A DNA stretch of 64,000 bases from an uncultured Pelagibacteraceae bacterium (GTDB lineage: Bacteria > Pseudomonadota > Alphaproteobacteria > Pelagibacterales > Pelagibacteraceae). Of this stretch, positions 1-64,000 are shown in pieces (the stretch's first letter is position 1; each line of letters starts with the position of its first letter). The notes under the pieces were generated by a model. It had not been told where the DNA came from, did not search any database, and was given only the letters and a program-made list of their open reading frames with translations. The translations under genes were made by a program, and so were the position numbers. The stretch is taken from NCBI GenBank assembly GCA_902625715.1, contig CACOCP010000005.1, forward strand, positions 1-64,000, given 5' to 3'.

Positions 1-206
1 CAGGTATAAAATTTGAAAACTCATTTAAGTTAGGAATTTTAACGATTATGAATACTGTGAATTCATCTATGTATGGATTGGCTGATTTTAATTTTTATAG
101 CATAAATATTATGTCAAAATTTACATTAATCTTATTTATGATTATCGGTAGAATTGAATTATTGACAATATTAATTTTGATAAAAAAATTCCTTTTCAAA
201 AATTAA
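1..206 (+). CDS. trkH: TrkH-type potassium uptake protein, C-terminal end (partial)
   Basis: The window opens inside a gene. Reading from base 3 gives 67 residues ending at TAA 204-206. The segment holds the motif GRIELLT, which is typical of the end of TrkH/KtrB potassium-channel subunits, followed by a hydrophobic helix and a short basic tail. TrkH forms the membrane channel of the Trk K+ uptake system together with the cytoplasmic TrkA. Only the last pore-repeat region is visible, so the identification rests on this motif and the membrane pattern. The gene ends 26 bases before tRNA-Arg. Confidence 0.72.
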   Translation, partial: GIKFENSFKLGILTIMNTVNSSMYGLADFNFYSINIMSKFTLILFMIIGRIELLTILILIKKFLFKN

Positions 207-232
207 TTTTGTATTATACGTTCATATCTTAA

Positions 233-309
233 GCGCCCTTAGCTCAGCTGGATAGAGCAACGGTTTTCTAAACCGTGGGTCGGAGGTTCGAATCCTTCAG
301 GGCGCGCCA
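233..309 (+). tRNA. tRNA-Arg (TCT)
   Basis: A full cloverleaf can be drawn. The acceptor stem GCGCCCT pairs with AGGGCGC, the discriminator is G and CCA is encoded. The anticodon stem ACGGT/ACCGT encloses the loop TTTCTAA, giving anticodon TCT, which reads AGA, the favoured arginine codon of AT-rich genomes. The T-arm holds GGTTCGAATCC. Confidence 0.97.
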
Positions 310-435
310 TATTTACATACCTCTGGCATTCAATATTAAACAAGATTAGGCTTTACAATTTCATATTTCAGATAAATAAGAAATGATGGGCTTAAATTAT
401 CATTGATGAAGATCTCTGTTTCTGCTTTACTTATG

Positions 436-472
436 ATAATTCAAATTAACTTTTGAATTATTTGTTAACAAA
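436..472. promoter_or_regulatory. Inverted repeat and palindrome upstream of aapJ
   Basis: A perfect 10-base inverted repeat, ATAATTCAAA and TTTGAATTAT with a 6-base loop, lies at 436-461. It is followed by the palindrome TTTGTTAACAAA at 461-472. Both sit within 65 bases of the aapJ start. They could be an operator or an mRNA hairpin protecting the 5' end. The background is AT-rich, so chance is possible and no regulator is identified. Confidence 0.35.
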
Positions 473-498
473 TAAATTAATAACAAGAGGAAGAAATA

Positions 499-1539
499 AT
501 GTTTAAAATAGTAAAACAATTGACTTCTTTAGTTGCTGTATTTGCAGTTCTGTTTGCTTTTACAACTGAAACTATGGCTGCTAAGAAATCTAAAACTCTT
601 AAAAATACTCAGAAAAAAGGTTTTGTGAGATGTGGTGTTTCACAAGGTCTTCCAGGATTTTCTAATGCTGATGCTGCAGGAAACTGGACTGGTGTTGACG
701 TTGATGTATGTAGAGCGGTAGCTGCTGCAGTACTAGGTGATGCAAGTAAAGTTAAATTTACTCCACTAAGTGCTAAAGAAAGATTTACTGCACTTACATC
801 TGGAGAGATCGATGTGTTATCAAGAAACACAACTTGGACGTTGTCTAGAGATGCTGACATTGGTTTAACATTTGTTGGTGTAAACTTTTACGATGGTCAA
901 GGTTTCATGGTAAGAAAAAACTCTGGAATTAATTCAGTGAATGATTTCAAAGATGGTATTTCTGCATGTACAAATATTGGTACAACCACAGAGCTTAATA
1001 TGAGAGACTTCTTTAATTCTAAAGGAATTTCATATGAGCCAGTAGCTTTTGAAAAAGCTGACGAAGTTGTTGCTGCTTATGATGCTGGAAGATGTGATAC
1101 TTACACTACAGATAAATCAGGTCTTGCTGCACAAAGAACAAAAATGTCAAATCCAGATGATCACATGGTATTACCTGAAACTATATCAAAGGAGCCTTTA
1201 GGCCCAGTTGTCAGACAAGGTGATGCTGTTTGGGAAGACATCGTAAGATGGTCACTAAACACAATGATCGAAGCTGAAGAATATGGCATTACGTCTGCTA
1301 ACGCTGACATGATGAAAACATCTGAAAACCCAGCTATCAAAAGATTAGTTGGAGCAGAAGGTGAATTAGGTGCTGCTTTTGGTTTAGATAATGAGTGGAG
1401 CTTAAGAATCATTAAGCAAGTTGGTAACTATGGAGAAAGCTACGAGAGAAATATTGCTGCTCCTGGAATTTTACCAGACAGAGGTCCAAACCAATTATGG
1501 ACAAAAGGTGGAATTCTTTACGTACCACCAGCAAGATAA
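499..1539 (+). CDS. aapJ: General L-amino-acid ABC transporter, periplasmic binding protein AapJ
   Basis: This is the substrate-binding subunit of the Aap/YhdWXYZ polar amino-acid importer. Residues 1-27 are a signal peptide with a hydrophobic core and a likely cut after TMA. The mature part starts with KGFVRCGVSQGLPGFS and contains GVDVDVCRAVAAA, features of family-3 solute-binding proteins of the AapJ branch. Its 346 residues fit the family. A purine-rich GAGGAAG lies 7 bases before the ATG. A terminator-like hairpin directly after the stop separates it from the permease genes, which would allow more binding protein than permease. Its position as first gene of aapJQMP supports the call. Confidence 0.95.
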   Translation: MFKIVKQLTSLVAVFAVLFAFTTETMAAKKSKTLKNTQKKGFVRCGVSQGLPGFSNADAAGNWTGVDVDVCRAVAAAVLGDASKVKFTPLSAKERFTALTSGEIDVLSRNTTWTLSRDADIGLTFVGVNFYDGQGFMVRKNSGINSVNDFKDGISACTNIGTTTELNMRDFFNSKGISYEPVAFEKADEVVAAYDAGRCDTYTTDKSGLAAQRTKMSNPDDHMVLPETISKEPLGPVVRQGDAVWEDIVRWSLNTMIEAEEYGITSANADMMKTSENPAIKRLVGAEGELGAAFGLDNEWSLRIIKQVGNYGESYERNIAAPGILPDRGPNQLWTKGGILYVPPAR

Positions 1540-1556
1540 TTGCTAATAAATTAACG

Positions 1557-1589
1557 AAAAAGGGCTAGATTTTTCTAGCCCTTTTTTTT
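1557..1589 (+). terminator. Intrinsic terminator or attenuator between aapJ and aapQ
   Basis: Stem GGGCTAGA (1562-1569), loop TTTT, stem TCTAGCCC (1574-1581), then eight T residues, with a run of A before the stem. This is a classic Rho-independent terminator. It lies 22 bases after the aapJ stop and 11 bases before the GTG of aapQ, so it probably lets only part of the transcripts continue into the permease genes. Confidence 0.9.
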
Positions 1590-1600
1590 ATAAAATCTTC

Positions 1601-2752
1601 GTGAAGTTTAATATCAAAAAAATCGCACCTCAGTTATTAACACTTTTATTTGTAATATTGGTGTTTGGCTTCTTTTCTTACAATGCTCAACTTAATATGG
1701 AAAATCGAGGTATTGATTTTGGTTATGGTTTTTTAAGCCAAGAGTCTTCATTTGATGTTCAATTTTCTTTAATAGAATATGACGGATCACACTCATATTT
1801 TAGAGCTTATTTAGTAGGACTTTTAAATACAATTTTAGTTTCAGTAATTGGTATAATTCTTGCAACTATAATTGGAGTGATTGTTGGTATTGCAAGATTA
1901 TCTTCAAATTATTTGATTAAAAACACAGCTGCCTTTTATGTAGAATTTTTTAGAAATATCCCACTTTTATTACAAATATTCTTTTGGTATTTTGCAGCCT
2001 TAAGAGCATTACCATTGCCTCAAGATACTGAGAGCATTATGGGTGTATTTTATTTAACAATAAAAGGTTTATTCATTCCAGCGTTTATATGGGAAAATTT
2101 TAATATCTTTTTATATTCTATAGTAGCAGCGGTAGTATCAATTGTAGTAATTAAAAATTATGCAAAAAGAAAACGTGAAAATGAGGGAAAACAAATACCA
2201 GTATTTTTAATATCAATTGGTTTACTATTTATTCTACCATTCTTAAGTTTTTTAATTGGAGGTGTGTCACTAAGTTTTGAAATACCTGTTCTTAAAAAGT
2301 TAGCAAAAACGTCATACATTTACGAGGGAGGTGTTGGAATACCCCCAGAGTTAATTGCCCTTACATTAGCTTTATCATTATATACAGCAACTTTTATCGC
2401 TGAATGTGTAAGAGCTGGAATTCAAGGTGTTGGCAAAGGTCAAAAAGAAGCTGCAGCTTCTATTGGTTTAAATCCTAATCAAATTTTAAAGTTAGTTGTT
2501 ATGCCTCAAGCTTTAAGAATAATTATTCCACCAACAACTAACCAATATTTAAATTTAACAAAAAATTCTTCTTTAGCTGCTGCAATTGCATATCCAGATT
2601 TAGTTCTAGTTTTTGCTGGAACTGCATTAATGCAAACAGGTAAAGCGATAGAAATAGTTTCAATAACAATGCTTACTTATTTATCTTTAAGCTTATCCAT
2701 TTCGGTTTTAATGAATTGGTATAACAAAAAAATTGCGATTAAAGAAAAATAA
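1601..2752 (+). CDS. aapQ: General L-amino-acid ABC transporter permease AapQ
   Basis: This is the first membrane subunit of the Aap transporter and sits in the inner membrane. The 383 residues show many hydrophobic helices and the permease coupling (EAA) loop near residues 282-311, with EAAASIGLNPNQ followed by MPQALRIIIPP, which contacts the ATPase. The start is GTG, placed 11 bases after the T-tract of the preceding terminator. The next gene begins directly after the stop codon. Order and length match AapQ/YhdX of other Alphaproteobacteria. Confidence 0.93.
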   Translation: MKFNIKKIAPQLLTLLFVILVFGFFSYNAQLNMENRGIDFGYGFLSQESSFDVQFSLIEYDGSHSYFRAYLVGLLNTILVSVIGIILATIIGVIVGIARLSSNYLIKNTAAFYVEFFRNIPLLLQIFFWYFAALRALPLPQDTESIMGVFYLTIKGLFIPAFIWENFNIFLYSIVAAVVSIVVIKNYAKRKRENEGKQIPVFLISIGLLFILPFLSFLIGGVSLSFEIPVLKKLAKTSYIYEGGVGIPPELIALTLALSLYTATFIAECVRAGIQGVGKGQKEAAASIGLNPNQILKLVVMPQALRIIIPPTTNQYLNLTKNSSLAAAIAYPDLVLVFAGTALMQTGKAIEIVSITMLTYLSLSLSISVLMNWYNKKIAIKEK

Positions 2753-4195
2753 ATGAATAATATTAATTTTTTAAAACCAGATAAATCAAACTTAAATTTA
2801 TTTTTAATATTAGGATTGTCTTTAGTATTTATAAGTATTTTTGATGTATTTTTATCATCTTTCTTCAAAATAAATGCTACAGGTTTTTTGCCTACATCTA
2901 TAAGTTTTTTATTACCATTAATAATTGGTTTTATTGGACTACATTTTATTAGGATTGAGTACTCTGGAATCAGAAGATTAGATGAAATTAATAAAAACTT
3001 TAACAATAATAATTTTAATGCAGTTCTCTCATTATTAATTGTCTTTATTATTATAAAATCGATTCCGCCAGTTCTTAGTTGGACTGTTATTGATGCAAAT
3101 ATTTCGGGTAATTCAAAAGAAGCTTGCACAGGTGATGGTGCATGCTGGACTTATATTAAAGTTTGGTTGAGAAGATTTATATATGGATTGTATCCTAACG
3201 AAGAGCAGTGGAGAATTAATTTGTCCTTTATATCTTTATTGGCTCTTGGGTCAGTAGGTTACTTTGCAACAGAAAAATTTAAGAAATATTTGACTTTGTA
3301 TTATGTAGTTATTTATCCAATTATTGCTTTCTTATTCATATTCTTTTTTATTTCAGGTGGTCCTGTATTTTTTGATTTTTCTTATGGAATTATTGCTAGT
3401 GTCGCTGCAATCATTATTGGATTTTTTGTACCAAATAAATTTAAATTATATTATTTTTGTTTTGTACCATTAGCTGTTTATTTATCTCTAAATCTTTTTA
3501 TATTACCCGAGGAATATGTTGAACTAGGTAAATTAGAAGGTTTGAATTGGGTTGAAACCGGGGCATGGGGCGGTTTAGCTTTAACTTTCATAGTTTCGTT
3601 TTTCTGCTTAATTTTTTGCTTTCCTGTAGGAATGGCTTTAGCTTTAGGAAGAAGATCTGAACTACCATTTATAAAATATATCTCAGTTGTTTTTATTGAA
3701 TTTTGGAGAGGGGTTCCATTGATAACCGTTTTATTCATGTCATCAGTTATGTTCCCAATGTTTCTACCTGAAGATTTCTTCTTAGATAAATTAGTAAGAG
3801 TTATTATTGCAATCTCTTTATTTGAAGCAGCCTATGTAGCTGAGGTTATAAGAGGAGGGTTGCAAGCACTTCCTAGAGGTCAATACGATGCAGCAAAATC
3901 TTTAGGAATGGGTTATTGGAAGATGCATATATTTGTAATTTTACCTCAGGCACTAAAATTAGTAATTCCTGGTATAGCTAACACCTTTTTAGCTTTAGTA
4001 AAAGATACTCCATTAATTTTAGTAGTTGGTTTGCTAGAAATTGCAGGAATGCTTCAAATGGCAAAAACAAATCCTAAGTGGCTAGGATATTCAATGGAAG
4101 GTTATGTTTTTGCAGCTGTAGTATTTTGGATAATTTGCTATGCAATGAGTAAATATAGTTATAACTTGGAAGAAAAATATAAAACAGAGAGATAA
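2753..4195 (+). CDS. aapM: General L-amino-acid ABC transporter permease AapM
   Basis: This is the second membrane subunit of the Aap importer. The 480 residues begin with extra membrane helices and a soluble loop (about residues 112-155, with [11 protein letters not shown] and NEEQWR). The permease domain follows, with an EAA loop at about 375-406 ([20 protein letters not shown]). The long N-terminal part is usual for AapM. The ATG follows the aapQ stop without a gap, and the stop overlaps the aapP start by one base (TAATG), so the three genes are translationally coupled. Confidence 0.93.
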
Positions 4196-4929
4196 TGTCA
4201 GATACAATTATTCAAATTAAAGACGTAAACAAGTGGTTTGGCGATTTCCAGGTTTTAAAAAATATTAATTTGAATGTTGAAAAAAATAAAAAGATTGTTG
4301 TTTGTGGACCATCAGGTTCTGGGAAATCTACTTTAATTAGATGTATAAATAGATTAGAGGAGCATCAACAAGGATCCATTGTCGTAGATGGAAACGAACT
4401 TACAGAAGATACTAAAAATATTGAACAGATAAGAGCTGAGGTTGGAATGGTTTTCCAACAGTTTAATTTGTTTCCACATTTATCTATATTAGATAATTGT
4501 ACTCTTGCACCTGTATGGGTTAAAAAAATGCCAAAAAAAGATGCTGAAGATTTGGCAATGAAACACTTAGAAAAGGTTCAAATTGCTGATCAAGCACATA
4601 AATTTCCTGGTCAATTATCAGGTGGACAACAACAAAGATGTGCGATTGCAAGAGCTTTATGTATGGAGCCAAAAATAATGCTTTTTGACGAACCCACATC
4701 GGCTTTGGATCCAGAAATGATCAAAGAAGTTTTAGATGCTATGGTAAATTTAGCTAAAGCAGGGATGACAATGATAGTTGTTACACACGAAATGGGCTTT
4801 GCAAAAGAAGTTGCAGATGAAGTTATCTTTATGGATGAAGGAATGATAGTTGAAAAAGCTCCAACAAATGATTTTTTTGCTAATCCAAAGAGTGATAGAA
4901 CTAAGCTTTTTTTAAGCCAGATACTCTAA
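4195..4929 (+). CDS. aapP: General L-amino-acid ABC transporter ATP-binding protein AapP
   Basis: This is the ATPase of the Aap importer. Visible motifs are Walker [10 protein letters not shown] (about residues 38-46), the Q-loop [11 protein letters not shown], the ABC signature LSGGQQQR, Walker [15 protein letters not shown] and the switch histidine in VVTHEMGFA. The length of 244 is that of polar amino-acid ATPases (GlnQ/AapP group). It is the last gene of aapJQMP and overlaps aapM by one base. Confidence 0.96.
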
Positions 4930-5074
4930 AAATAATCATCTATTTTGCTAAAAAGGTTCTTGACAGGATATTAAATTTTAAAAAAAAAGATAATTTTTAA
5001 AAAAATTTTCTCTTGAAATACATCTTCTATTTATATTAACTCATACTTATATTTTAATTAAAGAGGGGTCTTTG

Positions 5075-5446
5075 ATGGAAGATAATTTCAATAAACATTT
5101 AGGCAACAAGCTGAAGCTTAGAAGATTAGCCTTAGGTTTAACACAAACTAAGGTTGCAAAAGCTATTAACGTAACATTTCAACAAATTCAAAAGTATGAG
5201 AAAGGTACAAATGGTGTAAGTTCAATTAGATTACTTCAATTATCTAATTATCTAAAAGTGCCAATTAATTATTTTTTTGAGGATTTTTCTGAATATCTTT
5301 TAAATTTAGAGAAATCTAAAGAAGGTCATATGAACGTAAATTATAATTTTTTGGTAAAAGTTTATTCAGAGTTAACACAAGATCAAAAAATTAAATTTAG
5401 TAAAAATATTCAACTTTCTCAGCCAAGTATTGCAAAGCTAGGATAA
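5075..5446 (+). CDS. XRE-family helix-turn-helix regulator
   Basis: This small DNA-binding protein has 123 residues from the chosen ATG. Residues 10-65 form a Cro/CI-type helix-turn-helix: LGNKLKLRRLALGLTQTKVA, then FQQIQKYEKGTNGVS and the closing helix LLQLSNYLKVPINYFFE. The C-terminal half is a short tail without a recognised domain. An upstream in-frame TTG at 5072 is possible, but AGGGG at 5064-5068 is well spaced for the ATG at 5075. Similar one-domain HTH proteins are common in Alphaproteobacteria. The target is unknown, and the two tRNA genes that follow are on the other strand. Confidence 0.85.
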   Translation: MEDNFNKHLGNKLKLRRLALGLTQTKVAKAINVTFQQIQKYEKGTNGVSSIRLLQLSNYLKVPINYFFEDFSEYLLNLEKSKEGHMNVNYNFLVKVYSELTQDQKIKFSKNIQLSQPSIAKLG

Positions 5447-5454
5447 AGAATTTT

Positions 5455-5530
5455 TGGCTCCTCGGGCAGGACTCGAACCTGCGACCAATTGATTAACAGT
5501 CAACTGCTCTACCAACTGAGCTACCGAGGA
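5455..5530 (-). tRNA. tRNA-Asn (GTT)
   Basis: Read on the minus strand the acceptor stem TCCTCGG pairs with CCGAGGA, followed by G and an encoded CCA. The anticodon loop is CTGTTAA with anticodon GTT. The T-arm contains GGTTCGAGTCC. The gene is convergent with the HTH gene and lies 8 bases after its stop. Confidence 0.97.
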
Positions 5531-5580
5531 ATAACAAATTGCAACTTACTTTTTTTTTTGTTTATCACAATAGTTTTTTT

Positions 5581-5654
5581 TGGAGGCAACGCCCGGAATC
5601 GAACCGGGATACAAGGATTTGCAATCCTCTGCGTAACCATTCCGCCACGTTGCC
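5581..5654 (-). tRNA. tRNA-Cys (GCA)
   Basis: On the minus strand the acceptor GGCAACG pairs with CGTTGCC, the discriminator is T and CCA is encoded. The anticodon loop TTGCAAA gives GCA, the cysteine anticodon. The T-arm has GGTTCGATTCC. It probably lies in one transcript with tRNA-Asn, 50 bases downstream. Confidence 0.97.
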
Positions 5655-5711
5655 AGCAAATATCCAATATTTGATAGATGACCTTATATAATTGATTTTT
5701 TAGATTAGTCT

Positions 5712-5761
5712 ATAAATTTTAATCTTAATTTCATTATTGTTTATTGAAATGATTAATTTAT
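5712..5761 (+). promoter_or_regulatory. Possible leader hairpin before valS
   Basis: ATAAATT, AATC and ATTTCA (5712-5733) pair in order with TGAAAT, GATT and AATTTAT (5745-5761). The loop has 11 bases and there are two small bulges, only on the 5' side. It ends 14 bases before the valS ATG. It could be an mRNA leader structure, but the sequence is AT-rich and the pairs are weak. Confidence 0.3.
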
Positions 5762-5775
5762 AAAATATTTATCTA

Positions 5776-8403
5776 ATGAGTGCTGATAAATATATCCATA
5801 CAGATGTAGAAAATAAGATTTATTCTTACTGGGAAAAAAATAAACTTTTTGAACCTAAAGAAAATACCAGTAAATTTTCAATAGTTATTCCTCCACCAAA
5901 TGTAACCGGAAGTTTACATATGGGCCATGCCTTAAATAATTCCATTCAGGATTTATTAGTAAGATTTCATAGAATGAATAATTTTGAAACCTTATGGCAA
6001 CCTGGTACTGATCATGCAGGAATAGCAACGCAAGCTCTTGTTGAAAGAAAGTTAGAAAAAGATGGTATTAAAAAAAATGATTTAGGAAGAGATAAATTTA
6101 TTAAAAAGGTTTGGGAATGGAAAAAAGAGTACGGAGATATAATTATTAACCAATTAAAAAAGTTGGGATGTTCATGTGATTGGTCAAGAAATGCTTTCAC
6201 TATGGACGAAAATCTATCTAAATCTGTTTTAAAAGTTTTTGTAGATTTATATAAAAAAAATTTAATTTTTAAGTCAAAGAAGTTAGTTAATTGGGACACT
6301 GTATTAAAAACTGCCATTTCTGATCTTGAAGTAGATCAAAGAGAAGTAAATTCAAAACTTTATCATATAAGATATCCCATCGAAAATAGTGAAGATTTTA
6401 TAACTATTGCAACAACAAGACCTGAAACTATGCTGGGTGATACTGCTATTGCAGTAAATCCTAGCGATGAAAGATATAAAAAAGTAGTTGGTAAATTTGT
6501 AATAATTCCTCTTGTTGGAAGAAAAATAAAAATTATAGAAGATGAATATGCCGATCCAGAACAAGGAACAGGAGCTGTTAAAATTACTCCTGCTCATGAT
6601 TTTAATGACTATGAAGTAGGTGAAAGAAATAATTTAGAAATTATAAATGTTTTTACTGAAGATGGAAAAATAAATGAAAATGCACCAAAAGAATTTATTG
6701 GATTAGATAGATTTGAAGCAAGAAAAGAATTATTAAAAAAATTAAAAGAAAATAATTTTTTTGTAGAAGAAGAAAATATTAAAAATAAAGTTCCATATGG
6801 AGATAGATCTAATTCAATTATAGAACCTTATTTAACAGAGCAATGGTTTGCTGATGCAAAAAAGTTATCTATTAAAGCTAAAGAAATTGTAAATAATAAA
6901 TCAACAAATTTTTTTCCTGAAAATTGGTCTAAGACTTATTTTCAATGGATGGACAATATTGAACCCTGGTGCGTATCAAGACAACTTTGGTGGGGTCATC
7001 AAATACCTGCTTGGTATGGTCCAGATGGAAAAGTATTTGTAGAGTATACTGAAGAAGAAGCAATCAAAGAGGCTAAAAATTATTATAAAAAAGATGTTGA
7101 GTTAAAAAGAGATGAAGACGTGCTTGATACTTGGTTTTCATCAGGTTTATGGCCATTTGCAACTTTAGGCTGGCCTAATCAAACTGACTATTTAAAAAAA
7201 TTTTATCCAACAACAGTTTTGGTAACTGGTTTTGATATTATTTTCTTTTGGGTAGCCAGAATGATGATGATGGGAATGGCCTTTTTAGAAAAAGAGCCAT
7301 TTAAAGACATTTATGTTCATGCTTTAGTTAGAGATGAAAAAGGACAGAAAATGTCTAAGTCGAAAGGAAACGTAATTGATCCGTTAGATTTAATAGAGAA
7401 ATATTCAGCGGATGCACTAAGATTTACTTTATTATCAATGGCATCTCCTGGAAGAGACGTAAAACTCTCAGAAGATCGAGTAAAAGGATATAGAAACTTT
7501 TTAAATAAAATATGGAATGCGAATAATTTACTCAAACAAAATGATTGTAATTTTGATGAAATTGAAAAGCCCAAAGAATTAAAGGTAAATATAAATAAAT
7601 GGATAATTTCTGAATATTATTCAATTAATAATCAGATTAAGCAAAACATAAAAGATTATAGATTTGATGAAGCCGCTAGAAATGCCTATCAATTTGTTTG
7701 GCATTCCTTTTGTGATTGGTATTTGGAACTATCAAAAACAATATTATATTCAGATGATAAATCCTCTATAGAGGAAGTTAAAAAAGTCTCTGCATATATT
7801 TTTAGAGAGATCCTGATCATACTACATCCATTTATTCCATTTGTTACAGAGGAGATTTGGTTGAATAATAAATTAGATAAAGATAGTAGTGACTATTTAA
7901 TGTTCGCCAATTGGAGTAATGAAAAACCTCAAGAAAGCAACGAATATAATGATGTAAGTAATATAATTGAAATTATTACATCAATTAGATCCTTTAAAAA
8001 CGAAATAGGAGTTAGCCCAGGATCTTTAATTGATATCTCTTTAGCAAATACAAATTCAAAAACACAAGATTTTTTCAATAAAAATGAAATTGTGTTAAAA
8101 AAGCTAGGAAGAATATCAAATATATTGTTAGAAGATCAAAAAAAATCATCTGCAAGCCTAATTATTAAAGGTGAACTCCATAAAATTTACTTTGAGCAGG
8201 ATGTAGATATTAAAACAATCAAAGATACATTATTAAAAAAACACTCAAAAATTAAAGACGAAATGAATAAAATTAATACCAGACTTTCAAATAAAAGTTT
8301 TATAGATAGAGCTCCAAAAGATATTGTTGAACAAGAAAAATCTAACTTTAACAACTTAGAAAAAGATGCTAAAAAAATACAACTAACCTTAGAAAATTTA
8401 TAA
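5776..8403 (+). CDS. valS: Valyl-tRNA synthetase
   Basis: This enzyme attaches valine to tRNA-Val and is a class I synthetase. The HIGH-type motif is HMGH at residues 48-51 within [14 protein letters not shown], and KMSKS is at 525-529. The editing domain between them shows [17 protein letters not shown] and [15 protein letters not shown]. The C-terminal 70 residues are lysine- and glutamate-rich, as in the ValRS coiled coil. The length of 875 is slightly short for the family (about 880-950). The stop overlaps the ilvD start by one base, coupling valine charging to branched-chain amino-acid synthesis. Confidence 0.98.
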
Positions 8404-10121
8404 TGAAAAAATTTAATAAAAAAAAATTACCCAGTAGACACACAACTATAGGGCCTGACAAAGCACCCCAAAGATCATTTTATTATGCAATGGATTTAAC
8501 CGAGAAAGATGTTGCAAAGCCATTTGTTGGCGTTGTTTCAACATGGAATGAGGCAGCTCCATGTAACATTAATTTAATGAAGCAAGCTCAATCGGTTAAA
8601 AAAGGTGTAAGTAAATCTGGCGGAACACCAAGAGAATTCTGTACAATTACAGTTACTGATGGAATTGCAATGGGTCACGAGGGTATGAAATCTTCTTTAA
8701 TTTCTAGGGATGTTATAGCAGACTCAACTGAATTAACTGTAAGAGGTCACTGCTATGATGCTTTAGTTGGTTTAGCAGGGTGCGATAAGTCACTACCTGG
8801 ATTGATGATGTCTATGGTTAGATTAAATATTCCAAGTGTATTTATTTACGGTGGATCAATTCTTCCAGGAAGATTTAATGGAAAAGATGTAACTGTTGTA
8901 GATGTTTTTGAAGGTGTTGGTAAATACACTTCAAAAAAGATGACTGCGCACGCATTAAGAAAATTAGAATTAAAAGCTTGTCCATCTGCAGGCGCATGCG
9001 GAAGACAATTTACAGCAAACACAATGGCATGTGTATCTGAAGCCATTGGACTTGCATTACCATATTCAGCTGGAACACCTGCGCCTTACAAAGAAAGAGA
9101 TAAATACGCTATAGATAGTGGTAAGGCTGTGATGAATTTATTAGCAAAAAATATTAGACCACGAGATATTGTAACAAGAAAGTCTTTAGAAAATGCTGCA
9201 ACAATTGTTGCTGCAACTGGTGGATCTACTAATGCTGGATTACATTTACCAGCAATAGCAAACGAAATTGGAATTAAATTTGATTTAATGGATGTTGCAA
9301 AAATTTTTAAAAAAACTCCATATCTTGCAGATTTAAAACCTGGAGGAAAATATGTTGCAAAAGACATGTGGTTAGCTGGTGGAGTACCAATGCTATTAAA
9401 AACTTTATACGATGGTGGTTTTATACATGGTGACTGTATGACTGTTACTGGCAAAACAATGAAAGAAAATTTAAAAAATGTTAAATTTAAACCAAACCAA
9501 AAAGTAATGAGAAGTTACAAAAATCCAATTACTAAAACTGGTGGTGTTGTAGGTTTAAAAGGTAATTTAGCACCTGAAGGTGGGATAGTTAAAATCGCAG
9601 GATTAAAAAAATTACAATTTACCGGAAGAGCAAGATGTTTTGATAATGAAGAGACAGCTTATAAAGCTGTAAAAAATAGAAAATATAAAGATGGTGATAT
9701 AATTATTATTCGATACGAGGGACCAAAAGGGGGTCCAGGCATGAGAGAAATGCTTCAAACAACAGCAGCAATTTATGGTCAAGGAAAAGGGGAGACTGTT
9801 GCACTTATAACTGATGGACGATTTTCTGGAGCTACTAGAGGATTTTGCATTGGTCATGTTGGTCCTGAAGCTTCGGTAGGTGGCCCAATAGCTCTTTTAA
9901 GAAATGGAGATATCATCGATATAGATGCAAAAAAAGGAACTATCAATGTTAGACTTACTAAAAAACAATTAGCTAGCAGACGTAAAAAATGGAAACCAAA
10001 AAAGATTAATTTTGGAAATGGTACTTTGTGGAAATATGCACAAACAGTCGGACCAGCATACTTAGGAGCGCCTACACACCCAGGAGGAAAAAACGAGGTT
10101 AAAGTTTACGCGGATATTTAA
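8403..10121 (+). CDS. ilvD: Dihydroxy-acid dehydratase
   Basis: It catalyses the penultimate step of valine and isoleucine synthesis: dihydroxy-acid to 2-keto-acid. Cysteines expected to hold the Fe-S cluster are seen at C54 (AAPCNINL), C127 ([10 protein letters not shown]) and C199 ([14 protein letters not shown]). Other family motifs are [34 protein letters not shown] and [21 protein letters not shown]. The length of 572 fits the shorter DHAD group, known in several members to carry a 2Fe-2S cluster; which cluster type this one carries is inference. It starts inside the valS stop codon. Confidence 0.97.
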
Positions 10122-10123
10122 AT

Positions 10124-10957
10124 ATGAAAATTAGACCTGTAATTCTTTGTGGAGGAGCAGGGACAAGACTTTGGCCTAATCAAAAAAATCACCAAGCAAA
10201 ACAGTTTATTAATTTTGGTAATTGGACTTTATTAGGTGAAACATTAGAAAGAGTAAAAGGCTCAATTTTTGATAATCCAGTTATAAGCACAAATGCGAAA
10301 TACCTTAAACAAGTAAAACAGCATTTAAAAAAATATAAAATCAAGAATTATAAAATTGTTTTAGAACCAGCTAAAAGAAATACAGCTCCTGCTATTTTAA
10401 GCACTGCCTTAATAAAGGATATTCCAGACAATCAACCATTAATGTTCTTTTCATCAGATCATTTAATAGAAAAAGTAAATATTTTTAACAATGCTATTTA
10501 TAAAAATAAATCTAATTTGACTGATCAAAATATATTTATCTTTGGTATAAAACCTAAATCTCCTTCAAGTGAATATGGCTACTTTCTTACAAAAAAAATT
10601 AAGGGAAATATTAATAAAGTAACAAAATTTATTGAAAAACCTAAAGAAGTAAAAGCAAAGCAAGTAATTAAAAAAAATGGTTATTGGAATTCAGGTATGT
10701 TTTTTCTTAGAAAAGACTCCATAATTAATAACTTTAAAAAATATCAGTTAAAAACATATAAAAACTGCTTAGATGCAGTTAACACAGCTAAATATAAATC
10801 TAACACTTATTATTTAAATAAATCCTCATTTCTAAAAGCTACAGCTAAATCATTTGATTATGCCATTTTAGAAAAAACTAAACAAATAAATGCAATTAAA
10901 TTAGATATTCCTTGGTCAGACCTTGGTAGTTGGAAAGAAATATTAAAAAATGTATGA
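10124..10957 (+). CDS. Mannose-1-phosphate guanylyltransferase, nucleotidyltransferase part only
   Basis: It is predicted to make GDP-mannose from mannose-1-phosphate and GTP for surface glycans. The N-terminal signature VILCGGAGTRLWP (about residues 6-18), the SSDHLI motif and FIEKPKEV are those of the ManC/CpsB nucleotidyltransferase domain. In ManC of most bacteria this domain is fused to a C-terminal cupin (about 460-480 residues in total). Here the protein stops at 277 residues and the cupin is a separate gene overlapping by 8 bases. It starts 2 bases after ilvD. Another sugar nucleotidyltransferase specificity cannot be excluded. Confidence 0.85.
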   Translation: MKIRPVILCGGAGTRLWPNQKNHQAKQFINFGNWTLLGETLERVKGSIFDNPVISTNAKYLKQVKQHLKKYKIKNYKIVLEPAKRNTAPAILSTALIKDIPDNQPLMFFSSDHLIEKVNIFNNAIYKNKSNLTDQNIFIFGIKPKSPSSEYGYFLTKKIKGNINKVTKFIEKPKEVKAKQVIKKNGYWNSGMFFLRKDSIINNFKKYQLKTYKNCLDAVNTAKYKSNTYYLNKSSFLKATAKSFDYAILEKTKQINAIKLDIPWSDLGSWKEILKNV

Positions 10958-11330
10958 AAAAAATAAACGCAAATACATTAAAAGGAAGAATATTTATTAT
11001 CGACCATGGGGAAAATACACAAATTTATTTGAAGGTAATGAATTTTTAATCAAAGAATTGTACGTAAAACCAAAAGGGATTTTGAGTTTACAAAAACATC
11101 ATCACCGAGCGGAGCATTGGTTAGTAACACAAGGAAATGCTAAAATTACGCTTAATAAAGATATTATAATCAAAAAGCCTGGTGAACATATATTTATTCC
11201 ACTTGAAGCAATTCATAGAGTTCAAAATCCTGGTAAAAAACCTGTTAAAATTTTTGAAGCACAAGTTGGATCAATTCTTAAAGAAAGCGATATTGTTAGA
11301 TATCAGGACGTTTACGGAAGAGTAAAATAA
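10950..11330 (+). CDS. Cupin matching the C-terminal domain of ManC (mannose-6-phosphate isomerase-type)
   Basis: The 126 residues form one cupin barrel of the ManC C-terminal type. RPWGKYTNL opens the domain. The metal-binding set is seen in LQKHHHRAEHWLVTQG and in the later PGEHIFIPLEAIHRVQNPG. In fused ManC enzymes this domain is linked to phosphomannose isomerase activity. The gene overlaps the nucleotidyltransferase gene by 8 bases, so the pair looks like a split ManC. Whether it is itself an isomerase or only a partner subunit is not visible. Confidence 0.85.
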   Translation: MYEKNKRKYIKRKNIYYRPWGKYTNLFEGNEFLIKELYVKPKGILSLQKHHHRAEHWLVTQGNAKITLNKDIIIKKPGEHIFIPLEAIHRVQNPGKKPVKIFEAQVGSILKESDIVRYQDVYGRVK

Positions 11331-11340
11331 ATTTTATAAC

Positions 11341-12180
11341 ATGGATGGTATTGTATTTGAGGTTGTTTTAGTAGCAGCATTTTTTCATGCAACGTGGAAT
11401 GGTTTTGTTAAAAAACATAAAGATAAAACTGTTGCGGTTACTGGAATTGTGTTAGGTCATGCACCATTATCTATAATAGCAATAATATTTCTTCCAGCAC
11501 CCAGCTCAGATAGTTACATTTTTATAATCATAAGCATTTTAATTCACCAAGGTTATCAATGGTTTTTATTAAGATCTTATCAAGTCGGAGATCTAACTAA
11601 AGTTTATCCAATAGCTAGGGGAACTGGACCGCTAATTACAACTTTTATATCCATTCTATTTTTAGGAGTTGTTCTTGATAAATTTTTAATTTTTTCAATA
11701 TTACTTTTATGTTTTGGAATTTTTTTACTAGGAGCAAATAATTATAAACAAAGTAATTTAAATGAAATTAAATATCCATTGATTACAGGAATATTTATTG
11801 GGTCGTATTCTTTAATTGATGGTTACGGAGCAAGGATTAGCGAGTCAGCAATATCTTTTATGAGCTGGTCATTTCTTATCAATGCTTTGAGTTTTCCATT
11901 TGTACTTGGAATAGTAGGGGAAAAAAAAGTTTTACAACGTGTTTATACAGAAGGTAAAAAAATCTTTATTTATGGATTAACACTTTCTTATGCAAGTTAT
12001 GCTTTAGTAGTATGGGCCTTTACAAAAGCACCAATACCAGTTGTTACATCATTAAGAGAAACTAGTATTTTATTATCAATTTTCATTGGATACTTTCTTT
12101 TAAAAGAAAAAATGAATTTATTAAAAATTTCCTCTATAGTAATTATTTTAATAGGAGTAATTGGAATAAAATTATTTTAA
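11341..12180 (+). CDS. EamA-type (drug/metabolite transporter superfamily) membrane protein
   Basis: The 279 residues contain about ten hydrophobic helices in two similar halves, the EamA repeat. The first half has HATWNGFVKKHKDK and YPIARGTGPLITT, and the second has SLRETSILLSIFIGYFLLKEK, a typical end of the second EamA unit. These proteins export or import small metabolites, and the substrate cannot be read from sequence. The gene starts 10 bases after the cupin gene and is the last of the + strand run, facing the PiT-like gene. Confidence 0.8.
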   Translation: MDGIVFEVVLVAAFFHATWNGFVKKHKDKTVAVTGIVLGHAPLSIIAIIFLPAPSSDSYIFIIISILIHQGYQWFLLRSYQVGDLTKVYPIARGTGPLITTFISILFLGVVLDKFLIFSILLLCFGIFLLGANNYKQSNLNEIKYPLITGIFIGSYSLIDGYGARISESAISFMSWSFLINALSFPFVLGIVGEKKVLQRVYTEGKKIFIYGLTLSYASYALVVWAFTKAPIPVVTSLRETSILLSIFIGYFLLKEKMNLLKISSIVIILIGVIGIKLF

Positions 12181-12187
12181 ACCAGTT

Positions 12188-12219
12188 ATTTAGTCTTGTA
12201 TAATTATACACGACTAAAT
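12188..12219. terminator. Long palindrome between convergent genes, possible two-way terminator
   Basis: ATTTAGTC then TGTATAA (12188-12203) is mirrored by TTATACA then GACTAAAT (12204-12219), with one mismatch in 16 pairs and no loop spacer. It sits in the 47-base gap between the convergent EamA and PiT-like genes. No long T-tract follows on either side, so terminator function is an inference from position. Confidence 0.5.
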
Positions 12220-12227
12220 AAATATAT

Positions 12228-13193
12228 TTAAAACCAGTTATTTGGTATTATTATATAATGTATTGAAAGTACTATACCTACTGAAACAGTTAAGCCGAAT
12301 ACCATTTTTAGGAAATCTTTTCCAATTAATGGAAAGACGTAACCTAACTTATATTCTTTGTTCATGGTAGATATAGCAAGTTCTCTTCCACATAATAAAC
12401 CAACAAAAACCCATGTAGTAGACATAGGTAAATCGTTTAGTTCTTTAAAGTAGAATAAGACACCAGCATATATTACGTTTATAATAGTTGCTGATCTTGC
12501 GTATCTAGTTCCTGTTTTTTCAAGAACAACTTTTTGAATTGGTCCACCTTGAATATAGAAAATATAGAATAACAGTGCTGTAAAGTAACCCATTACTATT
12601 AAAAGTAATGTTAAATCTAATTGTCTAGGAAGATATACAGCAATATTAGCCACATCGTGAGACAACCACACCCACCATAACCAACCAGAAGAAATCCAAA
12701 CACTATTTCTCCAGAAGCCTACCCATTTTTCGTTTACCTCGTCAAATTTTTCATTAATGAATTTAGAGACAGCTATCCATGCAATATAAGCAACCATTGC
12801 TGCTAAACCATAACCAACGACGCTTTTCATTAGCATTTTTTCAAGCACAACCGTTGAGGCAAATGCTGAAAGAACTAAAAAGGTAGTTGAAACAGGTATT
12901 CCAATTCTTGTTAATAATAATAGTATTGCTGGCGCTACTGCGTGATACCATTGAATTTCTTGATAAGGTATTCTTGTTAATCTACCATAAGAAATATCAC
13001 CATCATACGAATACCATCCCCATGCTAACGCTATAATCATAATAGCTGATGCAGATCCTGCAAGAGTATACCATTTAAACCACTTCTTTTTTGAAGCTAT
13101 GAATGTACCCAGTGTTTGAATTGAGTCGTTAGCTATAACGCTATAACCGGCAAGGGCAAACCCTATAACCGTGTAAATTAAAGTCATATTCAT
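12228..13193 (-). CDS. PiT-like multi-spanning membrane protein (divergent phosphate-transporter relative)
   Basis: The 321 residues show about eight to nine hydrophobic helices and an internal duplication. The first copy has VIANDSIQTLGTFIAS and GIPVSTTFLVLSAFAS; the second has LSHDVANIAVYLPRQL and DLPMSTTWVFVGLLCGRELA. The N/H-D-x-x-x plus P-x-STT pattern in each half is the layout of PiT family inorganic phosphate transporters, but the canonical GAND and STTH signatures are altered, so the substrate may differ. A strong AGGAG precedes the ATG. The arsenic cassette lies upstream on the same strand, and phosphate and arsenate are chemical analogues, which makes an oxyanion carrier plausible. 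Confidence 0.6.
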   Translation of the reverse strand: MNMTLIYTVIGFALAGYSVIANDSIQTLGTFIASKKKWFKWYTLAGSASAIMIIALAWGWYSYDGDISYGRLTRIPYQEIQWYHAVAPAILLLLTRIGIPVSTTFLVLSAFASTVVLEKMLMKSVVGYGLAAMVAYIAWIAVSKFINEKFDEVNEKWVGFWRNSVWISSGWLWWVWLSHDVANIAVYLPRQLDLTLLLIVMGYFTALLFYIFYIQGGPIQKVVLEKTGTRYARSATIINVIYAGVLFYFKELNDLPMSTTWVFVGLLCGRELAISTMNKEYKLGYVFPLIGKDFLKMVFGLTVSVGIVLSIHYIIIPNNWF

Positions 13194-13386
13194 TTTTATC
13201 TCCTTTATATTATTGTTTTCGGTTCCTATCGATTCATGACTTAAAATCTATGTAATGTGAGAGTAAAAAAAATTCTATAAAAGAATAAATTAATTTTAGA
13301 ATTAATAGAGGGGATTCGCTCACTAATAAACTATTAAATACTGATGTCTAGTTTATAATATTTTTTATTTCTAAATAAAGTTGTGT

Positions 13387-14037
13387 CTATTTAATTAATT
13401 TTTTAAATAAAAATACCGCTATTAGAGCTCCCAAAAATTCAGCCAAAATATATGTAGGCGTATTCAAATAATTAATTCCTGTAAAAGAGTCAGTAAAAGT
13501 TCTAGCTATTGCAACAGCTGGATTTGCAAAAGATGTTGATGATGTGAACCAATAACCAGCCATGATATATGTTGCTACACTTGCAGCTATTGTTATTTTG
13601 CCATCTTTTAAAGTAGCAAAAATAATAAAAATCAAACCAAAAGTAGCAATTATTTCAGATAAAAAAATATGAAAGCCATCTCTATTTTTTGTCGATAACT
13701 CAAGAATATCGTGTTCAAAAAAAAAATTTGCCAACATAACACCTAGCAAACAACCAAGTATTTGGGCAGGAATATATATGATCAGAAGTTTTCCATTGAT
13801 TTTTTTTCTTAAAAACATCGCTAAACTTACAAAAGGATTGAAATGTGCACCTGAAATATTTGCAAAAGCAGTTATTAAAACGAATAGACCAGCTCCAGTT
13901 GCAAGTGTATTTGCTGTTAATCTTAAAGCATTATCATTTGTGAGATTTTCAGCCATTATTCCAGATCCAACAATAACCATTACTAAAAAGCAACTTCCAA
14001 TAAATTCACCTAGAAATATCCTGTTATTATTTTTCAT
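13387..14037 (-). CDS. Aquaglyceroporin (MIP family), probable arsenite channel
   Basis: This 216-residue MIP channel has six expected membrane helices and two pore half-helices. The first pore motif is NPF (residues 67-69, in GAHFNPFVSL) and the second is the canonical NPA (172-174, in FANPAVAIART), with the filter arginine after it. NPF in place of the first NPA is a deviation. Its start overlaps the arsenate reductase gene by 11 bases. In Sinorhizobium meliloti AqpS, encoded beside arsC, releases arsenite after arsenate reduction. The same role is inferred here from the neighbour, although glycerol or water transport is possible. Confidence 0.83.
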   Translation of the reverse strand: MKNNNRIFLGEFIGSCFLVMVIVGSGIMAENLTNDNALRLTANTLATGAGLFVLITAFANISGAHFNPFVSLAMFLRKKINGKLLIIYIPAQILGCLLGVMLANFFFEHDILELSTKNRDGFHIFLSEIIATFGLIFIIFATLKDGKITIAASVATYIMAGYWFTSSTSFANPAVAIARTFTDSFTGINYLNTPTYILAEFLGALIAVFLFKKLIK

Positions 14038-14458
14038 TTAGCATCCAATTTTTAATTCTTTTATCAATATTATTAAAAGTATCAGTAATTATCTGAATTT
14101 TTTCATCCTCATTTATGTTATTAAGTTTTGTTACTGGGTCTTCAATATTCCAATGAATGATTTGATTTTCCTTAGGCCAAATAGGGCACAGCTCATTGTT
14201 TGCATTATTACATACAGTAATAACATGATCAATTTTTATTTCTCCATTAATAAACATACTAAAACTTTTAGATGAGTACTCTTGAAGATTAAATCCTTTA
14301 TTGTTTAAATAACGTTTTATATCTTTATTAATTTCGCCGGAAGGGTTACTACCAGCACTGTAGGCTTTAAATTTATCGTTATATTTATTATTAACTATAG
14401 ACTCAGCAATGATACTTCTTGCTGAGTTACCTGTGCATACAAATAATATATTTTTCAT
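14027..14458 (-). CDS. arsC: Arsenate reductase, low-molecular-weight phosphatase type
   Basis: It is predicted to reduce arsenate to arsenite with thioredoxin. The phosphatase-like P-loop CTGNSAR begins at C8. A redox pair C83 (ITVCNNANNE) and C91 (ELCPIWP) has the spacing seen in Staphylococcus-type ArsC, and HWNIEDPV holds the expected aspartate. The length of 143 fits the family. A tyrosine phosphatase is the alternative, but the three cysteines favour ArsC. It is coupled to the aquaporin gene by an 11-base overlap. Confidence 0.9.
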   Translation of the reverse strand: MKNILFVCTGNSARSIIAESIVNNKYNDKFKAYSAGSNPSGEINKDIKRYLNNKGFNLQEYSSKSFSMFINGEIKIDHVITVCNNANNELCPIWPKENQIIHWNIEDPVTKLNNINEDEKIQIITDTFNNIDKRIKNWMLNEK

Positions 14459-14680
14459 TTAAAAAATAATCTTGTAAATACCAATTACAAACAATGGAAT
14501 TTGTAGTCCAAAGTTAGTAAGTATCGCTTTGTCTTTGCTAATAAATCCAGCTATAGTCCATCCAATAACTCCTAATCCATGAAAATATATATTTAATGGA
14601 TATATATTTAAATTTGTAAGAAGAATTCCTACTAAAACTAAGAAGGTACTAATCCACTTTAGATATCTTTTTATAAACAT
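14459..14680 (-). CDS. Small membrane protein of unknown function
   Basis: It has 73 residues and I do not assign a function. Two to three hydrophobic segments are visible: about 9-25, 32-45 (FHGLGVIGWTIAGF) and 55-72. It begins 58 bases after zur on the same strand and its stop codon directly touches the arsC start, so it is the first gene of the arsenic cassette. No cysteine or charged motif suggests a metal site. It may be a membrane partner of the cassette or an unrelated small protein. Confidence 0.65.
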   Translation of the reverse strand: MFIKRYLKWISTFLVLVGILLTNLNIYPLNIYFHGLGVIGWTIAGFISKDKAILTNFGLQIPLFVIGIYKIIF

Positions 14681-14738
14681 AAAATTTCCTTTCGTTATTA
14701 TTAGTTCAGTTATGTTAAGAATTTATTTAAATAAAGGA

Positions 14739-15149
14739 TTATCTACACTTTTTACATAATCCAAAAAACTCAAGATTGTATTTGCTATATTTCATACCGT
14801 CTTTATCTTTGAAATTAGTTAAGTATTTAGAAAGACTTACACTGCTTATTTCTGTTACTTTTTCGCATATTTCACAGATTGAAAATGCAGTAGCTTTTGA
14901 GACCTGGCAACTTGAATTATGACATGCAATAAAGGCGTTTCGACTTTCAATTTTATGAATTTTTCCCATTTCAACCAATTTATCTAATGCCCGATAAACT
15001 TGTAATGGAGCCTTAATACCTTTTTTTTGGACATTAAAAAGTATTGTGTAGGCTTTTAATGGCTCTGAAGATTTATCAATTAAATCAAAAATGATTTGCT
15101 GATTTTTTGATAGAATTTGCTGTTTGTCCATATTTTGCATTTTATCCAT
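14739..15149 (-). CDS. zur: Fur-family zinc uptake regulator Zur
   Basis: This is a Fur-superfamily repressor of 136 residues. The N-terminal winged helix includes KAPLQVYRALDKLVEMGKIHKI. The structural zinc site is the pair of CxxC motifs C92-C95 (ICEIC) and C132-C135 (LCKKC), and ACHNSSC (C76-C81) adds further candidate ligands. The position after znuC-znuB makes Zur much more likely than Fur. In the zinc-replete cell it should bind the boxes at 16724-16756 and shut off znuA and the znuCB-zur run, including itself. Confidence 0.9.
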   Translation of the reverse strand: MDKMQNMDKQQILSKNQQIIFDLIDKSSEPLKAYTILFNVQKKGIKAPLQVYRALDKLVEMGKIHKIESRNAFIACHNSSCQVSKATAFSICEICEKVTEISSVSLSKYLTNFKDKDGMKYSKYNLEFFGLCKKCR

Positions 15150-15155
15150 AGTTGA

Positions 15156-15959
15156 TCAGTTTTTCAATTGAACAGATTGTTTAATTTTAAATAATGACAG
15201 TATAAATAAAAATAAAGCTGCAGCTATTATTGAAGGACCAGAAGAAGTATTAAATTCTAAAGAGGTAAATAATCCAATTATTACTGACAGCACTCCTCCA
15301 ATAATTGAAAATATTACCATTTTAATTGGACTGTCTGAAATATTTCTTGCCATAGCAGCCGGGATAATTAACATTCCTGTAATTAATAATAACCCAACCA
15401 TTTTTATTGAGATAGCAATAATTGCAGCCATTAAAATTGTAAATATTGCTTTTGCTCTGTCAGGATTAAGTCCTTCAGCTTCTGCAAGTTCATAATTTAC
15501 TGTAGATGCAAATAATGGTCTCCAAATTAACTTCAACATTAGTAAAATAAGAGCTCCACCAAACCATATTATAATTATATCATTTAATGTTACTGCTAAT
15601 ATATCACCAAAAAGTAATCCCATTATATCAAATCTAATAAATGTTAAAAATCCAATTACAACTAACCCAACAGCTAATGATGAGTGCGCTAACAATCCTA
15701 ACAATGCATCTCCAGGTAAATTAGTTTTTTTTTGAAGTTGAATTAAAATTAAAGCAATTATAGAGGAGATAATAAATACTGATAAAGCGATATTAAATTG
15801 AAATGAATAAGCTATTGTAACACCTAGTAGAGCAGAGTGCGCAAGTGTATCTCCGAAATAAGATAATCTTCTCCAAACTACAAAACAACCAAGTGGCCCA
15901 GTAACGATAGCAACACCTAATCCCGCAACTAAAGCTCTTATAAAAAAATCATCAAACAT
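15156..15959 (-). CDS. znuB: Zinc ABC transporter permease ZnuB
   Basis: This inner-membrane subunit of the ZnuABC high-affinity zinc importer has 267 residues with about eight helices. Family motifs include VTGPLGCFVVWRRLSYFGD, LAHSALLGV, GDALLGLLAHSSLA and the C-terminal LLITGMLIIPAAMARNISD of the ABC-3 permease family. Manganese or iron carriers share this fold. Zinc is chosen because of Zur and the histidine-rich ZnuA next to it. The start lies 1 base from the end of znuC. Confidence 0.92.
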   Translation of the reverse strand: MFDDFFIRALVAGLGVAIVTGPLGCFVVWRRLSYFGDTLAHSALLGVTIAYSFQFNIALSVFIISSIIALILIQLQKKTNLPGDALLGLLAHSSLAVGLVVIGFLTFIRFDIMGLLFGDILAVTLNDIIIIWFGGALILLMLKLIWRPLFASTVNYELAEAEGLNPDRAKAIFTILMAAIIAISIKMVGLLLITGMLIIPAAMARNISDSPIKMVIFSIIGGVLSVIIGLFTSLEFNTSSGPSIIAAALFLFILSLFKIKQSVQLKN

Positions 15960-15960
15960 T

Positions 15961-16701
15961 TTAATTTTTTTTTATTTCTCCATCGTTGGAGTGGATATGA
16001 TCATGTTTATGTTCATAAATAGCTAAAGTTTTAGAGGCCTGTTCACCAAACAGTGCTTTATATTCATTGTTTCTTGCAACATCAATTGGAGAACCTGAAC
16101 AACACACATGACCATTTAGACAAACTACATGATCAGTAGCACTCATAACTGTGTGAAGATCATGGGATATAAGTAAGATACCACAATTTAATTCATCAGA
16201 AATTTTTTTAATTAATTCGTAAAGAGCAATTTCACCTGTAAAATCTACTCCTTGAACAGGTTCATCTAAAACCAACAATTCAGGTTTCTTTGAGATAGCT
16301 CTTGCAAGTAAAACTCTTTGAAATTCTCCTCCTGATAGGCTTCCTAAATTTTTATTTTTGAGATGGATAACACCAGTTAATGTTAATGCTTCATCTATAT
16401 CTTCACTTTTAATATTTTCAGTTAACACCATAAAATCACTTACTCTTAGAGGTAGGGTCCAATCAATTGAGATTTTTTGCGGTACATAGCCAACTTTATT
16501 AGTATATTTTTCAACCTCACCTTCAATTTTTTTGAAAATTCCCAATGCTATTTTAGCGGTTGTACTCTTTCCAGATCCATTAGGACCTATAAGTGTAACA
16601 ATTTTACCTTTTTCAACTTGAAAGGACACACTTTGTACAAGCCACTTATTCTTTATTCGAAAACCTGCATTTTTTAATTTAACTAAAATATTATCGTTCA
16701 T
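15961..16701 (-). CDS. znuC: Zinc ABC transporter ATP-binding protein ZnuC
   Basis: The ATPase of the zinc importer shows Walker A GPNGSGKST, Q-loop VGYVPQKISIDWTLPL, signature LSGGEFQRVLLARA, Walker B LLVLDEPVQGVD and switch LISHDLHTV. The C-terminus carries the histidine-rich EHKHDHIHSND, which is common in ZnuC-type proteins. It is the first gene of znuC-znuB-zur, divergent from znuA across a 75-base region with two Zur boxes. Confidence 0.94.
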   Translation of the reverse strand: MNDNILVKLKNAGFRIKNKWLVQSVSFQVEKGKIVTLIGPNGSGKSTTAKIALGIFKKIEGEVEKYTNKVGYVPQKISIDWTLPLRVSDFMVLTENIKSEDIDEALTLTGVIHLKNKNLGSLSGGEFQRVLLARAISKKPELLVLDEPVQGVDFTGEIALYELIKKISDELNCGILLISHDLHTVMSATDHVVCLNGHVCCSGSPIDVARNNEYKALFGEQASKTLAIYEHKHDHIHSNDGEIKKN

Positions 16702-16711
16702 ATATTTTCAC

Positions 16712-16740
16712 TTGACTTCAAAATGTTATATTATTACATA
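16712..16740 (+). promoter_or_regulatory. Possible znuA promoter
   Basis: TTGACT (16712-16717) and TACATA (16735-16740) are 17 bases apart, a fair sigma-70 pair. They end 36 bases before the znuA ATG. Both Zur boxes overlap or follow the -10 element, which is where a repressor should sit. The -10 match is only moderate. Confidence 0.45.
16724..16738. promoter_or_regulatory. Zur box 1 (imperfect)
   Basis: TGTTATA-T-TATTACA is a 7-1-7 palindrome with one mismatch. It matches the core of the known proteobacterial Zur consensus (TGTTATA, one base, TATAACA). It lies between the divergent znuC and znuA starts. Confidence 0.75.
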
Positions 16741-16741
16741 A

Positions 16742-16756
16742 TGTTATAATATAACA
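16742..16756. promoter_or_regulatory. Zur box 2 (perfect)
   Basis: TGTTATA-A-TATAACA is a perfect 7-1-7 palindrome and an exact match to the core of the proteobacterial Zur site. Its centre is 18 bases from that of box 1, so two Zur dimers could bind on nearly the same DNA face. It should control znuA and probably znuCB-zur. Confidence 0.88.
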
Positions 16757-16776
16757 ATAACTAAAAACCATAAAAC

Positions 16777-17835
16777 ATGAAATATCTTAAAATAACACCT
16801 TTAATAATATCTTTTTTATCATTTATTACATTTATAACATCAGTTAATGCGGATGTTAAAGTAGTTGCATCTATAAAGCCTATACATTCTCTAGCTAGTT
16901 ATTTAATGGATGGAGTAGGAAAACCCGATTTAATTGTAGATGGATACGAATCTCCACATGGATTTGCTATGAAACCTTCTCACGCAAAAATGCTACAAGA
17001 AGCTGATTTAATTTTTTGGGTCGGTGAAGACTTAGAAGCATTTCTTGAAAAGCCTTTAAAATCTATTGCAAAAAAAGCTGAAAAAATTGAATTAATGGCA
17101 ACTAAAAATTTAAATGTATTAAAATTTAGAGAAAGAAATATTTTTGACAAACATGATCACGATGATCATGGTCACGACGATCATGCAAAGAAAAAAGATG
17201 ATCATGATGATCACGATCATGATAAAAAAGCAAAAAAAGATGATGATCATGACCACGATCACGATCATGATAGCCATGCAAAAAAGGAAGATGGACATGA
17301 TGATCACGATGATCATGATGGACACTATCATGGAGAATTCGATCCTCACATATGGCTAGATCCTATAAATGCAAAAGCTATTTTAAATGAAATGGTTGAG
17401 CATCTAATTGAAAATGATGCAGCAAATGCTTCAATTTATAAGAAAAATTTAGATAAAGCTTTAAATGAATTAGATAAGCTTACAATGAATGTAATGACTG
17501 ATTTAAATAAAAGCACAGCATCAATTGTATTTCATGATGCATATCAATATTTTGAGGAAAGATTTAATGTTAATGTATTAGGAGCTTTTACTGTAAATAC
17601 AGATGTGATGCCTGGTGCTGAGCAATTAAAAGAAATAAGAGAAATTATTGAGCATGATAATGTAAGCTGTGTATTCTCAGAACCTCAGTTCAATCCTGAT
17701 ATTATAAATGCTGTAGCTAAGGATATGAATATTAAAACCGGTGTTCTAGATCCTTTAGGAGCAACATTAAATCCAGGAAAAGGCTTATATTTTGATTTAA
17801 TCAAGAATATGTCCAGCTCATTCAAAGGTTGTTAG
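16777..17835 (+). CDS. znuA: Zinc ABC transporter substrate-binding protein ZnuA
   Basis: This periplasmic zinc-binding protein has 352 residues. Residues 1-25 form a signal peptide ending before DVKVVASIKPIHSL. The family motif ESPHGFAMKPSHAK supplies zinc histidines, GEFDPHIWLDP follows the loop, and VFHDAYQYFEERF is further on. Between about residues 125 and 187 lies a very long loop made almost only of His, Asp and Lys, an unusually extended version of the metal-capture loop of ZnuA. The tandem Zur boxes end 20 bases before the ATG. No clear Shine-Dalgarno sequence is seen. Confidence 0.95.
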   Translation: MKYLKITPLIISFLSFITFITSVNADVKVVASIKPIHSLASYLMDGVGKPDLIVDGYESPHGFAMKPSHAKMLQEADLIFWVGEDLEAFLEKPLKSIAKKAEKIELMATKNLNVLKFRERNIFDKHDHDDHGHDDHAKKKDDHDDHDHDKKAKKDDDHDHDHDHDSHAKKEDGHDDHDDHDGHYHGEFDPHIWLDPINAKAILNEMVEHLIENDAANASIYKKNLDKALNELDKLTMNVMTDLNKSTASIVFHDAYQYFEERFNVNVLGAFTVNTDVMPGAEQLKEIREIIEHDNVSCVFSEPQFNPDIINAVAKDMNIKTGVLDPLGATLNPGKGLYFDLIKNMSSSFKGC

Positions 17836-17850
17836 ATAAAAATTGAATTT

Positions 17851-17885
17851 TTGCCATAAATAATATCTACTATTATTTATGGCAA
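17851..17885 (+). promoter_or_regulatory. 15-bp hairpin containing the start codon of the Ldh2-type gene
   Basis: TTGCCATAAATAATA (17851-17865) and TATTATTTATGGCAA (17871-17885) are perfectly complementary with a 5-base loop. The ATG of the downstream gene is 17879-17881, inside the second arm. In the mRNA the start would be buried in a 15-pair stem. No T-tract follows, so it is not a typical terminator. Confidence 0.75.
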
Positions 17886-18877
17886 CTGTATCTCTTTCAC
17901 TTGATGAAATTTATAAATTAGCAAATAAGACTCTGTTAGCTAATGGATGTGATCAAGAAACAGCTGATATTTTATCAGAACTAATTACCAATGCTGAAAG
18001 GGATGGTTCATTCTCACATGGCTTATTTCGTTTACCTGCATATGTTTCAGGTTTAAAAAGTGGAAAAATTAATGGGAAACAAAAACCAGATATAAAAAAA
18101 TTAACACCCTCAGTAATTAAAGCTGATGGCAAAAATTGCTTAGCACCAGTTGTGTTAAATAAATCGATACCAGAGTTAGTAAAAGCTGCTAAAGAAAATG
18201 GTGTAGCAGTTCTTGCTATAATTAATTCACACCACATGGCCGCTATGTGGCCTGAAACTGAAAAAATAGCTGAAGAAGGTTTGGTGGCATTTGCATGCAC
18301 ATCGTATAAACCCGCAGTTGCTCCTGCAGGGGCTATTAAACCATTATTTGGAACAAACCCAATTTCTTTCGCTTGGCCAAGAAAAAATAATACACCGGTT
18401 GTTTATGATATGGCCACAGCTTCAATGGCTATGGGAGAAGTGCAAGTTGCAAAGCGAGAGGGACACAAAGTTCCATTAGGTACTGGACTTACAAAAGGTG
18501 GCAAAGATACAACTGATCCAGCAGAAATTGCTGATGGCGGAGTTTTATTACCTTTTGGAGGTTATAAGGGTTCAGGAATTGCAATGATGGTTGAGTTATT
18601 AGCAGGAGCTTTGGTTGGAGATAATTTTAGTTACGAAACAGCAGCTAAAGATAATAATGATGGCGGACCTCCAAGTGGTGGAGAATTCATATTAGCAATA
18701 TCTCCAGATAAACTCTCAGACACTGATTGGGATAAACATGCGAATGAATTTTTTGAAAAAATGAAATCAATGGGGGAGGTCAGATTACCTGGTGAGAGAA
18801 GACACAAAAATAGATTGGATAAAGGACCAAGACATATAAACGAGGAACTTGTTAATAAAATTAGATCTTTAAGCTAA
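17879..18877 (+). CDS. Ldh2/malate dehydrogenase-family NAD(P)H oxidoreductase
   Basis: This is a member of the YlbC/Ldh2/Ldh3 family, which reduces 2-keto acids or cyclic imines with NAD(P)H and is not related to classical LDH. Motifs seen are RDGSFSHGLFRLPAYVSGL near the N-terminus, NSHHMAAMWP in the active-site region, LFGTNPISFAWPR, DMATASMAMGEVQVA and LLPFGGYKGSGIAMMVELLAG. The length of 332 is normal. Possible substrates include malate, lactate, ureidoglycolate or pyrroline-2-carboxylate, and sequence alone does not decide. The start codon lies in a strong hairpin, and the 3' end overlaps xthA by 9 bases tail to tail. Confidence 0.87.
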   Translation: MATVSLSLDEIYKLANKTLLANGCDQETADILSELITNAERDGSFSHGLFRLPAYVSGLKSGKINGKQKPDIKKLTPSVIKADGKNCLAPVVLNKSIPELVKAAKENGVAVLAIINSHHMAAMWPETEKIAEEGLVAFACTSYKPAVAPAGAIKPLFGTNPISFAWPRKNNTPVVYDMATASMAMGEVQVAKREGHKVPLGTGLTKGGKDTTDPAEIADGGVLLPFGGYKGSGIAMMVELLAGALVGDNFSYETAAKDNNDGGPPSGGEFILAISPDKLSDTDWDKHANEFFEKMKSMGEVRLPGERRHKNRLDKGPRHINEELVNKIRSLS

Positions 18878-19645
18878 TTCAATTTCTATAGGAGTGTGAT
18901 CGGAAGGCTTTTCTCTTCCACGAGGATATTTATTAATTTTTACATTTTTAACTAAATTGATAATTGAATTAGAAACTAAGAAATGATCAATTCTCATTCC
19001 ATTATTTTTTTGCCAAGCACCACTTGTATAATCCCAAAATGTATAACCTTCTTTATCAGGATATTTGTATCTATATGCATCATGGAAGCCTAAATTAATC
19101 ATTTCTCTTAATCTTTTTCTAATTTCTAATCTGAATAAGGCGTCGTTTTCATAACTTTTTGGATTATGAACATCTTCTGCTGCTGGTATTATATTAAAAT
19201 CTCCACCAATAATTATATTTTCGTTTTTATTTAAATAAGATTTAAGTTTTTTGATTAAACTATCTAACCAATAAATCTTATAAGAATATTTATCTGTATC
19301 AACTGGATTACCATTTGGAGTGTAAATATTTATTAGCTTTATAGTTTTAGATTTATATTTTATATTTGCAGTAATTATTCTTGATTGCTTATTTTTATCT
19401 TTAAAAATATCCTTCTCAATTTTTTCAATCTTTTTTTTTGAAATTATAGCAACTCCATTATAACTTTTTTGACCGAATACATGACTTTCATATTTCAGCT
19501 TTGATATATCATCAAAAGGATATGTTTCCTCTTGTGTCTTTATTTCTTGCATCATTAATATATCAGGTGAGAATTTCTTCAGGTATTCTTGAATATTAAT
19601 AATACGTGCTCTTACAGAATTCACATTCCATGAGCTAATTATCAT
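18869..19645 (-). CDS. xthA: Exodeoxyribonuclease III
   Basis: This AP endonuclease/3'-exonuclease of base-excision repair has 258 residues from the chosen start. Motifs of the exonuclease-endonuclease-phosphatase fold are SWNVNSVRARI, MMQEIKTQ (metal Glu), YTPNG, GGDFNIIPA (catalytic Asp and Asn) and PSDHTPIEIEL (Asp-His). A longer frame adds ten residues upstream. The ATG at 19645 is preferred because it overlaps the stop of the Fe-S gene by one base and begins directly at the conserved MIISSWN. Confidence 0.95.
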   Translation of the reverse strand: MIISSWNVNSVRARIINIQEYLKKFSPDILMMQEIKTQEETYPFDDISKLKYESHVFGQKSYNGVAIISKKKIEKIEKDIFKDKNKQSRIITANIKYKSKTIKLINIYTPNGNPVDTDKYSYKIYWLDSLIKKLKSYLNKNENIIIGGDFNIIPAAEDVHNPKSYENDALFRLEIRKRLREMINLGFHDAYRYKYPDKEGYTFWDYTSGAWQKNNGMRIDHFLVSNSIINLVKNVKINKYPRGREKPSDHTPIEIELA

Positions 19646-19962
19646 TAAAGTGAGAATGAGACGCCACAACCGCACGACGATTTGCTTTGTGGGTTGTTAA
19701 TTTTAAATGAATCTCCGATTAATTCTTTAACAAAATCTACCTCAGAACCTTTTAGTAGGTCAGCTGAAGTTTTATCTATGAGTATATTTTCATGTCTTAA
19801 ATCATCTTCGTTTTGTGATTTATCAAAAGAAAAATCGTACTGAAAACCTGAGCAACCACCACCTTTAATTGCGATTCTAAAAAAAGAACCGTTATCTTTT
19901 GATGATAGAAGGTGCTTTATTTGTTTTAAAGCATTTTCTGTAAATTTAATTTCTTTAATCAT
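19645..19962 (-). CDS. erpA: A-type iron-sulfur cluster carrier (ErpA/IscA family)
   Basis: It delivers or assembles Fe-S clusters for apo-proteins. The three conserved cysteines are C37 in GGGCSGFQY and C97 and C99 in SSCGCGVSF. The length of 105 is typical. ErpA and IscA cannot be separated with certainty by eye. The lack of an isc operon nearby and the solitary position favour ErpA. It forms a two-gene minus-strand unit with xthA. Confidence 0.9.
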   Translation of the reverse strand: MIKEIKFTENALKQIKHLLSSKDNGSFFRIAIKGGGCSGFQYDFSFDKSQNEDDLRHENILIDKTSADLLKGSEVDFVKELIGDSFKINNPQSKSSCGCGVSFSL

Positions 19963-20012
19963 GATTTAACACTGATAATACTAATATAATGTCATTTTAC
20001 CAAATTTAAAGA

Positions 20013-21128
20013 ATGAAAAATTATTCAAATTTAGGACTGTTTAAATCTAAAGGTAGATTGATTTTTGAGCCTAAGAATAAATACAGATCACCATTTCAAA
20101 GAGATAGAGATAGAATTATTCATTCAGCTTCATTTAGAAGGTTAAAGCACAAGACCCAGGTATTTGTTAATACAGAAGGGGATCATTATAGAACAAGAAT
20201 TACACATTCTATAGAAGTTGCACAAATTGCTCGATCCATTGCTAAGTACCTAAATGTAAATGACGATTTAGCAGAAACATTAAGTCTTGCTCATGATTTG
20301 GGACATACGCCATTTGGACATGCTGGCGAAATCGCATTAAACGAATGTATGTCAAAATACGGTGGATTTGATCATAATTTACAAACTTTGAGAATTGTTA
20401 TGTTTTTAGAGCATAAGTATTTAAAGTTTAAAGGATTAAATTTATCTATTGAGACACTGGATGGATTAATTAAACATAATGGCCCTTATAGTGAAATATC
20501 CAAACTTAATAAAATTATTGGTAAAAAAAATTTTAAAGGAAAGCTTAATTTTAACAAAAATACATCGATAGAGGCACAGATATCGGCAATATCAGATGAT
20601 ATAGCTTATAATAATCATGATATACAAGATGGAATTAAAGCTAACCTATTCAAATTAGAAGATTTAATTGAAATCGAATTTTTTAAAGAAATTTACAAAT
20701 CCTATAAATCAAATATAAAAAAAAAGGAGAAAAACATAATAATTTATCAAATTATTAGAGATTCTATTAATCTTATGGTTGAGGATGTAATCAATAATAC
20801 TTTATTAAATATAAAAGATAATAAAATTAAAAAGTATATTGATATTATTAACAATAAAAAACAAATAGTATCATTTTCAAATAAATTTAAATCAATTGAG
20901 CAGGAAATTAAATCATTTTTAAGGTTAAAAATGTACAACAATAGAAGTGTATTAAAAAAAAATAATAATGGAAAAAAAATAATTACGAAATTATTTTCAG
21001 AGATTTCAAAAAAACCGAAAAAATATATAAATAATTATCAAAATAAAGATCAATTTAGATCTATTTCTGACTATATATCAGGAATGACTGATCGATATGC
21101 TATTCAACTTCATAAATCATTAAAATGA
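20013..21128 (+). CDS. Deoxyguanosinetriphosphate triphosphohydrolase-like protein (HD domain)
   Basis: It is predicted to split dGTP or other dNTPs into nucleoside and triphosphate, keeping nucleotide pools in balance. The HD metal site is visible: RRLKHKTQVF, YRTRITHSIEVAQIARSIA (His) and LAHDLGHTPFGHAGE (His-Asp). NHDIQDGIKANLF holds the later Asp. The C-terminal RSISDYISGMTDRYA is the family end motif. The length of 371 fits the Dgt type-2 group. It overlaps argS by four bases, the usual alphaproteobacterial neighbour. Confidence 0.92.
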   Translation: MKNYSNLGLFKSKGRLIFEPKNKYRSPFQRDRDRIIHSASFRRLKHKTQVFVNTEGDHYRTRITHSIEVAQIARSIAKYLNVNDDLAETLSLAHDLGHTPFGHAGEIALNECMSKYGGFDHNLQTLRIVMFLEHKYLKFKGLNLSIETLDGLIKHNGPYSEISKLNKIIGKKNFKGKLNFNKNTSIEAQISAISDDIAYNNHDIQDGIKANLFKLEDLIEIEFFKEIYKSYKSNIKKKEKNIIIYQIIRDSINLMVEDVINNTLLNIKDNKIKKYIDIINNKKQIVSFSNKFKSIEQEIKSFLRLKMYNNRSVLKKNNNGKKIITKLFSEISKKPKKYINNYQNKDQFRSISDYISGMTDRYAIQLHKSLK

Positions 21129-22849
21129 ACATTTTTTCAGATTATCTAATAAAAATATTAAAATTAATTAAAAAAGCATCTAATGATAATCAATTTAAAC
21201 TTCCAGAGAAATTATCTAGTATAAATGTTGATATACCACCAAATAAATTTGATGGAGATTTATCAACAAATGTTGCAATGGTATTATCAAAACCCAACAA
21301 TGCCCCTCCCATGGAAATTGCTAAAACAATTAGTAAACTACTTAAAGAAAATGACGATAATATTGAGTCTGTAGAAATAATTAAGCCAGGATTTATCAAT
21401 ATAAAATTTAATCACATTTTTTGGGGTGAGTTTTTAAACAATATAATTAATCAAAAAAATTATGGATCTACAAGCGAAGAAAATAAAAAATATTTAATTG
21501 AATTTGTATCTGCCAACCCAACTGGACCTTTACATGTAGGTCACTGCAGAGGAGCAATTCTAGGTGACGTTATTTCAAATTTATTAATATTTAATAATAA
21601 CACTGTTACAAAGGAATATTACGTAAATGATCATGGAAACCAAATATTATATTTTACAAAGTCTGTTTATTTTAGAATTCGTGAGATTTTATATAAAGAA
21701 AATTTCCCATCTGATAATCCTGATCTTTATCCAGGGGAATATCTAATAGATATAGCAACAAATATTTTAAATCAAAAAAAAGATATCAATTTTGAAAACT
21801 ATGAAAATATAAAAAGCGAATTAACAATTTTATCTGTTGATGAGTCTTTAAAGTTAATTAAGCAAAATCTTAAAAAACTTGGAATTGACCATGATAACTT
21901 CGCTAGTGAAAGAAATTTAGTTAAAGAAAAAGAAGTAGAAAAAGTTATTGAAAAACTAAAATCAAAAAAATTTGTTTATACTGGAAAAATTAAAGCGCCA
22001 GAGGGGGAAGATACAAAAAATTGGGTAGAAAGGGAGCAATTATTGTTTAAATCAACAGAATTTGGTGATGACAAAGATCGTGCTTTACAAAAATCTGACA
22101 ACACTTGGACGTACTTTGCAGGTGATGTTGCATACCACTATAACAAACTAAACAGAAATTATGATATTTTAGTCAATATTCTTGGAGCTGATCATGCAGG
22201 TTATATAAAAAGAATTACCTCAGTTGTGGAGGCATTATCAGGAGATAAAAATAAATTAATTTGCAAAGTCAGCCAATTAGTAAAATTAATTAAAGATGGC
22301 AAACCTTTTAAAATGTCAAAACGTAAAGGTGATTATATAACTGTCGATGATTTAATAAGCGAAGTTGGAAAAGATGCTACTAGATTTATTATGCTTAATA
22401 GAAGCAGTGATGCAGAACTAGATTTCGATTTTACCAAAGTAAAAGAAAAATCTAAAGACAATCCACTTTATTATGTTCAATATTGTTATGCTCGAATTTC
22501 ATCAGTATTTAGAAATATAAGTAAAAATTTAGAAGATGAAATTTTAATTAAAAATGAACTTAAATACTCTAAAGATGAAATTAAGATTTTTAGAAAAATA
22601 TCCGAGTGGCCGAAATGTATTGAAATTGCAAGCAATAAATTGGAACCACATAGACTACCAGTCTATCTTTATGAATTATCATCTGAATTTCACTCATATT
22701 GGAATATGGGAAGAGATGATAAAGATAAAAGATTCATTGAAGAAGATGGTACTATAAAAATTGAAAAATTAGTGTTTTTAAAATCTATTGCAAATGTAAT
22801 TAAAACTGGAATGAATATTCTAGGAGTTGATACTCCACAAAAAATGTAA
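21125..22849 (+). CDS. argS: Arginyl-tRNA synthetase
   Basis: This class I synthetase charges tRNA-Arg. Motifs are ANPTGPLHVGHCRGA with HVGH at 137-140, the characteristic EYYVNDHGNQI and LGADHAGYIKRI, and FKMSKRKGDYITVDDL with KMSK at 396-399. The N-terminal Add-1 domain and the C-terminal anticodon domain (YVQYCYARISSVFRN) are both present in 574 residues. Its start overlaps the dGTPase stop by four bases and its stop overlaps the next gene by one. Confidence 0.98.
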   Translation: MNIFSDYLIKILKLIKKASNDNQFKLPEKLSSINVDIPPNKFDGDLSTNVAMVLSKPNNAPPMEIAKTISKLLKENDDNIESVEIIKPGFINIKFNHIFWGEFLNNIINQKNYGSTSEENKKYLIEFVSANPTGPLHVGHCRGAILGDVISNLLIFNNNTVTKEYYVNDHGNQILYFTKSVYFRIREILYKENFPSDNPDLYPGEYLIDIATNILNQKKDINFENYENIKSELTILSVDESLKLIKQNLKKLGIDHDNFASERNLVKEKEVEKVIEKLKSKKFVYTGKIKAPEGEDTKNWVEREQLLFKSTEFGDDKDRALQKSDNTWTYFAGDVAYHYNKLNRNYDILVNILGADHAGYIKRITSVVEALSGDKNKLICKVSQLVKLIKDGKPFKMSKRKGDYITVDDLISEVGKDATRFIMLNRSSDAELDFDFTKVKEKSKDNPLYYVQYCYARISSVFRNISKNLEDEILIKNELKYSKDEIKIFRKISEWPKCIEIASNKLEPHRLPVYLYELSSEFHSYWNMGRDDKDKRFIEEDGTIKIEKLVFLKSIANVIKTGMNILGVDTPQKM

Positions 22850-23109
22850 TGTTTAAGGAATTTAAGTATCTTTTATTTCTAATTGTTATCTTTTTCTTTA
22901 TTTTTTTTACTGTAAGATATTACTTTTCAGATGAAAATAAAAAAAGGTCATATAGATCGTTCAATCAAATTGATAAAAAATTAGAAATTTCTACAAAAGA
23001 TTTAATTATATTAAATAGCGATACTGAGAACATTATCGATTTTGTAGAATATAAAAACAATAAAAAAACAGAAAAATATTCATTTTGGGAACTTCTTTAT
23101 AATGACTAA
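22849..23109 (+). CDS. Small single-span membrane protein at the position of the SPOR-domain gene
   Basis: The 86 residues have one strongly hydrophobic helix at about 7-25 (LLFLIVIFFFIFFTVRYYF) and a charged periplasmic tail without a recognisable domain. In many Alphaproteobacteria a longer membrane-anchored SPOR protein stands between argS and nagZ. Here only the anchor and a short tail are seen, so it may be a reduced relic or an unrelated small protein. It overlaps argS by 1 base and nagZ by 8 bases. Confidence 0.7.
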   Translation: MFKEFKYLLFLIVIFFFIFFTVRYYFSDENKKRSYRSFNQIDKKLEISTKDLIILNSDTENIIDFVEYKNNKKTEKYSFWELLYND

Positions 23110-24055
23110 TAAGAATACTAGATCATTTATATGTGGCATTAAAAGTTACAAGCTATCTAAATCTGAAATAAAATTTTTACGTAAATATAAACCCTGGGGC
23201 ATAATTCTTTTTTCGAGAAATATAAAAACTATAAAACAAACTCAATTATTAACAAAATCATTAAAAAATATTTTACAAAATCCTACACTCCCAATTTTAA
23301 TTGATGAAGAGGGTGGTAGAGTTTCGCGATTACGAAAATTTATAGATAATTCTGTATTTACAAATAAATATTTTGGAGATCTTTATAAAAAAGATAAAAA
23401 AAAATTTAATTTGTATTTTGATGTCTACGTTAAACAAATTTCATATTTATTAAGACTTCTTGGTATTAATGTTAATACAGTTCCAGTTTTAGATATATTA
23501 AGAAAAAATTTACATCAAATTGTGGGTGATAGATCTTTTTCTTCAAATAAAAAAATTGTTTCAAAAATTGGTGATATTTGTATTGATAAATTTCATAAAA
23601 ACAAAATTGCAACAATAACAAAGCATATACCTGGACACGGTCTAGCTAAGGTAGATAGTCATTTGAAGCTGCCAATTATTGATAAAAATCAAGCTTATTT
23701 GCTTAAAAATGATTTTAGTGTGTTTTCTAAAAAGAAATCTAAAATAACCATGACAGGTCATTTAATGTTTAAAAAATTGGATAGCCAATATCCAGTAACA
23801 CACTCCAAAAAGATAATTAAGATAATTAGAAACAAAATAAGATTTAATGCATTGATTATAACAGACGACATTTCGATGAAAGCATTAAATAACAATATTG
23901 AAGATAATGTTATAAAATCGTTCAGTGCAGGTTGTAATTTAGTTTTACATTGTAATGGAAAAATGAGTGAAATGCTTAAGGTAGCCAAAAATTCACCTAA
24001 AATTAATAACTTTGTAATTAAAAAAACATCACAAATAACTAATATTATAAGCTAA
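23102..24055 (+). CDS. nagZ: Beta-N-acetylhexosaminidase NagZ-like (glycoside hydrolase family 3)
   Basis: It is predicted to remove N-acetylglucosamine from muropeptides in peptidoglycan recycling. Seen motifs are PILIDEEGGRVSRL, TVPVLDI, the substrate-loop KHIPGHG (174-180) with DSHLKLP behind it, ITMTGHLMF, and TDDISMKAL with the likely nucleophile Asp near 255-256. The length of 317 is normal for cytoplasmic NagZ. Position between argS and scpA is the alphaproteobacterial arrangement. Confidence 0.92.
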   Translation: MTNKNTRSFICGIKSYKLSKSEIKFLRKYKPWGIILFSRNIKTIKQTQLLTKSLKNILQNPTLPILIDEEGGRVSRLRKFIDNSVFTNKYFGDLYKKDKKKFNLYFDVYVKQISYLLRLLGINVNTVPVLDILRKNLHQIVGDRSFSSNKKIVSKIGDICIDKFHKNKIATITKHIPGHGLAKVDSHLKLPIIDKNQAYLLKNDFSVFSKKKSKITMTGHLMFKKLDSQYPVTHSKKIIKIIRNKIRFNALIITDDISMKALNNNIEDNVIKSFSAGCNLVLHCNGKMSEMLKVAKNSPKINNFVIKKTSQITNIIS

Positions 24056-24064
24056 ATTTATTTA

Positions 24065-24799
24065 ATGAATGATTCTTTAGAATTTAATGTTGAGTTAAAT
24101 GCATACAATGGTTCTCTAGAAGTATTGTTAGATCTAGCTAAATCACAAAAAGTTGATTTAGAACAAATATCTATTACTAAACTTGCTGATCAATTTCATG
24201 AGTTCATTACAAACTCAAAGAATCTTAATCTAGAAATTGCTTCTGAATATTTATTGATGGCAACTTGGCTTACATATTTAAAATCAAAGTTACTGTTACC
24301 TGAAAGTGAAGAAGAGGAATTTAAAGCTTTAGAAGTTGCTGAAAAATTAAAATTACAATTAAAAAAACTGGAGTTAATAAGACTTCTCTCTTCACAGATG
24401 TTAAGCAGAAAAAGACTTGGAAGAGATGTTTTTATGCGAGGTTCAAAAAGTGGTATTAAACCTATTTACGACTCTAAATATACTTTAACATTATTTGAGG
24501 TTTTAAAAACTTATGCAAATATAGTTATGACCAAAGATTTTCAAAGAATGAATATTCCAAGACTGCCAGTTCTTACAACAGAAGAGGGCATTAAAAGAAT
24601 AAAAGAATTTTTTGGCAAATTATCTGATTGGAAAGATATATCTGAATTAATTCCAAATAATTTTAAATCAACAAAAAATTTAAAACGAACTGGAAAAGCA
24701 GGAATTTTTGCTGGCTCTTTAGAGTTAGCTAAAGAGGGTAATATTTCTATAAAGCAAAAAGAATTATTTGATAATATTTATATTAAAGAGAAAATATGA
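24065..24799 (+). CDS. scpA: Segregation and condensation protein ScpA
   Basis: ScpA is the kleisin subunit of the SMC-ScpAB complex, which organises and separates chromosomes. The N-terminal SMC-binding part has YNGSLEVLLDLAKSQKVDLEQISI, close to the family motif FDGPLDLLLHLI. ASEYLLMATWLTYLKSKLLLPE follows. The length of 244 is typical. It overlaps scpB by four bases. Confidence 0.94.
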   Translation: MNDSLEFNVELNAYNGSLEVLLDLAKSQKVDLEQISITKLADQFHEFITNSKNLNLEIASEYLLMATWLTYLKSKLLLPESEEEEFKALEVAEKLKLQLKKLELIRLLSSQMLSRKRLGRDVFMRGSKSGIKPIYDSKYTLTLFEVLKTYANIVMTKDFQRMNIPRLPVLTTEEGIKRIKEFFGKLSDWKDISELIPNNFKSTKNLKRTGKAGIFAGSLELAKEGNISIKQKELFDNIYIKEKI

Positions 24800-25488
24800 A
24801 TAAGTTAAAAAAAGATAACGTTTTAAATTTTCCTTCAAAAATGACTGAAATAGAAAGAGAAGTTGAAGCTATTGTTTTTGCGGCTGCAGAACCACTAAGT
24901 ATAGAAACAATAGAAACTAAAATTTCAAAAAATACAGATGTTTTAAAAATATTACAAAAACTACAAACATTCTACACAAACAGAGGCATTAATTTAGTTT
25001 GTATTTCAAATAAGTGGTCTTTTAGAACGGCACAAAATTTATCATCATTAATGTCTCAACAAAAAACTGTTGAAAAAAAGCTATCAAAAGCGGCTATAGA
25101 AACATTAGCAATCATTGTATATCATCAGCCGGTTACACGAGCGGAGATAGAGGAGATACGGGGTGTTGCCTTTGGCACTAATACTTTAGAAATCCTAATG
25201 GAATTAAATTGGGTTAAGCCACAAGGCAGAAAAGATATTCCAGGTAAACCTATCCAGTATGGAACTACAGATGACTTTTTAAGCCATTTTAATCTTCAAA
25301 AATTATCTGATCTTCCAACAGTGGATGAACTAGGGACAGCTGGACTTATTGATACATCTTCTGTTGATGCATCGATCTTTGGTACTGGAAAGTTTTATAA
25401 GGAAAAACAAGAAGACAAAAAGGAAAACATATATTCTGATATCGATGAAATGTTAAATAGCACTCTCAAACCTGAAAGTGAGGAGTGA
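24796..25488 (+). CDS. scpB: Segregation and condensation protein ScpB
   Basis: ScpB is the winged-helix partner of ScpA in the SMC complex. Residues 18-60 match EREVEAIVFAAAEPLSIETIE, and AAIETLAIIVYHQPVTRAEIEEIRG is the central signature, followed by KPGRP-like GRKDIPGKPIQYGTTDDFL. The N-terminus has about 17 extra residues, so a later start (ATG at codon 16) is possible. It is coupled to scpA by overlap and precedes tatA. Confidence 0.94.
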   Translation: MNKLKKDNVLNFPSKMTEIEREVEAIVFAAAEPLSIETIETKISKNTDVLKILQKLQTFYTNRGINLVCISNKWSFRTAQNLSSLMSQQKTVEKKLSKAAIETLAIIVYHQPVTRAEIEEIRGVAFGTNTLEILMELNWVKPQGRKDIPGKPIQYGTTDDFLSHFNLQKLSDLPTVDELGTAGLIDTSSVDASIFGTGKFYKEKQEDKKENIYSDIDEMLNSTLKPESEE

Positions 25489-25532
25489 AAAAGTTTCTTT
25501 AAAAAAACAACTATTAAGGGTATAAATAAAGT

Positions 25533-25745
25533 ATGAGTATAGGATTTTGGCAGATAGCAATTGTAGTTATATTAGTAGTTTTACTGTTTGGGAGAGGTAA
25601 AATCTCTAGTTTGATGGGCGATGTCGCTAAAGGGATTAAAAGTTTTAAAAAAGGTATGGCAACTGACCCTACAGAAGATACACAACCAAAAAATATCACA
25701 GAAAACGAAGACTCAAATAATCAAGACTCCAATAATAAAGAGTAA
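25533..25745 (+). CDS. tatA: Twin-arginine translocase subunit TatA
   Basis: This forms the pore of the Tat system that exports folded proteins. The 70 residues have one N-terminal helix ([20 protein letters not shown]), the hinge FGRG, and the amphipathic helix [16 protein letters not shown], then an acidic Asn-rich tail. It is first of tatABC, 44 bases after scpB. Confidence 0.95.
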
Positions 25746-25748
25746 TAA

Positions 25749-25988
25749 ATGCCACAAATTGGCTGGTTAGAAATTTTAATAATAGTTTCTATAGCAATCA
25801 TTGTTGTAGGACCCAAAGACTTTCCTTTAATGTTAAAAAAAATGGGATCTTGGATTGGATCAATTAAAAGATATGTAAGTGATGTGCAAACTCAAGTATC
25901 AGAAATTACAGACAACTCAATAGAAGATGAAAATAGTATAAAAAAATCATCTGAAAAAAATGAAAAAATAAAAGATATAAATGGATAA
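25749..25988 (+). CDS. tatB: Twin-arginine translocase subunit TatB
   Basis: This receptor partner of TatC has 79 residues: a helix at 6-21 (WLEILIIVSIAIIVVG), the P-x-D-F hinge region GPKDFPLMLKKMG, and an amphipathic helix with a charged tail. It is shorter than most TatB proteins (often 130-180), as expected in a streamlined genome. It overlaps tatC by 8 bases. Confidence 0.92.
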   Translation: MPQIGWLEILIIVSIAIIVVGPKDFPLMLKKMGSWIGSIKRYVSDVQTQVSEITDNSIEDENSIKKSSEKNEKIKDING

Positions 25989-26739
25989 AGAAACAGGATT
26001 CATTAGCCACTTAGTTGAACTTAGAAAAAGATTAATACATTCATTAATATTTTTATCTGTATTGTTTGTAATTTGTTATTTTTTTTCAGAGTACATATAT
26101 GGGTTTTTAGTTAACCCATATGCTGAAGCAGTAAGAGATGATGGTATTGAAAGAAGATTAATATTTACAGCTTTACAAGAAACTTTTTTAACTTATTTAA
26201 AGGTATCTTTTTTTGCAGCTTTTTTTATCACTAGTCCATTTATTTTAATACAGATTTGGAAGTTTATTGCACCTGGACTTTATACCCATGAAAAGAAAGC
26301 AATTATGCCTTATTTAATTATTACACCAATTTTATTCCTTTTAGGAGGAATGCTTGTCTATTATTTAATAATGCCACTTGCGATAAAGTTTTTTTTATCA
26401 TTTGAAAGTTTAGGAGCAAGTACAAATTTACCTATTCAACTTGAAGCAAAAGTTAATGAATACCTATCATTAGTAATGAAATTAATATTTGCATTTGGTT
26501 TGAGTTTTCAATTACCTGTAGTTTTAAGTTTATTAGCAAGAATTGGAGTTATTAATTCAACTTTTTTAAAAGAGAGAAGAAAATATGTTGTAGTAATGAT
26601 ATTTGCAGCTGCAGCAATTTTAACTCCACCAGATCCAATTACACAAATTGGTTTAGCTGTTCCGCTGCTTATTTTATATGAATTATCAATCTTTTCCGTA
26701 AATATAATTGAGAGAAAAGCAGAAGAAAAAAATGCATAA
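25981..26739 (+). CDS. tatC: Twin-arginine translocase subunit TatC
   Basis: This six-helix core receptor recognises the twin-arginine signal. The start [21 protein letters not shown] contains the family motif HLxELRxRL, with [20 protein letters not shown] in the middle and [29 protein letters not shown] at the end. The length of 252 is normal. A predicted Tat-type lipoprotein (M48 peptidase) is encoded in this window at 40805. It overlaps serS by 8 bases. Confidence 0.96.
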
Positions 26740-27991
26740 TTTAAAACAAATAAGAGAAAATTTAGAATATTTTAAAAAATCTCTCAGTCATAGAAATTCT
26801 GAAGTTGATTATGATCAAATTTTAGATCTTGATAAAAAAAATCGACAGTTAATTCAAGAAAAAGAAAAATTTGAAATGGAGAAAAAAAATATCTCTAAAT
26901 CAAAAGATGAATCGTTATTTGAAAAATCTAAAGAAATATCCAAGCAAATTGAAAATTTATCAAAAAAACAAAAAATTATTAAAAATGAACTTGATAATTT
27001 ACTAAGTTCAATACCTAATTTACCATTGGATGAAGTTCCTGTTGGTAAAGATGAAAATGATAATATTGAAGTTACTAAATCGGGTGAAATCAAAGATTTC
27101 AAATTTAAACCTTTAAGTCATTATGAAATAGGTGAAAAACTAAATATGCTAGATTTTGATTTAGCTACAAAAACTACTGGTTCTAGATTTGTATTTGTTA
27201 AAGATAAGTTAGCTGCTCTTGAAAGAGCAATTTCTAATTTTATGATCGATACACATATTCAAAAAAATGGATATACAGAGATATCACCTCCTTTGATGGC
27301 AACCGATGAAACTATGTTTGGAACAGGACAATTACCAAAATTTGAAAATGACCAATTTGAAATTAAATTTGATGATAAAAATGATAGAAAATTTTTGATA
27401 CCAACAGCCGAAGTAATATTAACAAATATGGTTAAAAACCAAATTATTGATAAAAAAAAACTTCCTATGAGGTTAGTTGCATCAACACCTTGTTTTAGAA
27501 AAGAAGCTGGCAGTTATGGAAAAGATACAAAAGGAATGATTAGACAACATCAATTTTATAAAGTTGAACTTGTAAGTATTGTCGAAAACAATCAATGCAT
27601 GCAGGAACTTGAGAGAATGACGGAATGTGCAACTAAAATATTAGATGATCTAAAATTACCTTATAGAAAAATTATTTTATGCACTGGTGACATGGGTTTT
27701 GGAGCAGAGAAAACATATGATTTAGAAGTTTGGCTTCCTTCAGAAAACAAATACAGAGAAATTTCAAGCTGTTCTTCATGTGGATCTTTCCAAGCCAGAC
27801 GAATGAAAGCTAGATATAAAAATAATGATAATAATATCGAATTTGTAGGTACTCTTAATGGTAGTGGTTTAGCAGTAGGTAGAACCCTTATAGCCATTCT
27901 TGAAAACTATCAATTAGAAGACGGCTCAATTATAATTCCAGAAGTCTTGAAACCCTATATGGGAAATATTGATAAGATTTCGAACAATTAG
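26732..27991 (+). CDS. serS: Seryl-tRNA synthetase
   Basis: This class II synthetase charges tRNA-Ser. From the ATG at 26732 it has 419 residues. The N-terminal coiled-coil arm (about 25-100, Lys/Glu-rich) contacts the long tRNA arm. The catalytic core has [37 protein letters not shown], motif 2 ([21 protein letters not shown]) and motif 3 ([19 protein letters not shown]). A longer frame from a TTG at 26708 lies within tatC and is not supported, since [10 protein letters not shown] is the family start. Confidence 0.97.
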
Positions 27992-28045
27992 GAGTTGTCA
28001 TTAAAAATTAGATAGTATAAATAATCTTAAACTTTAGAGGATCAT

Positions 28046-28330
28046 ATGGACAGTGGAATTGGACAATTTATACCGTTAATTTTAATATTTGTTATTTTTT
28101 ATTTCTTTTTAATAAGACCACAGCAAAAGAAAGTTAAAGAACATAAGGCAATGGTTGAAAATTTAAAAAGAGGGGACAAAGTTGTAACTTCAGGTGGAAT
28201 TGTTGGCACTGTTGAAAGAATAATTGATAATGACAAAGTTGAAGTACAAATCGCCGAAAATATTAATGTTGAGGTAGTTAGAGCTACTGGAATTCAAGGT
28301 TTAATAAATACTGCAGAGCCAAAAAAATAA
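28046..28330 (+). CDS. yajC: Preprotein translocase accessory subunit YajC
   Basis: YajC associates with SecDF in the Sec translocase. The 94 residues start with one membrane helix (IPLILIFVIFYFFLIRPQQKK) and continue with the small conserved domain RGDKVVTSGGIVGTVERI. The gene is 11 bases upstream of secD, the standard order. AGAGG lies before the ATG. Confidence 0.96.
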   Translation: MDSGIGQFIPLILIFVIFYFFLIRPQQKKVKEHKAMVENLKRGDKVVTSGGIVGTVERIIDNDKVEVQIAENINVEVVRATGIQGLINTAEPKK

Positions 28331-28341
28331 CATTAATTTAA

Positions 28342-29895
28342 ATGTTATACTTTTCAAAATTAAGAATATTTAGTGTAATTATATTTACCTTAATTTTATC
28401 TTATTTTTCCATCTCAAACTTTTTTAAGATAGATGATAATTTTTTTTCAAAAAATATAAAACTTGGATTAGATTTACAAGGTGGCTCATACTTACTACTC
28501 GAAATTGATAATAAACCTGTAATTACTCAAAAACTCCAAAACAAAGTTATGGAGTTGAAAAATTTTTTTAAGGATAAAAATATTATTACAAGAAATTATA
28601 CTGTAGATGATAATTCAATTATTTTTGATACTACCCCAGACAAATCAGATGAATTAAACAATATTTTAGATGACGATGAAAGTGAAATTAATCCGTACTA
28701 TCAACAGTACAAGTCACATGAATTTGACTTCGTAAAAGATCAAGACTCTTTCAAATTAACTCTCTCTAAATATGGACTTGTTCTATTAAAGAATGCTTCT
28801 TTAGATCAAGCAATTGAAATTGTAAGAAGAAGAGTTGATGAGGTTGGAACCAATGAACCAAACATTCTAAAAAGAGGGAATGATAGAATTTTAGTAGAAT
28901 TGCCAGGTTTAGGTGATCCTGGAAGAATAAAATCTTTATTAGGAAAAACTGCTAATTTGACCTTTCAATTTATTACTCAAAATACCGAGGAGTCTTTTGG
29001 AACTGAAAAATTAGAATTTGAAGATGGCTCTGAGAATGCAATTGTAAGTAAGAGAATTATTTTAAGTGGTGACAACTTGGTAGATGCAAAACCATCTATG
29101 AATTCACAAACTAATGAAACAGTTGTATCTTTTACTTTGGATAGAGTAGGTGCAAAAAAATTTGGAAAAGCTACTAGTACAGGAGTTGGAAAAAGACTGG
29201 CAATTATACTTGATGGTAAAATTATTAGCGCTCCATCAGTAAGAGAACCTATAATTGGTGGATCAGGTCAAATATCAGGAAATTTTACATTTCAATCAGC
29301 AACAGATTTAGCTTTATTATTAAGATCTGGAGCTTTACCCGCACCTCTTAACATTATTGAGGAGAGAACAGTAGGACCTGACCTTGGACAAGACTCAATT
29401 GATGCTGGGATAATGTCATTAATAATTGGTTTTATATTAGTCGTACTATTTATGATTTATAAATATAGAGTTTTTGGTGTCATTGCGAATTTAGCATTAA
29501 TTTCAAATTTGTTTTTACTAGTTGGTGTATTGACGTTATTCGAAGCTACTCTAACATTGCCTGGTATAGCAGGAATAATCTTAACGGTTGGAATGGCAGT
29601 TGATGCAAATGTTTTAATTTTTGAGAGAATAAAAGAAGAAATTAAATCTGAGCGAAATCCAATTATTGCTTTCGATTCTGGTTATACAAAATCAAGAACT
29701 ACAATTTTAGATGCAAATATTACTACATTAATAGCAGCTGTAATATTATTTTTTATGGGATCTGGTCCAATCAAAGGATTTTCAATAACATTAGGTGTTG
29801 GAATTCTAACTACGCTATTCTCTGTATACTTCATAGCAAGACTATTTACTGCATTTTATGTGATTAAAAATAAGGAAAAGGAGAGTTTAATTTAA
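28342..29895 (+). CDS. secD: Protein translocase subunit SecD
   Basis: SecD uses the proton gradient to help complete export through SecYEG. The 517 residues show the N-terminal helix, then LGLDLQGGSYLLLEID, the periplasmic P1 domain with VRRRVDEVGTNEPNI and RILVELPGLGDPGRIK, and six-helix membrane part with VGPDLGQDSIDAG and VGMAVDANVLIFERIKEE. The stop overlaps the secF ATG by one base. Confidence 0.97.
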   Translation: MLYFSKLRIFSVIIFTLILSYFSISNFFKIDDNFFSKNIKLGLDLQGGSYLLLEIDNKPVITQKLQNKVMELKNFFKDKNIITRNYTVDDNSIIFDTTPDKSDELNNILDDDESEINPYYQQYKSHEFDFVKDQDSFKLTLSKYGLVLLKNASLDQAIEIVRRRVDEVGTNEPNILKRGNDRILVELPGLGDPGRIKSLLGKTANLTFQFITQNTEESFGTEKLEFEDGSENAIVSKRIILSGDNLVDAKPSMNSQTNETVVSFTLDRVGAKKFGKATSTGVGKRLAIILDGKIISAPSVREPIIGGSGQISGNFTFQSATDLALLLRSGALPAPLNIIEERTVGPDLGQDSIDAGIMSLIIGFILVVLFMIYKYRVFGVIANLALISNLFLLVGVLTLFEATLTLPGIAGIILTVGMAVDANVLIFERIKEEIKSERNPIIAFDSGYTKSRTTILDANITTLIAAVILFFMGSGPIKGFSITLGVGILTTLFSVYFIARLFTAFYVIKNKEKESLI

Positions 29896-30788
29896 TGAGA
29901 GAAATATCCTTTAATAAGTTTTACAAATCATTCAATATTCTCTCAATTATTCTTATTATTACATCGCTAATTCTATTGGCATTTAAAGGTTTAAATTATG
30001 GTGTTGATTTTAAAGGAGGTACATTAATTGAATTAAGAACTGATTTAAATTCTGCAAATATTAAAAAAATTAGAGACAGTTTTAATCAATTAAATCTTGG
30101 AGATGTGTCAGTCAAAAACTTTGGTAATGACACTGACTTTATTATCAAATTTGAAAAACAAAATTCAAATGATCCAAAATTTATAGATAATATTAAAACT
30201 AAACTTTCAGGCTCAATTGGAACGGTAGACTTTAGAAGAGTTGAAAATGTTGGTCCAAAGGTAAGCGCTGAACTTTTGCAATCAGGCATTATAGCTATTG
30301 TTTTATCTTTAGCAGCTATGCTTTTATATATTTGGATAAGATTTGAGTGGCAATTTAGTTTAGGAGCAATTGTTGCACTTTTTCATGATGTAATAATTAC
30401 ACTTGGAGTTTTCTCCCTTTTTTCATTAGAAATAAATTTATCAATTGTAGCAGCTGTGCTTACCATAGTTGGATACTCAATGAACGATACAGTTGTAATA
30501 TTTGACAGGGTTAGAGAAAATTTAAGAAAATTTTCTGATATTAAAATTTTTGAATTAACAAATATTTCAATTAATCAAACACTATCTAGAACAATTATTA
30601 CATCTGCTACTACTCTTTTAGCACTTTTATCAATTTTTATTTTTGGAGGTGAAATTCTTAAAGGATTTTCATTGGCGATGATCTTGGGTGTTATATTTGG
30701 AACTTATTCTTCAATTTATATTGCAAATCCAATTTTAGTAATACTCAAAGTATCTCAACGAACTATAGTAAAAGAAGATAAAGATTAA
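29895..30788 (+). CDS. secF: Protein translocase subunit SecF
   Basis: This is the partner of SecD, with 297 residues and six helices. Motifs are GLNYGVDFKGGTLIELR near the N-terminus, VGPKVSAELLQSG, FHDVIITLGVFSLF and GYSMNDTVVIFDRVRENLRK. It starts within the secD stop codon. Its 3' end overlaps the convergent membrane gene by four bases, leaving no intergenic terminator. Confidence 0.97.
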   Translation: MREISFNKFYKSFNILSIILIITSLILLAFKGLNYGVDFKGGTLIELRTDLNSANIKKIRDSFNQLNLGDVSVKNFGNDTDFIIKFEKQNSNDPKFIDNIKTKLSGSIGTVDFRRVENVGPKVSAELLQSGIIAIVLSLAAMLLYIWIRFEWQFSLGAIVALFHDVIITLGVFSLFSLEINLSIVAAVLTIVGYSMNDTVVIFDRVRENLRKFSDIKIFELTNISINQTLSRTIITSATTLLALLSIFIFGGEILKGFSLAMILGVIFGTYSSIYIANPILVILKVSQRTIVKEDKD

Positions 30789-31387
30789 TATAAATTTTGA
30801 GCAGCTACCATTGAAAGAAGCATCGGCAATGAAAGAAGAGTGTTTGCTCTAGAAAATAACATTGCGGTTTTTGCAGATTTTGCTTTCAGCTCAGTTTCAC
30901 ATTCAACTATACCCAAAGCTCTTTTCTGATTAGGCCAAATAACAAACCAAACATTAAATGCCATTATCAATCCTAACCACATACCAATACCTATTGCAGT
31001 ATTTTTACCACCACCAGAACCAATACCTAAAGTCATAGCTTGATGAACGTATCCATTTATATATGCTAAAATAAACCCTGTTATAATAGTTAATAAGGCA
31101 GCCCACCTAAACCAAAACAATGCTGTAGGAGCAATTACCTTTCCAATTGCTGGCTTTTGTTCATCTGGTATTTTAGACATGCTAGGAATTTGAACAAAAT
31201 TAAAATACCATAGTAATCCAATCCACATGATTGCAACAATGACATGAATATATCTAAATAGCCAACTCCAAAAGTATAAATCAAAATCAAACCCACCATT
31301 ACTAAAATATAAACCAAGAAATAAAACTACTGATATAGCAAGCGATAAATGAATAGTTTTTGATAGTGATTGTAGTATTCCGCTCAT
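30785..31387 (-). CDS. PuuD-like membrane protein (urate hydroxylase N-terminal domain family)
   Basis: The 200 residues form about five to six helices. WSWLFRYIHVIVAIMWIGLLWYF, FWFRWAALLTIITGF and FNVWFVIWPNQKRALG match the membrane part of PuuD-type urate hydroxylases (urate oxidase N-terminal family). In PuuD this part is followed by a cytochrome c domain with CxxCH, which is absent here. No other purine-degradation gene is near, so the substrate is uncertain. A heme-linked membrane oxidoreductase role is inferred from the histidines. Confidence 0.7.
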   Translation of the reverse strand: MSGILQSLSKTIHLSLAISVVLFLGLYFSNGGFDFDLYFWSWLFRYIHVIVAIMWIGLLWYFNFVQIPSMSKIPDEQKPAIGKVIAPTALFWFRWAALLTIITGFILAYINGYVHQAMTLGIGSGGGKNTAIGIGMWLGLIMAFNVWFVIWPNQKRALGIVECETELKAKSAKTAMLFSRANTLLSLPMLLSMVAAQNLY

Positions 31388-31448
31388 TTAAAGATCTTAT
31401 ACCATATTTTGAGAAAATTGCTCCATTTTTTAGTATATTTTTTTAATC

Positions 31449-31462
31449 TCTGATATATCAGA
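31449..31462. promoter_or_regulatory. 14-base palindrome upstream of sodB
   Basis: TCTGATATATCAGA is a perfect palindrome located 57 bases before the sodB ATG and 62 bases from the divergent PuuD-like start. Its size and place suit an operator for a dimeric regulator, for example an iron- or redox-responsive one. No known consensus is matched with certainty. Confidence 0.4.
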
Positions 31463-31518
31463 TAATTTAAACCATTTACAAATTAGAAAAAAATATATTA
31501 ATTCGAAAATTAAAAATT

Positions 31519-32112
31519 ATGACTTTTCATTTACCAAAACTTAATTATTCAAATAATGCTTTATCACCTATAATGTCTGAGGAAACGCTAGACCTTCATC
31601 ATGGTAAACATCATCAAACTTATATTACAAATTTAAATAATTTTATTCAAAATACAGATTTGTTCAACAACTCCCTTGAGGAAATAATAACAAAAAGTCA
31701 TAAAGATAAATCTATGGCCGGTATTTATAATAATGCAAGTCAACATTGGAATCACAATTTATTTTGGCAATGTATGAAGCCAAATGGTGGTGGTAATATG
31801 CCTTCAAAACTAGAAAAAAGAATAATTTCAGATTTTGGAAGTGTAGATGAATTTAAAAACAAATTTAAACAAGCTGGTATTACTCAATTTGGATCAGGGT
31901 GGTGCTGGTTATCAATAAGTAATGGCAAATTAGTTGTAACTAAAACTGCCAATGCTGACAATCCACTTGTAGAAAATATGAAACCTATACTTGGATGTGA
32001 TGTATGGGAACATTCATATTATATAGATTATAGAAATCGAAGACCTGAGTATTTAGATAAATTTGTTGATAATCTCATAAATTGGGAATTCGTTGACTCA
32101 CTCTTAGATTAA
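31519..32112 (+). CDS. sodB: Superoxide dismutase [Fe]
   Basis: It converts superoxide to peroxide and oxygen. The metal ligands are visible as H27 (LDLHHGKHHQTY), H79 (QHWNHNLFW), D161 and H165 (DVWEHSYYIDY). Q75 occupies the position of the Fe-SOD specific glutamine and favours iron over manganese. The length of 197 is typical. It stands alone between divergent and convergent minus-strand genes, overlapping the latter by four bases. Confidence 0.95.
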   Translation: MTFHLPKLNYSNNALSPIMSEETLDLHHGKHHQTYITNLNNFIQNTDLFNNSLEEIITKSHKDKSMAGIYNNASQHWNHNLFWQCMKPNGGGNMPSKLEKRIISDFGSVDEFKNKFKQAGITQFGSGWCWLSISNGKLVVTKTANADNPLVENMKPILGCDVWEHSYYIDYRNRRPEYLDKFVDNLINWEFVDSLLD

Positions 32113-32525
32113 ATTCTTTTATTTCGTTCAAATATAAATGATCTAATACATCCATAAAGAAAAATAAAACCACTTAATGACATCATAATTTTTGAAATAT
32201 CAGCCCAAAAATTTACAAATAAATTTTGATTTATTAATTGTCGTATAAAATCACATCCACCTAAAAAAACAATTAATCCAAATATTACAACTAAATGCAT
32301 AAAGAGCTTTTTCCTTTGTTGTATTTTCTTCGCTAGTATCGAGAAAATAAATATTGGAATTCCCAATATAGAGGGAATAAATGATGTAATTGAATTACTA
32401 TTTGATATGAGACTTATTATTAAACCCCATATGATTAAAAAAATTCCATATACTACTGATAAATTTTCAATGCTTGTACCAAAAATTTTAAACTTGTTTT
32501 CCTCTTGTGTAATATTATTTTCCAT
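32109..32525 (-). CDS. Membrane protein of unknown function
   Basis: I do not recognise this 138-residue protein. It has four hydrophobic segments, about 24-40, 46-63, 74-92 and 108-126, with a charged cytosolic start (MENNITQEENKF) and a basic end. There is no signature motif. It lies 3 bases after uvrA on the same strand and is probably co-transcribed with it. Its stop overlaps the sodB stop by four bases. Confidence 0.65.
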   Translation of the reverse strand: MENNITQEENKFKIFGTSIENLSVVYGIFLIIWGLIISLISNSNSITSFIPSILGIPIFIFSILAKKIQQRKKLFMHLVVIFGLIVFLGGCDFIRQLINQNLFVNFWADISKIMMSLSGFIFLYGCIRSFIFERNKRI

Positions 32526-32528
32526 ATT

Positions 32529-35405
32529 TTAAGCAGTTTTTTTATATTTTGTATCCAGTAGTGGTTTAAGAAATTTACCAGTATGACTTCCGCTAATCTT
32601 AATAATTTCCTCAGGTTTGCCTTCTGCTATAATGTTTCCACCTTTTACTCCACCCTCTGGACCCATATCTATAACATAATCCGCAGTTTTTATTACATCC
32701 AAATTATGCTCTATAACAACAACACTATTACCAGTGGCAACAAAAGTGTGAAGTATCTCTAATAATTTCTTAATATCATGTTGATGTAAACCTGTTGTAG
32801 GCTCATCCAAAATATACATCGTTCTTCCGGTAGATCTTTTTGATAGTTCTTTTGCTAATTTAATTCTTTGTGCTTCACCACCCGATAGAGTAGTTGCTTG
32901 TTGTCCAATTTTTATATAACCAAGTCCAACTTTTTTAAGTGTTAGAAGTTTTGTTTTAATATTTGATATATTCTCAAAATACTCACAACCTTCATCAACT
33001 GTCATATTCAATACATCAGCTATACTCTTATCTTTAAATTTAATTTCTAAAGTTTCTCTATTATATCTTGTTCCCTTACAATCATCACAAGTAATATATA
33101 CGTCAGGTAAAAAATGCATCTCATATGTGATTACTCCATCGCCCTCACAAGCCTCACACCTTCCACCTTTAACGTTAAAAGAAAAACGGCCTGGTTTGTA
33201 GCCACGACTTTTGGACTCAGGTAAATTTGTGAACCAGTCTCTTATTGGCCCAAATGCACCAGTATATGTTGCGGGATTTGACCTTGGTGTTCGTCCAATT
33301 GGAGATTGATCAATATCGATAACTTTATCAATTAACTCAATACCTTTAAAACCTCTAAAAGGTTGAGGAATTTTTCTAGACTTATTATTATTTAGTGTAA
33401 GGTTTAAAGCGTTGTAAAGGGTTTGAAGAACCAAAGTTGACTTGCCACTTCCTGACACTCCTGTAACGCAGGTAAAACTACCTAATGGAATTTTAAGATT
33501 AACATTATTTAAGTTATTACCACTTGCACCATTGATTTCTAAAAATCTTCCATTTTTTGCAAGTCTTCTATTTTTTGGAATTGGTATGAAGCTTTTGTTT
33601 GATAAATATCTTCCAGTAATACTATCATTATTTTTTAAAATTTCTTCATAACAACCTTGTGCAACTACCTGACCGCCTTTATTCCCGGCTTCTGGTCCAA
33701 GATCAATTATATGATCTGCGTTTTCCATTGTTTCAGTGTCGTGTTCAACAACAATAACAGTGTTACCAAGATCTCTTAATCTTTTTAAAGCATCAATTAA
33801 TTTAACATTGTCTTTTTGGTGCAATCCAATTGATGGTTCATCCAAAACATATAAAACTCCTGTAAGTCCTGAACCAATTTGAGATGCTAGCCTAATTCTT
33901 TGAGCCTCACCACCTGATAAAGTTCCAGACTCCCTTGAAAGTGTTAAATAATCCAGACCAACATTTAATAAAAAATCTAACCTTTCATTGATTTCTTTTA
34001 ATATGTGCTGTGCGATTTTTAATTGTCTTTTATCTAGATTGTTATTTAAAGATCTAAACCATTCTTTTGCATCATAAATTGATTTTTCTGTTACTTCGCT
34101 AATGTTAAGTTCGTTAATTTTGACACATAAAGCCTCATCTTTTAACCGCTGACCGTTACATCTTTCACATTTTGTATCAGATTGATATTGTGCAATTTCT
34201 TCTCTTTTCCAATCACTATCAGTCTCTAAATACCTTCTCTCTAAATTATTAACAACACCTTCAAAAGTTTTCTTGTGAGAATATTTTTCATAACCATCAT
34301 CATAAGTAAATTTTATCTCCTCATCATCAGATCCAAAAAGAATTACATCTTTTATTTTTTTTGAAAGTTTTGACCATTTTTCATCAAGTGAAAATCCATA
34401 ATGTTTTGCTAAAGATGCTAAAGTTTGTGCGTAATACATAGATGAAGATTTTGACCAAGGTTCAATTGCTCCATCTGCAATACTCTTTTTTTCATTAGGA
34501 ACCACTAATTTTGGATCTACATTAAGTTTTACACCAATACCTTCACACTCTTCACAAGCACCGTAGGGACTATTAAATGAAAAAAGTCTAGGCTCAATTT
34601 CCTCAATGGTAAATCCACTTTCTGGACAAGCGAATTTTGTAGAAAAAATTAGTTTTTCTACTTTTCGGTATTTTTTTGGTAATGTTTCGTTTTCATATTC
34701 AACAAACAGTAAACCATTAGCTAAATTAACTGCAGTTTCTACACTTTCAGCTAATCTATTTCCAAGTGATGAATTAATAACAATTCTATCTACTAATATT
34801 GATATATCATGTTTAACTTTTTTATTTAATTCTGGCACGTTATCAATTTCATAAAGCTGGTCGTCTATTTTAATTTTTCTAAAACCTCTTTTTTTATAGT
34901 TTAAAATATCTTTTTTATACTCACCCTTACGACCTCTAACTACCGGCGCATATAAGAAGATTGTAGATTTTTTTGGCAGTTCTTTAATTTTATCAACAAT
35001 TTGGCTTATAGTTTGAGATGTAATTGGTTTACCAGTAAATGGTGAATAGGGTACACCAGCTCTTGCATAAAGCACTCTCATATAATCATAAATCTCAGTT
35101 ACAGTTGCAACGGTTGATCGTGGATTTTTTGATGTATTTTTTTGTTCAATTGAAATGGCTGGACTTAATCCTTCTATTAAGTCAACATTCGGTTTTTTCA
35201 TTTTATCTAAAAACTGTCTTGCATATGCAGATAAACTTTCTACATATCTTCTTTGACCTTCAGCATATATAGTATCGAATGCTAGGGATGATTTTCCAGA
35301 ACCAGACAAACCAGTAATAACAATAAATTTATCTTTTGGAATCTCTAGTGAGATGTTCTTTAAATTGTGCTCTTTTGCACCCTTAATAACTATCTTTTTA
35401 AGCAT
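32529..35405 (-). CDS. uvrA: Excinuclease ABC subunit A
   Basis: UvrA scans DNA for bulky lesions and loads UvrB in nucleotide excision repair. The 958 residues hold two ABC modules: Walker [10 protein letters not shown] (about 32-40) and GVSGSGKST, signatures [12 protein letters not shown] and [15 protein letters not shown], and Walker [11 protein letters not shown] and [10 protein letters not shown]. Zinc fingers show CERCNG and CEACEGDG with CDDCKGTRY. Length and motif order are complete. It is divergent from ssb, as in many Proteobacteria, although no LexA-type box was found between them. Confidence 0.98.
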
Positions 35406-35485
35406 AATTTTAGTTGCTTTAGATTAATAAAATTAATATTCAACTTAATAAGTGATATAAATAAACATATCAGATATAAAATATT

Positions 35486-35932
35486 ATGGCAGGTAGTTTA
35501 AATAAAGTACTTTTAATCGGTCGATTAGGCGCAGATCCAGAAGTGAAACAAATGGTAAATGGCAAAAGTGTTGCAAGATTAAGCTTAGCAACTAGTCAAT
35601 CCTGGAAAGACAAAAATACAGGAGAAAAAAAAGAGAAAACAGAATGGCATAGAGTGGTTGTATTTAACGAGGGACTAGTTAATGTCGTTCAGCAGTATCT
35701 TAAAAAAGGCGCACAAGTATACGTTGAAGGACAACTTTCAACACGAAAATGGAAAGATGAACAGTCTGGCCAAGACAAGTATTCGACAGAAATTTTAATA
35801 CAAGGTTATAACTCTTCCTTGACAATGTTAGGTGGTGGAAATCAAAATTCAATTCCTTCTCAAGATAATAAACAAAATTTTGACGACAATAGCATTGCTC
35901 AAAATGATATGGACGATGATATTCCATTCTAG
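35486..35932 (+). CDS. ssb: Single-stranded DNA-binding protein
   Basis: It coats single-stranded DNA in replication and repair. The OB fold is clear: [47 protein letters not shown] and [18 protein letters not shown] Gln/Asn-rich linker leads to the acidic tip MDDDIPF, the docking peptide for partner proteins. The length of 148 is normal. It is divergent from uvrA and followed by gyrA after 5 bases. Confidence 0.97.
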
Positions 35933-35937
35933 TTTTT

Positions 35938-38514
35938 ATGCAAAAAAACGAGGCTCCTAAAGATTTAAATATCAAACCAATTTCAATGTATGATGAAATG
36001 AGTTCGTCATACTTGTCTTACGCAATGAGCGTTATAATAAGTAGAGCTCTACCTGATGTAAGAGATGGTTTAAAACCAGTACATAGAAGAATCTTGTATG
36101 CAATGCATAAGGGAGGTTTTGATTGGTCAAAACAATTTAGAAAATCTGCAAGAATAGTAGGAGATGTAATTGGTAAATATCATCCACATGGCGATCAAGC
36201 TGTATATGATGCTCTAGTTAGAATGGTTCAAGATTTTTCAATGAGCCTTCCATTAATTGATGGCCAAGGGAACTTTGGTTCTATTGATGGTGATCCACCA
36301 GCCGCTATGAGATATACAGAAACAAGATTAGCAAAAATAGCTCAATTTTTATTAGACGATATTGAAAAGGATACAGTTTCATTCAAAAGTAATTACGATG
36401 AAACTGAACAAGAACCAGATGTCCTTCCTGCACAGTATCCAAATTTATTAGTTAATGGAGCAGGAGGAATTGCCGTTGGTATGGCAACAAGTATACCTCC
36501 TCATAATTTAGGTGAGGTTGTAGATGCTACTTTGGCTTTAATCAAAAATAAGGACATAAAATTAAGTGAATTGATGAAACATGTTCCTGGTCCAGATTTT
36601 CCAACTGGTGGTATTATAATTGGCAAAGATATTATTAAACAAGGTTATAAATCTGGCCGAGGTTCTTTTAAAATCAGAGGCGATATTAAGATTGAGCAAG
36701 CTAAAGGGGGTAGAGAAAGATTAGTAATAACTTCCATTCCTTATCAAGTAAACAAATCTGTTTTAAATGAGAGAATAGCTGAATTAGTAAGAGAAAAAAA
36801 AATTGAAGGAATTAGAGATATAAGAGATGAGTCTAATAGAGAAGGAATTAGAGTTGCAATTGATTTAAGATCAAGTGTTGAACCTGAAACAATTAAAAGA
36901 CAATTGTATAAATATACATCCATTGAAAGTTCATTTGGTTTCAATACTTTAGCTATTGTAGATAACAAACCAAAGACTTGTAATTTAAAAGATTTTTTAG
37001 AAAATTTTTTAAAATTTAGAGAAGATGTAGTAATAAAAAAAACTAAATACGATCTTAAAAAAGCAGAAGATCGTGTTCATATTTTAATTGGATTATCTGT
37101 CAGTGTTGAAAATATAGATAAAGTAATAAAAATTATAAGACAATCCAAAAATCCTGAAGAGGCTAAGAATTCTCTATTAAAAACAAAGTGGAAGATAAAC
37201 AAGTCAGCAAAATTGATTAAATTAGTTGATAATAAAAATTATAAAGGAACTTATAGTTTATCTAATGAGCAAGTTGTATCTATTCTTGAGTTAAGATTAC
37301 AGAAACTTACTGCTTTAGGAATAAACGAAATTGAAGTAGAAATAAAAAAATTAGCTGAATTAATAACTCAATATAAAAAAATTATTAATTCTAAAGCAGA
37401 GTTACTAAAAGTCATAAGTGCTGACTTACAACACATCAAAGATAAATTTTCTGAACCAAGAAGAACACAAATAATTGATGCTGTATTAAATTATGATATT
37501 GAGGAAACTATTCAAAAAGAGGCTGTTATCATAACAATTACGTTACAAGGATATATTAAACGCGGTGCATTAAGTAATGTAAAACAGCAAAAAAGAGGTG
37601 GAAAAGGAAAAACAGGTATTAAAACTAGAGATGAAGACTCAGTTGTACAAACCTTATCAGTCAATACACATACCTCTGTTCTATTTTTTTCCACAGAGGG
37701 ATTGGCATACAAAATTAAAGCTTGGAAGATACCCGAAGGATCTGCATCATCAAAAGGTAAATCTTTATTCAATATTCTACCACTTAAAAATCACCAATCT
37801 ATTAGCTCAATTATGCCTTTTCCTGATGAAAATGTTGATACAAAAGGAATGCATATTATTTTTGCTACAGCGAAGGGAAAAATTAGAAAAAATAATTTAG
37901 AGGATTTTAGTTCTATTAATCAATCAGGTAAAATTGCTATGAAATTAGATAGTGATGACAAAATTATTGGTGTAAAAATTTGTAAAGATGATCAAGATAT
38001 TATTTTAAGTACAAAGTTTGGAAAATGCATTAGATTTGAGTCTAAAAAATTAAGAGTATTTAAAGGTAGATCATCTAAAGGCATTAAAGGTATAAATTTA
38101 TCTGACAAAGATGCAATCGTATCATTATCTATAATTGATCACGATCAAAAAATTCCAAAAAAATCTTCAAAAGAAGGATCATCAGAGGTAAAGGCTAAAG
38201 AAAAATTTATACTTTCAATTACAGAGAATGGTTATGGAAAAAGAACTTCTCATTATGATTTTCGAGTGACTAATAGAGGTGGAAAAGGTATAATTGGCAT
38301 TGTCAACTCATCAAGAAATGGAAATGTGTCATCATCTTTCCCAGTTTTTGAGGGTGATCAGATATTAATATCAACTGACAAAGGTAGAGTTATCAGAACT
38401 ACTGTTAAAGAGATAAGAGTAGCAGGAAGGAACACTCAAGGAGTTAGAATTATTAAACTTTCTGGTGATGAAAAAGTAGTTTCGGCTATTAAATTAGATG
38501 ATAATTTAATTTAA
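35938..38514 (+). CDS. gyrA: DNA gyrase subunit A
   Basis: This breakage-reunion subunit introduces negative supercoils. The catalytic tyrosine is Y126 ([10 protein letters not shown]), and the C-terminal GyrA box QKRGGKGK separates it from Par[16 protein letters not shown] is the quinolone-determining region. Residue 87, equivalent to E. coli Ser83, is Gln, while D91 (E. coli Asp87) is kept. The C-terminal pinwheel blades are present and the length of 858 is on the short side. It sits between ssb and coaD, whose start directly overlaps the stop by one base. Confidence 0.96.
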
Positions 38515-39008
38515 TGAAAAATATTGCAATATATCCGGGTACTTTTGATCCTATAACCTTTGGCCATATAGATGTAATTAAAAAAGCTTTAAAATTTGTA
38601 GACAAAGTGGTTGTAGCAATTTCAGATGGAAACCAAAAAAATTTTTTGTTTCCAATCGATGAAAGAGTAGATATCGTTAAGAAAGCTTTGTTCTCTGATC
38701 TTAAATTTACCAAAAAAAATATCGATGTTATTACATTTAATTCATTAACAACAGATTTATGCAAAAAATATAAATCAAATATTATTTTAAGAGGTCTTAG
38801 AGCTGTTTCTGATTTTGAATATGAGTTTCAATTGGCTGGAATGAATAGAAAACTTTACAATAAAATAGAAACAATATTTTTAATGTCTGATGTTGAAAAT
38901 CAAATTATTTCCTCAAGATTTGTAAAAGAAATTGCTCAACATAATGGAGATTTAAAAAAATTTACAACTAAGAGTACAATCAAATCTTTAAAGGAGAGAT
39001 ATGCTTAA
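38514..39008 (+). CDS. coaD: Phosphopantetheine adenylyltransferase
   Basis: It makes dephospho-CoA from phosphopantetheine and ATP. The nucleotidyltransferase start IAIYPGTFDPITFGHIDVI carries the T/HxGH-type motif with H18. RGLRAVSDFEYEFQLAGMN and the C-terminal ISSRFVKEIAQHNGDL are the CoaD signatures. The length of 164 is typical. It overlaps gyrA by 1 base and the cyclophilin gene by 8 bases. Confidence 0.97.
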   Translation: MKNIAIYPGTFDPITFGHIDVIKKALKFVDKVVVAISDGNQKNFLFPIDERVDIVKKALFSDLKFTKKNIDVITFNSLTTDLCKKYKSNIILRGLRAVSDFEYEFQLAGMNRKLYNKIETIFLMSDVENQIISSRFVKEIAQHNGDLKKFTTKSTIKSLKERYA

Positions 39009-39558
39009 ATATATAAATATATTATTTTTTATTTTATTAACTTTAACTTCAAAACTAAATGCAAAGGAGAATATAATGATTTTAAAATTAAAAGATGGTG
39101 ATGTTAAAATAGAAATGTTTCCAGATGTTGCCCCTAATCATGTAAAAAGAATTACTGAGTTAGCAAACAGAGGTAAATACGATAATGTAGTATTTCATAG
39201 AGTTATTGATGGTTTTATGGCTCAAACAGGGGATGTAAAATTTGGAAATTCCTCATCATCCGATTTTAATCTGCAAAGAGCAGGAATGGGTGGATCTGAC
39301 TTACCTGATTTAAAACAAGAATTTAATGATTTGCCCCATGAACGTGGCACTGTATCTATGGCAAGATCTTCTGATCCAAACAGCGCTAATAGTCAATTTT
39401 TTATTTGTTTTGATTCAGCGTCTTATTTAGATAGAAATTATACAGTCTTTGGTAAAGTTATTGAAGGAATGGAGTTTGTAGATAAAATTAAAAAAGGTGA
39501 TGGTCCTAATGGATCAGTTTCTGAACCAGATAAAATAATTAGTTTTAAGTCTGAATAA
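39001..39558 (+). CDS. Exported cyclophilin-type peptidyl-prolyl isomerase
   Basis: It helps proline-limited folding, here probably in the periplasm. Residues 1-21 look like a signal peptide (LFFILLTLTSKLNA). The cyclophilin core shows VVFHRVIDGFMAQTGD, RGTVSMARSSDPNSANSQFFI and YTVFGKVIEGMEFVDKI. The catalytic Arg and the FMAQ and QFF segments are present. The length of 185 suits PpiA-like proteins. A purine-rich AGGAGA precedes an internal ATG (39075), so a cytosolic short form from that start is possible. Confidence 0.92.
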   Translation: MLKYINILFFILLTLTSKLNAKENIMILKLKDGDVKIEMFPDVAPNHVKRITELANRGKYDNVVFHRVIDGFMAQTGDVKFGNSSSSDFNLQRAGMGGSDLPDLKQEFNDLPHERGTVSMARSSDPNSANSQFFICFDSASYLDRNYTVFGKVIEGMEFVDKIKKGDGPNGSVSEPDKIISFKSE

Positions 39559-39564
39559 AAATGA

Positions 39565-40677
39565 ATGGCATTAAAAAAATTTAATTTTAATGTTAATTTT
39601 ACAGAAAACCATTCACGAGTAGGAGTTATTGAAACCCATAGAGGTAATATTAATACACCTGCTTTTATGCCCGTTGGTACACAGGCGACTGTAAAAGGCG
39701 CATTCATAAAAGATGTAGTTCAAACGGGAAGCGAAATAATATTGGGAAACACTTATCACCTGATGTTAAGACCAGGTGTTGATAGAATTTCAAGTGTTGG
39801 AGGTTTGCATGAATTTATGAATTGTAACCTTCCTATACTAACCGACTCTGGTGGATTTCAAGTAATGTCATTATCAAAATTTAATAAAATTGACAGAGAG
39901 AAGGGTGCTATTTTTCAATCTCATATTGATGGTAATAAGTTTATTTTAAGTCCTGAGGAGAGTATTAGAGTTCAAAAGGGCCTCAACTCAGACATTGTAA
40001 TGGTAATGGATGAATGTCCAAAAAAAACTGATGATTTTGAGAAAATTAAAAAATCAATGGATTTATCAATGTATTGGGCAAAAAGATCAAAAAATGCATT
40101 TGGCGAGAATCCTCACAAAGGTTTATTTGGAATAGTTCAAGGCGGTTTATTTAATGACTTAAGATTAAAATCACTAGAGCAACTTATAGATATTGATTTT
40201 GATGGTTATGCGATGGGTGGTTTGGCGGTCGGAGAAACCCAGAAAGAAATGTTTGATGTATTGGATGGAGTTAAAGATTATTTACCAAAAGATAAACCTA
40301 GATATCTTATGGGCGTTGGCACTCCCTCAGACATTATTGGCGCAGTTAAAAGAGGTATTGATATGTTTGATTGTGTTTTACCAACACGATCTGGCAGAAC
40401 TGGTTTGGCATTCACATGGAATGGGAGAGTGCAAATAAGAAATGCAAAATATCAAAACGATAATTCGCCTCTAGATTTAAATGTTTCTAAATTTGACTTA
40501 AATAAATACTCAAAAAATTATTTGAATCACTTATTTAATACTAATGAAATGTTAGCATCTATGCTGTTAACTTTAAATAATATTAACTTTTATCAGGAGT
40601 TGATGAGCGAGATAAGAAAAAATATTAAAAATGGAACTTTTGAAGAATTTCACGATAAGTATATTTACATTCTGTAA
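39565..40677 (+). CDS. tgt: Queuine tRNA-ribosyltransferase (tRNA-guanine transglycosylase) without zinc cysteines
   Basis: It exchanges guanine 34 of Asp/Asn/His/Tyr tRNAs for the queuosine precursor preQ1. The catalytic aspartates are kept: D94 in ILTDSGGFQVMSL and D269 in MFDCVLPTRSGRTG. Substrate motifs GGLAVGE and VQGGLF are also present. In other bacterial TGTs the stretch after RNAKYxDDxxPLD carries C-x-C-x-x-C. Here the aligned residues are V307, K309 and L312, and only the fourth ligand H322 (YLNHLF) remains. The structural zinc site therefore seems lost or replaced. The length of 370 is normal. Confidence 0.94.
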   Translation: MALKKFNFNVNFTENHSRVGVIETHRGNINTPAFMPVGTQATVKGAFIKDVVQTGSEIILGNTYHLMLRPGVDRISSVGGLHEFMNCNLPILTDSGGFQVMSLSKFNKIDREKGAIFQSHIDGNKFILSPEESIRVQKGLNSDIVMVMDECPKKTDDFEKIKKSMDLSMYWAKRSKNAFGENPHKGLFGIVQGGLFNDLRLKSLEQLIDIDFDGYAMGGLAVGETQKEMFDVLDGVKDYLPKDKPRYLMGVGTPSDIIGAVKRGIDMFDCVLPTRSGRTGLAFTWNGRVQIRNAKYQNDNSPLDLNVSKFDLNKYSKNYLNHLFNTNEMLASMLLTLNNINFYQELMSEIRKNIKNGTFEEFHDKYIYIL

Positions 40678-40680
40678 AAA

Positions 40681-40702
40681 TTATCCATTGATAAATGGAT
40701 AA
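40681..40702 (+). terminator. Hairpin after tgt
   Basis: TTATCCAT and ATGGATAA form an 8-base stem with a 6-base loop, starting 3 bases after the tgt stop. No T-run follows, so it is a weak terminator candidate or a processing site in front of tRNA-Lys. Confidence 0.4.
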
Positions 40703-40725
40703 AAATCAATATAACGACCTCCGTT

Positions 40726-40801
<76 letters not shown>

Positions 40802-40804
40802 ATT

Positions 40805-41626
40805 TTAAGAAATTGGTGGATATTCTAAAGTTACCTCATTTATCCAAGAGGTAATGTTGTTTATTCTATTGGTTGAGGAAGGATGCGTACTCATGAATTC
40901 CGGTGGTTCCTTACCTTTATTAGCTTCTCGCATTCTCTCCCAAATTTTTACTGTCTCTCTTATGTCATAGCCAGATAATGATGAAAATATTAAACCTAAA
41001 TAATCAGCTTCACTTTCTTGTTTTCTATTAAAAGGATTCATAATTCCAATTTGAGATAACAAACCAACTGTATCCATCCCAGTTGTTCTATTTACATTAG
41101 ATACAGCACCTTTAGTTGCAATATCTAAAATTTTTGTGCCCACGTTTAGTAACGTTCCTCTACTTGCTCTTTCAACTGAGTGTTTTGCTACAGCATGAGC
41201 TATTTCATGACCCATTACAGCAGCTAATCCGTTATCATTTTTTGTAATATCAAGCATACCTGTGTAAACTGCAATTTTTCCACCAGGCATACACCATGCA
41301 TTTTTTACTTTTTTATTTTCAATTAAAATATACTCCCATCTAAAATTAGTCGTTGGATCTGGTTGTTTACTCATTGCAAAATATTCAGATATTGAATTTT
41401 CAATTTTTGCGCCAATGTTTTTTATTTTATTTAAAGTTGCAATATCTTTACTAAGCTTTTCTTTTTCCTTCACTTTTTCGTATAATTGTTCTGCCTGAGC
41501 ATTAAGTTTTGCCTCAGGTATAAGTCTTAGCTGTTTTCTTTCTGTTATTGGAACACTTGAACATGCTTGAAGACCGAAAGATGCACATCCACAGCCCATT
41601 AAATATATGAAATTTCTTCTATTCAC
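40805..41626 (-). CDS. M48-family zinc metalloprotease, probable Tat-exported lipoprotein
   Basis: It is predicted to degrade misassembled outer-membrane or periplasmic proteins, as YcaL/LoiP-type peptidases do. The zinc motif HExxH is HEIAHAVAKH, and the third ligand is in ESEADYLGLIF. The N-terminus NRRNFIYLMG resembles a twin-arginine signal and is followed by a lipobox ending at C (FGLQACSS). The GTG at 41626 gives MNRRNF, the usual start for such signals; the frame can be opened up to a TTG at 41638. From GTG the protein has 273 residues. Confidence 0.87.
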   Translation of the reverse strand: MNRRNFIYLMGCGCASFGLQACSSVPITERKQLRLIPEAKLNAQAEQLYEKVKEKEKLSKDIATLNKIKNIGAKIENSISEYFAMSKQPDPTTNFRWEYILIENKKVKNAWCMPGGKIAVYTGMLDITKNDNGLAAVMGHEIAHAVAKHSVERASRGTLLNVGTKILDIATKGAVSNVNRTTGMDTVGLLSQIGIMNPFNRKQESEADYLGLIFSSLSGYDIRETVKIWERMREANKGKEPPEFMSTHPSSTNRINNITSWINEVTLEYPPIS

Positions 41627-41668
41627 TTTTACCCACAATTATATTACATGTATTTAATAAACAACTAT

Positions 41669-41746
41669 ATGATTTTAAATAACAAAATTTTAGTTTTCTT
41701 ATTTGTTCTTGCAGTATCATTTGTAATTTACTCAAGTTATAATTAA
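41669..41746 (+). CDS. Candidate 25-residue membrane microprotein
   Basis: The ORF reads MILNNKILVFLFVLAVSFVI followed by YSSYN and a TAA. It is one short basic start, one membrane helix and a polar end. Its stop lies 3 bases before the ATG of the DUF502 gene, which suggests translational coupling. The Shine-Dalgarno region is weak. A leader peptide for the next gene is the alternative. Support comes only from pattern and position. Confidence 0.4.
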   Translation: MILNNKILVFLFVLAVSFVIYSSYN

Positions 41747-41749
41747 AAT

Positions 41750-42373
41750 ATGGCAAAATTTAAAAGAAAAAGCATATCTTTATTTGCTAAATTAAGAAAT
41801 TATTTTATCACAGGAATAGTCGTATTAATTCCAATTGGTATTACACTTTATTTAACAAAATTTTTTATTTCAGTTTCTTCTAAACTAATACCTTATGAGC
41901 TAAATCCAAATACATATTTGCCATTTGCTATCCCAGGTCTTGAAATACTTCTTGCAATTATTTTTATAACCTTAGTTGGAAGTTTATCTTTATCATTTAT
42001 AGGAAAGAAAATTTTACAATTTGTAAACGATTTATTTAAAAGAATTCCTATTCTTCGAACTATTTATTCAGCAATAGGCCAGATGACAGAATCGTTAGCT
42101 CCTAAAAAGGGTGATAGAAAAAGTGTAGTTTTAATTGAGTATCCTAGAAAAGGAAGCTGGGCTGTTGGATTTGCAACTAAAGACAACGAAGGAGAAATCT
42201 CAAAAAAAACAAATAAAAAACTTGTTAATGTATTTGTTCCAACAACACCAAATCCAACCAGTGGATTTTTACTAATGTTTCCAAAAGAAGAGGTTCTATA
42301 TTTAGATATGAGTTTTGAGGAGGCGTCTAAATTTATTGTATCTGCAGGTACCTCAAACCCTCAAGCTAAATAA
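41750..42373 (+). CDS. DUF502 family membrane protein
   Basis: The 207 residues match the DUF502 layout: LRNYFITGIVVLIPIGITLYLT as first helix, GLEILLAIIFITLVGSL as second, then the conserved RIPILRTIYSAIGQMTESL and NVFVPTTPNPTSGFLLMFPKEEV. The function is unknown in the family; plant relatives are LCV proteins. In other Alphaproteobacteria it also lies beside recG, here tail to tail with an 8-base overlap. Confidence 0.9.
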   Translation: MAKFKRKSISLFAKLRNYFITGIVVLIPIGITLYLTKFFISVSSKLIPYELNPNTYLPFAIPGLEILLAIIFITLVGSLSLSFIGKKILQFVNDLFKRIPILRTIYSAIGQMTESLAPKKGDRKSVVLIEYPRKGSWAVGFATKDNEGEISKKTNKKLVNVFVPTTPNPTSGFLLMFPKEEVLYLDMSFEEASKFIVSAGTSNPQAK

Positions 42374-44408
42374 TATCATTTAAGATTGAAGCACGATCAT
42401 ACAGTTTAAGTAATTTATAATACTCACCAATCTGTTTATCTTTTAGCTCAATTTTTTTAACCTCTTCTTCTGCTAATATAAAAAGATCTTTATGTAAAAT
42501 AGGATCTGCCAATTTAAATTTTTTTAAACCACTTTGTTTAAATCCTAATACATCTCCATAACCTCTTAAAACCATATCTTGTTCTGAAATTTCAAAACCA
42601 TCATTTGAGCTTTTTAAAATATTTATTCTTTTTTTTGCATTTTCACTTAAATTTGACTTAAACATTAAAATACATGTACTTTGTTTGTCACTTCTTCCAA
42701 CTCTGCCTCTAAGTTGATGCAATTGTGATAATCCATATTTATTTGCATTTTCAATGATGATTACATTTGCATTTGGAAAATCAATTCCTACTTCAATAAC
42801 AGTTGTTGACACCAACACATCAATTTTTTTATTTAAAAAATCATCAAGAACTTTATTTTTTTCATTTTTTTCCATTGATCCATGAATTAGGCCAATTTTG
42901 TTTTTAAAATATTTTTCTAAAAATTTACTCTTTTCAACAGCAGACTGATGATCAAGTTTCTGTGATTTTTCAATAAGTGGGCAAACCCAAAATATCTGAT
43001 TACCAGAGAAAATTTCCTTTTTACAAAATTTTATAATTTCATCTACTTTTGTTTCTAATTTACTATAAGTGGTTATTACTTTTCTATTTTTTGGTTTTTC
43101 TTTAATTAAAGTAACATCCATATCTCCATAGATTGTCATTATCATAGTACGAGGTATTGGGGTTGCAGACATGACAAGTACATCGCAATTATTGCCACCT
43201 TTGTCGGACAATTCTTTTCTTTGTCTTACACCAAATTTATGTTGTTCATCGATAATAATTAAACCAAGATTTTTATAATCTACCTTTTTTTGAAAAAGGG
43301 CATGTGTGCCAATGATCAATTTTATTTTATTTTGTTTTATATTTTCTAATGTACTTCCTTTTTGTTTATATTCCGTTTTTCCTGTTAACAGTTCTATTGA
43401 TATATCTTTTCCAAATAAATCTGATGCAAAATTATAGTGTTGTTTAGCTAGTATTTCAGTAGGAACCATCAAAGCTACTTGAAAACCTGATTTTATAACA
43501 TTCAATGCAGCAATTAATGCAATTATTGTTTTTCCTGATCCTACATCACCTTGAAGTAACCTAAACATTCTTTGTTTTGATTTGAGGTCATTATTTATTT
43601 CTTTCATTGCCTTTATTTGATCATTTGTAAGTATAAATTTGAATTTTTTTAAATATTTCTGATAAATATTTGGATCAAAAATCTTTTCTTTTTTTTTAAT
43701 CTTCTTAATTTTTTTTCTTATTTCAGATGAGATTAAAAAGTTTGAGATAATTTCATCAAAAATTAATCTTCTTAGGTAATCTGAATTCTGAAGATTTTCA
43801 ATTTCCTCACTATGAATCTTTCTAATGGATTGATCCCAACTTACATTATTGAAATGGTTTAAAATTTCTGCGTTATGCCATTCTTTAAGTACAGGCATAT
43901 TTTTAAATATGATTTCAATAGTTTTATTATATTTTGAAGCTGTGAGTCCTTCCGTCAGACTATAATTATTTATATCTTTTATATTTCCATCCTCTGTCTC
44001 TGACACTAATTTTGGATTAGTTATTTGATATTTGCCCTTATAAAAACCTACTTTTCCATAAATAATTATTTCTTGCTCCAGAGGAAGTATTTTTTTTATA
44101 TAGCCTTCAAAACTATTAAAGAAAATACAATCTATTTTCTTTTCAGAAGATAAACAGTTAACCCTATTGGGCAAATTTCTAATTCTAGGAAAATTATACT
44201 TTTTCGGGACTAGTTGTATTGATTGGGTTTTGCCTATTTGTAATTGATCAATGTTTACTGTTTTTGAAGTTTCTATTTTTGAAATAGGTGCGTGCCATAA
44301 TAGATCAAAAATATTTAATATTTTTTTTTTTAAAAATAATTGTGTAGTTTTTTTACCTATTCCTTTAATGCTACTAATTTTTGATAAAAAATATTCATAA
44401 TCCTGCAT
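42366..44408 (-). CDS. recG: ATP-dependent DNA helicase RecG
   Basis: RecG remodels stalled replication forks and branched DNA. The 680 residues start with a wedge/OB domain and continue with the helicase core: Walker A LLQGDVGSGKTIIA, DEQH box (LIIIDEQHKFGVRQR), motif III VMSATPIPRT, then STTVIEVGIDFPNANVIII, GLSQLHQLRGRVGRS and the TRG-like end DMVLRGYGDVLGFKQSG. The length is near that of E. coli RecG (693). It is divergent from sdhE, a conserved alphaproteobacterial neighbour. Confidence 0.97.
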   Translation of the reverse strand: MQDYEYFLSKISSIKGIGKKTTQLFLKKKILNIFDLLWHAPISKIETSKTVNIDQLQIGKTQSIQLVPKKYNFPRIRNLPNRVNCLSSEKKIDCIFFNSFEGYIKKILPLEQEIIIYGKVGFYKGKYQITNPKLVSETEDGNIKDINNYSLTEGLTASKYNKTIEIIFKNMPVLKEWHNAEILNHFNNVSWDQSIRKIHSEEIENLQNSDYLRRLIFDEIISNFLISSEIRKKIKKIKKKEKIFDPNIYQKYLKKFKFILTNDQIKAMKEINNDLKSKQRMFRLLQGDVGSGKTIIALIAALNVIKSGFQVALMVPTEILAKQHYNFASDLFGKDISIELLTGKTEYKQKGSTLENIKQNKIKLIIGTHALFQKKVDYKNLGLIIIDEQHKFGVRQRKELSDKGGNNCDVLVMSATPIPRTMIMTIYGDMDVTLIKEKPKNRKVITTYSKLETKVDEIIKFCKKEIFSGNQIFWVCPLIEKSQKLDHQSAVEKSKFLEKYFKNKIGLIHGSMEKNEKNKVLDDFLNKKIDVLVSTTVIEVGIDFPNANVIIIENANKYGLSQLHQLRGRVGRSDKQSTCILMFKSNLSENAKKRINILKSSNDGFEISEQDMVLRGYGDVLGFKQSGLKKFKLADPILHKDLFILAEEEVKKIELKDKQIGEYYKLLKLYDRASILNDII

Positions 44409-44432
44409 AAAGTATATATAAATCTATATTAT

Positions 44433-44687
44433 ATGGATTCTAACAGGCAAAATCTTATTAATAAAATAAAATATAGAGCTCAGTATAGAGGCACTAAAGA
44501 AATGGACTTATTTGTTTATAAGTTCGTAAATGAAATTGTTGAAAATTTAAATTTAGAAGAATTAGAAGATTTGAATAAATTAATTAACCTTGGTGATGAA
44601 GAATTAATTGAAATTTCTGAGTCAAAAGATAACCAAAATTTATCCAAAGTCATAATAAAATTGCGAGAATTTAAAGAAAAATATTAA
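44433..44687 (+). CDS. sdhE: FAD assembly factor SdhE
   Basis: SdhE helps attach FAD to the flavoprotein subunit of succinate dehydrogenase. The 84 residues contain the conserved RGxxE motif (R19-G20-T-K-E23 in QYRGTKEMD) and the helical pattern of the family, ending with LREFKEKY. The stop codon directly touches the CCA end of the tRNA-Ser gene on the other strand. Confidence 0.88.
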   Translation: MDSNRQNLINKIKYRAQYRGTKEMDLFVYKFVNEIVENLNLEELEDLNKLINLGDEELIEISESKDNQNLSKVIIKLREFKEKY

Positions 44688-44777
44688 TGGCGGAGAGACT
44701 GGGATTCGAACCCAGGAAAGAGTTGCCCCTTTGCCGGTTTTCAAGACCGGTGCTTTCAACCGCTCAGCCATCTCTCC
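44688..44777 (-). tRNA. tRNA-Ser (TGA)
   Basis: On the minus strand the acceptor GGAGAGA pairs with TCTCTCC, the discriminator is G and CCA is encoded. The anticodon loop CTTGAAA gives TGA. A long variable arm, typical of tRNA-Ser, follows. The T-arm is GGTTCGAATCC. Confidence 0.97.
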
Positions 44778-44865
44778 GTGAGCTAGGTTTTATAAGTATT
44801 AATATATATTTCAACAAGAAAATAGATAAGGTATTAATCAAAATCTTTTAAATAATAATTTCATT

Positions 44866-45747
44866 ATGGATAAAAAAAGTTTTAACCAAGGTTTGTTTTT
44901 GAGTGCAGTTGGATCTTTCTGGTGGGGTTTTTTTGGTGTTTTATATTTTAAGTATATTTCTTTTGCAGGTCATATAGAAGTTGTTGTGCATAGAAGTTTA
45001 TGGACAGCAGTTACACTTTTAGTAACAACAATTATTTTTTCAAAATGGAAGGTTTTTAAAGAAATCATATTTAACAAAAAACAATTATTTGTTCTATTTT
45101 TATCTGGGATATTAATATTTTTAAATTGGGCAGTCTGGATTTATGCAGTTTCATCCAATCAAGTTATAAACGCAAGTTTTGGATATTTTATCATGCCGAT
45201 ATTAAGTGTTTTTTTGGGATATTTTTTTTTTAAGGAAAAAATAAATAAGAAAAGACTCGTCTCTATTTCTTTAGTTTTAGTTTCTATAGCTTATATCTTT
45301 CTGATCGACTTTAAATCTATTCCATGGGTTGGAATATCTGTTGCTTTAAGTTGGGGTTTTTACAATTTACTCAGAAAAAAAATATCAGTGTCTACAGATA
45401 TCGGTTTATTTATAGAGAGTTTATTTATTCTACCTTTTATACTAATAGTTTTTTATTTTATTACTCAAAATAACGTTAATGACTTTTCACTATCAAACCC
45501 TATTTTGATGTTAATTCTTATGATGGCAGGCCCAATGACAGTGATTCCATTATTTTTATATGTAAGAGGTGTTGAATTGTGTGGTCTTGGACCAACGGGT
45601 ATGATTTTTTATATTACACCCACATTGCAATTTATTTTAGGGTATTTTTTGTTCAATGAGCCTTTCAATTTTAACCAGTTAGTTAGTTTTATTTTAATAT
45701 GGATTGCTGTATTTATTTATCTTAGAGATTTGTATGAAAATAACTAA
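44866..45747 (+). CDS. rarD: RarD-type EamA transporter
   Basis: The 293 residues form ten membrane helices of the RarD branch of the drug/metabolite superfamily. FLSAVGSFWWGFFGVLYFKY, VHRSLWTAVTLL, LIFLNWAVWIYAV and NASFGYFIMPILSVFLGY are typical. The role of RarD is not well known; export of a metabolite is assumed. The end overlaps mltB by 14 bases. Confidence 0.9.
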   Translation: MDKKSFNQGLFLSAVGSFWWGFFGVLYFKYISFAGHIEVVVHRSLWTAVTLLVTTIIFSKWKVFKEIIFNKKQLFVLFLSGILIFLNWAVWIYAVSSNQVINASFGYFIMPILSVFLGYFFFKEKINKKRLVSISLVLVSIAYIFLIDFKSIPWVGISVALSWGFYNLLRKKISVSTDIGLFIESLFILPFILIVFYFITQNNVNDFSLSNPILMLILMMAGPMTVIPLFLYVRGVELCGLGPTGMIFYITPTLQFILGYFLFNEPFNFNQLVSFILIWIAVFIYLRDLYENN

Positions 45748-46732
45748 AATATTTATAATAAATATACTCTTTTTTTTATTTAGCTTTAAATTTTTATCTG
45801 CCTCAGATTTTGAAAATTGGAAAATTAACTTTAAAAAAAAGGCTCTAGATGAAGGAATTAGTATAGAAACACTAAATAGAGTAATAAATAATTCTAAATA
45901 CCTTCCTGATGTAATTAAATATGACAGATATCAACCTGAATTTTACGAGGATACTTATACTTACATATCAAAGCGAACATCTCAAAAAAAAGTAGCTAAG
46001 GGCCGAAATCTTTATAATTCAAATCAAAAATTAATTGAAGTTGTGTCTAGCGAGTTTTTAGTTGATAAAAATCTTTTATTAGCATTGATGGGTATAGAAA
46101 CTAATTTTGGCACATATCTTGGAAAAATGGACATTGTTTCATCATTAGCTACACTAAGTTTTGATAAAAGACGTAGCAAATTTTTTACATCTGAACTCAT
46201 AACTTTATTAAAATTAGTTGATGCAAATATAATTGATCCTGACACTTTATTTGGGTCTTGGGCTGGAGCTTTTGGAAATTTTCAATTTATGCCATCAACA
46301 ATCACTAATCATGCAATTGATTATAACAATGATAAAAAAATTGATTTAAAAAATATTGAAGACTCATTTGCATCAGCCGCTAATTATATTAAAAATTTAG
46401 GATGGAATAATAATATTCCATGTTTTTATAAAATAAATCTAAAAGATGATATCCCATTAGAATTTTTAAATACTTCAGCAAAAAAACTAAACAATAAAAG
46501 AAAAGTAAAATATTTTTCAAAGTACATAGAAAATAGTGATTATTTAAAACAATTTAATAATCTTAATTCAGCAATTATTACACCTGATGTTGACATTGTT
46601 GAAAATGCAAAAAAGTTTTCACCTGCTTATATAGTTTTTGATAATTATGATTTAATATTAAAATGGAACAGGTCATTAAGATTTGCATTAGCCGTTTGTA
46701 CCTTAAGAGATAAATTCAAAGATGAATTATAA
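45734..46732 (+). CDS. mltB: Membrane-bound lytic murein transglycosylase B
   Basis: It cuts peptidoglycan glycan strands with formation of anhydro-muramic ends. From the ATG at 45734 the protein has 332 residues with a signal peptide (IFIINILFFLFSF, cut near LSAS). The catalytic Glu is in LLALMGIETNFGTYLG, followed by FGSWAGAFGNFQFMPST and YNNDKKIDL. No lipobox is visible, so it is probably a soluble periplasmic form. A frame opening at 45704 lies within rarD and would break the signal peptide. Confidence 0.92.
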   Translation: MKITKIFIINILFFLFSFKFLSASDFENWKINFKKKALDEGISIETLNRVINNSKYLPDVIKYDRYQPEFYEDTYTYISKRTSQKKVAKGRNLYNSNQKLIEVVSSEFLVDKNLLLALMGIETNFGTYLGKMDIVSSLATLSFDKRRSKFFTSELITLLKLVDANIIDPDTLFGSWAGAFGNFQFMPSTITNHAIDYNNDKKIDLKNIEDSFASAANYIKNLGWNNNIPCFYKINLKDDIPLEFLNTSAKKLNNKRKVKYFSKYIENSDYLKQFNNLNSAIITPDVDIVENAKKFSPAYIVFDNYDLILKWNRSLRFALAVCTLRDKFKDEL

Positions 46733-47483
46733 AATTCCTCTTATATTTCTTTTAACTTTTTTATTTGCGTGCGAACAAAGGTATACTAATTTAGAATACA
46801 ATAGTAATTTTGAAAACTTTTCAAACAAAGGGTTTGCCTTAATTTATGACGAACAACTTTATAAAAATAAAATTGTTAATAAAAAAATAGATGAAAGATC
46901 GCTTATAATTTTTAATAATAAATTAAAATATGATACTCCAGTAAAAGTAACAAATTTATTAAATGGAAAATATATTTTAGCTAAAATAGGTAAAAAATCT
47001 AAATATCCTTTTTTTTATAATGCTGTTATATCTAAAAGAATAGCGGAAGAATTAGAAATTGATCTTTTAGAGCCTTATATTGCCGTTCAAACAATAAATA
47101 CCAGTGGTGCATTTGTTGCTAAGAAAGCTAAAACATTTAAAGAAGAAAAAAATGTAGCAGATAAAGCTCCTGTAGATGGAATTACTATTGAAAATTTGGG
47201 CGATGAAACAAATAAAATAAAAAAAATAAATAAATTAAAATTAAAAAAGAAGGAGTTTAATTACATCATTAAATTTGCAGACTTATATTTTGAAGATTCG
47301 GCGTTAATCCTTAAAAAAAGATTAATAGAAGAGTACAACTTAAGTAATATTTCAATAGATAAGATAAATAATAATGTTTATAGGGTTTATAAAGGACCCT
47401 TTAATAATATAAAGTCTATTAAAATTGAGTTCGATAAAATAAATCTAATGGACTTTGATAATATAGATATAATTAAATTATAA
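46722..47483 (+). CDS. rlpA: RlpA-like lipoprotein with a C-terminal SPOR-type domain
   Basis: RlpA proteins are septal lytic transglycosylases acting on denuded glycan. The N-terminus is a lipoprotein signal with C17 (LLTFLFACEQ). The middle part resembles the double-psi barrel: VKVTNLLNGKYILAKIG and ISKRIAEELEIDLLEPY. The last 75 residues (FNYIIKFADLYFEDSALILKK to the end) fit a SPOR fold, which binds septal peptidoglycan. The match is divergent, so catalytic activity is uncertain. It lies between mltB and the D,D-carboxypeptidase gene, overlapping the first by 11 bases. Confidence 0.75.
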   Translation: MNYKIPLIFLLTFLFACEQRYTNLEYNSNFENFSNKGFALIYDEQLYKNKIVNKKIDERSLIIFNNKLKYDTPVKVTNLLNGKYILAKIGKKSKYPFFYNAVISKRIAEELEIDLLEPYIAVQTINTSGAFVAKKAKTFKEEKNVADKAPVDGITIENLGDETNKIKKINKLKLKKKEFNYIIKFADLYFEDSALILKKRLIEEYNLSNISIDKINNNVYRVYKGPFNNIKSIKIEFDKINLMDFDNIDIIKL

Positions 47484-47484
47484 A

Positions 47485-48642
47485 ATGCAAAATTCTATAA
47501 AACTTATTTTAATATTGTTTTCATTAATTTTATTTTCATCAAAATCAAATGCAATAATTAGCGTAAATGCAAAAACCGCAATACTACAAGATTATTTATC
47601 TGGTGAAATTCTTTATGAAAAGGATGCTGACCTTTCTATATATCCTGCATCTATGACAAAAATTATGACTTCAATTATTGCTTTTGATTTAATCAAAAAA
47701 GGAGAACTTACATTGGATGAAAAATTTATAGTATCTGAAAATGCTTGGAGACTATCTACAGCAGGATATTCGTCTATGTTTATAATGGTTGGCGATGAAG
47801 TATCAGTTGAAAATCTTTTAAGAGGTATAATAGTTGCATCAGGCAACGATGCCTGCATTGCTTTGGCTGAGGGTATTGCAGGCACAGAGGAAGAATTTGC
47901 TGTATTAATGACTGAAAAGGCGCTTGAAATAGGGATGGAAAATACCAATTTTTCAAATTCATCCGGGATAAATGACCCAAATAATTACTCTACAGTTCGA
48001 GACATCTTAATAATGTCCAACTACTTAATCAAAAATTATCCAGAATATTATCATTACTACAAAGAAAAAGAATTTACATGGGATAGAACCGGTGGTGATC
48101 CTATTACTCAAGGAAATAGAAATCCTTTATTGTATAAAAATATGGGAGCAGATGGAATTAAAACTGGGTATCTTGCTGTTGAAAAATATTCGTTAGCATC
48201 CTCAATAAAAAAAAAGAACAGAAGATTAATTGCTGTTGGGAGTGGTTTTAATTCAAAAAATGACAGATCTAGGCAATCTGCAAAGTTGTTGACTTGGGGA
48301 TTAACAAAATTTGATACAATTTTAATTGGCAAAAAAAACGATGTGATATCAGAATTAGATGTATGGCAAGGTAAACAGAAAAAAGTTAAGGCATATATTT
48401 CATCAGACATCTATAAAACAATTCCTAAGGCAAAAAAAAAATATCTAAAAGTAACAGTTAATTATGAGGGACCTCTGGAAGCACCGATAGAAAAAAATGA
48501 AGTCATTGGAAAAATGAAGATTACTTATAAAGATGAGATAGTTGGTAACTATGATTTATTTGCATCAGAAAGTGTTCAAAAACAAAATATAATTTCCCGT
48601 TTCCTAAGCTCAATAAATTTTTTAATATGGGGTGATGTATAA
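47485..48642 (+). CDS. D-alanyl-D-alanine carboxypeptidase (DacC/DacA type)
   Basis: This penicillin-binding protein 5-type enzyme trims the last D-Ala of peptidoglycan stems. There is a signal peptide (1-23, SKSNA). The active-site set is S56-x-x-K59 (YPASMTKIM), SGN in IVASGNDACIALAE, and KTG in GADGIKTGYLA. A C-terminal domain and an amphipathic end (FLSSINFLIWG) anchor it to the membrane. The length of 385 is normal. It starts 1 base after rlpA. Confidence 0.95.
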   Translation: MQNSIKLILILFSLILFSSKSNAIISVNAKTAILQDYLSGEILYEKDADLSIYPASMTKIMTSIIAFDLIKKGELTLDEKFIVSENAWRLSTAGYSSMFIMVGDEVSVENLLRGIIVASGNDACIALAEGIAGTEEEFAVLMTEKALEIGMENTNFSNSSGINDPNNYSTVRDILIMSNYLIKNYPEYYHYYKEKEFTWDRTGGDPITQGNRNPLLYKNMGADGIKTGYLAVEKYSLASSIKKKNRRLIAVGSGFNSKNDRSRQSAKLLTWGLTKFDTILIGKKNDVISELDVWQGKQKKVKAYISSDIYKTIPKAKKKYLKVTVNYEGPLEAPIEKNEVIGKMKITYKDEIVGNYDLFASESVQKQNIISRFLSSINFLIWGDV

Positions 48643-49258
48643 AAAAAAATACCCTGTAATTATTTTTGAAGGAATTGAAGCCTCAGGAAAATCGACAAAT
48701 ATCAATAATTTTTCAAAGTTTTTAAAAAAAAATAAATATCAATTTATTAAGATAAGAGAGCCCGGTGGTACAAAATTATCAGAAAAATTGAGAAAAATAA
48801 TATTATCAAAGAGCAATAAATTAGATAAAAAAACTGATTTACTATTAATATTAGCCTCTAGATCTGAAAACATTTCAAAAATTATTAAAAAAAATTACCA
48901 AAAAAAAATAATCTTAATAGATAGGTTTTCAGATTCTACCTTAGCTTACCAACATTATGGTATGGGTTTAAATTTGAATATAATAAAAAATTTAAATTCT
49001 TTTATTATTGGTAAATTTAAACCAGATCTTACCTTTTTATGTACCGTAAGTAGTAAGAATATGAATAACAGATTAAAAATCAGATCAAATAACAATAGAT
49101 ATGATAATTTTAAAATTAGTTTTTATAATAAAGTTCAAAAGGGTTTTATTAAAATATCAAAAAATAAAAAAAAATATGTCTTATTAGATTCGAATAATTC
49201 GACACCTGCTGAAAATTTAAATAGAATTGTCAAAGAATTTAAAAAAATAGCAAAATAA
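48635..49258 (+). CDS. tmk: Thymidylate kinase
   Basis: It phosphorylates dTMP to dTDP. The P-loop is EGIEASGKST, the DR(Y/F) motif is IDRFSDSTLAYQHYG, and REPGGTKLSEKLR matches the nucleotide site. From the ATG at 48635 it has 207 residues; a GTG one codon earlier is possible. It overlaps the carboxypeptidase gene by 8 bases and heads the tmk-holB-metG-tatD series. Confidence 0.95.
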   Translation: MYKKKYPVIIFEGIEASGKSTNINNFSKFLKKNKYQFIKIREPGGTKLSEKLRKIILSKSNKLDKKTDLLLILASRSENISKIIKKNYQKKIILIDRFSDSTLAYQHYGMGLNLNIIKNLNSFIIGKFKPDLTFLCTVSSKNMNNRLKIRSNNNRYDNFKISFYNKVQKGFIKISKNKKKYVLLDSNNSTPAENLNRIVKEFKKIAK

Positions 49259-49262
49259 ATAA

Positions 49263-50171
49263 ATGTCAAATACACTAATAGGCTTGGGAGATGTTTTAAT
49301 TAATTTAATTAATTTACATAATTCAAATAGACTTCCAAATAAATTATTATTAAGTGGAACCCAAGGAATAGGAAAAGGCTTATTATCCAAACACTTGCTA
49401 AATTATATTCTGTCTAAAAACGAACCATTTGAATATGATTTAAAAAAACTTCAAATTAATCCTAGTAATAAATCTTATAAATTATTTGAAAATAATGCAC
49501 ATCCAAATGTTTTTAAAATTCATAAAAAAAAGGATAAAAAAAATATTGATATAGGTCAGATAAGAGAAATGATTAAATTTCAAAATAGTTCATCATTTAA
49601 TAATAAAACACGATTTGTATTAATTGAGGATTCAGATCTGCTTAATGTAAATTCTATAAATGCATTATTAAAATCTCTCGAAGAGCCAAATAACAATTTT
49701 TCTTTTATTTTGACACATAATTCAAATAAAACTGTCTTAGAAACATTAAAATCAAGATGCATAGAATTTAAAGTAAATTTAAAAAATGAATTTGTAGAAA
49801 ATATTGTTAACTCTTACTTTTCTGAAAATGTGTATGATCAAATTTCTTTAGATTTTAAAAATTATTATCATAATCCAGTTTTTCTAATTAATTTGTCAAA
49901 TTATTTTAATGAAAACAACTTAGATATTCAAAATTTTGGTATTGAAGATTTACTATATGAAATTGCAACTAATCCATCACATTTAAAAGATGAATTTATA
50001 TTGTCAAATCTTAATCTTTTCATTGAACTATACTTTTATAAAAATATAAATGATCAAAAAAAAAATATTTTTACAGCAAAAGAATATTTTCTAAAAAAAT
50101 TATCAAACGTCAAAAAATATAATCTTGATATTGAGACTTTTTTTCTAGAATTTAAGGATTTATTAAAATGA
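49263..50171 (+). CDS. holB: DNA polymerase III subunit delta prime
   Basis: Part of the clamp loader. The 302 residues show NKLLLSGTQGIGKGLLSKHLLNYIL (modified P-loop), HPNVFKIH, IGQIREMIKFQNSSSF, and VLIEDSDLLNVNSINALLKSLEEPN with the SLEEP motif, then LKSRCIEFK. The sequence is divergent but the order tmk-holB-metG supports it. It overlaps metG by four bases. Confidence 0.9.
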   Translation: MSNTLIGLGDVLINLINLHNSNRLPNKLLLSGTQGIGKGLLSKHLLNYILSKNEPFEYDLKKLQINPSNKSYKLFENNAHPNVFKIHKKKDKKNIDIGQIREMIKFQNSSSFNNKTRFVLIEDSDLLNVNSINALLKSLEEPNNNFSFILTHNSNKTVLETLKSRCIEFKVNLKNEFVENIVNSYFSENVYDQISLDFKNYYHNPVFLINLSNYFNENNLDIQNFGIEDLLYEIATNPSHLKDEFILSNLNLFIELYFYKNINDQKKNIFTAKEYFLKKLSNVKKYNLDIETFFLEFKDLLK

Positions 50172-51697
50172 GTAACAATTTCTATATAACTACACCCATT
50201 TATTACCCTTCAGCAAAACCACATATGGGACATGCTTATTCTAGTATTGTTTCTGATTTTTTTGCAAGATTTAAAAGAAATGATGGTTATTCAGTTCAAT
50301 TTTTAACCGGTACCGATGAACATGGTTTAAAAATTCAAAGATCTGCAGAAAAAAACAATATGGAGCCAAAAGATTTTTGTGATCAAATATCTAAAACATT
50401 TGAAAATTTGTCTAAGACACTAAATTTATCAAATACTGATTTCATTAGAACCACTGAACAACGGCATATTAAATCAGTTCAACATTTATGGAAAATTCTA
50501 GAGGATCAAAATCAAATTTATATGTCTAAATATGAAGGCTGGTATTCCGTTTCTGATGAAGCATTTTATCAACCAGATGAAATAGAAAGTAAAGAAAATA
50601 AACATTTTGTAATAAGTTCTGGTTCCCAAGTTGAGTGGGTAGAAGAGGAGTCCTTTTTTTTTAAATTATCTGAATGGGAAAAACCATTACTAAAGTTTTA
50701 TGATGAAAATCCAAAATTTATTTTACCAGAAGGAAGAAGAAATGAAGTTGTTAGTTTTGTTAAAAATGGCTTAAAAGATCTGTCTGTTAGTAGAAAAACA
50801 TTTTCCTGGGGTATTAAAATTCCTTCAAATAATGACCATATTATTTATGTATGGTTAGATGCACTTACCAATTATTTAAGTGCTTTAAATTATCCAAATA
50901 CTAAAGACGAATTATATAAAAATTTTTGGCCTGCCGATGTTCACATAATTGGAAAAGATATATTAAGATTTCATGCTATTTATTGGCCAGCTTTTTTAAT
51001 GGCAGCTAAATTACCTTTGCCTAAAAGAGTTTATGGTCATGGTTGGATTTTATCTGGTGATGAAAAAATGTCTAAGTCAAAGGGTAACATACTTGATCCA
51101 TTAGAAATTATAGATGTATATGGGCTAGATACACTTAGGTATTATCTTTTAAAAGAGGTTTCCTTTGGCAATGATGGAAATATTTCTCAAGAAAAACTTG
51201 AAAGTTGTATAAATAGCGATTTAGCAAATAATTATGGAAATTTATGTCAAAGAGTTTTGGCTTTTTGTGAAAAAAATTGTGGTTCGAAAATCCCAACTAG
51301 TGAATTTATTAATGATGATTTGGAGATTTTGAAAAATTTCGAAAATTTAGCATATTTAAGAGATTTAATAGACAATCAAAACATCAATGATTATATGAAA
51401 TTTATTATAGATATGCTTTTTTCATCAAATAAATATTTTAATGATCAAGAACCTTGGAAGAAAAAAAATGATAAAAATAGATTGAATACAATTGTTTATA
51501 CTGCTTTAGAACTTATTAGAAAAATTTCAATATTATTAAATCCAGTTATACCTGATACAACTTTAAAGGTTCTAAAAATATTTGACATTAATGACGACAA
51601 ACTAAAATTTGAAGATATTAATAATCATAAATTTCTAGAAAGTGGAAAAAAAGTTGGAAAATTGAATATACTATTTAAAAAGATAGAAAATGATTGA
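50168..51697 (+). CDS. metG: Methionyl-tRNA synthetase
   Basis: This class I synthetase charges tRNA-Met. TTPIYYPSAKPHMGHAYSSI gives the HIGH-type HMGH, and [20 protein letters not shown] gives KMSKS. FLTGTDEHGLKIQ and VYVWLDALTNYLSAL are further family motifs. The zinc-knuckle cysteines of the long E. coli type are absent (SDEAFYQPDEIE instead), so it is the short form without C-terminal dimer domain, at 509 residues. Confidence 0.97.
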   Translation: MSNNFYITTPIYYPSAKPHMGHAYSSIVSDFFARFKRNDGYSVQFLTGTDEHGLKIQRSAEKNNMEPKDFCDQISKTFENLSKTLNLSNTDFIRTTEQRHIKSVQHLWKILEDQNQIYMSKYEGWYSVSDEAFYQPDEIESKENKHFVISSGSQVEWVEEESFFFKLSEWEKPLLKFYDENPKFILPEGRRNEVVSFVKNGLKDLSVSRKTFSWGIKIPSNNDHIIYVWLDALTNYLSALNYPNTKDELYKNFWPADVHIIGKDILRFHAIYWPAFLMAAKLPLPKRVYGHGWILSGDEKMSKSKGNILDPLEIIDVYGLDTLRYYLLKEVSFGNDGNISQEKLESCINSDLANNYGNLCQRVLAFCEKNCGSKIPTSEFINDDLEILKNFENLAYLRDLIDNQNINDYMKFIIDMLFSSNKYFNDQEPWKKKNDKNRLNTIVYTALELIRKISILLNPVIPDTTLKVLKIFDINDDKLKFEDINNHKFLESGKKVGKLNILFKKIEND

Positions 51698-52460
51698 TTC
51701 ACATTGTCACTTAGATTACGAGCCTTTAATAAATAACCTAAACGATGTTTTAGAAAGATCAAAAGAAGTTGGAATAGATAAACTTTTAACTATTTCAACT
51801 AATATCAATAGTTATAAAAATATCTTAAATTTAATAAACCAAGATCCAATGATTTATGGATCAATAGGAATTCATCCACACGAAGTTCAAACCTCAAATT
51901 TTGAGAAAAATTATATTGTTCAAGAGTTTAAAAAATATCAAAAAATAATTGGAGTAGGGGAGACGGGATTAGATTATTATTATGAAAATAGTCCACAAGA
52001 AACTCAAATAGAAAGTTTTAAAATTCATATAGAGGCTTCAATTGAATGCAATTGTCCACTAATAGTTCATTCTAGAGATGCAGAAAATGAAACTTTTTCA
52101 ATTTTAAAAGATTATAAAAATAGCAATCCTAAAATACTTATGCATTGTTTTACTGGGTCGAAAGAGTTTGCAAAAAAACTTCTTGATCTTAATGCATATT
52201 TTTCAGCAAGTGGGATTATTACCTTTAAAAATAGTGTTGAATTACAAGATACATTTAAGTTTTTACCAAATGATAAAATATTAATAGAAACCGATAGTCC
52301 TTTTTTAGCACCTATTCCTATGAGAGGAAAAAAAAATGAGCCAAGTTTTATTCAATATACCCTTCAACACTTATCAAAACTAAAGGAGATTGATAAATCT
52401 AGCATGGATCATATTACTACCCAAAATTTTGAAACACTATTTTTCAATAATGAAAACTAG
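51690..52460 (+). CDS. tatD: TatD-family deoxyribonuclease
   Basis: A metal-dependent hydrolase of the TIM-barrel type with exonuclease activity in E. coli. Motifs are IDSHCHLDY (HxH), GIHPHEV, GVGETGLDYYYE, PLIVHSRDAE, MHCFTGS and ILIETDSPFLAPIPMRGKKNEP. The length of 256 is typical. It overlaps metG by 8 bases and the metallo-beta-lactamase gene by 11 bases. Confidence 0.94.
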   Translation: MIDSHCHLDYEPLINNLNDVLERSKEVGIDKLLTISTNINSYKNILNLINQDPMIYGSIGIHPHEVQTSNFEKNYIVQEFKKYQKIIGVGETGLDYYYENSPQETQIESFKIHIEASIECNCPLIVHSRDAENETFSILKDYKNSNPKILMHCFTGSKEFAKKLLDLNAYFSASGIITFKNSVELQDTFKFLPNDKILIETDSPFLAPIPMRGKKNEPSFIQYTLQHLSKLKEIDKSSMDHITTQNFETLFFNNEN

Positions 52461-53223
52461 ATTTACAATATTAGGGTCAGGTAGTTCCCTAGGTATACCA
52501 AGAATCGATGGATTTTTTGGTAGATGTAATCCAAAAATAAAGCAAAATTTTAGATCAAGATGTTCTGCTTTAGTAACTCATGATAATTTCAATATATTAA
52601 TTGATACATCTCCTGATTTAAAAACCCAATTATTAAAAAATAAAATTAAAAATATAGATAAAGTTTTTTACACACATCTACATGGTGATCAAACTCACGG
52701 TATTAATGAATTAAGGGTTTTTTTCTTAAAAAATAGAAAAAAATTAGATGTCTTTGCCGATAAAATGACTTCTGATTATTTATTAAAATCTTTTAATTAT
52801 TGTTTCAAAAATAATCATGGTTATCCAGCAATTTTCAATCTTAACAAGTTAAAAAAAAAACATACTTTCAAGGTAAAAAAATCGAAGGTTCAAATCGAGT
52901 CTTTTCCTGTCAAACATGGAAAAATTAATAGTATATTGTACAAAATTAATAATTCATGCGCTTATGCTAGTGATGTAAGCAAAATAAATAAAAGAGACTA
53001 CTCAAGACTTAAAAAATTAAATTACTTTATAGTCGATTGTTTAAGATACGATCCACATCCATCCCATTTTAATTTAGATCAAGTTTTAAATTTAGTTAAA
53101 ATTATCAAACCAAAAAAAACAATTTTAACTAATATGAATAACGAAATTGATTATGTTAAGATACAGAAGCATCTGCCTAAATCTGTTGTTCCTGCATATG
53201 ATGGTATGAGCTTTTTAATATAA
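52450..53223 (+). CDS. Metallo-beta-lactamase fold hydrolase (PhnP-like)
   Basis: The chosen ATG at 52450 yields 257 residues beginning FTILGSGSSLGIP, the usual start of the PhnP/RNase Z-like group. The metal motif is FYTHLHGDQTHGINELR. SFPVKHGKINSILYKI and FIVDCLRYDPHPSHFNLDQ give later ligands. PhnP acts on cyclic ribose phosphates in phosphonate use, but this branch, placed after tatD in Alphaproteobacteria, has no proven substrate. A frame beginning at 52390 overlaps tatD more and is not preferred. Confidence 0.88.
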   Translation: MKTRFTILGSGSSLGIPRIDGFFGRCNPKIKQNFRSRCSALVTHDNFNILIDTSPDLKTQLLKNKIKNIDKVFYTHLHGDQTHGINELRVFFLKNRKKLDVFADKMTSDYLLKSFNYCFKNNHGYPAIFNLNKLKKKHTFKVKKSKVQIESFPVKHGKINSILYKINNSCAYASDVSKINKRDYSRLKKLNYFIVDCLRYDPHPSHFNLDQVLNLVKIIKPKKTILTNMNNEIDYVKIQKHLPKSVVPAYDGMSFLI

Positions 53224-54128
53224 TGGAAATATACTTAAAACTTTTTGAAGTAGTATTTCCCGTCTTTTTTATTGTAGGTATTGGCTACTATTTAGGTAAA
53301 AAAGACAAGAAATTCGATACTACTTTTATTACAAATTTTGCATCTAACATAGGTACTCCTGCGATGGTAATATATGCTATTACCTCAACTGGAATAAATT
53401 TTCAGATTTTTAAAGACTATTTTTTCTTTTATCTTCTTGCAATTATAGGTTTTATTATAATTGGAATTATCATCTTATTTATGCTGAATACTAAAGATAT
53501 AATAAGAGAACTTCCTCCTCTAATTCTACCTAACACCGGCAATATGGGTATTCCTATATGTTTATTTGCGTATGGTGCACAAGGACTTGGGGTTGCAGCT
53601 GCAATATCATCTTTAATTGTATTACTCCATTTTACACTTGGAATTTTTTTAGCTGATAGAAAATTTAACTTTACAGTTTTGATTAAAAGTCCACCATTTT
53701 ATGCAATTGTTATATCAGTCCTATTTTTATATTTTGAAATTAATATGCCACAAGTAGTAATTAATTTGACTGAGTTATTAACATTTGCAACTATCTTTTT
53801 AATCCTTATGTCCTTAGGAATTGCTTTGACAAAATTAAAAGTTTTTTTTTTAAAAAATGCAATATTTGCATCTATAGGAAGAGTTATCTTAGGTCCATTA
53901 ATAGGTTTTTTAATTATTATTTATTTTGATTTATCTGGTTTTGCAGCTGGTGTACTTCTAATTCAAGCATCAATGCCAAGTGCTGTTTTAAATTATCTTA
54001 TAGCTGCTATTTATTCTCCAAAAACCATAACGGATAGTGTTGCAAGTACAATAGTTGTCTCAACAATAATGTCATTTATAACTTTACCTATTGTTATTTT
54101 TATATCGTTAAAATATTTTCCTCTATGA
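53223..54128 (+). CDS. AEC-family (auxin efflux carrier-like) transporter
   Basis: The 301 residues show ten membrane helices. VFPVFFIVGIGYYLGKKDKKFD is the family start, FASNIGTPAMVIYAI and LPNTGNMGIPICLFAYG hold the conserved N/P motifs, and the C-terminal half has LLIQASMPSAVLNYLIA. Members carry malate or other organic acids; the substrate is open. It overlaps the preceding gene by one base and the next by four. Confidence 0.86.
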   Translation: MEIYLKLFEVVFPVFFIVGIGYYLGKKDKKFDTTFITNFASNIGTPAMVIYAITSTGINFQIFKDYFFFYLLAIIGFIIIGIIILFMLNTKDIIRELPPLILPNTGNMGIPICLFAYGAQGLGVAAAISSLIVLLHFTLGIFLADRKFNFTVLIKSPPFYAIVISVLFLYFEINMPQVVINLTELLTFATIFLILMSLGIALTKLKVFFLKNAIFASIGRVILGPLIGFLIIIYFDLSGFAAGVLLIQASMPSAVLNYLIAAIYSPKTITDSVASTIVVSTIMSFITLPIVIFISLKYFPL

Positions 54129-54970
54129 GGGGTGCAATAATAAATCTTTCAGCTTGGCTAATTCTGCCGTTTATGGATGCCATTGCAAAATATCTTTCTT
54201 ATTCTTTACCTGTATTGCAAGTGACTTGGTTTAGATTTTTTTTTAGTACTCTAATCACTTTGTTATTCATTTTTATTTTTTCAAGAAATTCTTTAGTTTC
54301 TTCTAAAAATTTAAAGTCTCAAATTATAAGAGGATTATTACTATTAACTTCAAGTGCATTATTTTTTTATTCAATATCGATAATCTCTTTAGCTAAAGCA
54401 TTAACAATAGCTTTTATTTGTCCATTAATGGTCACTGCTTTATCACCTTATTTTTTAAAAGAGAGGGTAGGGCCAAGAAGATGGACAGCTGTTATCATAG
54501 GTTTTATAGGAGTTTTGATTGTAATTAGACCAGGAATTGTAGAATTTAATTGGGCTAGTTTTGCAGCGTTAGGTACTGGTTTTTGTTACGCTTTATATTT
54601 AATTGTAACTAGAAAATTAAAAAACACAGATAATGGTTTATTAACATTACTAATCACAAGCATAGTTGGAACCCTAATTTTAAGTTTATATTTACCCTTT
54701 ATTTGGGTTAAACCAACTTTTTCTGAATATTTATTTGCAATAAATATGGGTTTAATAGCGGCTTTAGCCCATGGTATGATTATCTTTTCCTACAATTATT
54801 CAGATGCAAGCAAACTGGCACCTTTGGGTTATTTTGAGATAATTACTAACATTTTAATTGGTTATATTTGGTTTTCTGATATTCCCGATAAGTACACTTT
54901 TATCGGACTTTTAATTATCATTCTTTCAGGTGTTTATGTGTTTAGAAGAGAGCAATCTAATAAAATGTAA
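54125..54970 (+). CDS. EamA/DMT-family transporter
   Basis: The 281 residues have ten helices in two EamA units. LPFMDAIAKYLSYSLPVLQVTWFRF is a family start, ALTIAFICPLMVTALSPYFLKERVGPRRW ends the first unit, and KLAPLGYFEIITNILIGYIWF is in the second. The substrate cannot be told. It is the last gene of the long core + strand series; a 485-base gene-free stretch follows. Confidence 0.85.
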   Translation: MRGAIINLSAWLILPFMDAIAKYLSYSLPVLQVTWFRFFFSTLITLLFIFIFSRNSLVSSKNLKSQIIRGLLLLTSSALFFYSISIISLAKALTIAFICPLMVTALSPYFLKERVGPRRWTAVIIGFIGVLIVIRPGIVEFNWASFAALGTGFCYALYLIVTRKLKNTDNGLLTLLITSIVGTLILSLYLPFIWVKPTFSEYLFAINMGLIAALAHGMIIFSYNYSDASKLAPLGYFEIITNILIGYIWFSDIPDKYTFIGLLIIILSGVYVFRREQSNKM

Positions 54971-55455
54971 AGTATACCTTTATATAAAGCAAATTATTAA
55001 TATATAATGTTAAATTACTGTAATTGTTAATTTTTTTATATTACTTAAAGTAAAATATAGCATAGAAATATATCTAGCCTACCATCTAATCATTATAATT
55101 TTCATTTATATTTAAAGATTTCATCCTAATAAATCATAAAACTTAATTAAAAAACCTAACTAATAAGGATAAATTAAACAAAGTAATCCAATAATCTAAT
55201 AAATTAATGGTATTAATTTAAGAAAGGTGAGTGTACAAAAATTGAAAAAATTAAATTTTTCTTAAATATTTAAATAAATAATAGATGAAAACAGGCAATT
55301 TCTATCAGTATTGCATTTATCGAATATAGCATTTAATAAGCCATAGAGGGGTCAATTTTAATGATTTATCGATATATAGTGCAACTTATAGGTGTAATAT
55401 AAATATAACAACTATATATGGGTAAAAATTAAAAAAACGTTGATTTTGCTTACTT
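54971..55455. other. 485-base gene-free AT-rich stretch
   Basis: No ORF longer than about 15 codons is convincing, and no tRNA or strong terminator was seen. The sequence is very AT-rich with short A/T runs and broken weak palindromes. In a genome with gaps usually below 100 bases such an empty stretch is unusual. It borders the accessory region with the recombinase, so it may be decayed DNA or an insertion boundary. Confidence 0.6.
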
Positions 55456-55731
55456 TTAAACAAAAATTCCCTCTTTTTTTAAGAGTTTTTTCTTGGTTTT
55501 AATGCCTCCAGGACCTGAATATCCACCTAGGGACCCGTCAGATCTGATAACTCTATGACAAGGTATTTTAGGTGCATTTGGGTTTTTTCCAACCGCATTT
55601 GCTACAGCTCTAGCAGCTTTTGGCTTATTTATAGCTTTTGCGACCTCTAAATAGGACCTAACTTGGCCTTTAGGAATGGTTTTAAGATAATTCCATACTT
55701 TTAACTGAAATTTGGTACCTTTTAGGATCAT
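55456..55731 (-). CDS. Ogt/MGMT-type alkyltransferase, catalytic domain only
   Basis: The 91 residues match the C-terminal DNA-binding domain of methylated-DNA-protein-cysteine methyltransferases: FQLKVWNYLKTIPKGQVRSYLEVA, the Arg-finger region ARAVANAVGKNP, and the active-site PCHRVI with C58, then GSLGGYSGPGGIKTKKKLL. The N-terminal domain of Ogt/Ada is absent. Unlike alkyltransferase-like (ATL) proteins it keeps the cysteine, so repair activity is possible. A longer frame from a TTG at 55773 would enter the GC-rich block and is less likely. Confidence 0.87.
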   Translation of the reverse strand: MILKGTKFQLKVWNYLKTIPKGQVRSYLEVAKAINKPKAARAVANAVGKNPNAPKIPCHRVIRSDGSLGGYSGPGGIKTKKKLLKKEGIFV

Positions 55732-55780
55732 TTTAGAGAAAAACCCTGTTACCTTGTACCTTTTCAGGCACAAAGAACAG

Positions 55781-55920
55781 TAGTTTTTGGCACGTCGTTG
55801 TATGCGCTACCGCCATGCCTTCCACTTCGCTATTTTAGCGCTACTCAGCGAAGTTTTCTGCCCTCTAGGCTTGAATCTCTCGATTTTTCCCTAGATGGTC
55901 AGTTAAGAGTTGCCTCTTAA
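55781..55920. ncRNA. Candidate structured RNA or recombination locus (GC-rich block)
   Basis: By hand count 55781-55900 is about 48% G+C, while the following 120 bases are about 24%. It contains several hairpins: GGCACG/CATGCC across 55789-55820, ACTTCGCT/AGCGAAGT (enclosing TAGCGCTA), a CTAGG/CCTAG stem with an inner GAATC/GATTT pair (55861-55898), and a perfect TTAAGAG/CTCTTAA stem with loop TTGC (55903-55920). No protein frame is convincing. It is not a tRNA and shows no motif of SRP RNA, RNase P RNA or tmRNA that I can recognise. The strand is undecided. Confidence 0.5.
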
Positions 55921-56012
55921 TTCATTATTAAAATAACATATTAGCAATTTTAAGGGTATCACTTTATCGTTGAATTTAACGGTTTTTTAACACTTGTGAA
56001 TAGCGTTAATAA

Positions 56013-56231
56013 CTAACTTGGCTTCACAATTATTAATATAAAATATGAAACATAAAACAGAACAGTCATGATACCTAAGAAATAAACCTCTATAGATTTG
56101 CCATTTTTCTTAAACACCAAATAAGTAAGCAATGTTAATCCAAAAGATATAATCAAAAAATATATTGGCTCAATTGAGCCGTCTATAGACACCATGATTA
56201 TAGATTTTAAACTATTGACATTTAAAATCAC
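56013..56231 (-). CDS. Small membrane protein of unknown function, divergent from the recombinase
   Basis: The 72 residues hold two hydrophobic segments (about 21-38 and 48-69) and no known motif. A second ATG at 56195 (MVSIDGSIEPIYFLI) is an equally possible start. It lies head to head with the tyrosine recombinase across a 45-base region made almost entirely of an inverted repeat. A role with the recombinase cannot be claimed from this alone. Confidence 0.5.
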   Translation of the reverse strand: MILNVNSLKSIIMVSIDGSIEPIYFLIISFGLTLLTYLVFKKNGKSIEVYFLGIMTVLFYVSYFILIIVKPS

Positions 56232-56238
56232 TTAATAT

Positions 56239-56273
56239 ATTACTAGTGATAATTAATTGTTATCATTAGTAAT
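56239..56273. repeat. 13-7-13 inverted repeat before the recombinase gene
   Basis: TTACTAGTGATAA (56240-56252) and TTATCATTAGTAA (56260-56272) are inverted copies with one mismatch, separated by the 7-base spacer TTAATTG; one more A-T pair flanks them. The second arm ends 4 bases before the recombinase ATG. Arm and spacer sizes are those of core sites of tyrosine recombinases, but an operator is equally possible. Confidence 0.7.
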
Positions 56274-56276
56274 TAT

Positions 56277-57230
56277 ATGAATGAACTAACTACAGACCTA
56301 AAATTGCTTCATGAAGCAACTTTAAATAACTTAAAAAACTCAAAAGCTAATAATACTTTAAGAGCTTACAAATCTGATTTTAAAGATTTTGGAGTTTTTT
56401 GTGCAAAAAATGGATTAAATTCATTACCAACTGAACCAAAAATAGTTTCCCTATATCTTACACACCTTTCAAAAAATTCAAAAATAAGCACTTTAAGAAG
56501 GAGATTAGTGTCAATAAGTATGGTTCATAAAATGAAAGGGCATTATCTTGATACCAAACATCCAATTATAGTTGAAAATTTAATGGGAATAAGAAGAGTT
56601 AAAGGAAGTATTCAGAGAGGAAAAAAACCTATACTAATCAATCATTTAAAATTACTTATTGATACAATAAATGAACAAAAAACTGAGGAAATAAAAAAAT
56701 TTAGAGACAAATCATTAATATTAATCGGCTTTGGAGGTGGTTTTAGACGAACAGAACTAATTTCAATTGATCATGAGGATTTAGAATTTGTATCTGAGGG
56801 TCTTAAAATTACTGTTAAAAAATCAAAAACTGATCAATTTGGTGAGGGAATGATAAAAGGACTGCCCTTCTTTGCCACTGAAAATTACTGTCCTGTTAAA
56901 AACTTGAATAAATGGCTCGAAATAGCAAAGATCAAGTCTGGACCAATTTTTAGAAGATTTTCAAAAGGTTTATCACTAACAGATAAAAGACTTTCAGACC
57001 AATCAGTAGTCTTATTGATTAAAGAATATTTACGTTTAGCCGGTATCGAAAATAAAAACTTTGCTGGTCATAGTTTGAGATCAGGTTTTGCAACAGTTGC
57101 AGCTGAGTCAGGAGCGGATGAAAGAAGTATTATGGCTATGACAGGTCATAAAACTACCCAAATGGTAAGGAGGTACATCAGAGAAGCAAATATTTTTAAA
57201 AATAATGCTCTAAGTAAAGTTAAGTTTTAA
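56277..57230 (+). CDS. Tyrosine recombinase / phage-type integrase
   Basis: It cuts and rejoins DNA at specific sites. The 317 residues have an N-terminal SAM-like DNA-binding domain (about 15-100, TLRAYKSDFKDFGVFCAKNG) and a catalytic domain with the full set: R157 in GGFRRTEL, K near 182-184, H265-x-x-R268 in GHSLRSGFA, H291 in GHKTTQMV and the nucleophile Y300 in RRYIREA. It is not XerC or XerD-like enough to call either. No other phage or transposon gene is near. No Shine-Dalgarno is seen because the inverted repeat fills the leader. Its end overlaps the GT9 gene by 21 bases tail to tail. Confidence 0.92.
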   Translation: MNELTTDLKLLHEATLNNLKNSKANNTLRAYKSDFKDFGVFCAKNGLNSLPTEPKIVSLYLTHLSKNSKISTLRRRLVSISMVHKMKGHYLDTKHPIIVENLMGIRRVKGSIQRGKKPILINHLKLLIDTINEQKTEEIKKFRDKSLILIGFGGGFRRTELISIDHEDLEFVSEGLKITVKKSKTDQFGEGMIKGLPFFATENYCPVKNLNKWLEIAKIKSGPIFRRFSKGLSLTDKRLSDQSVVLLIKEYLRLAGIENKNFAGHSLRSGFATVAAESGADERSIMAMTGHKTTQMVRRYIREANIFKNNALSKVKF

Positions 57231-58205
57231 AATATCCCTTGATACCCTTTTTATATCATCTCTAAACACAGTTGTAATATTACTCATATGACCAATCCAA
57301 AAATTAGTAGAAATTAACCTATCTTTTTGAATAAGGGCAATAGTTTTTTTATTTAAGGAATGTGACACATGACTAATTGCACCTTCACAACAAATCAAAA
57401 TTTTTGAATTAAGAACTATGTTTTCAAGATCTCTAAAAGAACTTTGTTCAATAAATTTAACATTTTTTTTTGAAATCGTAATGTGTGGATCTTTTATATT
57501 TTTAAAATATTTAGTTTTAAATTCATTCATAATTCCAACCTTTTTAAAACCTTGAGTAATAACAATATTACATTTAAATTTCTTAATTAAGGATTTTAAA
57601 AAAGAGTAAATAGAATCGGGTTTAAGATTCATGTAATCAAAATCATGAAAATAATAATCTTTAAACCATTTTTCATCTAAATGAAGATGTACATAAGGTT
57701 TAGGCAATTTAAATTTCTTTTTAATGAATTTGTAATTTTTGTAATAATTTATTTTTTTTGGAGATTTAATATCTAGGTAATTTATAAGTATCTGAAAATT
57801 TTTATATTGAGTATTTGTCTCGGTATTTTTTATATATTTATGATAAAAAAAGGAAATTAAAAACTTTGGATAAAAATCTTTCAGGAAACAAATTTTAATT
57901 TTTGAGTTAATAAAAATACCACTTAGAAAAGACCTCCTTTTTCCATCGAGAACAATTAAATAATCATAATTTTTATTTTTGATTTGAAGAAAAAGATTGA
58001 AAAAATCTAAAATTTTATTTTGGGTTTTATCAAAAATAAAAATTTGATTTATATATTTAAAATTTTTAATATATTTTGAATTATATCTTGACGCCACAAC
58101 ATCAACTTGATTTTTTTTTGATACCTCTGATATTGAATTAGTAACTAACTGAGATGTGATAAAATCTCCTATTCTATCAGTCCTAAAAATTAAGAATTTA
58201 GCCAT
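57210..58205 (-). CDS. Glycosyltransferase family 9 (heptosyltransferase-like)
   Basis: It is predicted to transfer heptose or another sugar to lipopolysaccharide or a related surface glycan. The start KFLIFRTDRIGDFITSQLV is the typical GT9 motif (R-x-D-R-I-G-D), and the C-terminal half has FIEQSSFRDLENIVLNS and CCEGAISHVSHSLNKKTIAL, the acceptor/donor site motif. The length of 331 is normal. It overlaps the CgeB-like gene by 8 bases. The sequence is very Lys/Asn/Ile-rich, common in SAR11 variable-region glycan genes. Confidence 0.87.
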   Translation of the reverse strand: MAKFLIFRTDRIGDFITSQLVTNSISEVSKKNQVDVVASRYNSKYIKNFKYINQIFIFDKTQNKILDFFNLFLQIKNKNYDYLIVLDGKRRSFLSGIFINSKIKICFLKDFYPKFLISFFYHKYIKNTETNTQYKNFQILINYLDIKSPKKINYYKNYKFIKKKFKLPKPYVHLHLDEKWFKDYYFHDFDYMNLKPDSIYSFLKSLIKKFKCNIVITQGFKKVGIMNEFKTKYFKNIKDPHITISKKNVKFIEQSSFRDLENIVLNSKILICCEGAISHVSHSLNKKTIALIQKDRLISTNFWIGHMSNITTVFRDDIKRVSRDILKLNFT

Positions 58206-59238
58206 CGTGCCAGACTTGTATATTTGTAATTTTTTCCCCTAAGGTTTTTTTCACCATAAACTCAGCTATAATTTTATTATTAAATATTTTGTGTGCTTTT
58301 TTATATCCATTTCTGGCTATTTTTTTTCTTAATTCATTATTTTTTTTATAAAATAAAATTTTTGAATTAAGGTCACTGGCACTATCAAAAAATATCATCT
58401 CACTTTGATTGAAAAAATCTTGATATTGATAATCTTTATGTTCAAAAGTGAGTATGCCATTACCTAATAAAGTTGCCATTCTTTCGCTCGAATAGTATTT
58501 AATAGGTTTACCTCTGGTGATATTAATACCCATATTACACTTGCTAATTTCCTCAAAATATTCAGCACCCCAAACAGGATTTTTTTTATATCCAAAGAAG
58601 TTATTTTTAGTTTTTTCAGTAATTTTCTTTATAAATTCAACACGATCATCATAATGATTCTTTTTTAAAACACCTCTATGTACTCCATGACTAATTGCTA
58701 AAAAAACATCATATTCATTATTTTTCATGTAATTTTTATATACATCAATTGATGGATCTATTGCGTTTGGTATAAAATAGCAATTCTTATCAGCAAAATT
58801 TAACTTAGATGGTGATGTTGTTATAAAATTTGCATCAGTAAATTGATACTTAAGATAAAATCTTTCTTTATTCTTTTCATAATCAGGTCCTTTCTTAACC
58901 AGGGGGTCAATAAACCATTGCGCAATCTTAATGTCTCTATATTTTTCTTTTATTTTAAGCAAATCCAAATAGTTCAATCTATCGACGTGCCCAAAAAAAA
59001 TTATATCAGGTTTAAAATTATTTATGTTTTCAATAATTTTATTAAAGAGATATCTTCTTGATCCTATATCAAATAAACTTTTCTTTTCTTTTTGTATGTC
59101 TCTATCGCTAATGTGTAATACAGAGTAATTATTAAGAATGAAACCATTATTAATTTTTTTTGTTGTGGAATAATACAATCTTCCATTGTGTCTAAAATGA
59201 AGATCTGAAATATGCAATATTTTAGGTGTCCTTTTCAT
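58198..59238 (-). CDS. CgeB-like glycosyltransferase family protein
   Basis: The 346 residues resemble the CgeB / glycosyltransferase-1-like group: KPDIIFFGHVDRLNYLDLLK and KIAQWFIDPLVKKGPDYE in the first half, FIPNAIDPSIDVY, then NMGINITRGKPIKYYSSERMATLLGNGILTF, and the end motif RKKIARNGYKKAHKIFN. Donor and acceptor are unknown; modification of a surface glycan is likely because a GT9 gene follows. It overlaps the GIY-YIG gene by 17 bases. Confidence 0.75.
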   Translation of the reverse strand: MKRTPKILHISDLHFRHNGRLYYSTTKKINNGFILNNYSVLHISDRDIQKEKKSLFDIGSRRYLFNKIIENINNFKPDIIFFGHVDRLNYLDLLKIKEKYRDIKIAQWFIDPLVKKGPDYEKNKERFYLKYQFTDANFITTSPSKLNFADKNCYFIPNAIDPSIDVYKNYMKNNEYDVFLAISHGVHRGVLKKNHYDDRVEFIKKITEKTKNNFFGYKKNPVWGAEYFEEISKCNMGINITRGKPIKYYSSERMATLLGNGILTFEHKDYQYQDFFNQSEMIFFDSASDLNSKILFYKKNNELRKKIARNGYKKAHKIFNNKIIAEFMVKKTLGEKITNIQVWHDG

Positions 59239-59494
59239 ATTTCAATAAATATTTATTTTTAATTTTTCTTCTTTTTTTATAGTCTTTTTTTAATTTGTAT
59301 TCTTCTTTAAGCGCTATTGATTTGTTATTATATTTTTTTGAATAAATAATCTTCCATTTTCTACCTCTTGTAAACTTTGCACCACTCGAACTATTATGCT
59401 TTTTTAATCTATTAATTAAATTATTTGTATAACCTACGTACGAAATATTTGTTTTTGTAGATTTCGATAATATCAAATAGACATAATAATTCAT
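59222..59494 (-). CDS. GIY-YIG domain nuclease-like protein
   Basis: The 90 residues are a single GIY-YIG domain of the UPF0213/YhbQ kind: YYVYLILSKS (the GIY part is degenerate), SYVGYTNNLINRLKKHN (YxG and catalytic Arg), SGAKFTRGRKWKIIYSKKY and ALKEEYKLKK with the expected Glu. Many small GIY-YIG proteins have unknown DNA targets. It lies 36 bases from the tRNA-Glu 3' end, at the border of the accessory region. Confidence 0.88.
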   Translation of the reverse strand: MNYYVYLILSKSTKTNISYVGYTNNLINRLKKHNSSSGAKFTRGRKWKIIYSKKYNNKSIALKEEYKLKKDYKKRRKIKNKYLLKYEKDT

Positions 59495-59529
59495 ATTATG
59501 ATATTATATTATCATTTTTAAAGAATAAA

Positions 59530-59604
59530 TGGCGGTCCCTAGGGGAATCGAACCCCTCTTTCATGGATGAAAACCATGTGTCCTAACCGATAGACGAAGG
59601 GACC
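59530..59604 (-). tRNA. tRNA-Glu (TTC)
   Basis: On the minus strand the acceptor GGTCCCT pairs with AGGGACC, the discriminator is G and CCA is encoded. The anticodon loop TTTTCAT gives TTC. The T-arm is GGTTCGATTCC. Its 3' end faces the accessory region with the recombinase, although I found no second copy of the tRNA end there. Confidence 0.97.
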
Positions 59605-59645
59605 AAAAAAAGGTCTTTTAGTTGAAAATATTTACATAATCAAGG

Positions 59646-60593
59646 CTATATTATTTCCTCTTTTTTACTAATTACCTCAAAAGTATTGCTATTTTTGTGT
59701 GTAATAAGTGTCTCAGAAAAAAACTCTTGTCCTTTAATTTCAATACCTTTAACCAAATCTCCATGTGTAATACCTGTGGCGGAAAAAATTGAGTCACCTG
59801 ATATAATTTCATTTAGCTGATATTTTTTGTTTAAATCTTTAATACCCATTTCTTTAGCTCTTTTAATATCTTTATCTTCATTGAAAATGAATCTTCCTTG
59901 AAAAAAACAATTGCTTGCATCAAGTGCAGAAGCAGCCAAAACACCTTCTGGCCCACCACCTATTCCGATAAACATATCCACATTAAACTTGTTATCTGTA
60001 ACATATAGAGCACCAGAAACATCTCCATCTGTAATTAACTTTTTTTTAACTTTTAAATTATCTAAAGTATTTATTATTTTATTATGTCTCTCACGATTCA
60101 ATAGGCATACAGTCAAATCACTCAATTGTTTATTCGAAGCATCAGCTAAATTTTTTAAATTTTTTTCTAAAGTAAAATCTAAATCTACAGTTCCTTTCTC
60201 AATATTTTTACCAACAGCTATTTTTTCCATGTATGTCTCTGGAGCGTGAAAAAGATTATTTTTTTCTGCTATTGCTAGAACAGATATTCCTCCAGGTAGA
60301 TTTTTTGCAACAAAATTAGTACCCTCAACTGGATCAACAGCTATATCAATTTCTGCTCCATTTTTTGTTCCTAACTTTTCACCTATATAAAGCATAGGTG
60401 CTTCATCAAGTTCACCTTCCCCTATTACAACACGTCCATTAATATTAAGATTATTTAATTCAGCTCTCATAATATCAACAGCAGCTTTATCAGCACCTAT
60501 TTTATCATTAAGACCTTTGAACTTTGATGCAGCTAAAGCGGCTTTAGATGTAATTCTTCTCATTTTTTCTATTAGTGTTTTTTCTAAAGCCAT
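59646..60593 (-). CDS. glpX: Fructose-1,6-bisphosphatase class II
   Basis: It converts fructose-1,6-bisphosphate to fructose-6-phosphate in gluconeogenesis. The metal and substrate motifs of the GlpX group are visible: GEGELDEAPMLYIGE, IAVDPVEGTNFVAKNLPGG, DGDVSGALYV and IGIGGGPEGVLAASALDA. The length of 315 is slightly short of E. coli GlpX (336). Its start is immediately next to the stop of the SbmA-like gene with a one-base overlap. Confidence 0.96.
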   Translation of the reverse strand: MALEKTLIEKMRRITSKAALAASKFKGLNDKIGADKAAVDIMRAELNNLNINGRVVIGEGELDEAPMLYIGEKLGTKNGAEIDIAVDPVEGTNFVAKNLPGGISVLAIAEKNNLFHAPETYMEKIAVGKNIEKGTVDLDFTLEKNLKNLADASNKQLSDLTVCLLNRERHNKIINTLDNLKVKKKLITDGDVSGALYVTDNKFNVDMFIGIGGGPEGVLAASALDASNCFFQGRFIFNEDKDIKRAKEMGIKDLNKKYQLNEIISGDSIFSATGITHGDLVKGIEIKGQEFFSETLITHKNSNTFEVISKKEEII

Positions 60594-61585
60594 TAGGATT
60601 TTATTAAAATTTTATCACTTCTTTCAATTCTTTTTTCAAATTCTCTTAGTCTTTTATAAACACTTGCAAGTTCAATGATTGTTGGCCAAGCTTTTAAGAT
60701 GTATTGCATTGACCCCTCTACTCTACCAAAGGCTCTTATTATTTGCTGCATCACTCCTAAAGTTACTACGCCAGCTACTATTGCAGGAGCTAAAAAAACA
60801 TACGCTGATAAAACGTTTGCTTGTAAATATGCTATTCTCCCGATATTAAAATACAAATATCTAATATAGCTTAAAAAATGAATGTTTCTTACATCATCAA
60901 ATAATTCTTCAATTGTTTTTGGTCTCACTGTTCCATCATCTTCTGCAATAACAAGTATTTTTCTATATGCCGCCTCCTTTTTTTGAAGATCATATTCAAC
61001 TCCAACTAATCTTAAGATCAATCCAAGTAAAATTAGAAAAATTGTTCCTCCTACAGACCAAATGAATGCACCTACAATTAAACCATAATCCCAGTCTCCA
61101 AAAAAAAATATTGGTATACCTATACTTAAGCCAAACAATATAGGTGTGAATTGAACCAACACCATAATTGCCTCAATAAGACTAGTACCTAAAGATTCCA
61201 TAATTCTTGTAAACTTAATAGTGTCTTCCTGGACACGTTGGGATGCTCCCTCTATCAACCGTGCTTTTTCATATACACTGTGATACCATTCAACCATAGC
61301 TGTTCTCCATCTGAACAAATAGTGGGCTGTAAAGAAACTTATTATTACACCAAGAGATACAGCCATTGCTGCCAATTTTATAAATGACAATAGGCTCATC
61401 CAATATTCGCTCATTGTGATTGAATTTGGAGCAGCCAAGGCCTTTTGTATCATGTCATAAAATTCACCGAACCATTCATTGATTTTTACATCAAGTTTTA
61501 CTTGAACCCAAAGTGAGGATAAAATAATAGCTGAACCTATCCACGACCAAATAAACCAATTTTTCTGTGTAAAGAATCTAAACAT
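60593..61585 (-). CDS. SbmA/BacA-like membrane transporter
   Basis: The 330 residues match the SbmA/BacA-like peptide uptake family: a membrane region with WFGEFYDMIQKAL, then FRWRTAMVEWYHSVYEKARLIEGASQRVQEDTIKF, which is the characteristic EGA..R..ED..KF segment, and a closing ILKAWPTIIELASVYKRLREFE. E. coli SbmA has 406 residues, so this form is compact. The family imports peptides or antimicrobial peptides with the proton gradient. No ATPase domain is present. Confidence 0.87.
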   Translation of the reverse strand: MFRFFTQKNWFIWSWIGSAIILSSLWVQVKLDVKINEWFGEFYDMIQKALAAPNSITMSEYWMSLLSFIKLAAMAVSLGVIISFFTAHYLFRWRTAMVEWYHSVYEKARLIEGASQRVQEDTIKFTRIMESLGTSLIEAIMVLVQFTPILFGLSIGIPIFFFGDWDYGLIVGAFIWSVGGTIFLILLGLILRLVGVEYDLQKKEAAYRKILVIAEDDGTVRPKTIEELFDDVRNIHFLSYIRYLYFNIGRIAYLQANVLSAYVFLAPAIVAGVVTLGVMQQIIRAFGRVEGSMQYILKAWPTIIELASVYKRLREFEKRIERSDKILIKS

Positions 61586-61589
61586 TTAA

Positions 61590-61871
61590 TTATTTAGTAA
61601 AATTATCAGCATAAGATTTTTTGACTATTTTTCTTATCTTTGGTTCTATAAGTTCGAAACTAATCTTATTTTTTTTAGCATATTCAATTGCAAGCTCTTT
61701 TGAGGAAAATTCTAACTTTAGTTCTGAGCTTGTATCTGTTGAACTTTCCCAACCCATAAGAGGATTAATGCCAGGCTTTTCTGTTATAAACTCAATGATC
61801 CATTTATCGAATTTTTTCACACCTGATTGCATGGCCGTTTTAGAGGGTTTATATATTTTAGCTTTTTTCAT
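61590..61871 (-). CDS. Complex I accessory subunit, NDUFS4-like (ETC complex I subunit family)
   Basis: The 93 residues match the bacterial homologue of mitochondrial NDUFS4/AQDQ: KIYKPSKTAMQSGVKKFDKWIIEF, NPLMGWESSTDTSSELKLEFSSKELAIEYAKKN and the end with KIRKIVKKSYADNF. It binds the peripheral arm of NADH:quinone oxidoreductase in Alphaproteobacteria. The gene stands alone between tRNA-Pro and the SbmA-like gene, away from a nuo operon, as is usual for it. Confidence 0.92.
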   Translation of the reverse strand: MKKAKIYKPSKTAMQSGVKKFDKWIIEFITEKPGINPLMGWESSTDTSSELKLEFSSKELAIEYAKKNKISFELIEPKIRKIVKKSYADNFTK

Positions 61872-61876
61872 AAAGA

Positions 61877-61953
<77 letters not shown>

Positions 61954-62049
61954 AATGCAGTACTAATACAGTAGAATAATTAAATTTCAAAGTATATTAA
62001 TGTCGATTATTAATAAAAAACTATTTATTTATTATATATTCTAACTTTT

Positions 62050-62547
62050 ATGATTATAAGTTGTCCTGAATGCAGTAAGAGATTTAATATTGATCAAAAT
62101 CTTATTCCTGAAGATGGAAGATTATTACAATGTAGTAATTGCATGCACAAATGGCATTTCGTAATTAAAAAAAATGAGGAAATAATTGAGGAACCAATTA
62201 AATCAGAGGAAGTAATTATAGAAAATAAAAATCAAGAAAAAAAAATAAATCCATCACAAGAATTTATTCCTATTGAAGATGAAAGTGTTGAAAAAGAATT
62301 AAAAAGAGAACAAAAAGTAATAAATAAAGTAAAAAAAAAAGATAAAAAACGAAATAAAAAAAACAAACCAATAAAATTATTAAATATGATAATTGTTATA
62401 ATTATTTCTGTGGCAGCATTAGTAATTATTATAGATACTTTTAGGATTGAATTATCTAAATATATACCTTTTTTAAACCCAATACTTGATAGCTTTTATG
62501 CAATTATTGCTGACATAAACTCATTTATTAAAGATTTAATAAGATAA
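62050..62547 (+). CDS. Zinc-ribbon (MJ0042-type) membrane protein
   Basis: The first 36 residues form a zinc ribbon: IISCPECSKRFNIDQ and LLQCSNCMHKWHF, with two CxxC pairs. A long Glu/Lys-rich linker (about 40-115) follows, and then one membrane helix (LNMIIVIIISVAALVIIIDTF) with a short tail. Such proteins are common in Alphaproteobacteria, often near ftsE/ftsX; the function is unknown. Its stop overlaps the nhaA start by one base. Confidence 0.83.
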   Translation: MIISCPECSKRFNIDQNLIPEDGRLLQCSNCMHKWHFVIKKNEEIIEEPIKSEEVIIENKNQEKKINPSQEFIPIEDESVEKELKREQKVINKVKKKDKKRNKKNKPIKLLNMIIVIIISVAALVIIIDTFRIELSKYIPFLNPILDSFYAIIADINSFIKDLIR

Positions 62548-63722
62548 TGATAAATAATATAACTAAACCATTTAGATGGTTTTTTAAATTAGAAGCAGCA
62601 AGTGGCTTAGTACTTTTATTTAGTGCTATAATTGCTTTAGTAATTAGTAATTCGGAATTATCAAATCTATATTTTAACACTTTAGAAAATTATTTGTTTA
62701 TAGGTATAAACAACTTTGGCATTAAGTTATCTGTCTTACATTGGATAAATGATGCTTTGATGGCCATATTTTTCTTTTTTGTAACTTTAGAAATTAAAAG
62801 AGAATTTTTACAAGGCGAACTATCAAACATTAAGCAAGCTATGCTTCCTATAATTGGAGCTATTGGTGGAATGTTGGTACCTGCACTTTTTTATATATTT
62901 ATAAATTATGGAAATTCAGAAACGATTGTTGGATGGGCAATACCATCTGCAACAGATATTGCATTTTCTCTTGGAGTTTTATCTTTATTAGGCTCTAGGG
63001 TACCAATTTCTTTAAAAGTTTTTTTAACTGCTCTTGCTATAATTGATGACTTAGGTGCAATTGTAATAATTGCCTTGTTTTATTCTGGAGATTTAAGCAT
63101 AAAATATTTATCTTTGATGCTTATAGCATTCATAATATTGCTAATTTTAAATAAATTTAATGTTAAAAAATTCTTACCATATTTAATTGTAGGTTTATTT
63201 CTGTGGGAGTTTACTCATCAATCTGGAATCCATGCTACTATAGCTGGTGTTTTGTTAGCTTGTACAATACCACATAGAAAAAAAGAGAAAGATTTTTCAC
63301 TATTGATTAAATTAGAACATGCAATTAGCCCATATGTTGCGTTTGGTATTATGCCACTTTTCGCATTTGCTAATGCAGGAGTATCACTTGAGGGTTTAAC
63401 TTTAGGTTCTCTTTTAAATAAAGTGCCCCTTGGTATCTTGTTAGGTTTATTTGTAGGAAAACAATTAGGTGTTTTTGTATTTTCTTACATCTCGATTAAA
63501 CTTAAATTTGCGCAAATGCCAACTAATTCAAATTGGATTAATTTTTATGCAGTTGGAGTATTAACAGGTATTGGTTTTACTATGAGTTTATTTGTTGGGA
63601 ATCTAGCTTTCGTAGACAGTATGCAATATATGGATGGTGTAAAAATTGGTGTCCTATCAGGTTCATTGCTTTCGACTGTTTTTGGATATTTGTTACTACT
63701 TATATTTTCAAAAAATAAATGA
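62547..63722 (+). CDS. nhaA: Na+/H+ antiporter NhaA
   Basis: It exchanges protons for sodium and helps pH and sodium balance. The key aspartate pair of E. coli NhaA is present as D167-D168 in ALAIIDDLGAIVIIALF. FFVTLEIKREFLQGEL, GWAIPSATDIAFSLGVL and FGIMPLFAFANAGVSL are family motifs. The 391 residues form about twelve helices. The stop and the next ATG overlap by four bases (ATGA). Confidence 0.97.
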   Translation: MINNITKPFRWFFKLEAASGLVLLFSAIIALVISNSELSNLYFNTLENYLFIGINNFGIKLSVLHWINDALMAIFFFFVTLEIKREFLQGELSNIKQAMLPIIGAIGGMLVPALFYIFINYGNSETIVGWAIPSATDIAFSLGVLSLLGSRVPISLKVFLTALAIIDDLGAIVIIALFYSGDLSIKYLSLMLIAFIILLILNKFNVKKFLPYLIVGLFLWEFTHQSGIHATIAGVLLACTIPHRKKEKDFSLLIKLEHAISPYVAFGIMPLFAFANAGVSLEGLTLGSLLNKVPLGILLGLFVGKQLGVFVFSYISIKLKFAQMPTNSNWINFYAVGVLTGIGFTMSLFVGNLAFVDSMQYMDGVKIGVLSGSLLSTVFGYLLLLIFSKNK

Positions 63723-64000
63723 AAAAAAAAGTAAATTTTAAACTAATTTTTACAATAATATTAATAAGTATGTTTAATTTAAAAAGTGTATTTGCAAAAT
63801 ATGATAAAGTATTTTTTGACTTTAAATTAAAGTCAATTTCGGGTGATGAAATAAATTTATCTGATTATAAAGGCAAAACTGTTCTTTTAGTAAATGTGGC
63901 CAGCAGATGCGGTTTTACAAAACAATATGATGGTTTACAAAAAATTTGGGATACTTATAAAAACAAAGGTTTCGTAGTAATTGGAATGCCTTCAAATCAA
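63719..64000 (+). CDS. Glutathione peroxidase family protein (partial)
   Basis: The frame opens at the ATG overlapping the nhaA stop and runs off the window after 94 codons. A signal peptide (about 1-26, ending SVFA) precedes the peroxidase core: FFDFKLKSISGDEINLSDYKG, then LLVNVASRCGFTKQYDGLQ with the peroxidatic cysteine C64, and VVIGMPSNQ at the window end. The enzyme reduces peroxides with thiol donors; the signal suggests a periplasmic place. Confidence 0.92.
   Translation, partial: MKKKVNFKLIFTIILISMFNLKSVFAKYDKVFFDFKLKSISGDEINLSDYKGKTVLLVNVASRCGFTKQYDGLQKIWDTYKNKGFVVIGMPSNQ

Follow-up and report, generated by a model that had tools for sequence, protein, structure and literature searches.

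An IMES-2 RNA gene on the minus strand of a SAR11 genome, with its probable ends and a loop-loop helix supported by covariation

IMES RNAs were reportedly described from marine metagenomes by Weinberg and colleagues in 2009 and are said to be abundant in metatranscriptomes. The IMES-2 family (RF02035) is a catalogued structured RNA from ocean sequences; our literature search found no paper on IMES-2 RNA in bacteria, the original IMES description being outside its scope. Among other described systems, 6S RNA (RF00013) shares with IMES-2 a comparable length and a stand-alone gene, and a similar role would be speculative; IMES-2 differs from it in giving no match to the 6S model and in having no long hairpin with a central bubble. 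Hfq-dependent sRNAs are also stand-alone and have a terminator-like 3' end, whereas Hfq was not detected in the SAR11 genomes tested and IMES-2 offers no long unpaired seed. Riboswitch-like leaders, for example the purine riboswitch, have kissing loops, and their adjacent hairpins with paired loops resemble hairpins P3 and P4 of IMES-2. Unlike such leaders, IMES-2 is not tied to one downstream gene, which argues against a cis-regulator. To the catalogued family, the present analysis adds its placement and neighbours in SAR11 genomes, a promoter-like block and a 3' hairpin marking the likely ends of the RNA, and a fold refined by a kissing helix.

The locus lies within a window of 64 kb, the whole stretch of DNA that was analysed, where a sequence-only reading had pointed to a GC-rich block at 55781-55920. 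The recount agreed exactly with its figure of 58 G or C among the 120 bases at 55781-55900, the window mean being 34.2 per 120, while the 120 nt just after the block hold 32 and not the 29 that had been counted. A content of at least 58 of 120 was reached at four sites in the window, the block and three tRNA genes only (Table 1). In 'Ca. Pelagibacter ubique', structured RNAs were found in most long GC-enriched intergenic regions (PMC2704228), and the peak in the window agrees with this pattern.

In a search of the window with Rfam release 15, a check that the sequence-only reading had itself suggested, the block matched IMES-2 on the minus strand at about three times the curated gathering cut-off of 54.7 bits. 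The match was full length, with model positions 1-141 aligned end to end to 55927..55787, no broken consensus pairs marked and all consensus hairpins present. No rival Rfam family was above cut-off in the block, and a permissive intergenic scan returned IMES-2 as the only match of note. The nested structure is the same as that of the family, and the genome carries one copy, as befits a single-copy orphan RNA; on each feature that could be tested, the block belongs to IMES-2. 6S, SRP, RNase P and tmRNA were rejected, as in the earlier reading, since none of them matched the block at E values up to 10. Protein coding was also rejected: no frame in the block is conserved, which bears out the impression that none looked real, and the covarying structure is on the minus strand. 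The GC-rich block is therefore an IMES-2 RNA gene of a SAR11 genome. The proposal of a noncoding RNA gene was right, as shown by the RF02035 match and by covariation, and what had escaped the earlier reader was the catalogued family and the strand. The limits proposed for the block needed a small correction: the Rfam motif covers 55787-55927, and the probable unit about 55928 to about 55737.

Table 1. Features at and around the IMES-2 gene (positions are those of the window)
Feature	Position	Strand	Evidence
IMES-2 RNA motif (RF02035)	55787..55927	-	165.1 bits, E 1.4e-43, window scan
P1 hairpin UUAAGAG GCAA CUCUUAA, GNRA tetraloop	55903..55920	-	100% of cells paired, 4/7 pairs with double changes
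P2/P2b hairpin	55858..55902	-	pairing in 93.5% and 91.3% of cells, double changes at 9 pairs
P3 hairpin, large loop	55824..55854	-	8/8 pairs with double changes, 95.8% paired
P4 hairpin, large loop	55789..55819	-	5/9 pairs with double changes
Kissing helix, 5' side, GCGCU in P3 loop	55837..55841	-	pairs with 55804-55808
Kissing helix, 3' side, AGCGC in P4 loop	55804..55808	-	pairs with 55837-55841
P5 3' hairpin, terminator-like	55741..55787	-	-22.9 kcal/mol, z -7.5
U-rich tract UUUUUCUCU after P5, probable RNA 3' end	55735..55743	-	sequence
-10-like TATGTT	55935..55940	-	TaTGaT-like consensus and 16-nt spacer in alignment of upstream regions
Upstream block CAACGATAAAGTGATAC with -35-like GTGATA at 55957-55962	55956..55972	-	conserved upstream sequence
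Ogt/MGMT-like neighbour, 91 aa, PCHRV kept	55456..55731	-	PF01035, E 1.4e-33
Lone tyrosine recombinase neighbour	56277..57230	+	PF00589, E 5e-20
tRNA Arg, other site at 58/120 G+C	233		
tRNA Ser, other site at 58/120 G+C	44691		
tRNA Pro, other site at 58/120 G+C	61880		

The minus strand folds (55930..55725) at -70.9 kcal/mol with z = -6.4 against dinucleotide shuffles, and the plus-strand fold of the block is weaker (z = -2.9). At least four stems had been predicted, and four were found on the minus strand together with a fifth hairpin at the 3' end. A covariation analysis of homologues, likewise proposed in the earlier reading, revealed compensatory changes among 121 distinct sequences. In this alignment, 94.1% of the cells of a 44-pair structure are paired and 29 pairs have changed on both sides, with a covariation score of 0.360 compared to 0.166 in shuffled and at most 0.093 in slid copies; RNAalifold alone predicted 36 pairs, 24 of them with double changes. 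An internal loop, GGAAA/CAAG, and a GNRA loop, GAGA, are conserved in P2/P2b, and the few conserved unpaired bases lie in this internal loop and in short linkers. The conserved IMES-2 structure is under compensatory selection.

Comparative evidence further supports pairing between the P3 and P4 loops. Across the same 121 sequences, 96.9% of the cells in this kissing helix are paired, three of its five pairs show double changes, and 17 double-change cells were counted against 1.6 in shuffles. Pairing is kept in the loop combinations GCGC/GCGC, GCAC/GUGC (in genus g2 and, separately, in g6), GUAC/GUAC (in g6 and in copies of the g5 type) and UCGCU/AGCGA (in g1 and copies like it), and the three variable pairs required 5, 3 and 4 changes on a tree from which the loop columns had been left out. 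In a subgroup of 16 rows, UCGCU faces AGCGCAU and a bulge is needed to go past four pairs. Taken alone, the number of further pair types did not exceed that in shuffles, so that the evidence for the contact is strong by its score and its double changes and not by every measure. The helix is absent from the structure line of the Rfam entry, a format that cannot carry pseudoknots, and both the contact and the assignment to SAR11 may already be known to specialists.

Of 156 distinct sequences from upstream of the motif, 155 had an AAGTGAT-type element 34-37 nt before it, usually with CAAC before and a TATGAT-like -10 after. The upstream block has one perfect match in its own genome, at the IMES-2 gene, and near matches there were little above control, giving no sign of a shared promoter regulon. 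Downstream, each of 157 distinct loci has a hairpin directly after the motif, with a median of -21 kcal/mol compared to -6 for simple base shuffles; its sequence differs completely between genera and the hairpin itself is kept. A run of at least four T follows it in 73% of the loci. The g5 copies (L034, L036-L041) have the hairpin and no clear T-run, and here the hairpin may belong to the RNA itself, beyond any role as a terminator. The probable transcription unit thus begins near 55928 and ends near 55737, approximately 190 nt, with the predicted promoter-like block reaching 55972.

Both neighbours named in the earlier reading were recovered with Pfam, with one correction for the Ogt-like gene: the ORF called from TTG 55773 overlaps the 3' hairpin of the RNA, and the conserved start is ATG 55731, past that hairpin. 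The 91-aa product consists of the MGMT DNA-binding/active-site domain alone, with no N-terminal domain. In genus g1, the gene order is tyrosine recombinase, a small or 158-aa ORF, IMES-2, ogt-like and EamA. The small membrane ORF between the recombinase and IMES-2 is swapped for a membrane-protein-like ORF of 158-164 aa in many relatives (L020, L002, L003 and similar loci), indicating that the adjacent upstream gene is exchangeable.

In the window and at all g1 loci examined, ogt lies a few bases past the U-tract of P5 on the same strand, an arrangement that would suit a cis-acting leader or attenuator of ogt with P5 as expression platform. This is a quite unlikely explanation, because ogt adjoins IMES-2 only in g1, and relatives keep ogt without the RNA upstream. 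In g5 and g6, the RNA follows mnmA and usually precedes a convergent gene, and in g2 it stands between a nuclease and a convergent YedK-like gene (the names mnmA, nuclease and YedK rest on sequence motifs, not on Pfam). These different neighbours across genera speak against IMES-2 acting in cis on ogt and equally against an element bound to the recombinase, and by this comparison the IMES-2 gene is independent of its neighbouring genes.

Most members of the genus keep the recombinase at this locus, whether or not they carry IMES-2, and it adjoins variable genes (glycosyltransferase-like or others); the locus may be a variable region. An attachment region or a piece of foreign DNA had been considered in the earlier reading, and an attachment site or mobile-element fragment tied to the recombinase could be imagined from the lone tyrosine recombinase 350 nt away, from presence and absence within a genus with an empty site, and from the three genomic positions of the RNA. 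Such an origin is, however, highly improbable. The recombinase is also found in relatives lacking the RNA, and the RNA elsewhere without the recombinase; att-like direct repeats were not found at the flanks, where only short AT-rich chance repeats occur; and the structure is under compensatory selection. Nor does the locus look foreign, since the RNA occupies different loci in several SAR11 genera, no match was obtained in phages, and none in viral contigs in a scan limited to exact patterns. Taking the three neighbourhoods together with the conserved promoter-like block and the stable 3' hairpin, IMES-2 is most likely a stand-alone RNA of about 190 nt, not an ogt leader, an attachment site or a transposon.

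Of 297 genomes sampled from the SAR11 order, 139 carried IMES-2, always as one copy, and these carriers represent four genera within one family. It was absent from the 382 other genomes sampled from the class Alphaproteobacteria, two of which are SAR11 genomes of the same genus. In a scan of named genomes, the titles among the matches listed were all Pelagibacteraceae, Pelagibacter or Pelagibacterales. When a model of our own, R1, built from 121 homologues, was run on the genomes without IMES-2, only weak matches of at most 21 bits were obtained; these were judged spurious, as those inspected were in coding-like sequence and several fell at two recurring spots. IMES-1 as a substitute gave no match in these genomes, nor in the controls.

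In relatives without IMES-2, the locus reads recombinase, small ORF and ogt, or another gene lies upstream of ogt, with no room for the RNA, and this empty site separates carriers from non-carriers. On an Ogt tree, which is poorly resolved, presence and absence required about five changes, and these were clustered, indicating a few gains or losses and not random patchiness. About half of the sampled genomes of the order, some of them complete, live without IMES-2, so the lineage as a whole does not require the RNA.

With regard to global RNA regulators, 6S RNA (RF00013) was found in none of 22 SAR11 genomes by a search that was positive in Caulobacter, E. coli and others. By Pfam, Hfq was found in none of 23 SAR11 genomes, the positive controls matching, and ProQ in none of 19; E. 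coli was the sole control to match for ProQ, which makes this last negative a weak one. The usual regulators thus seem missing from the tested SAR11 lineage, while 6S RNA and Hfq were found in Caulobacter.

The stand-alone transcript form and the terminator-like hairpin with its U-tract would fit a regulatory sRNA pairing with mRNAs through unpaired stretches. This reading is doubtful, as neither Hfq nor ProQ was detected in the tested SAR11 genomes, and the most conserved loop bases are in the kissing helix or in GNRA loops. Somewhat less probable still is that IMES-2 stands in for 6S RNA, binding the housekeeping RNA polymerase and damping transcription in starved cells. In its favour are the missing 6S matches, the presence of the gene as one copy whose promoter-like region is unusually conserved, and the reported abundance of IMES RNAs in ocean metatranscriptomes. 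The shape of IMES-2, four separate hairpins and a loop-loop contact in place of one long hairpin that opens into a large bubble at its centre, speaks against it, as does the half of the genomes that have neither IMES-2 nor 6S. A diverged 6S may have escaped the search.

Compared to these two readings, a protein-binding, trans-acting RNA is the most likely function, with about an even chance of being correct. It is suggested by the GNRA loops on P1 and P2, the tying of the P3 and P4 loops to each other and the lack of a long conserved single-stranded seed, together with the undetected Hfq and ProQ. The missing Hfq is also compatible with mRNA pairing, and the g5 copies without a clear T-run count against the explanation as a whole, which includes a stand-alone gene with its own ends. 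Under it, the RNA would be made from its own predicted sigma-70-like promoter and ended at the stable 3' hairpin, and would then act in trans as a compact RNA, not through mRNA pairing, by binding a protein or protein complex as a sequestering or scaffold RNA. More tentatively, and with a low probability, IMES-2 could be a lineage-specific RNA-protein regulator in SAR11, locked by its kissing loops, that controls some core machinery, RNA polymerase or the ribosome for example.

The placement of the gene, its neighbours, likely ends, promoter and fold, and the empty site in relatives make the function of IMES-2 testable in cultured SAR11. If the tentative regulator proposal were true, an RNA locked by kissing loops would control a core machine in a subset of the bacteria that are most abundant in the ocean.
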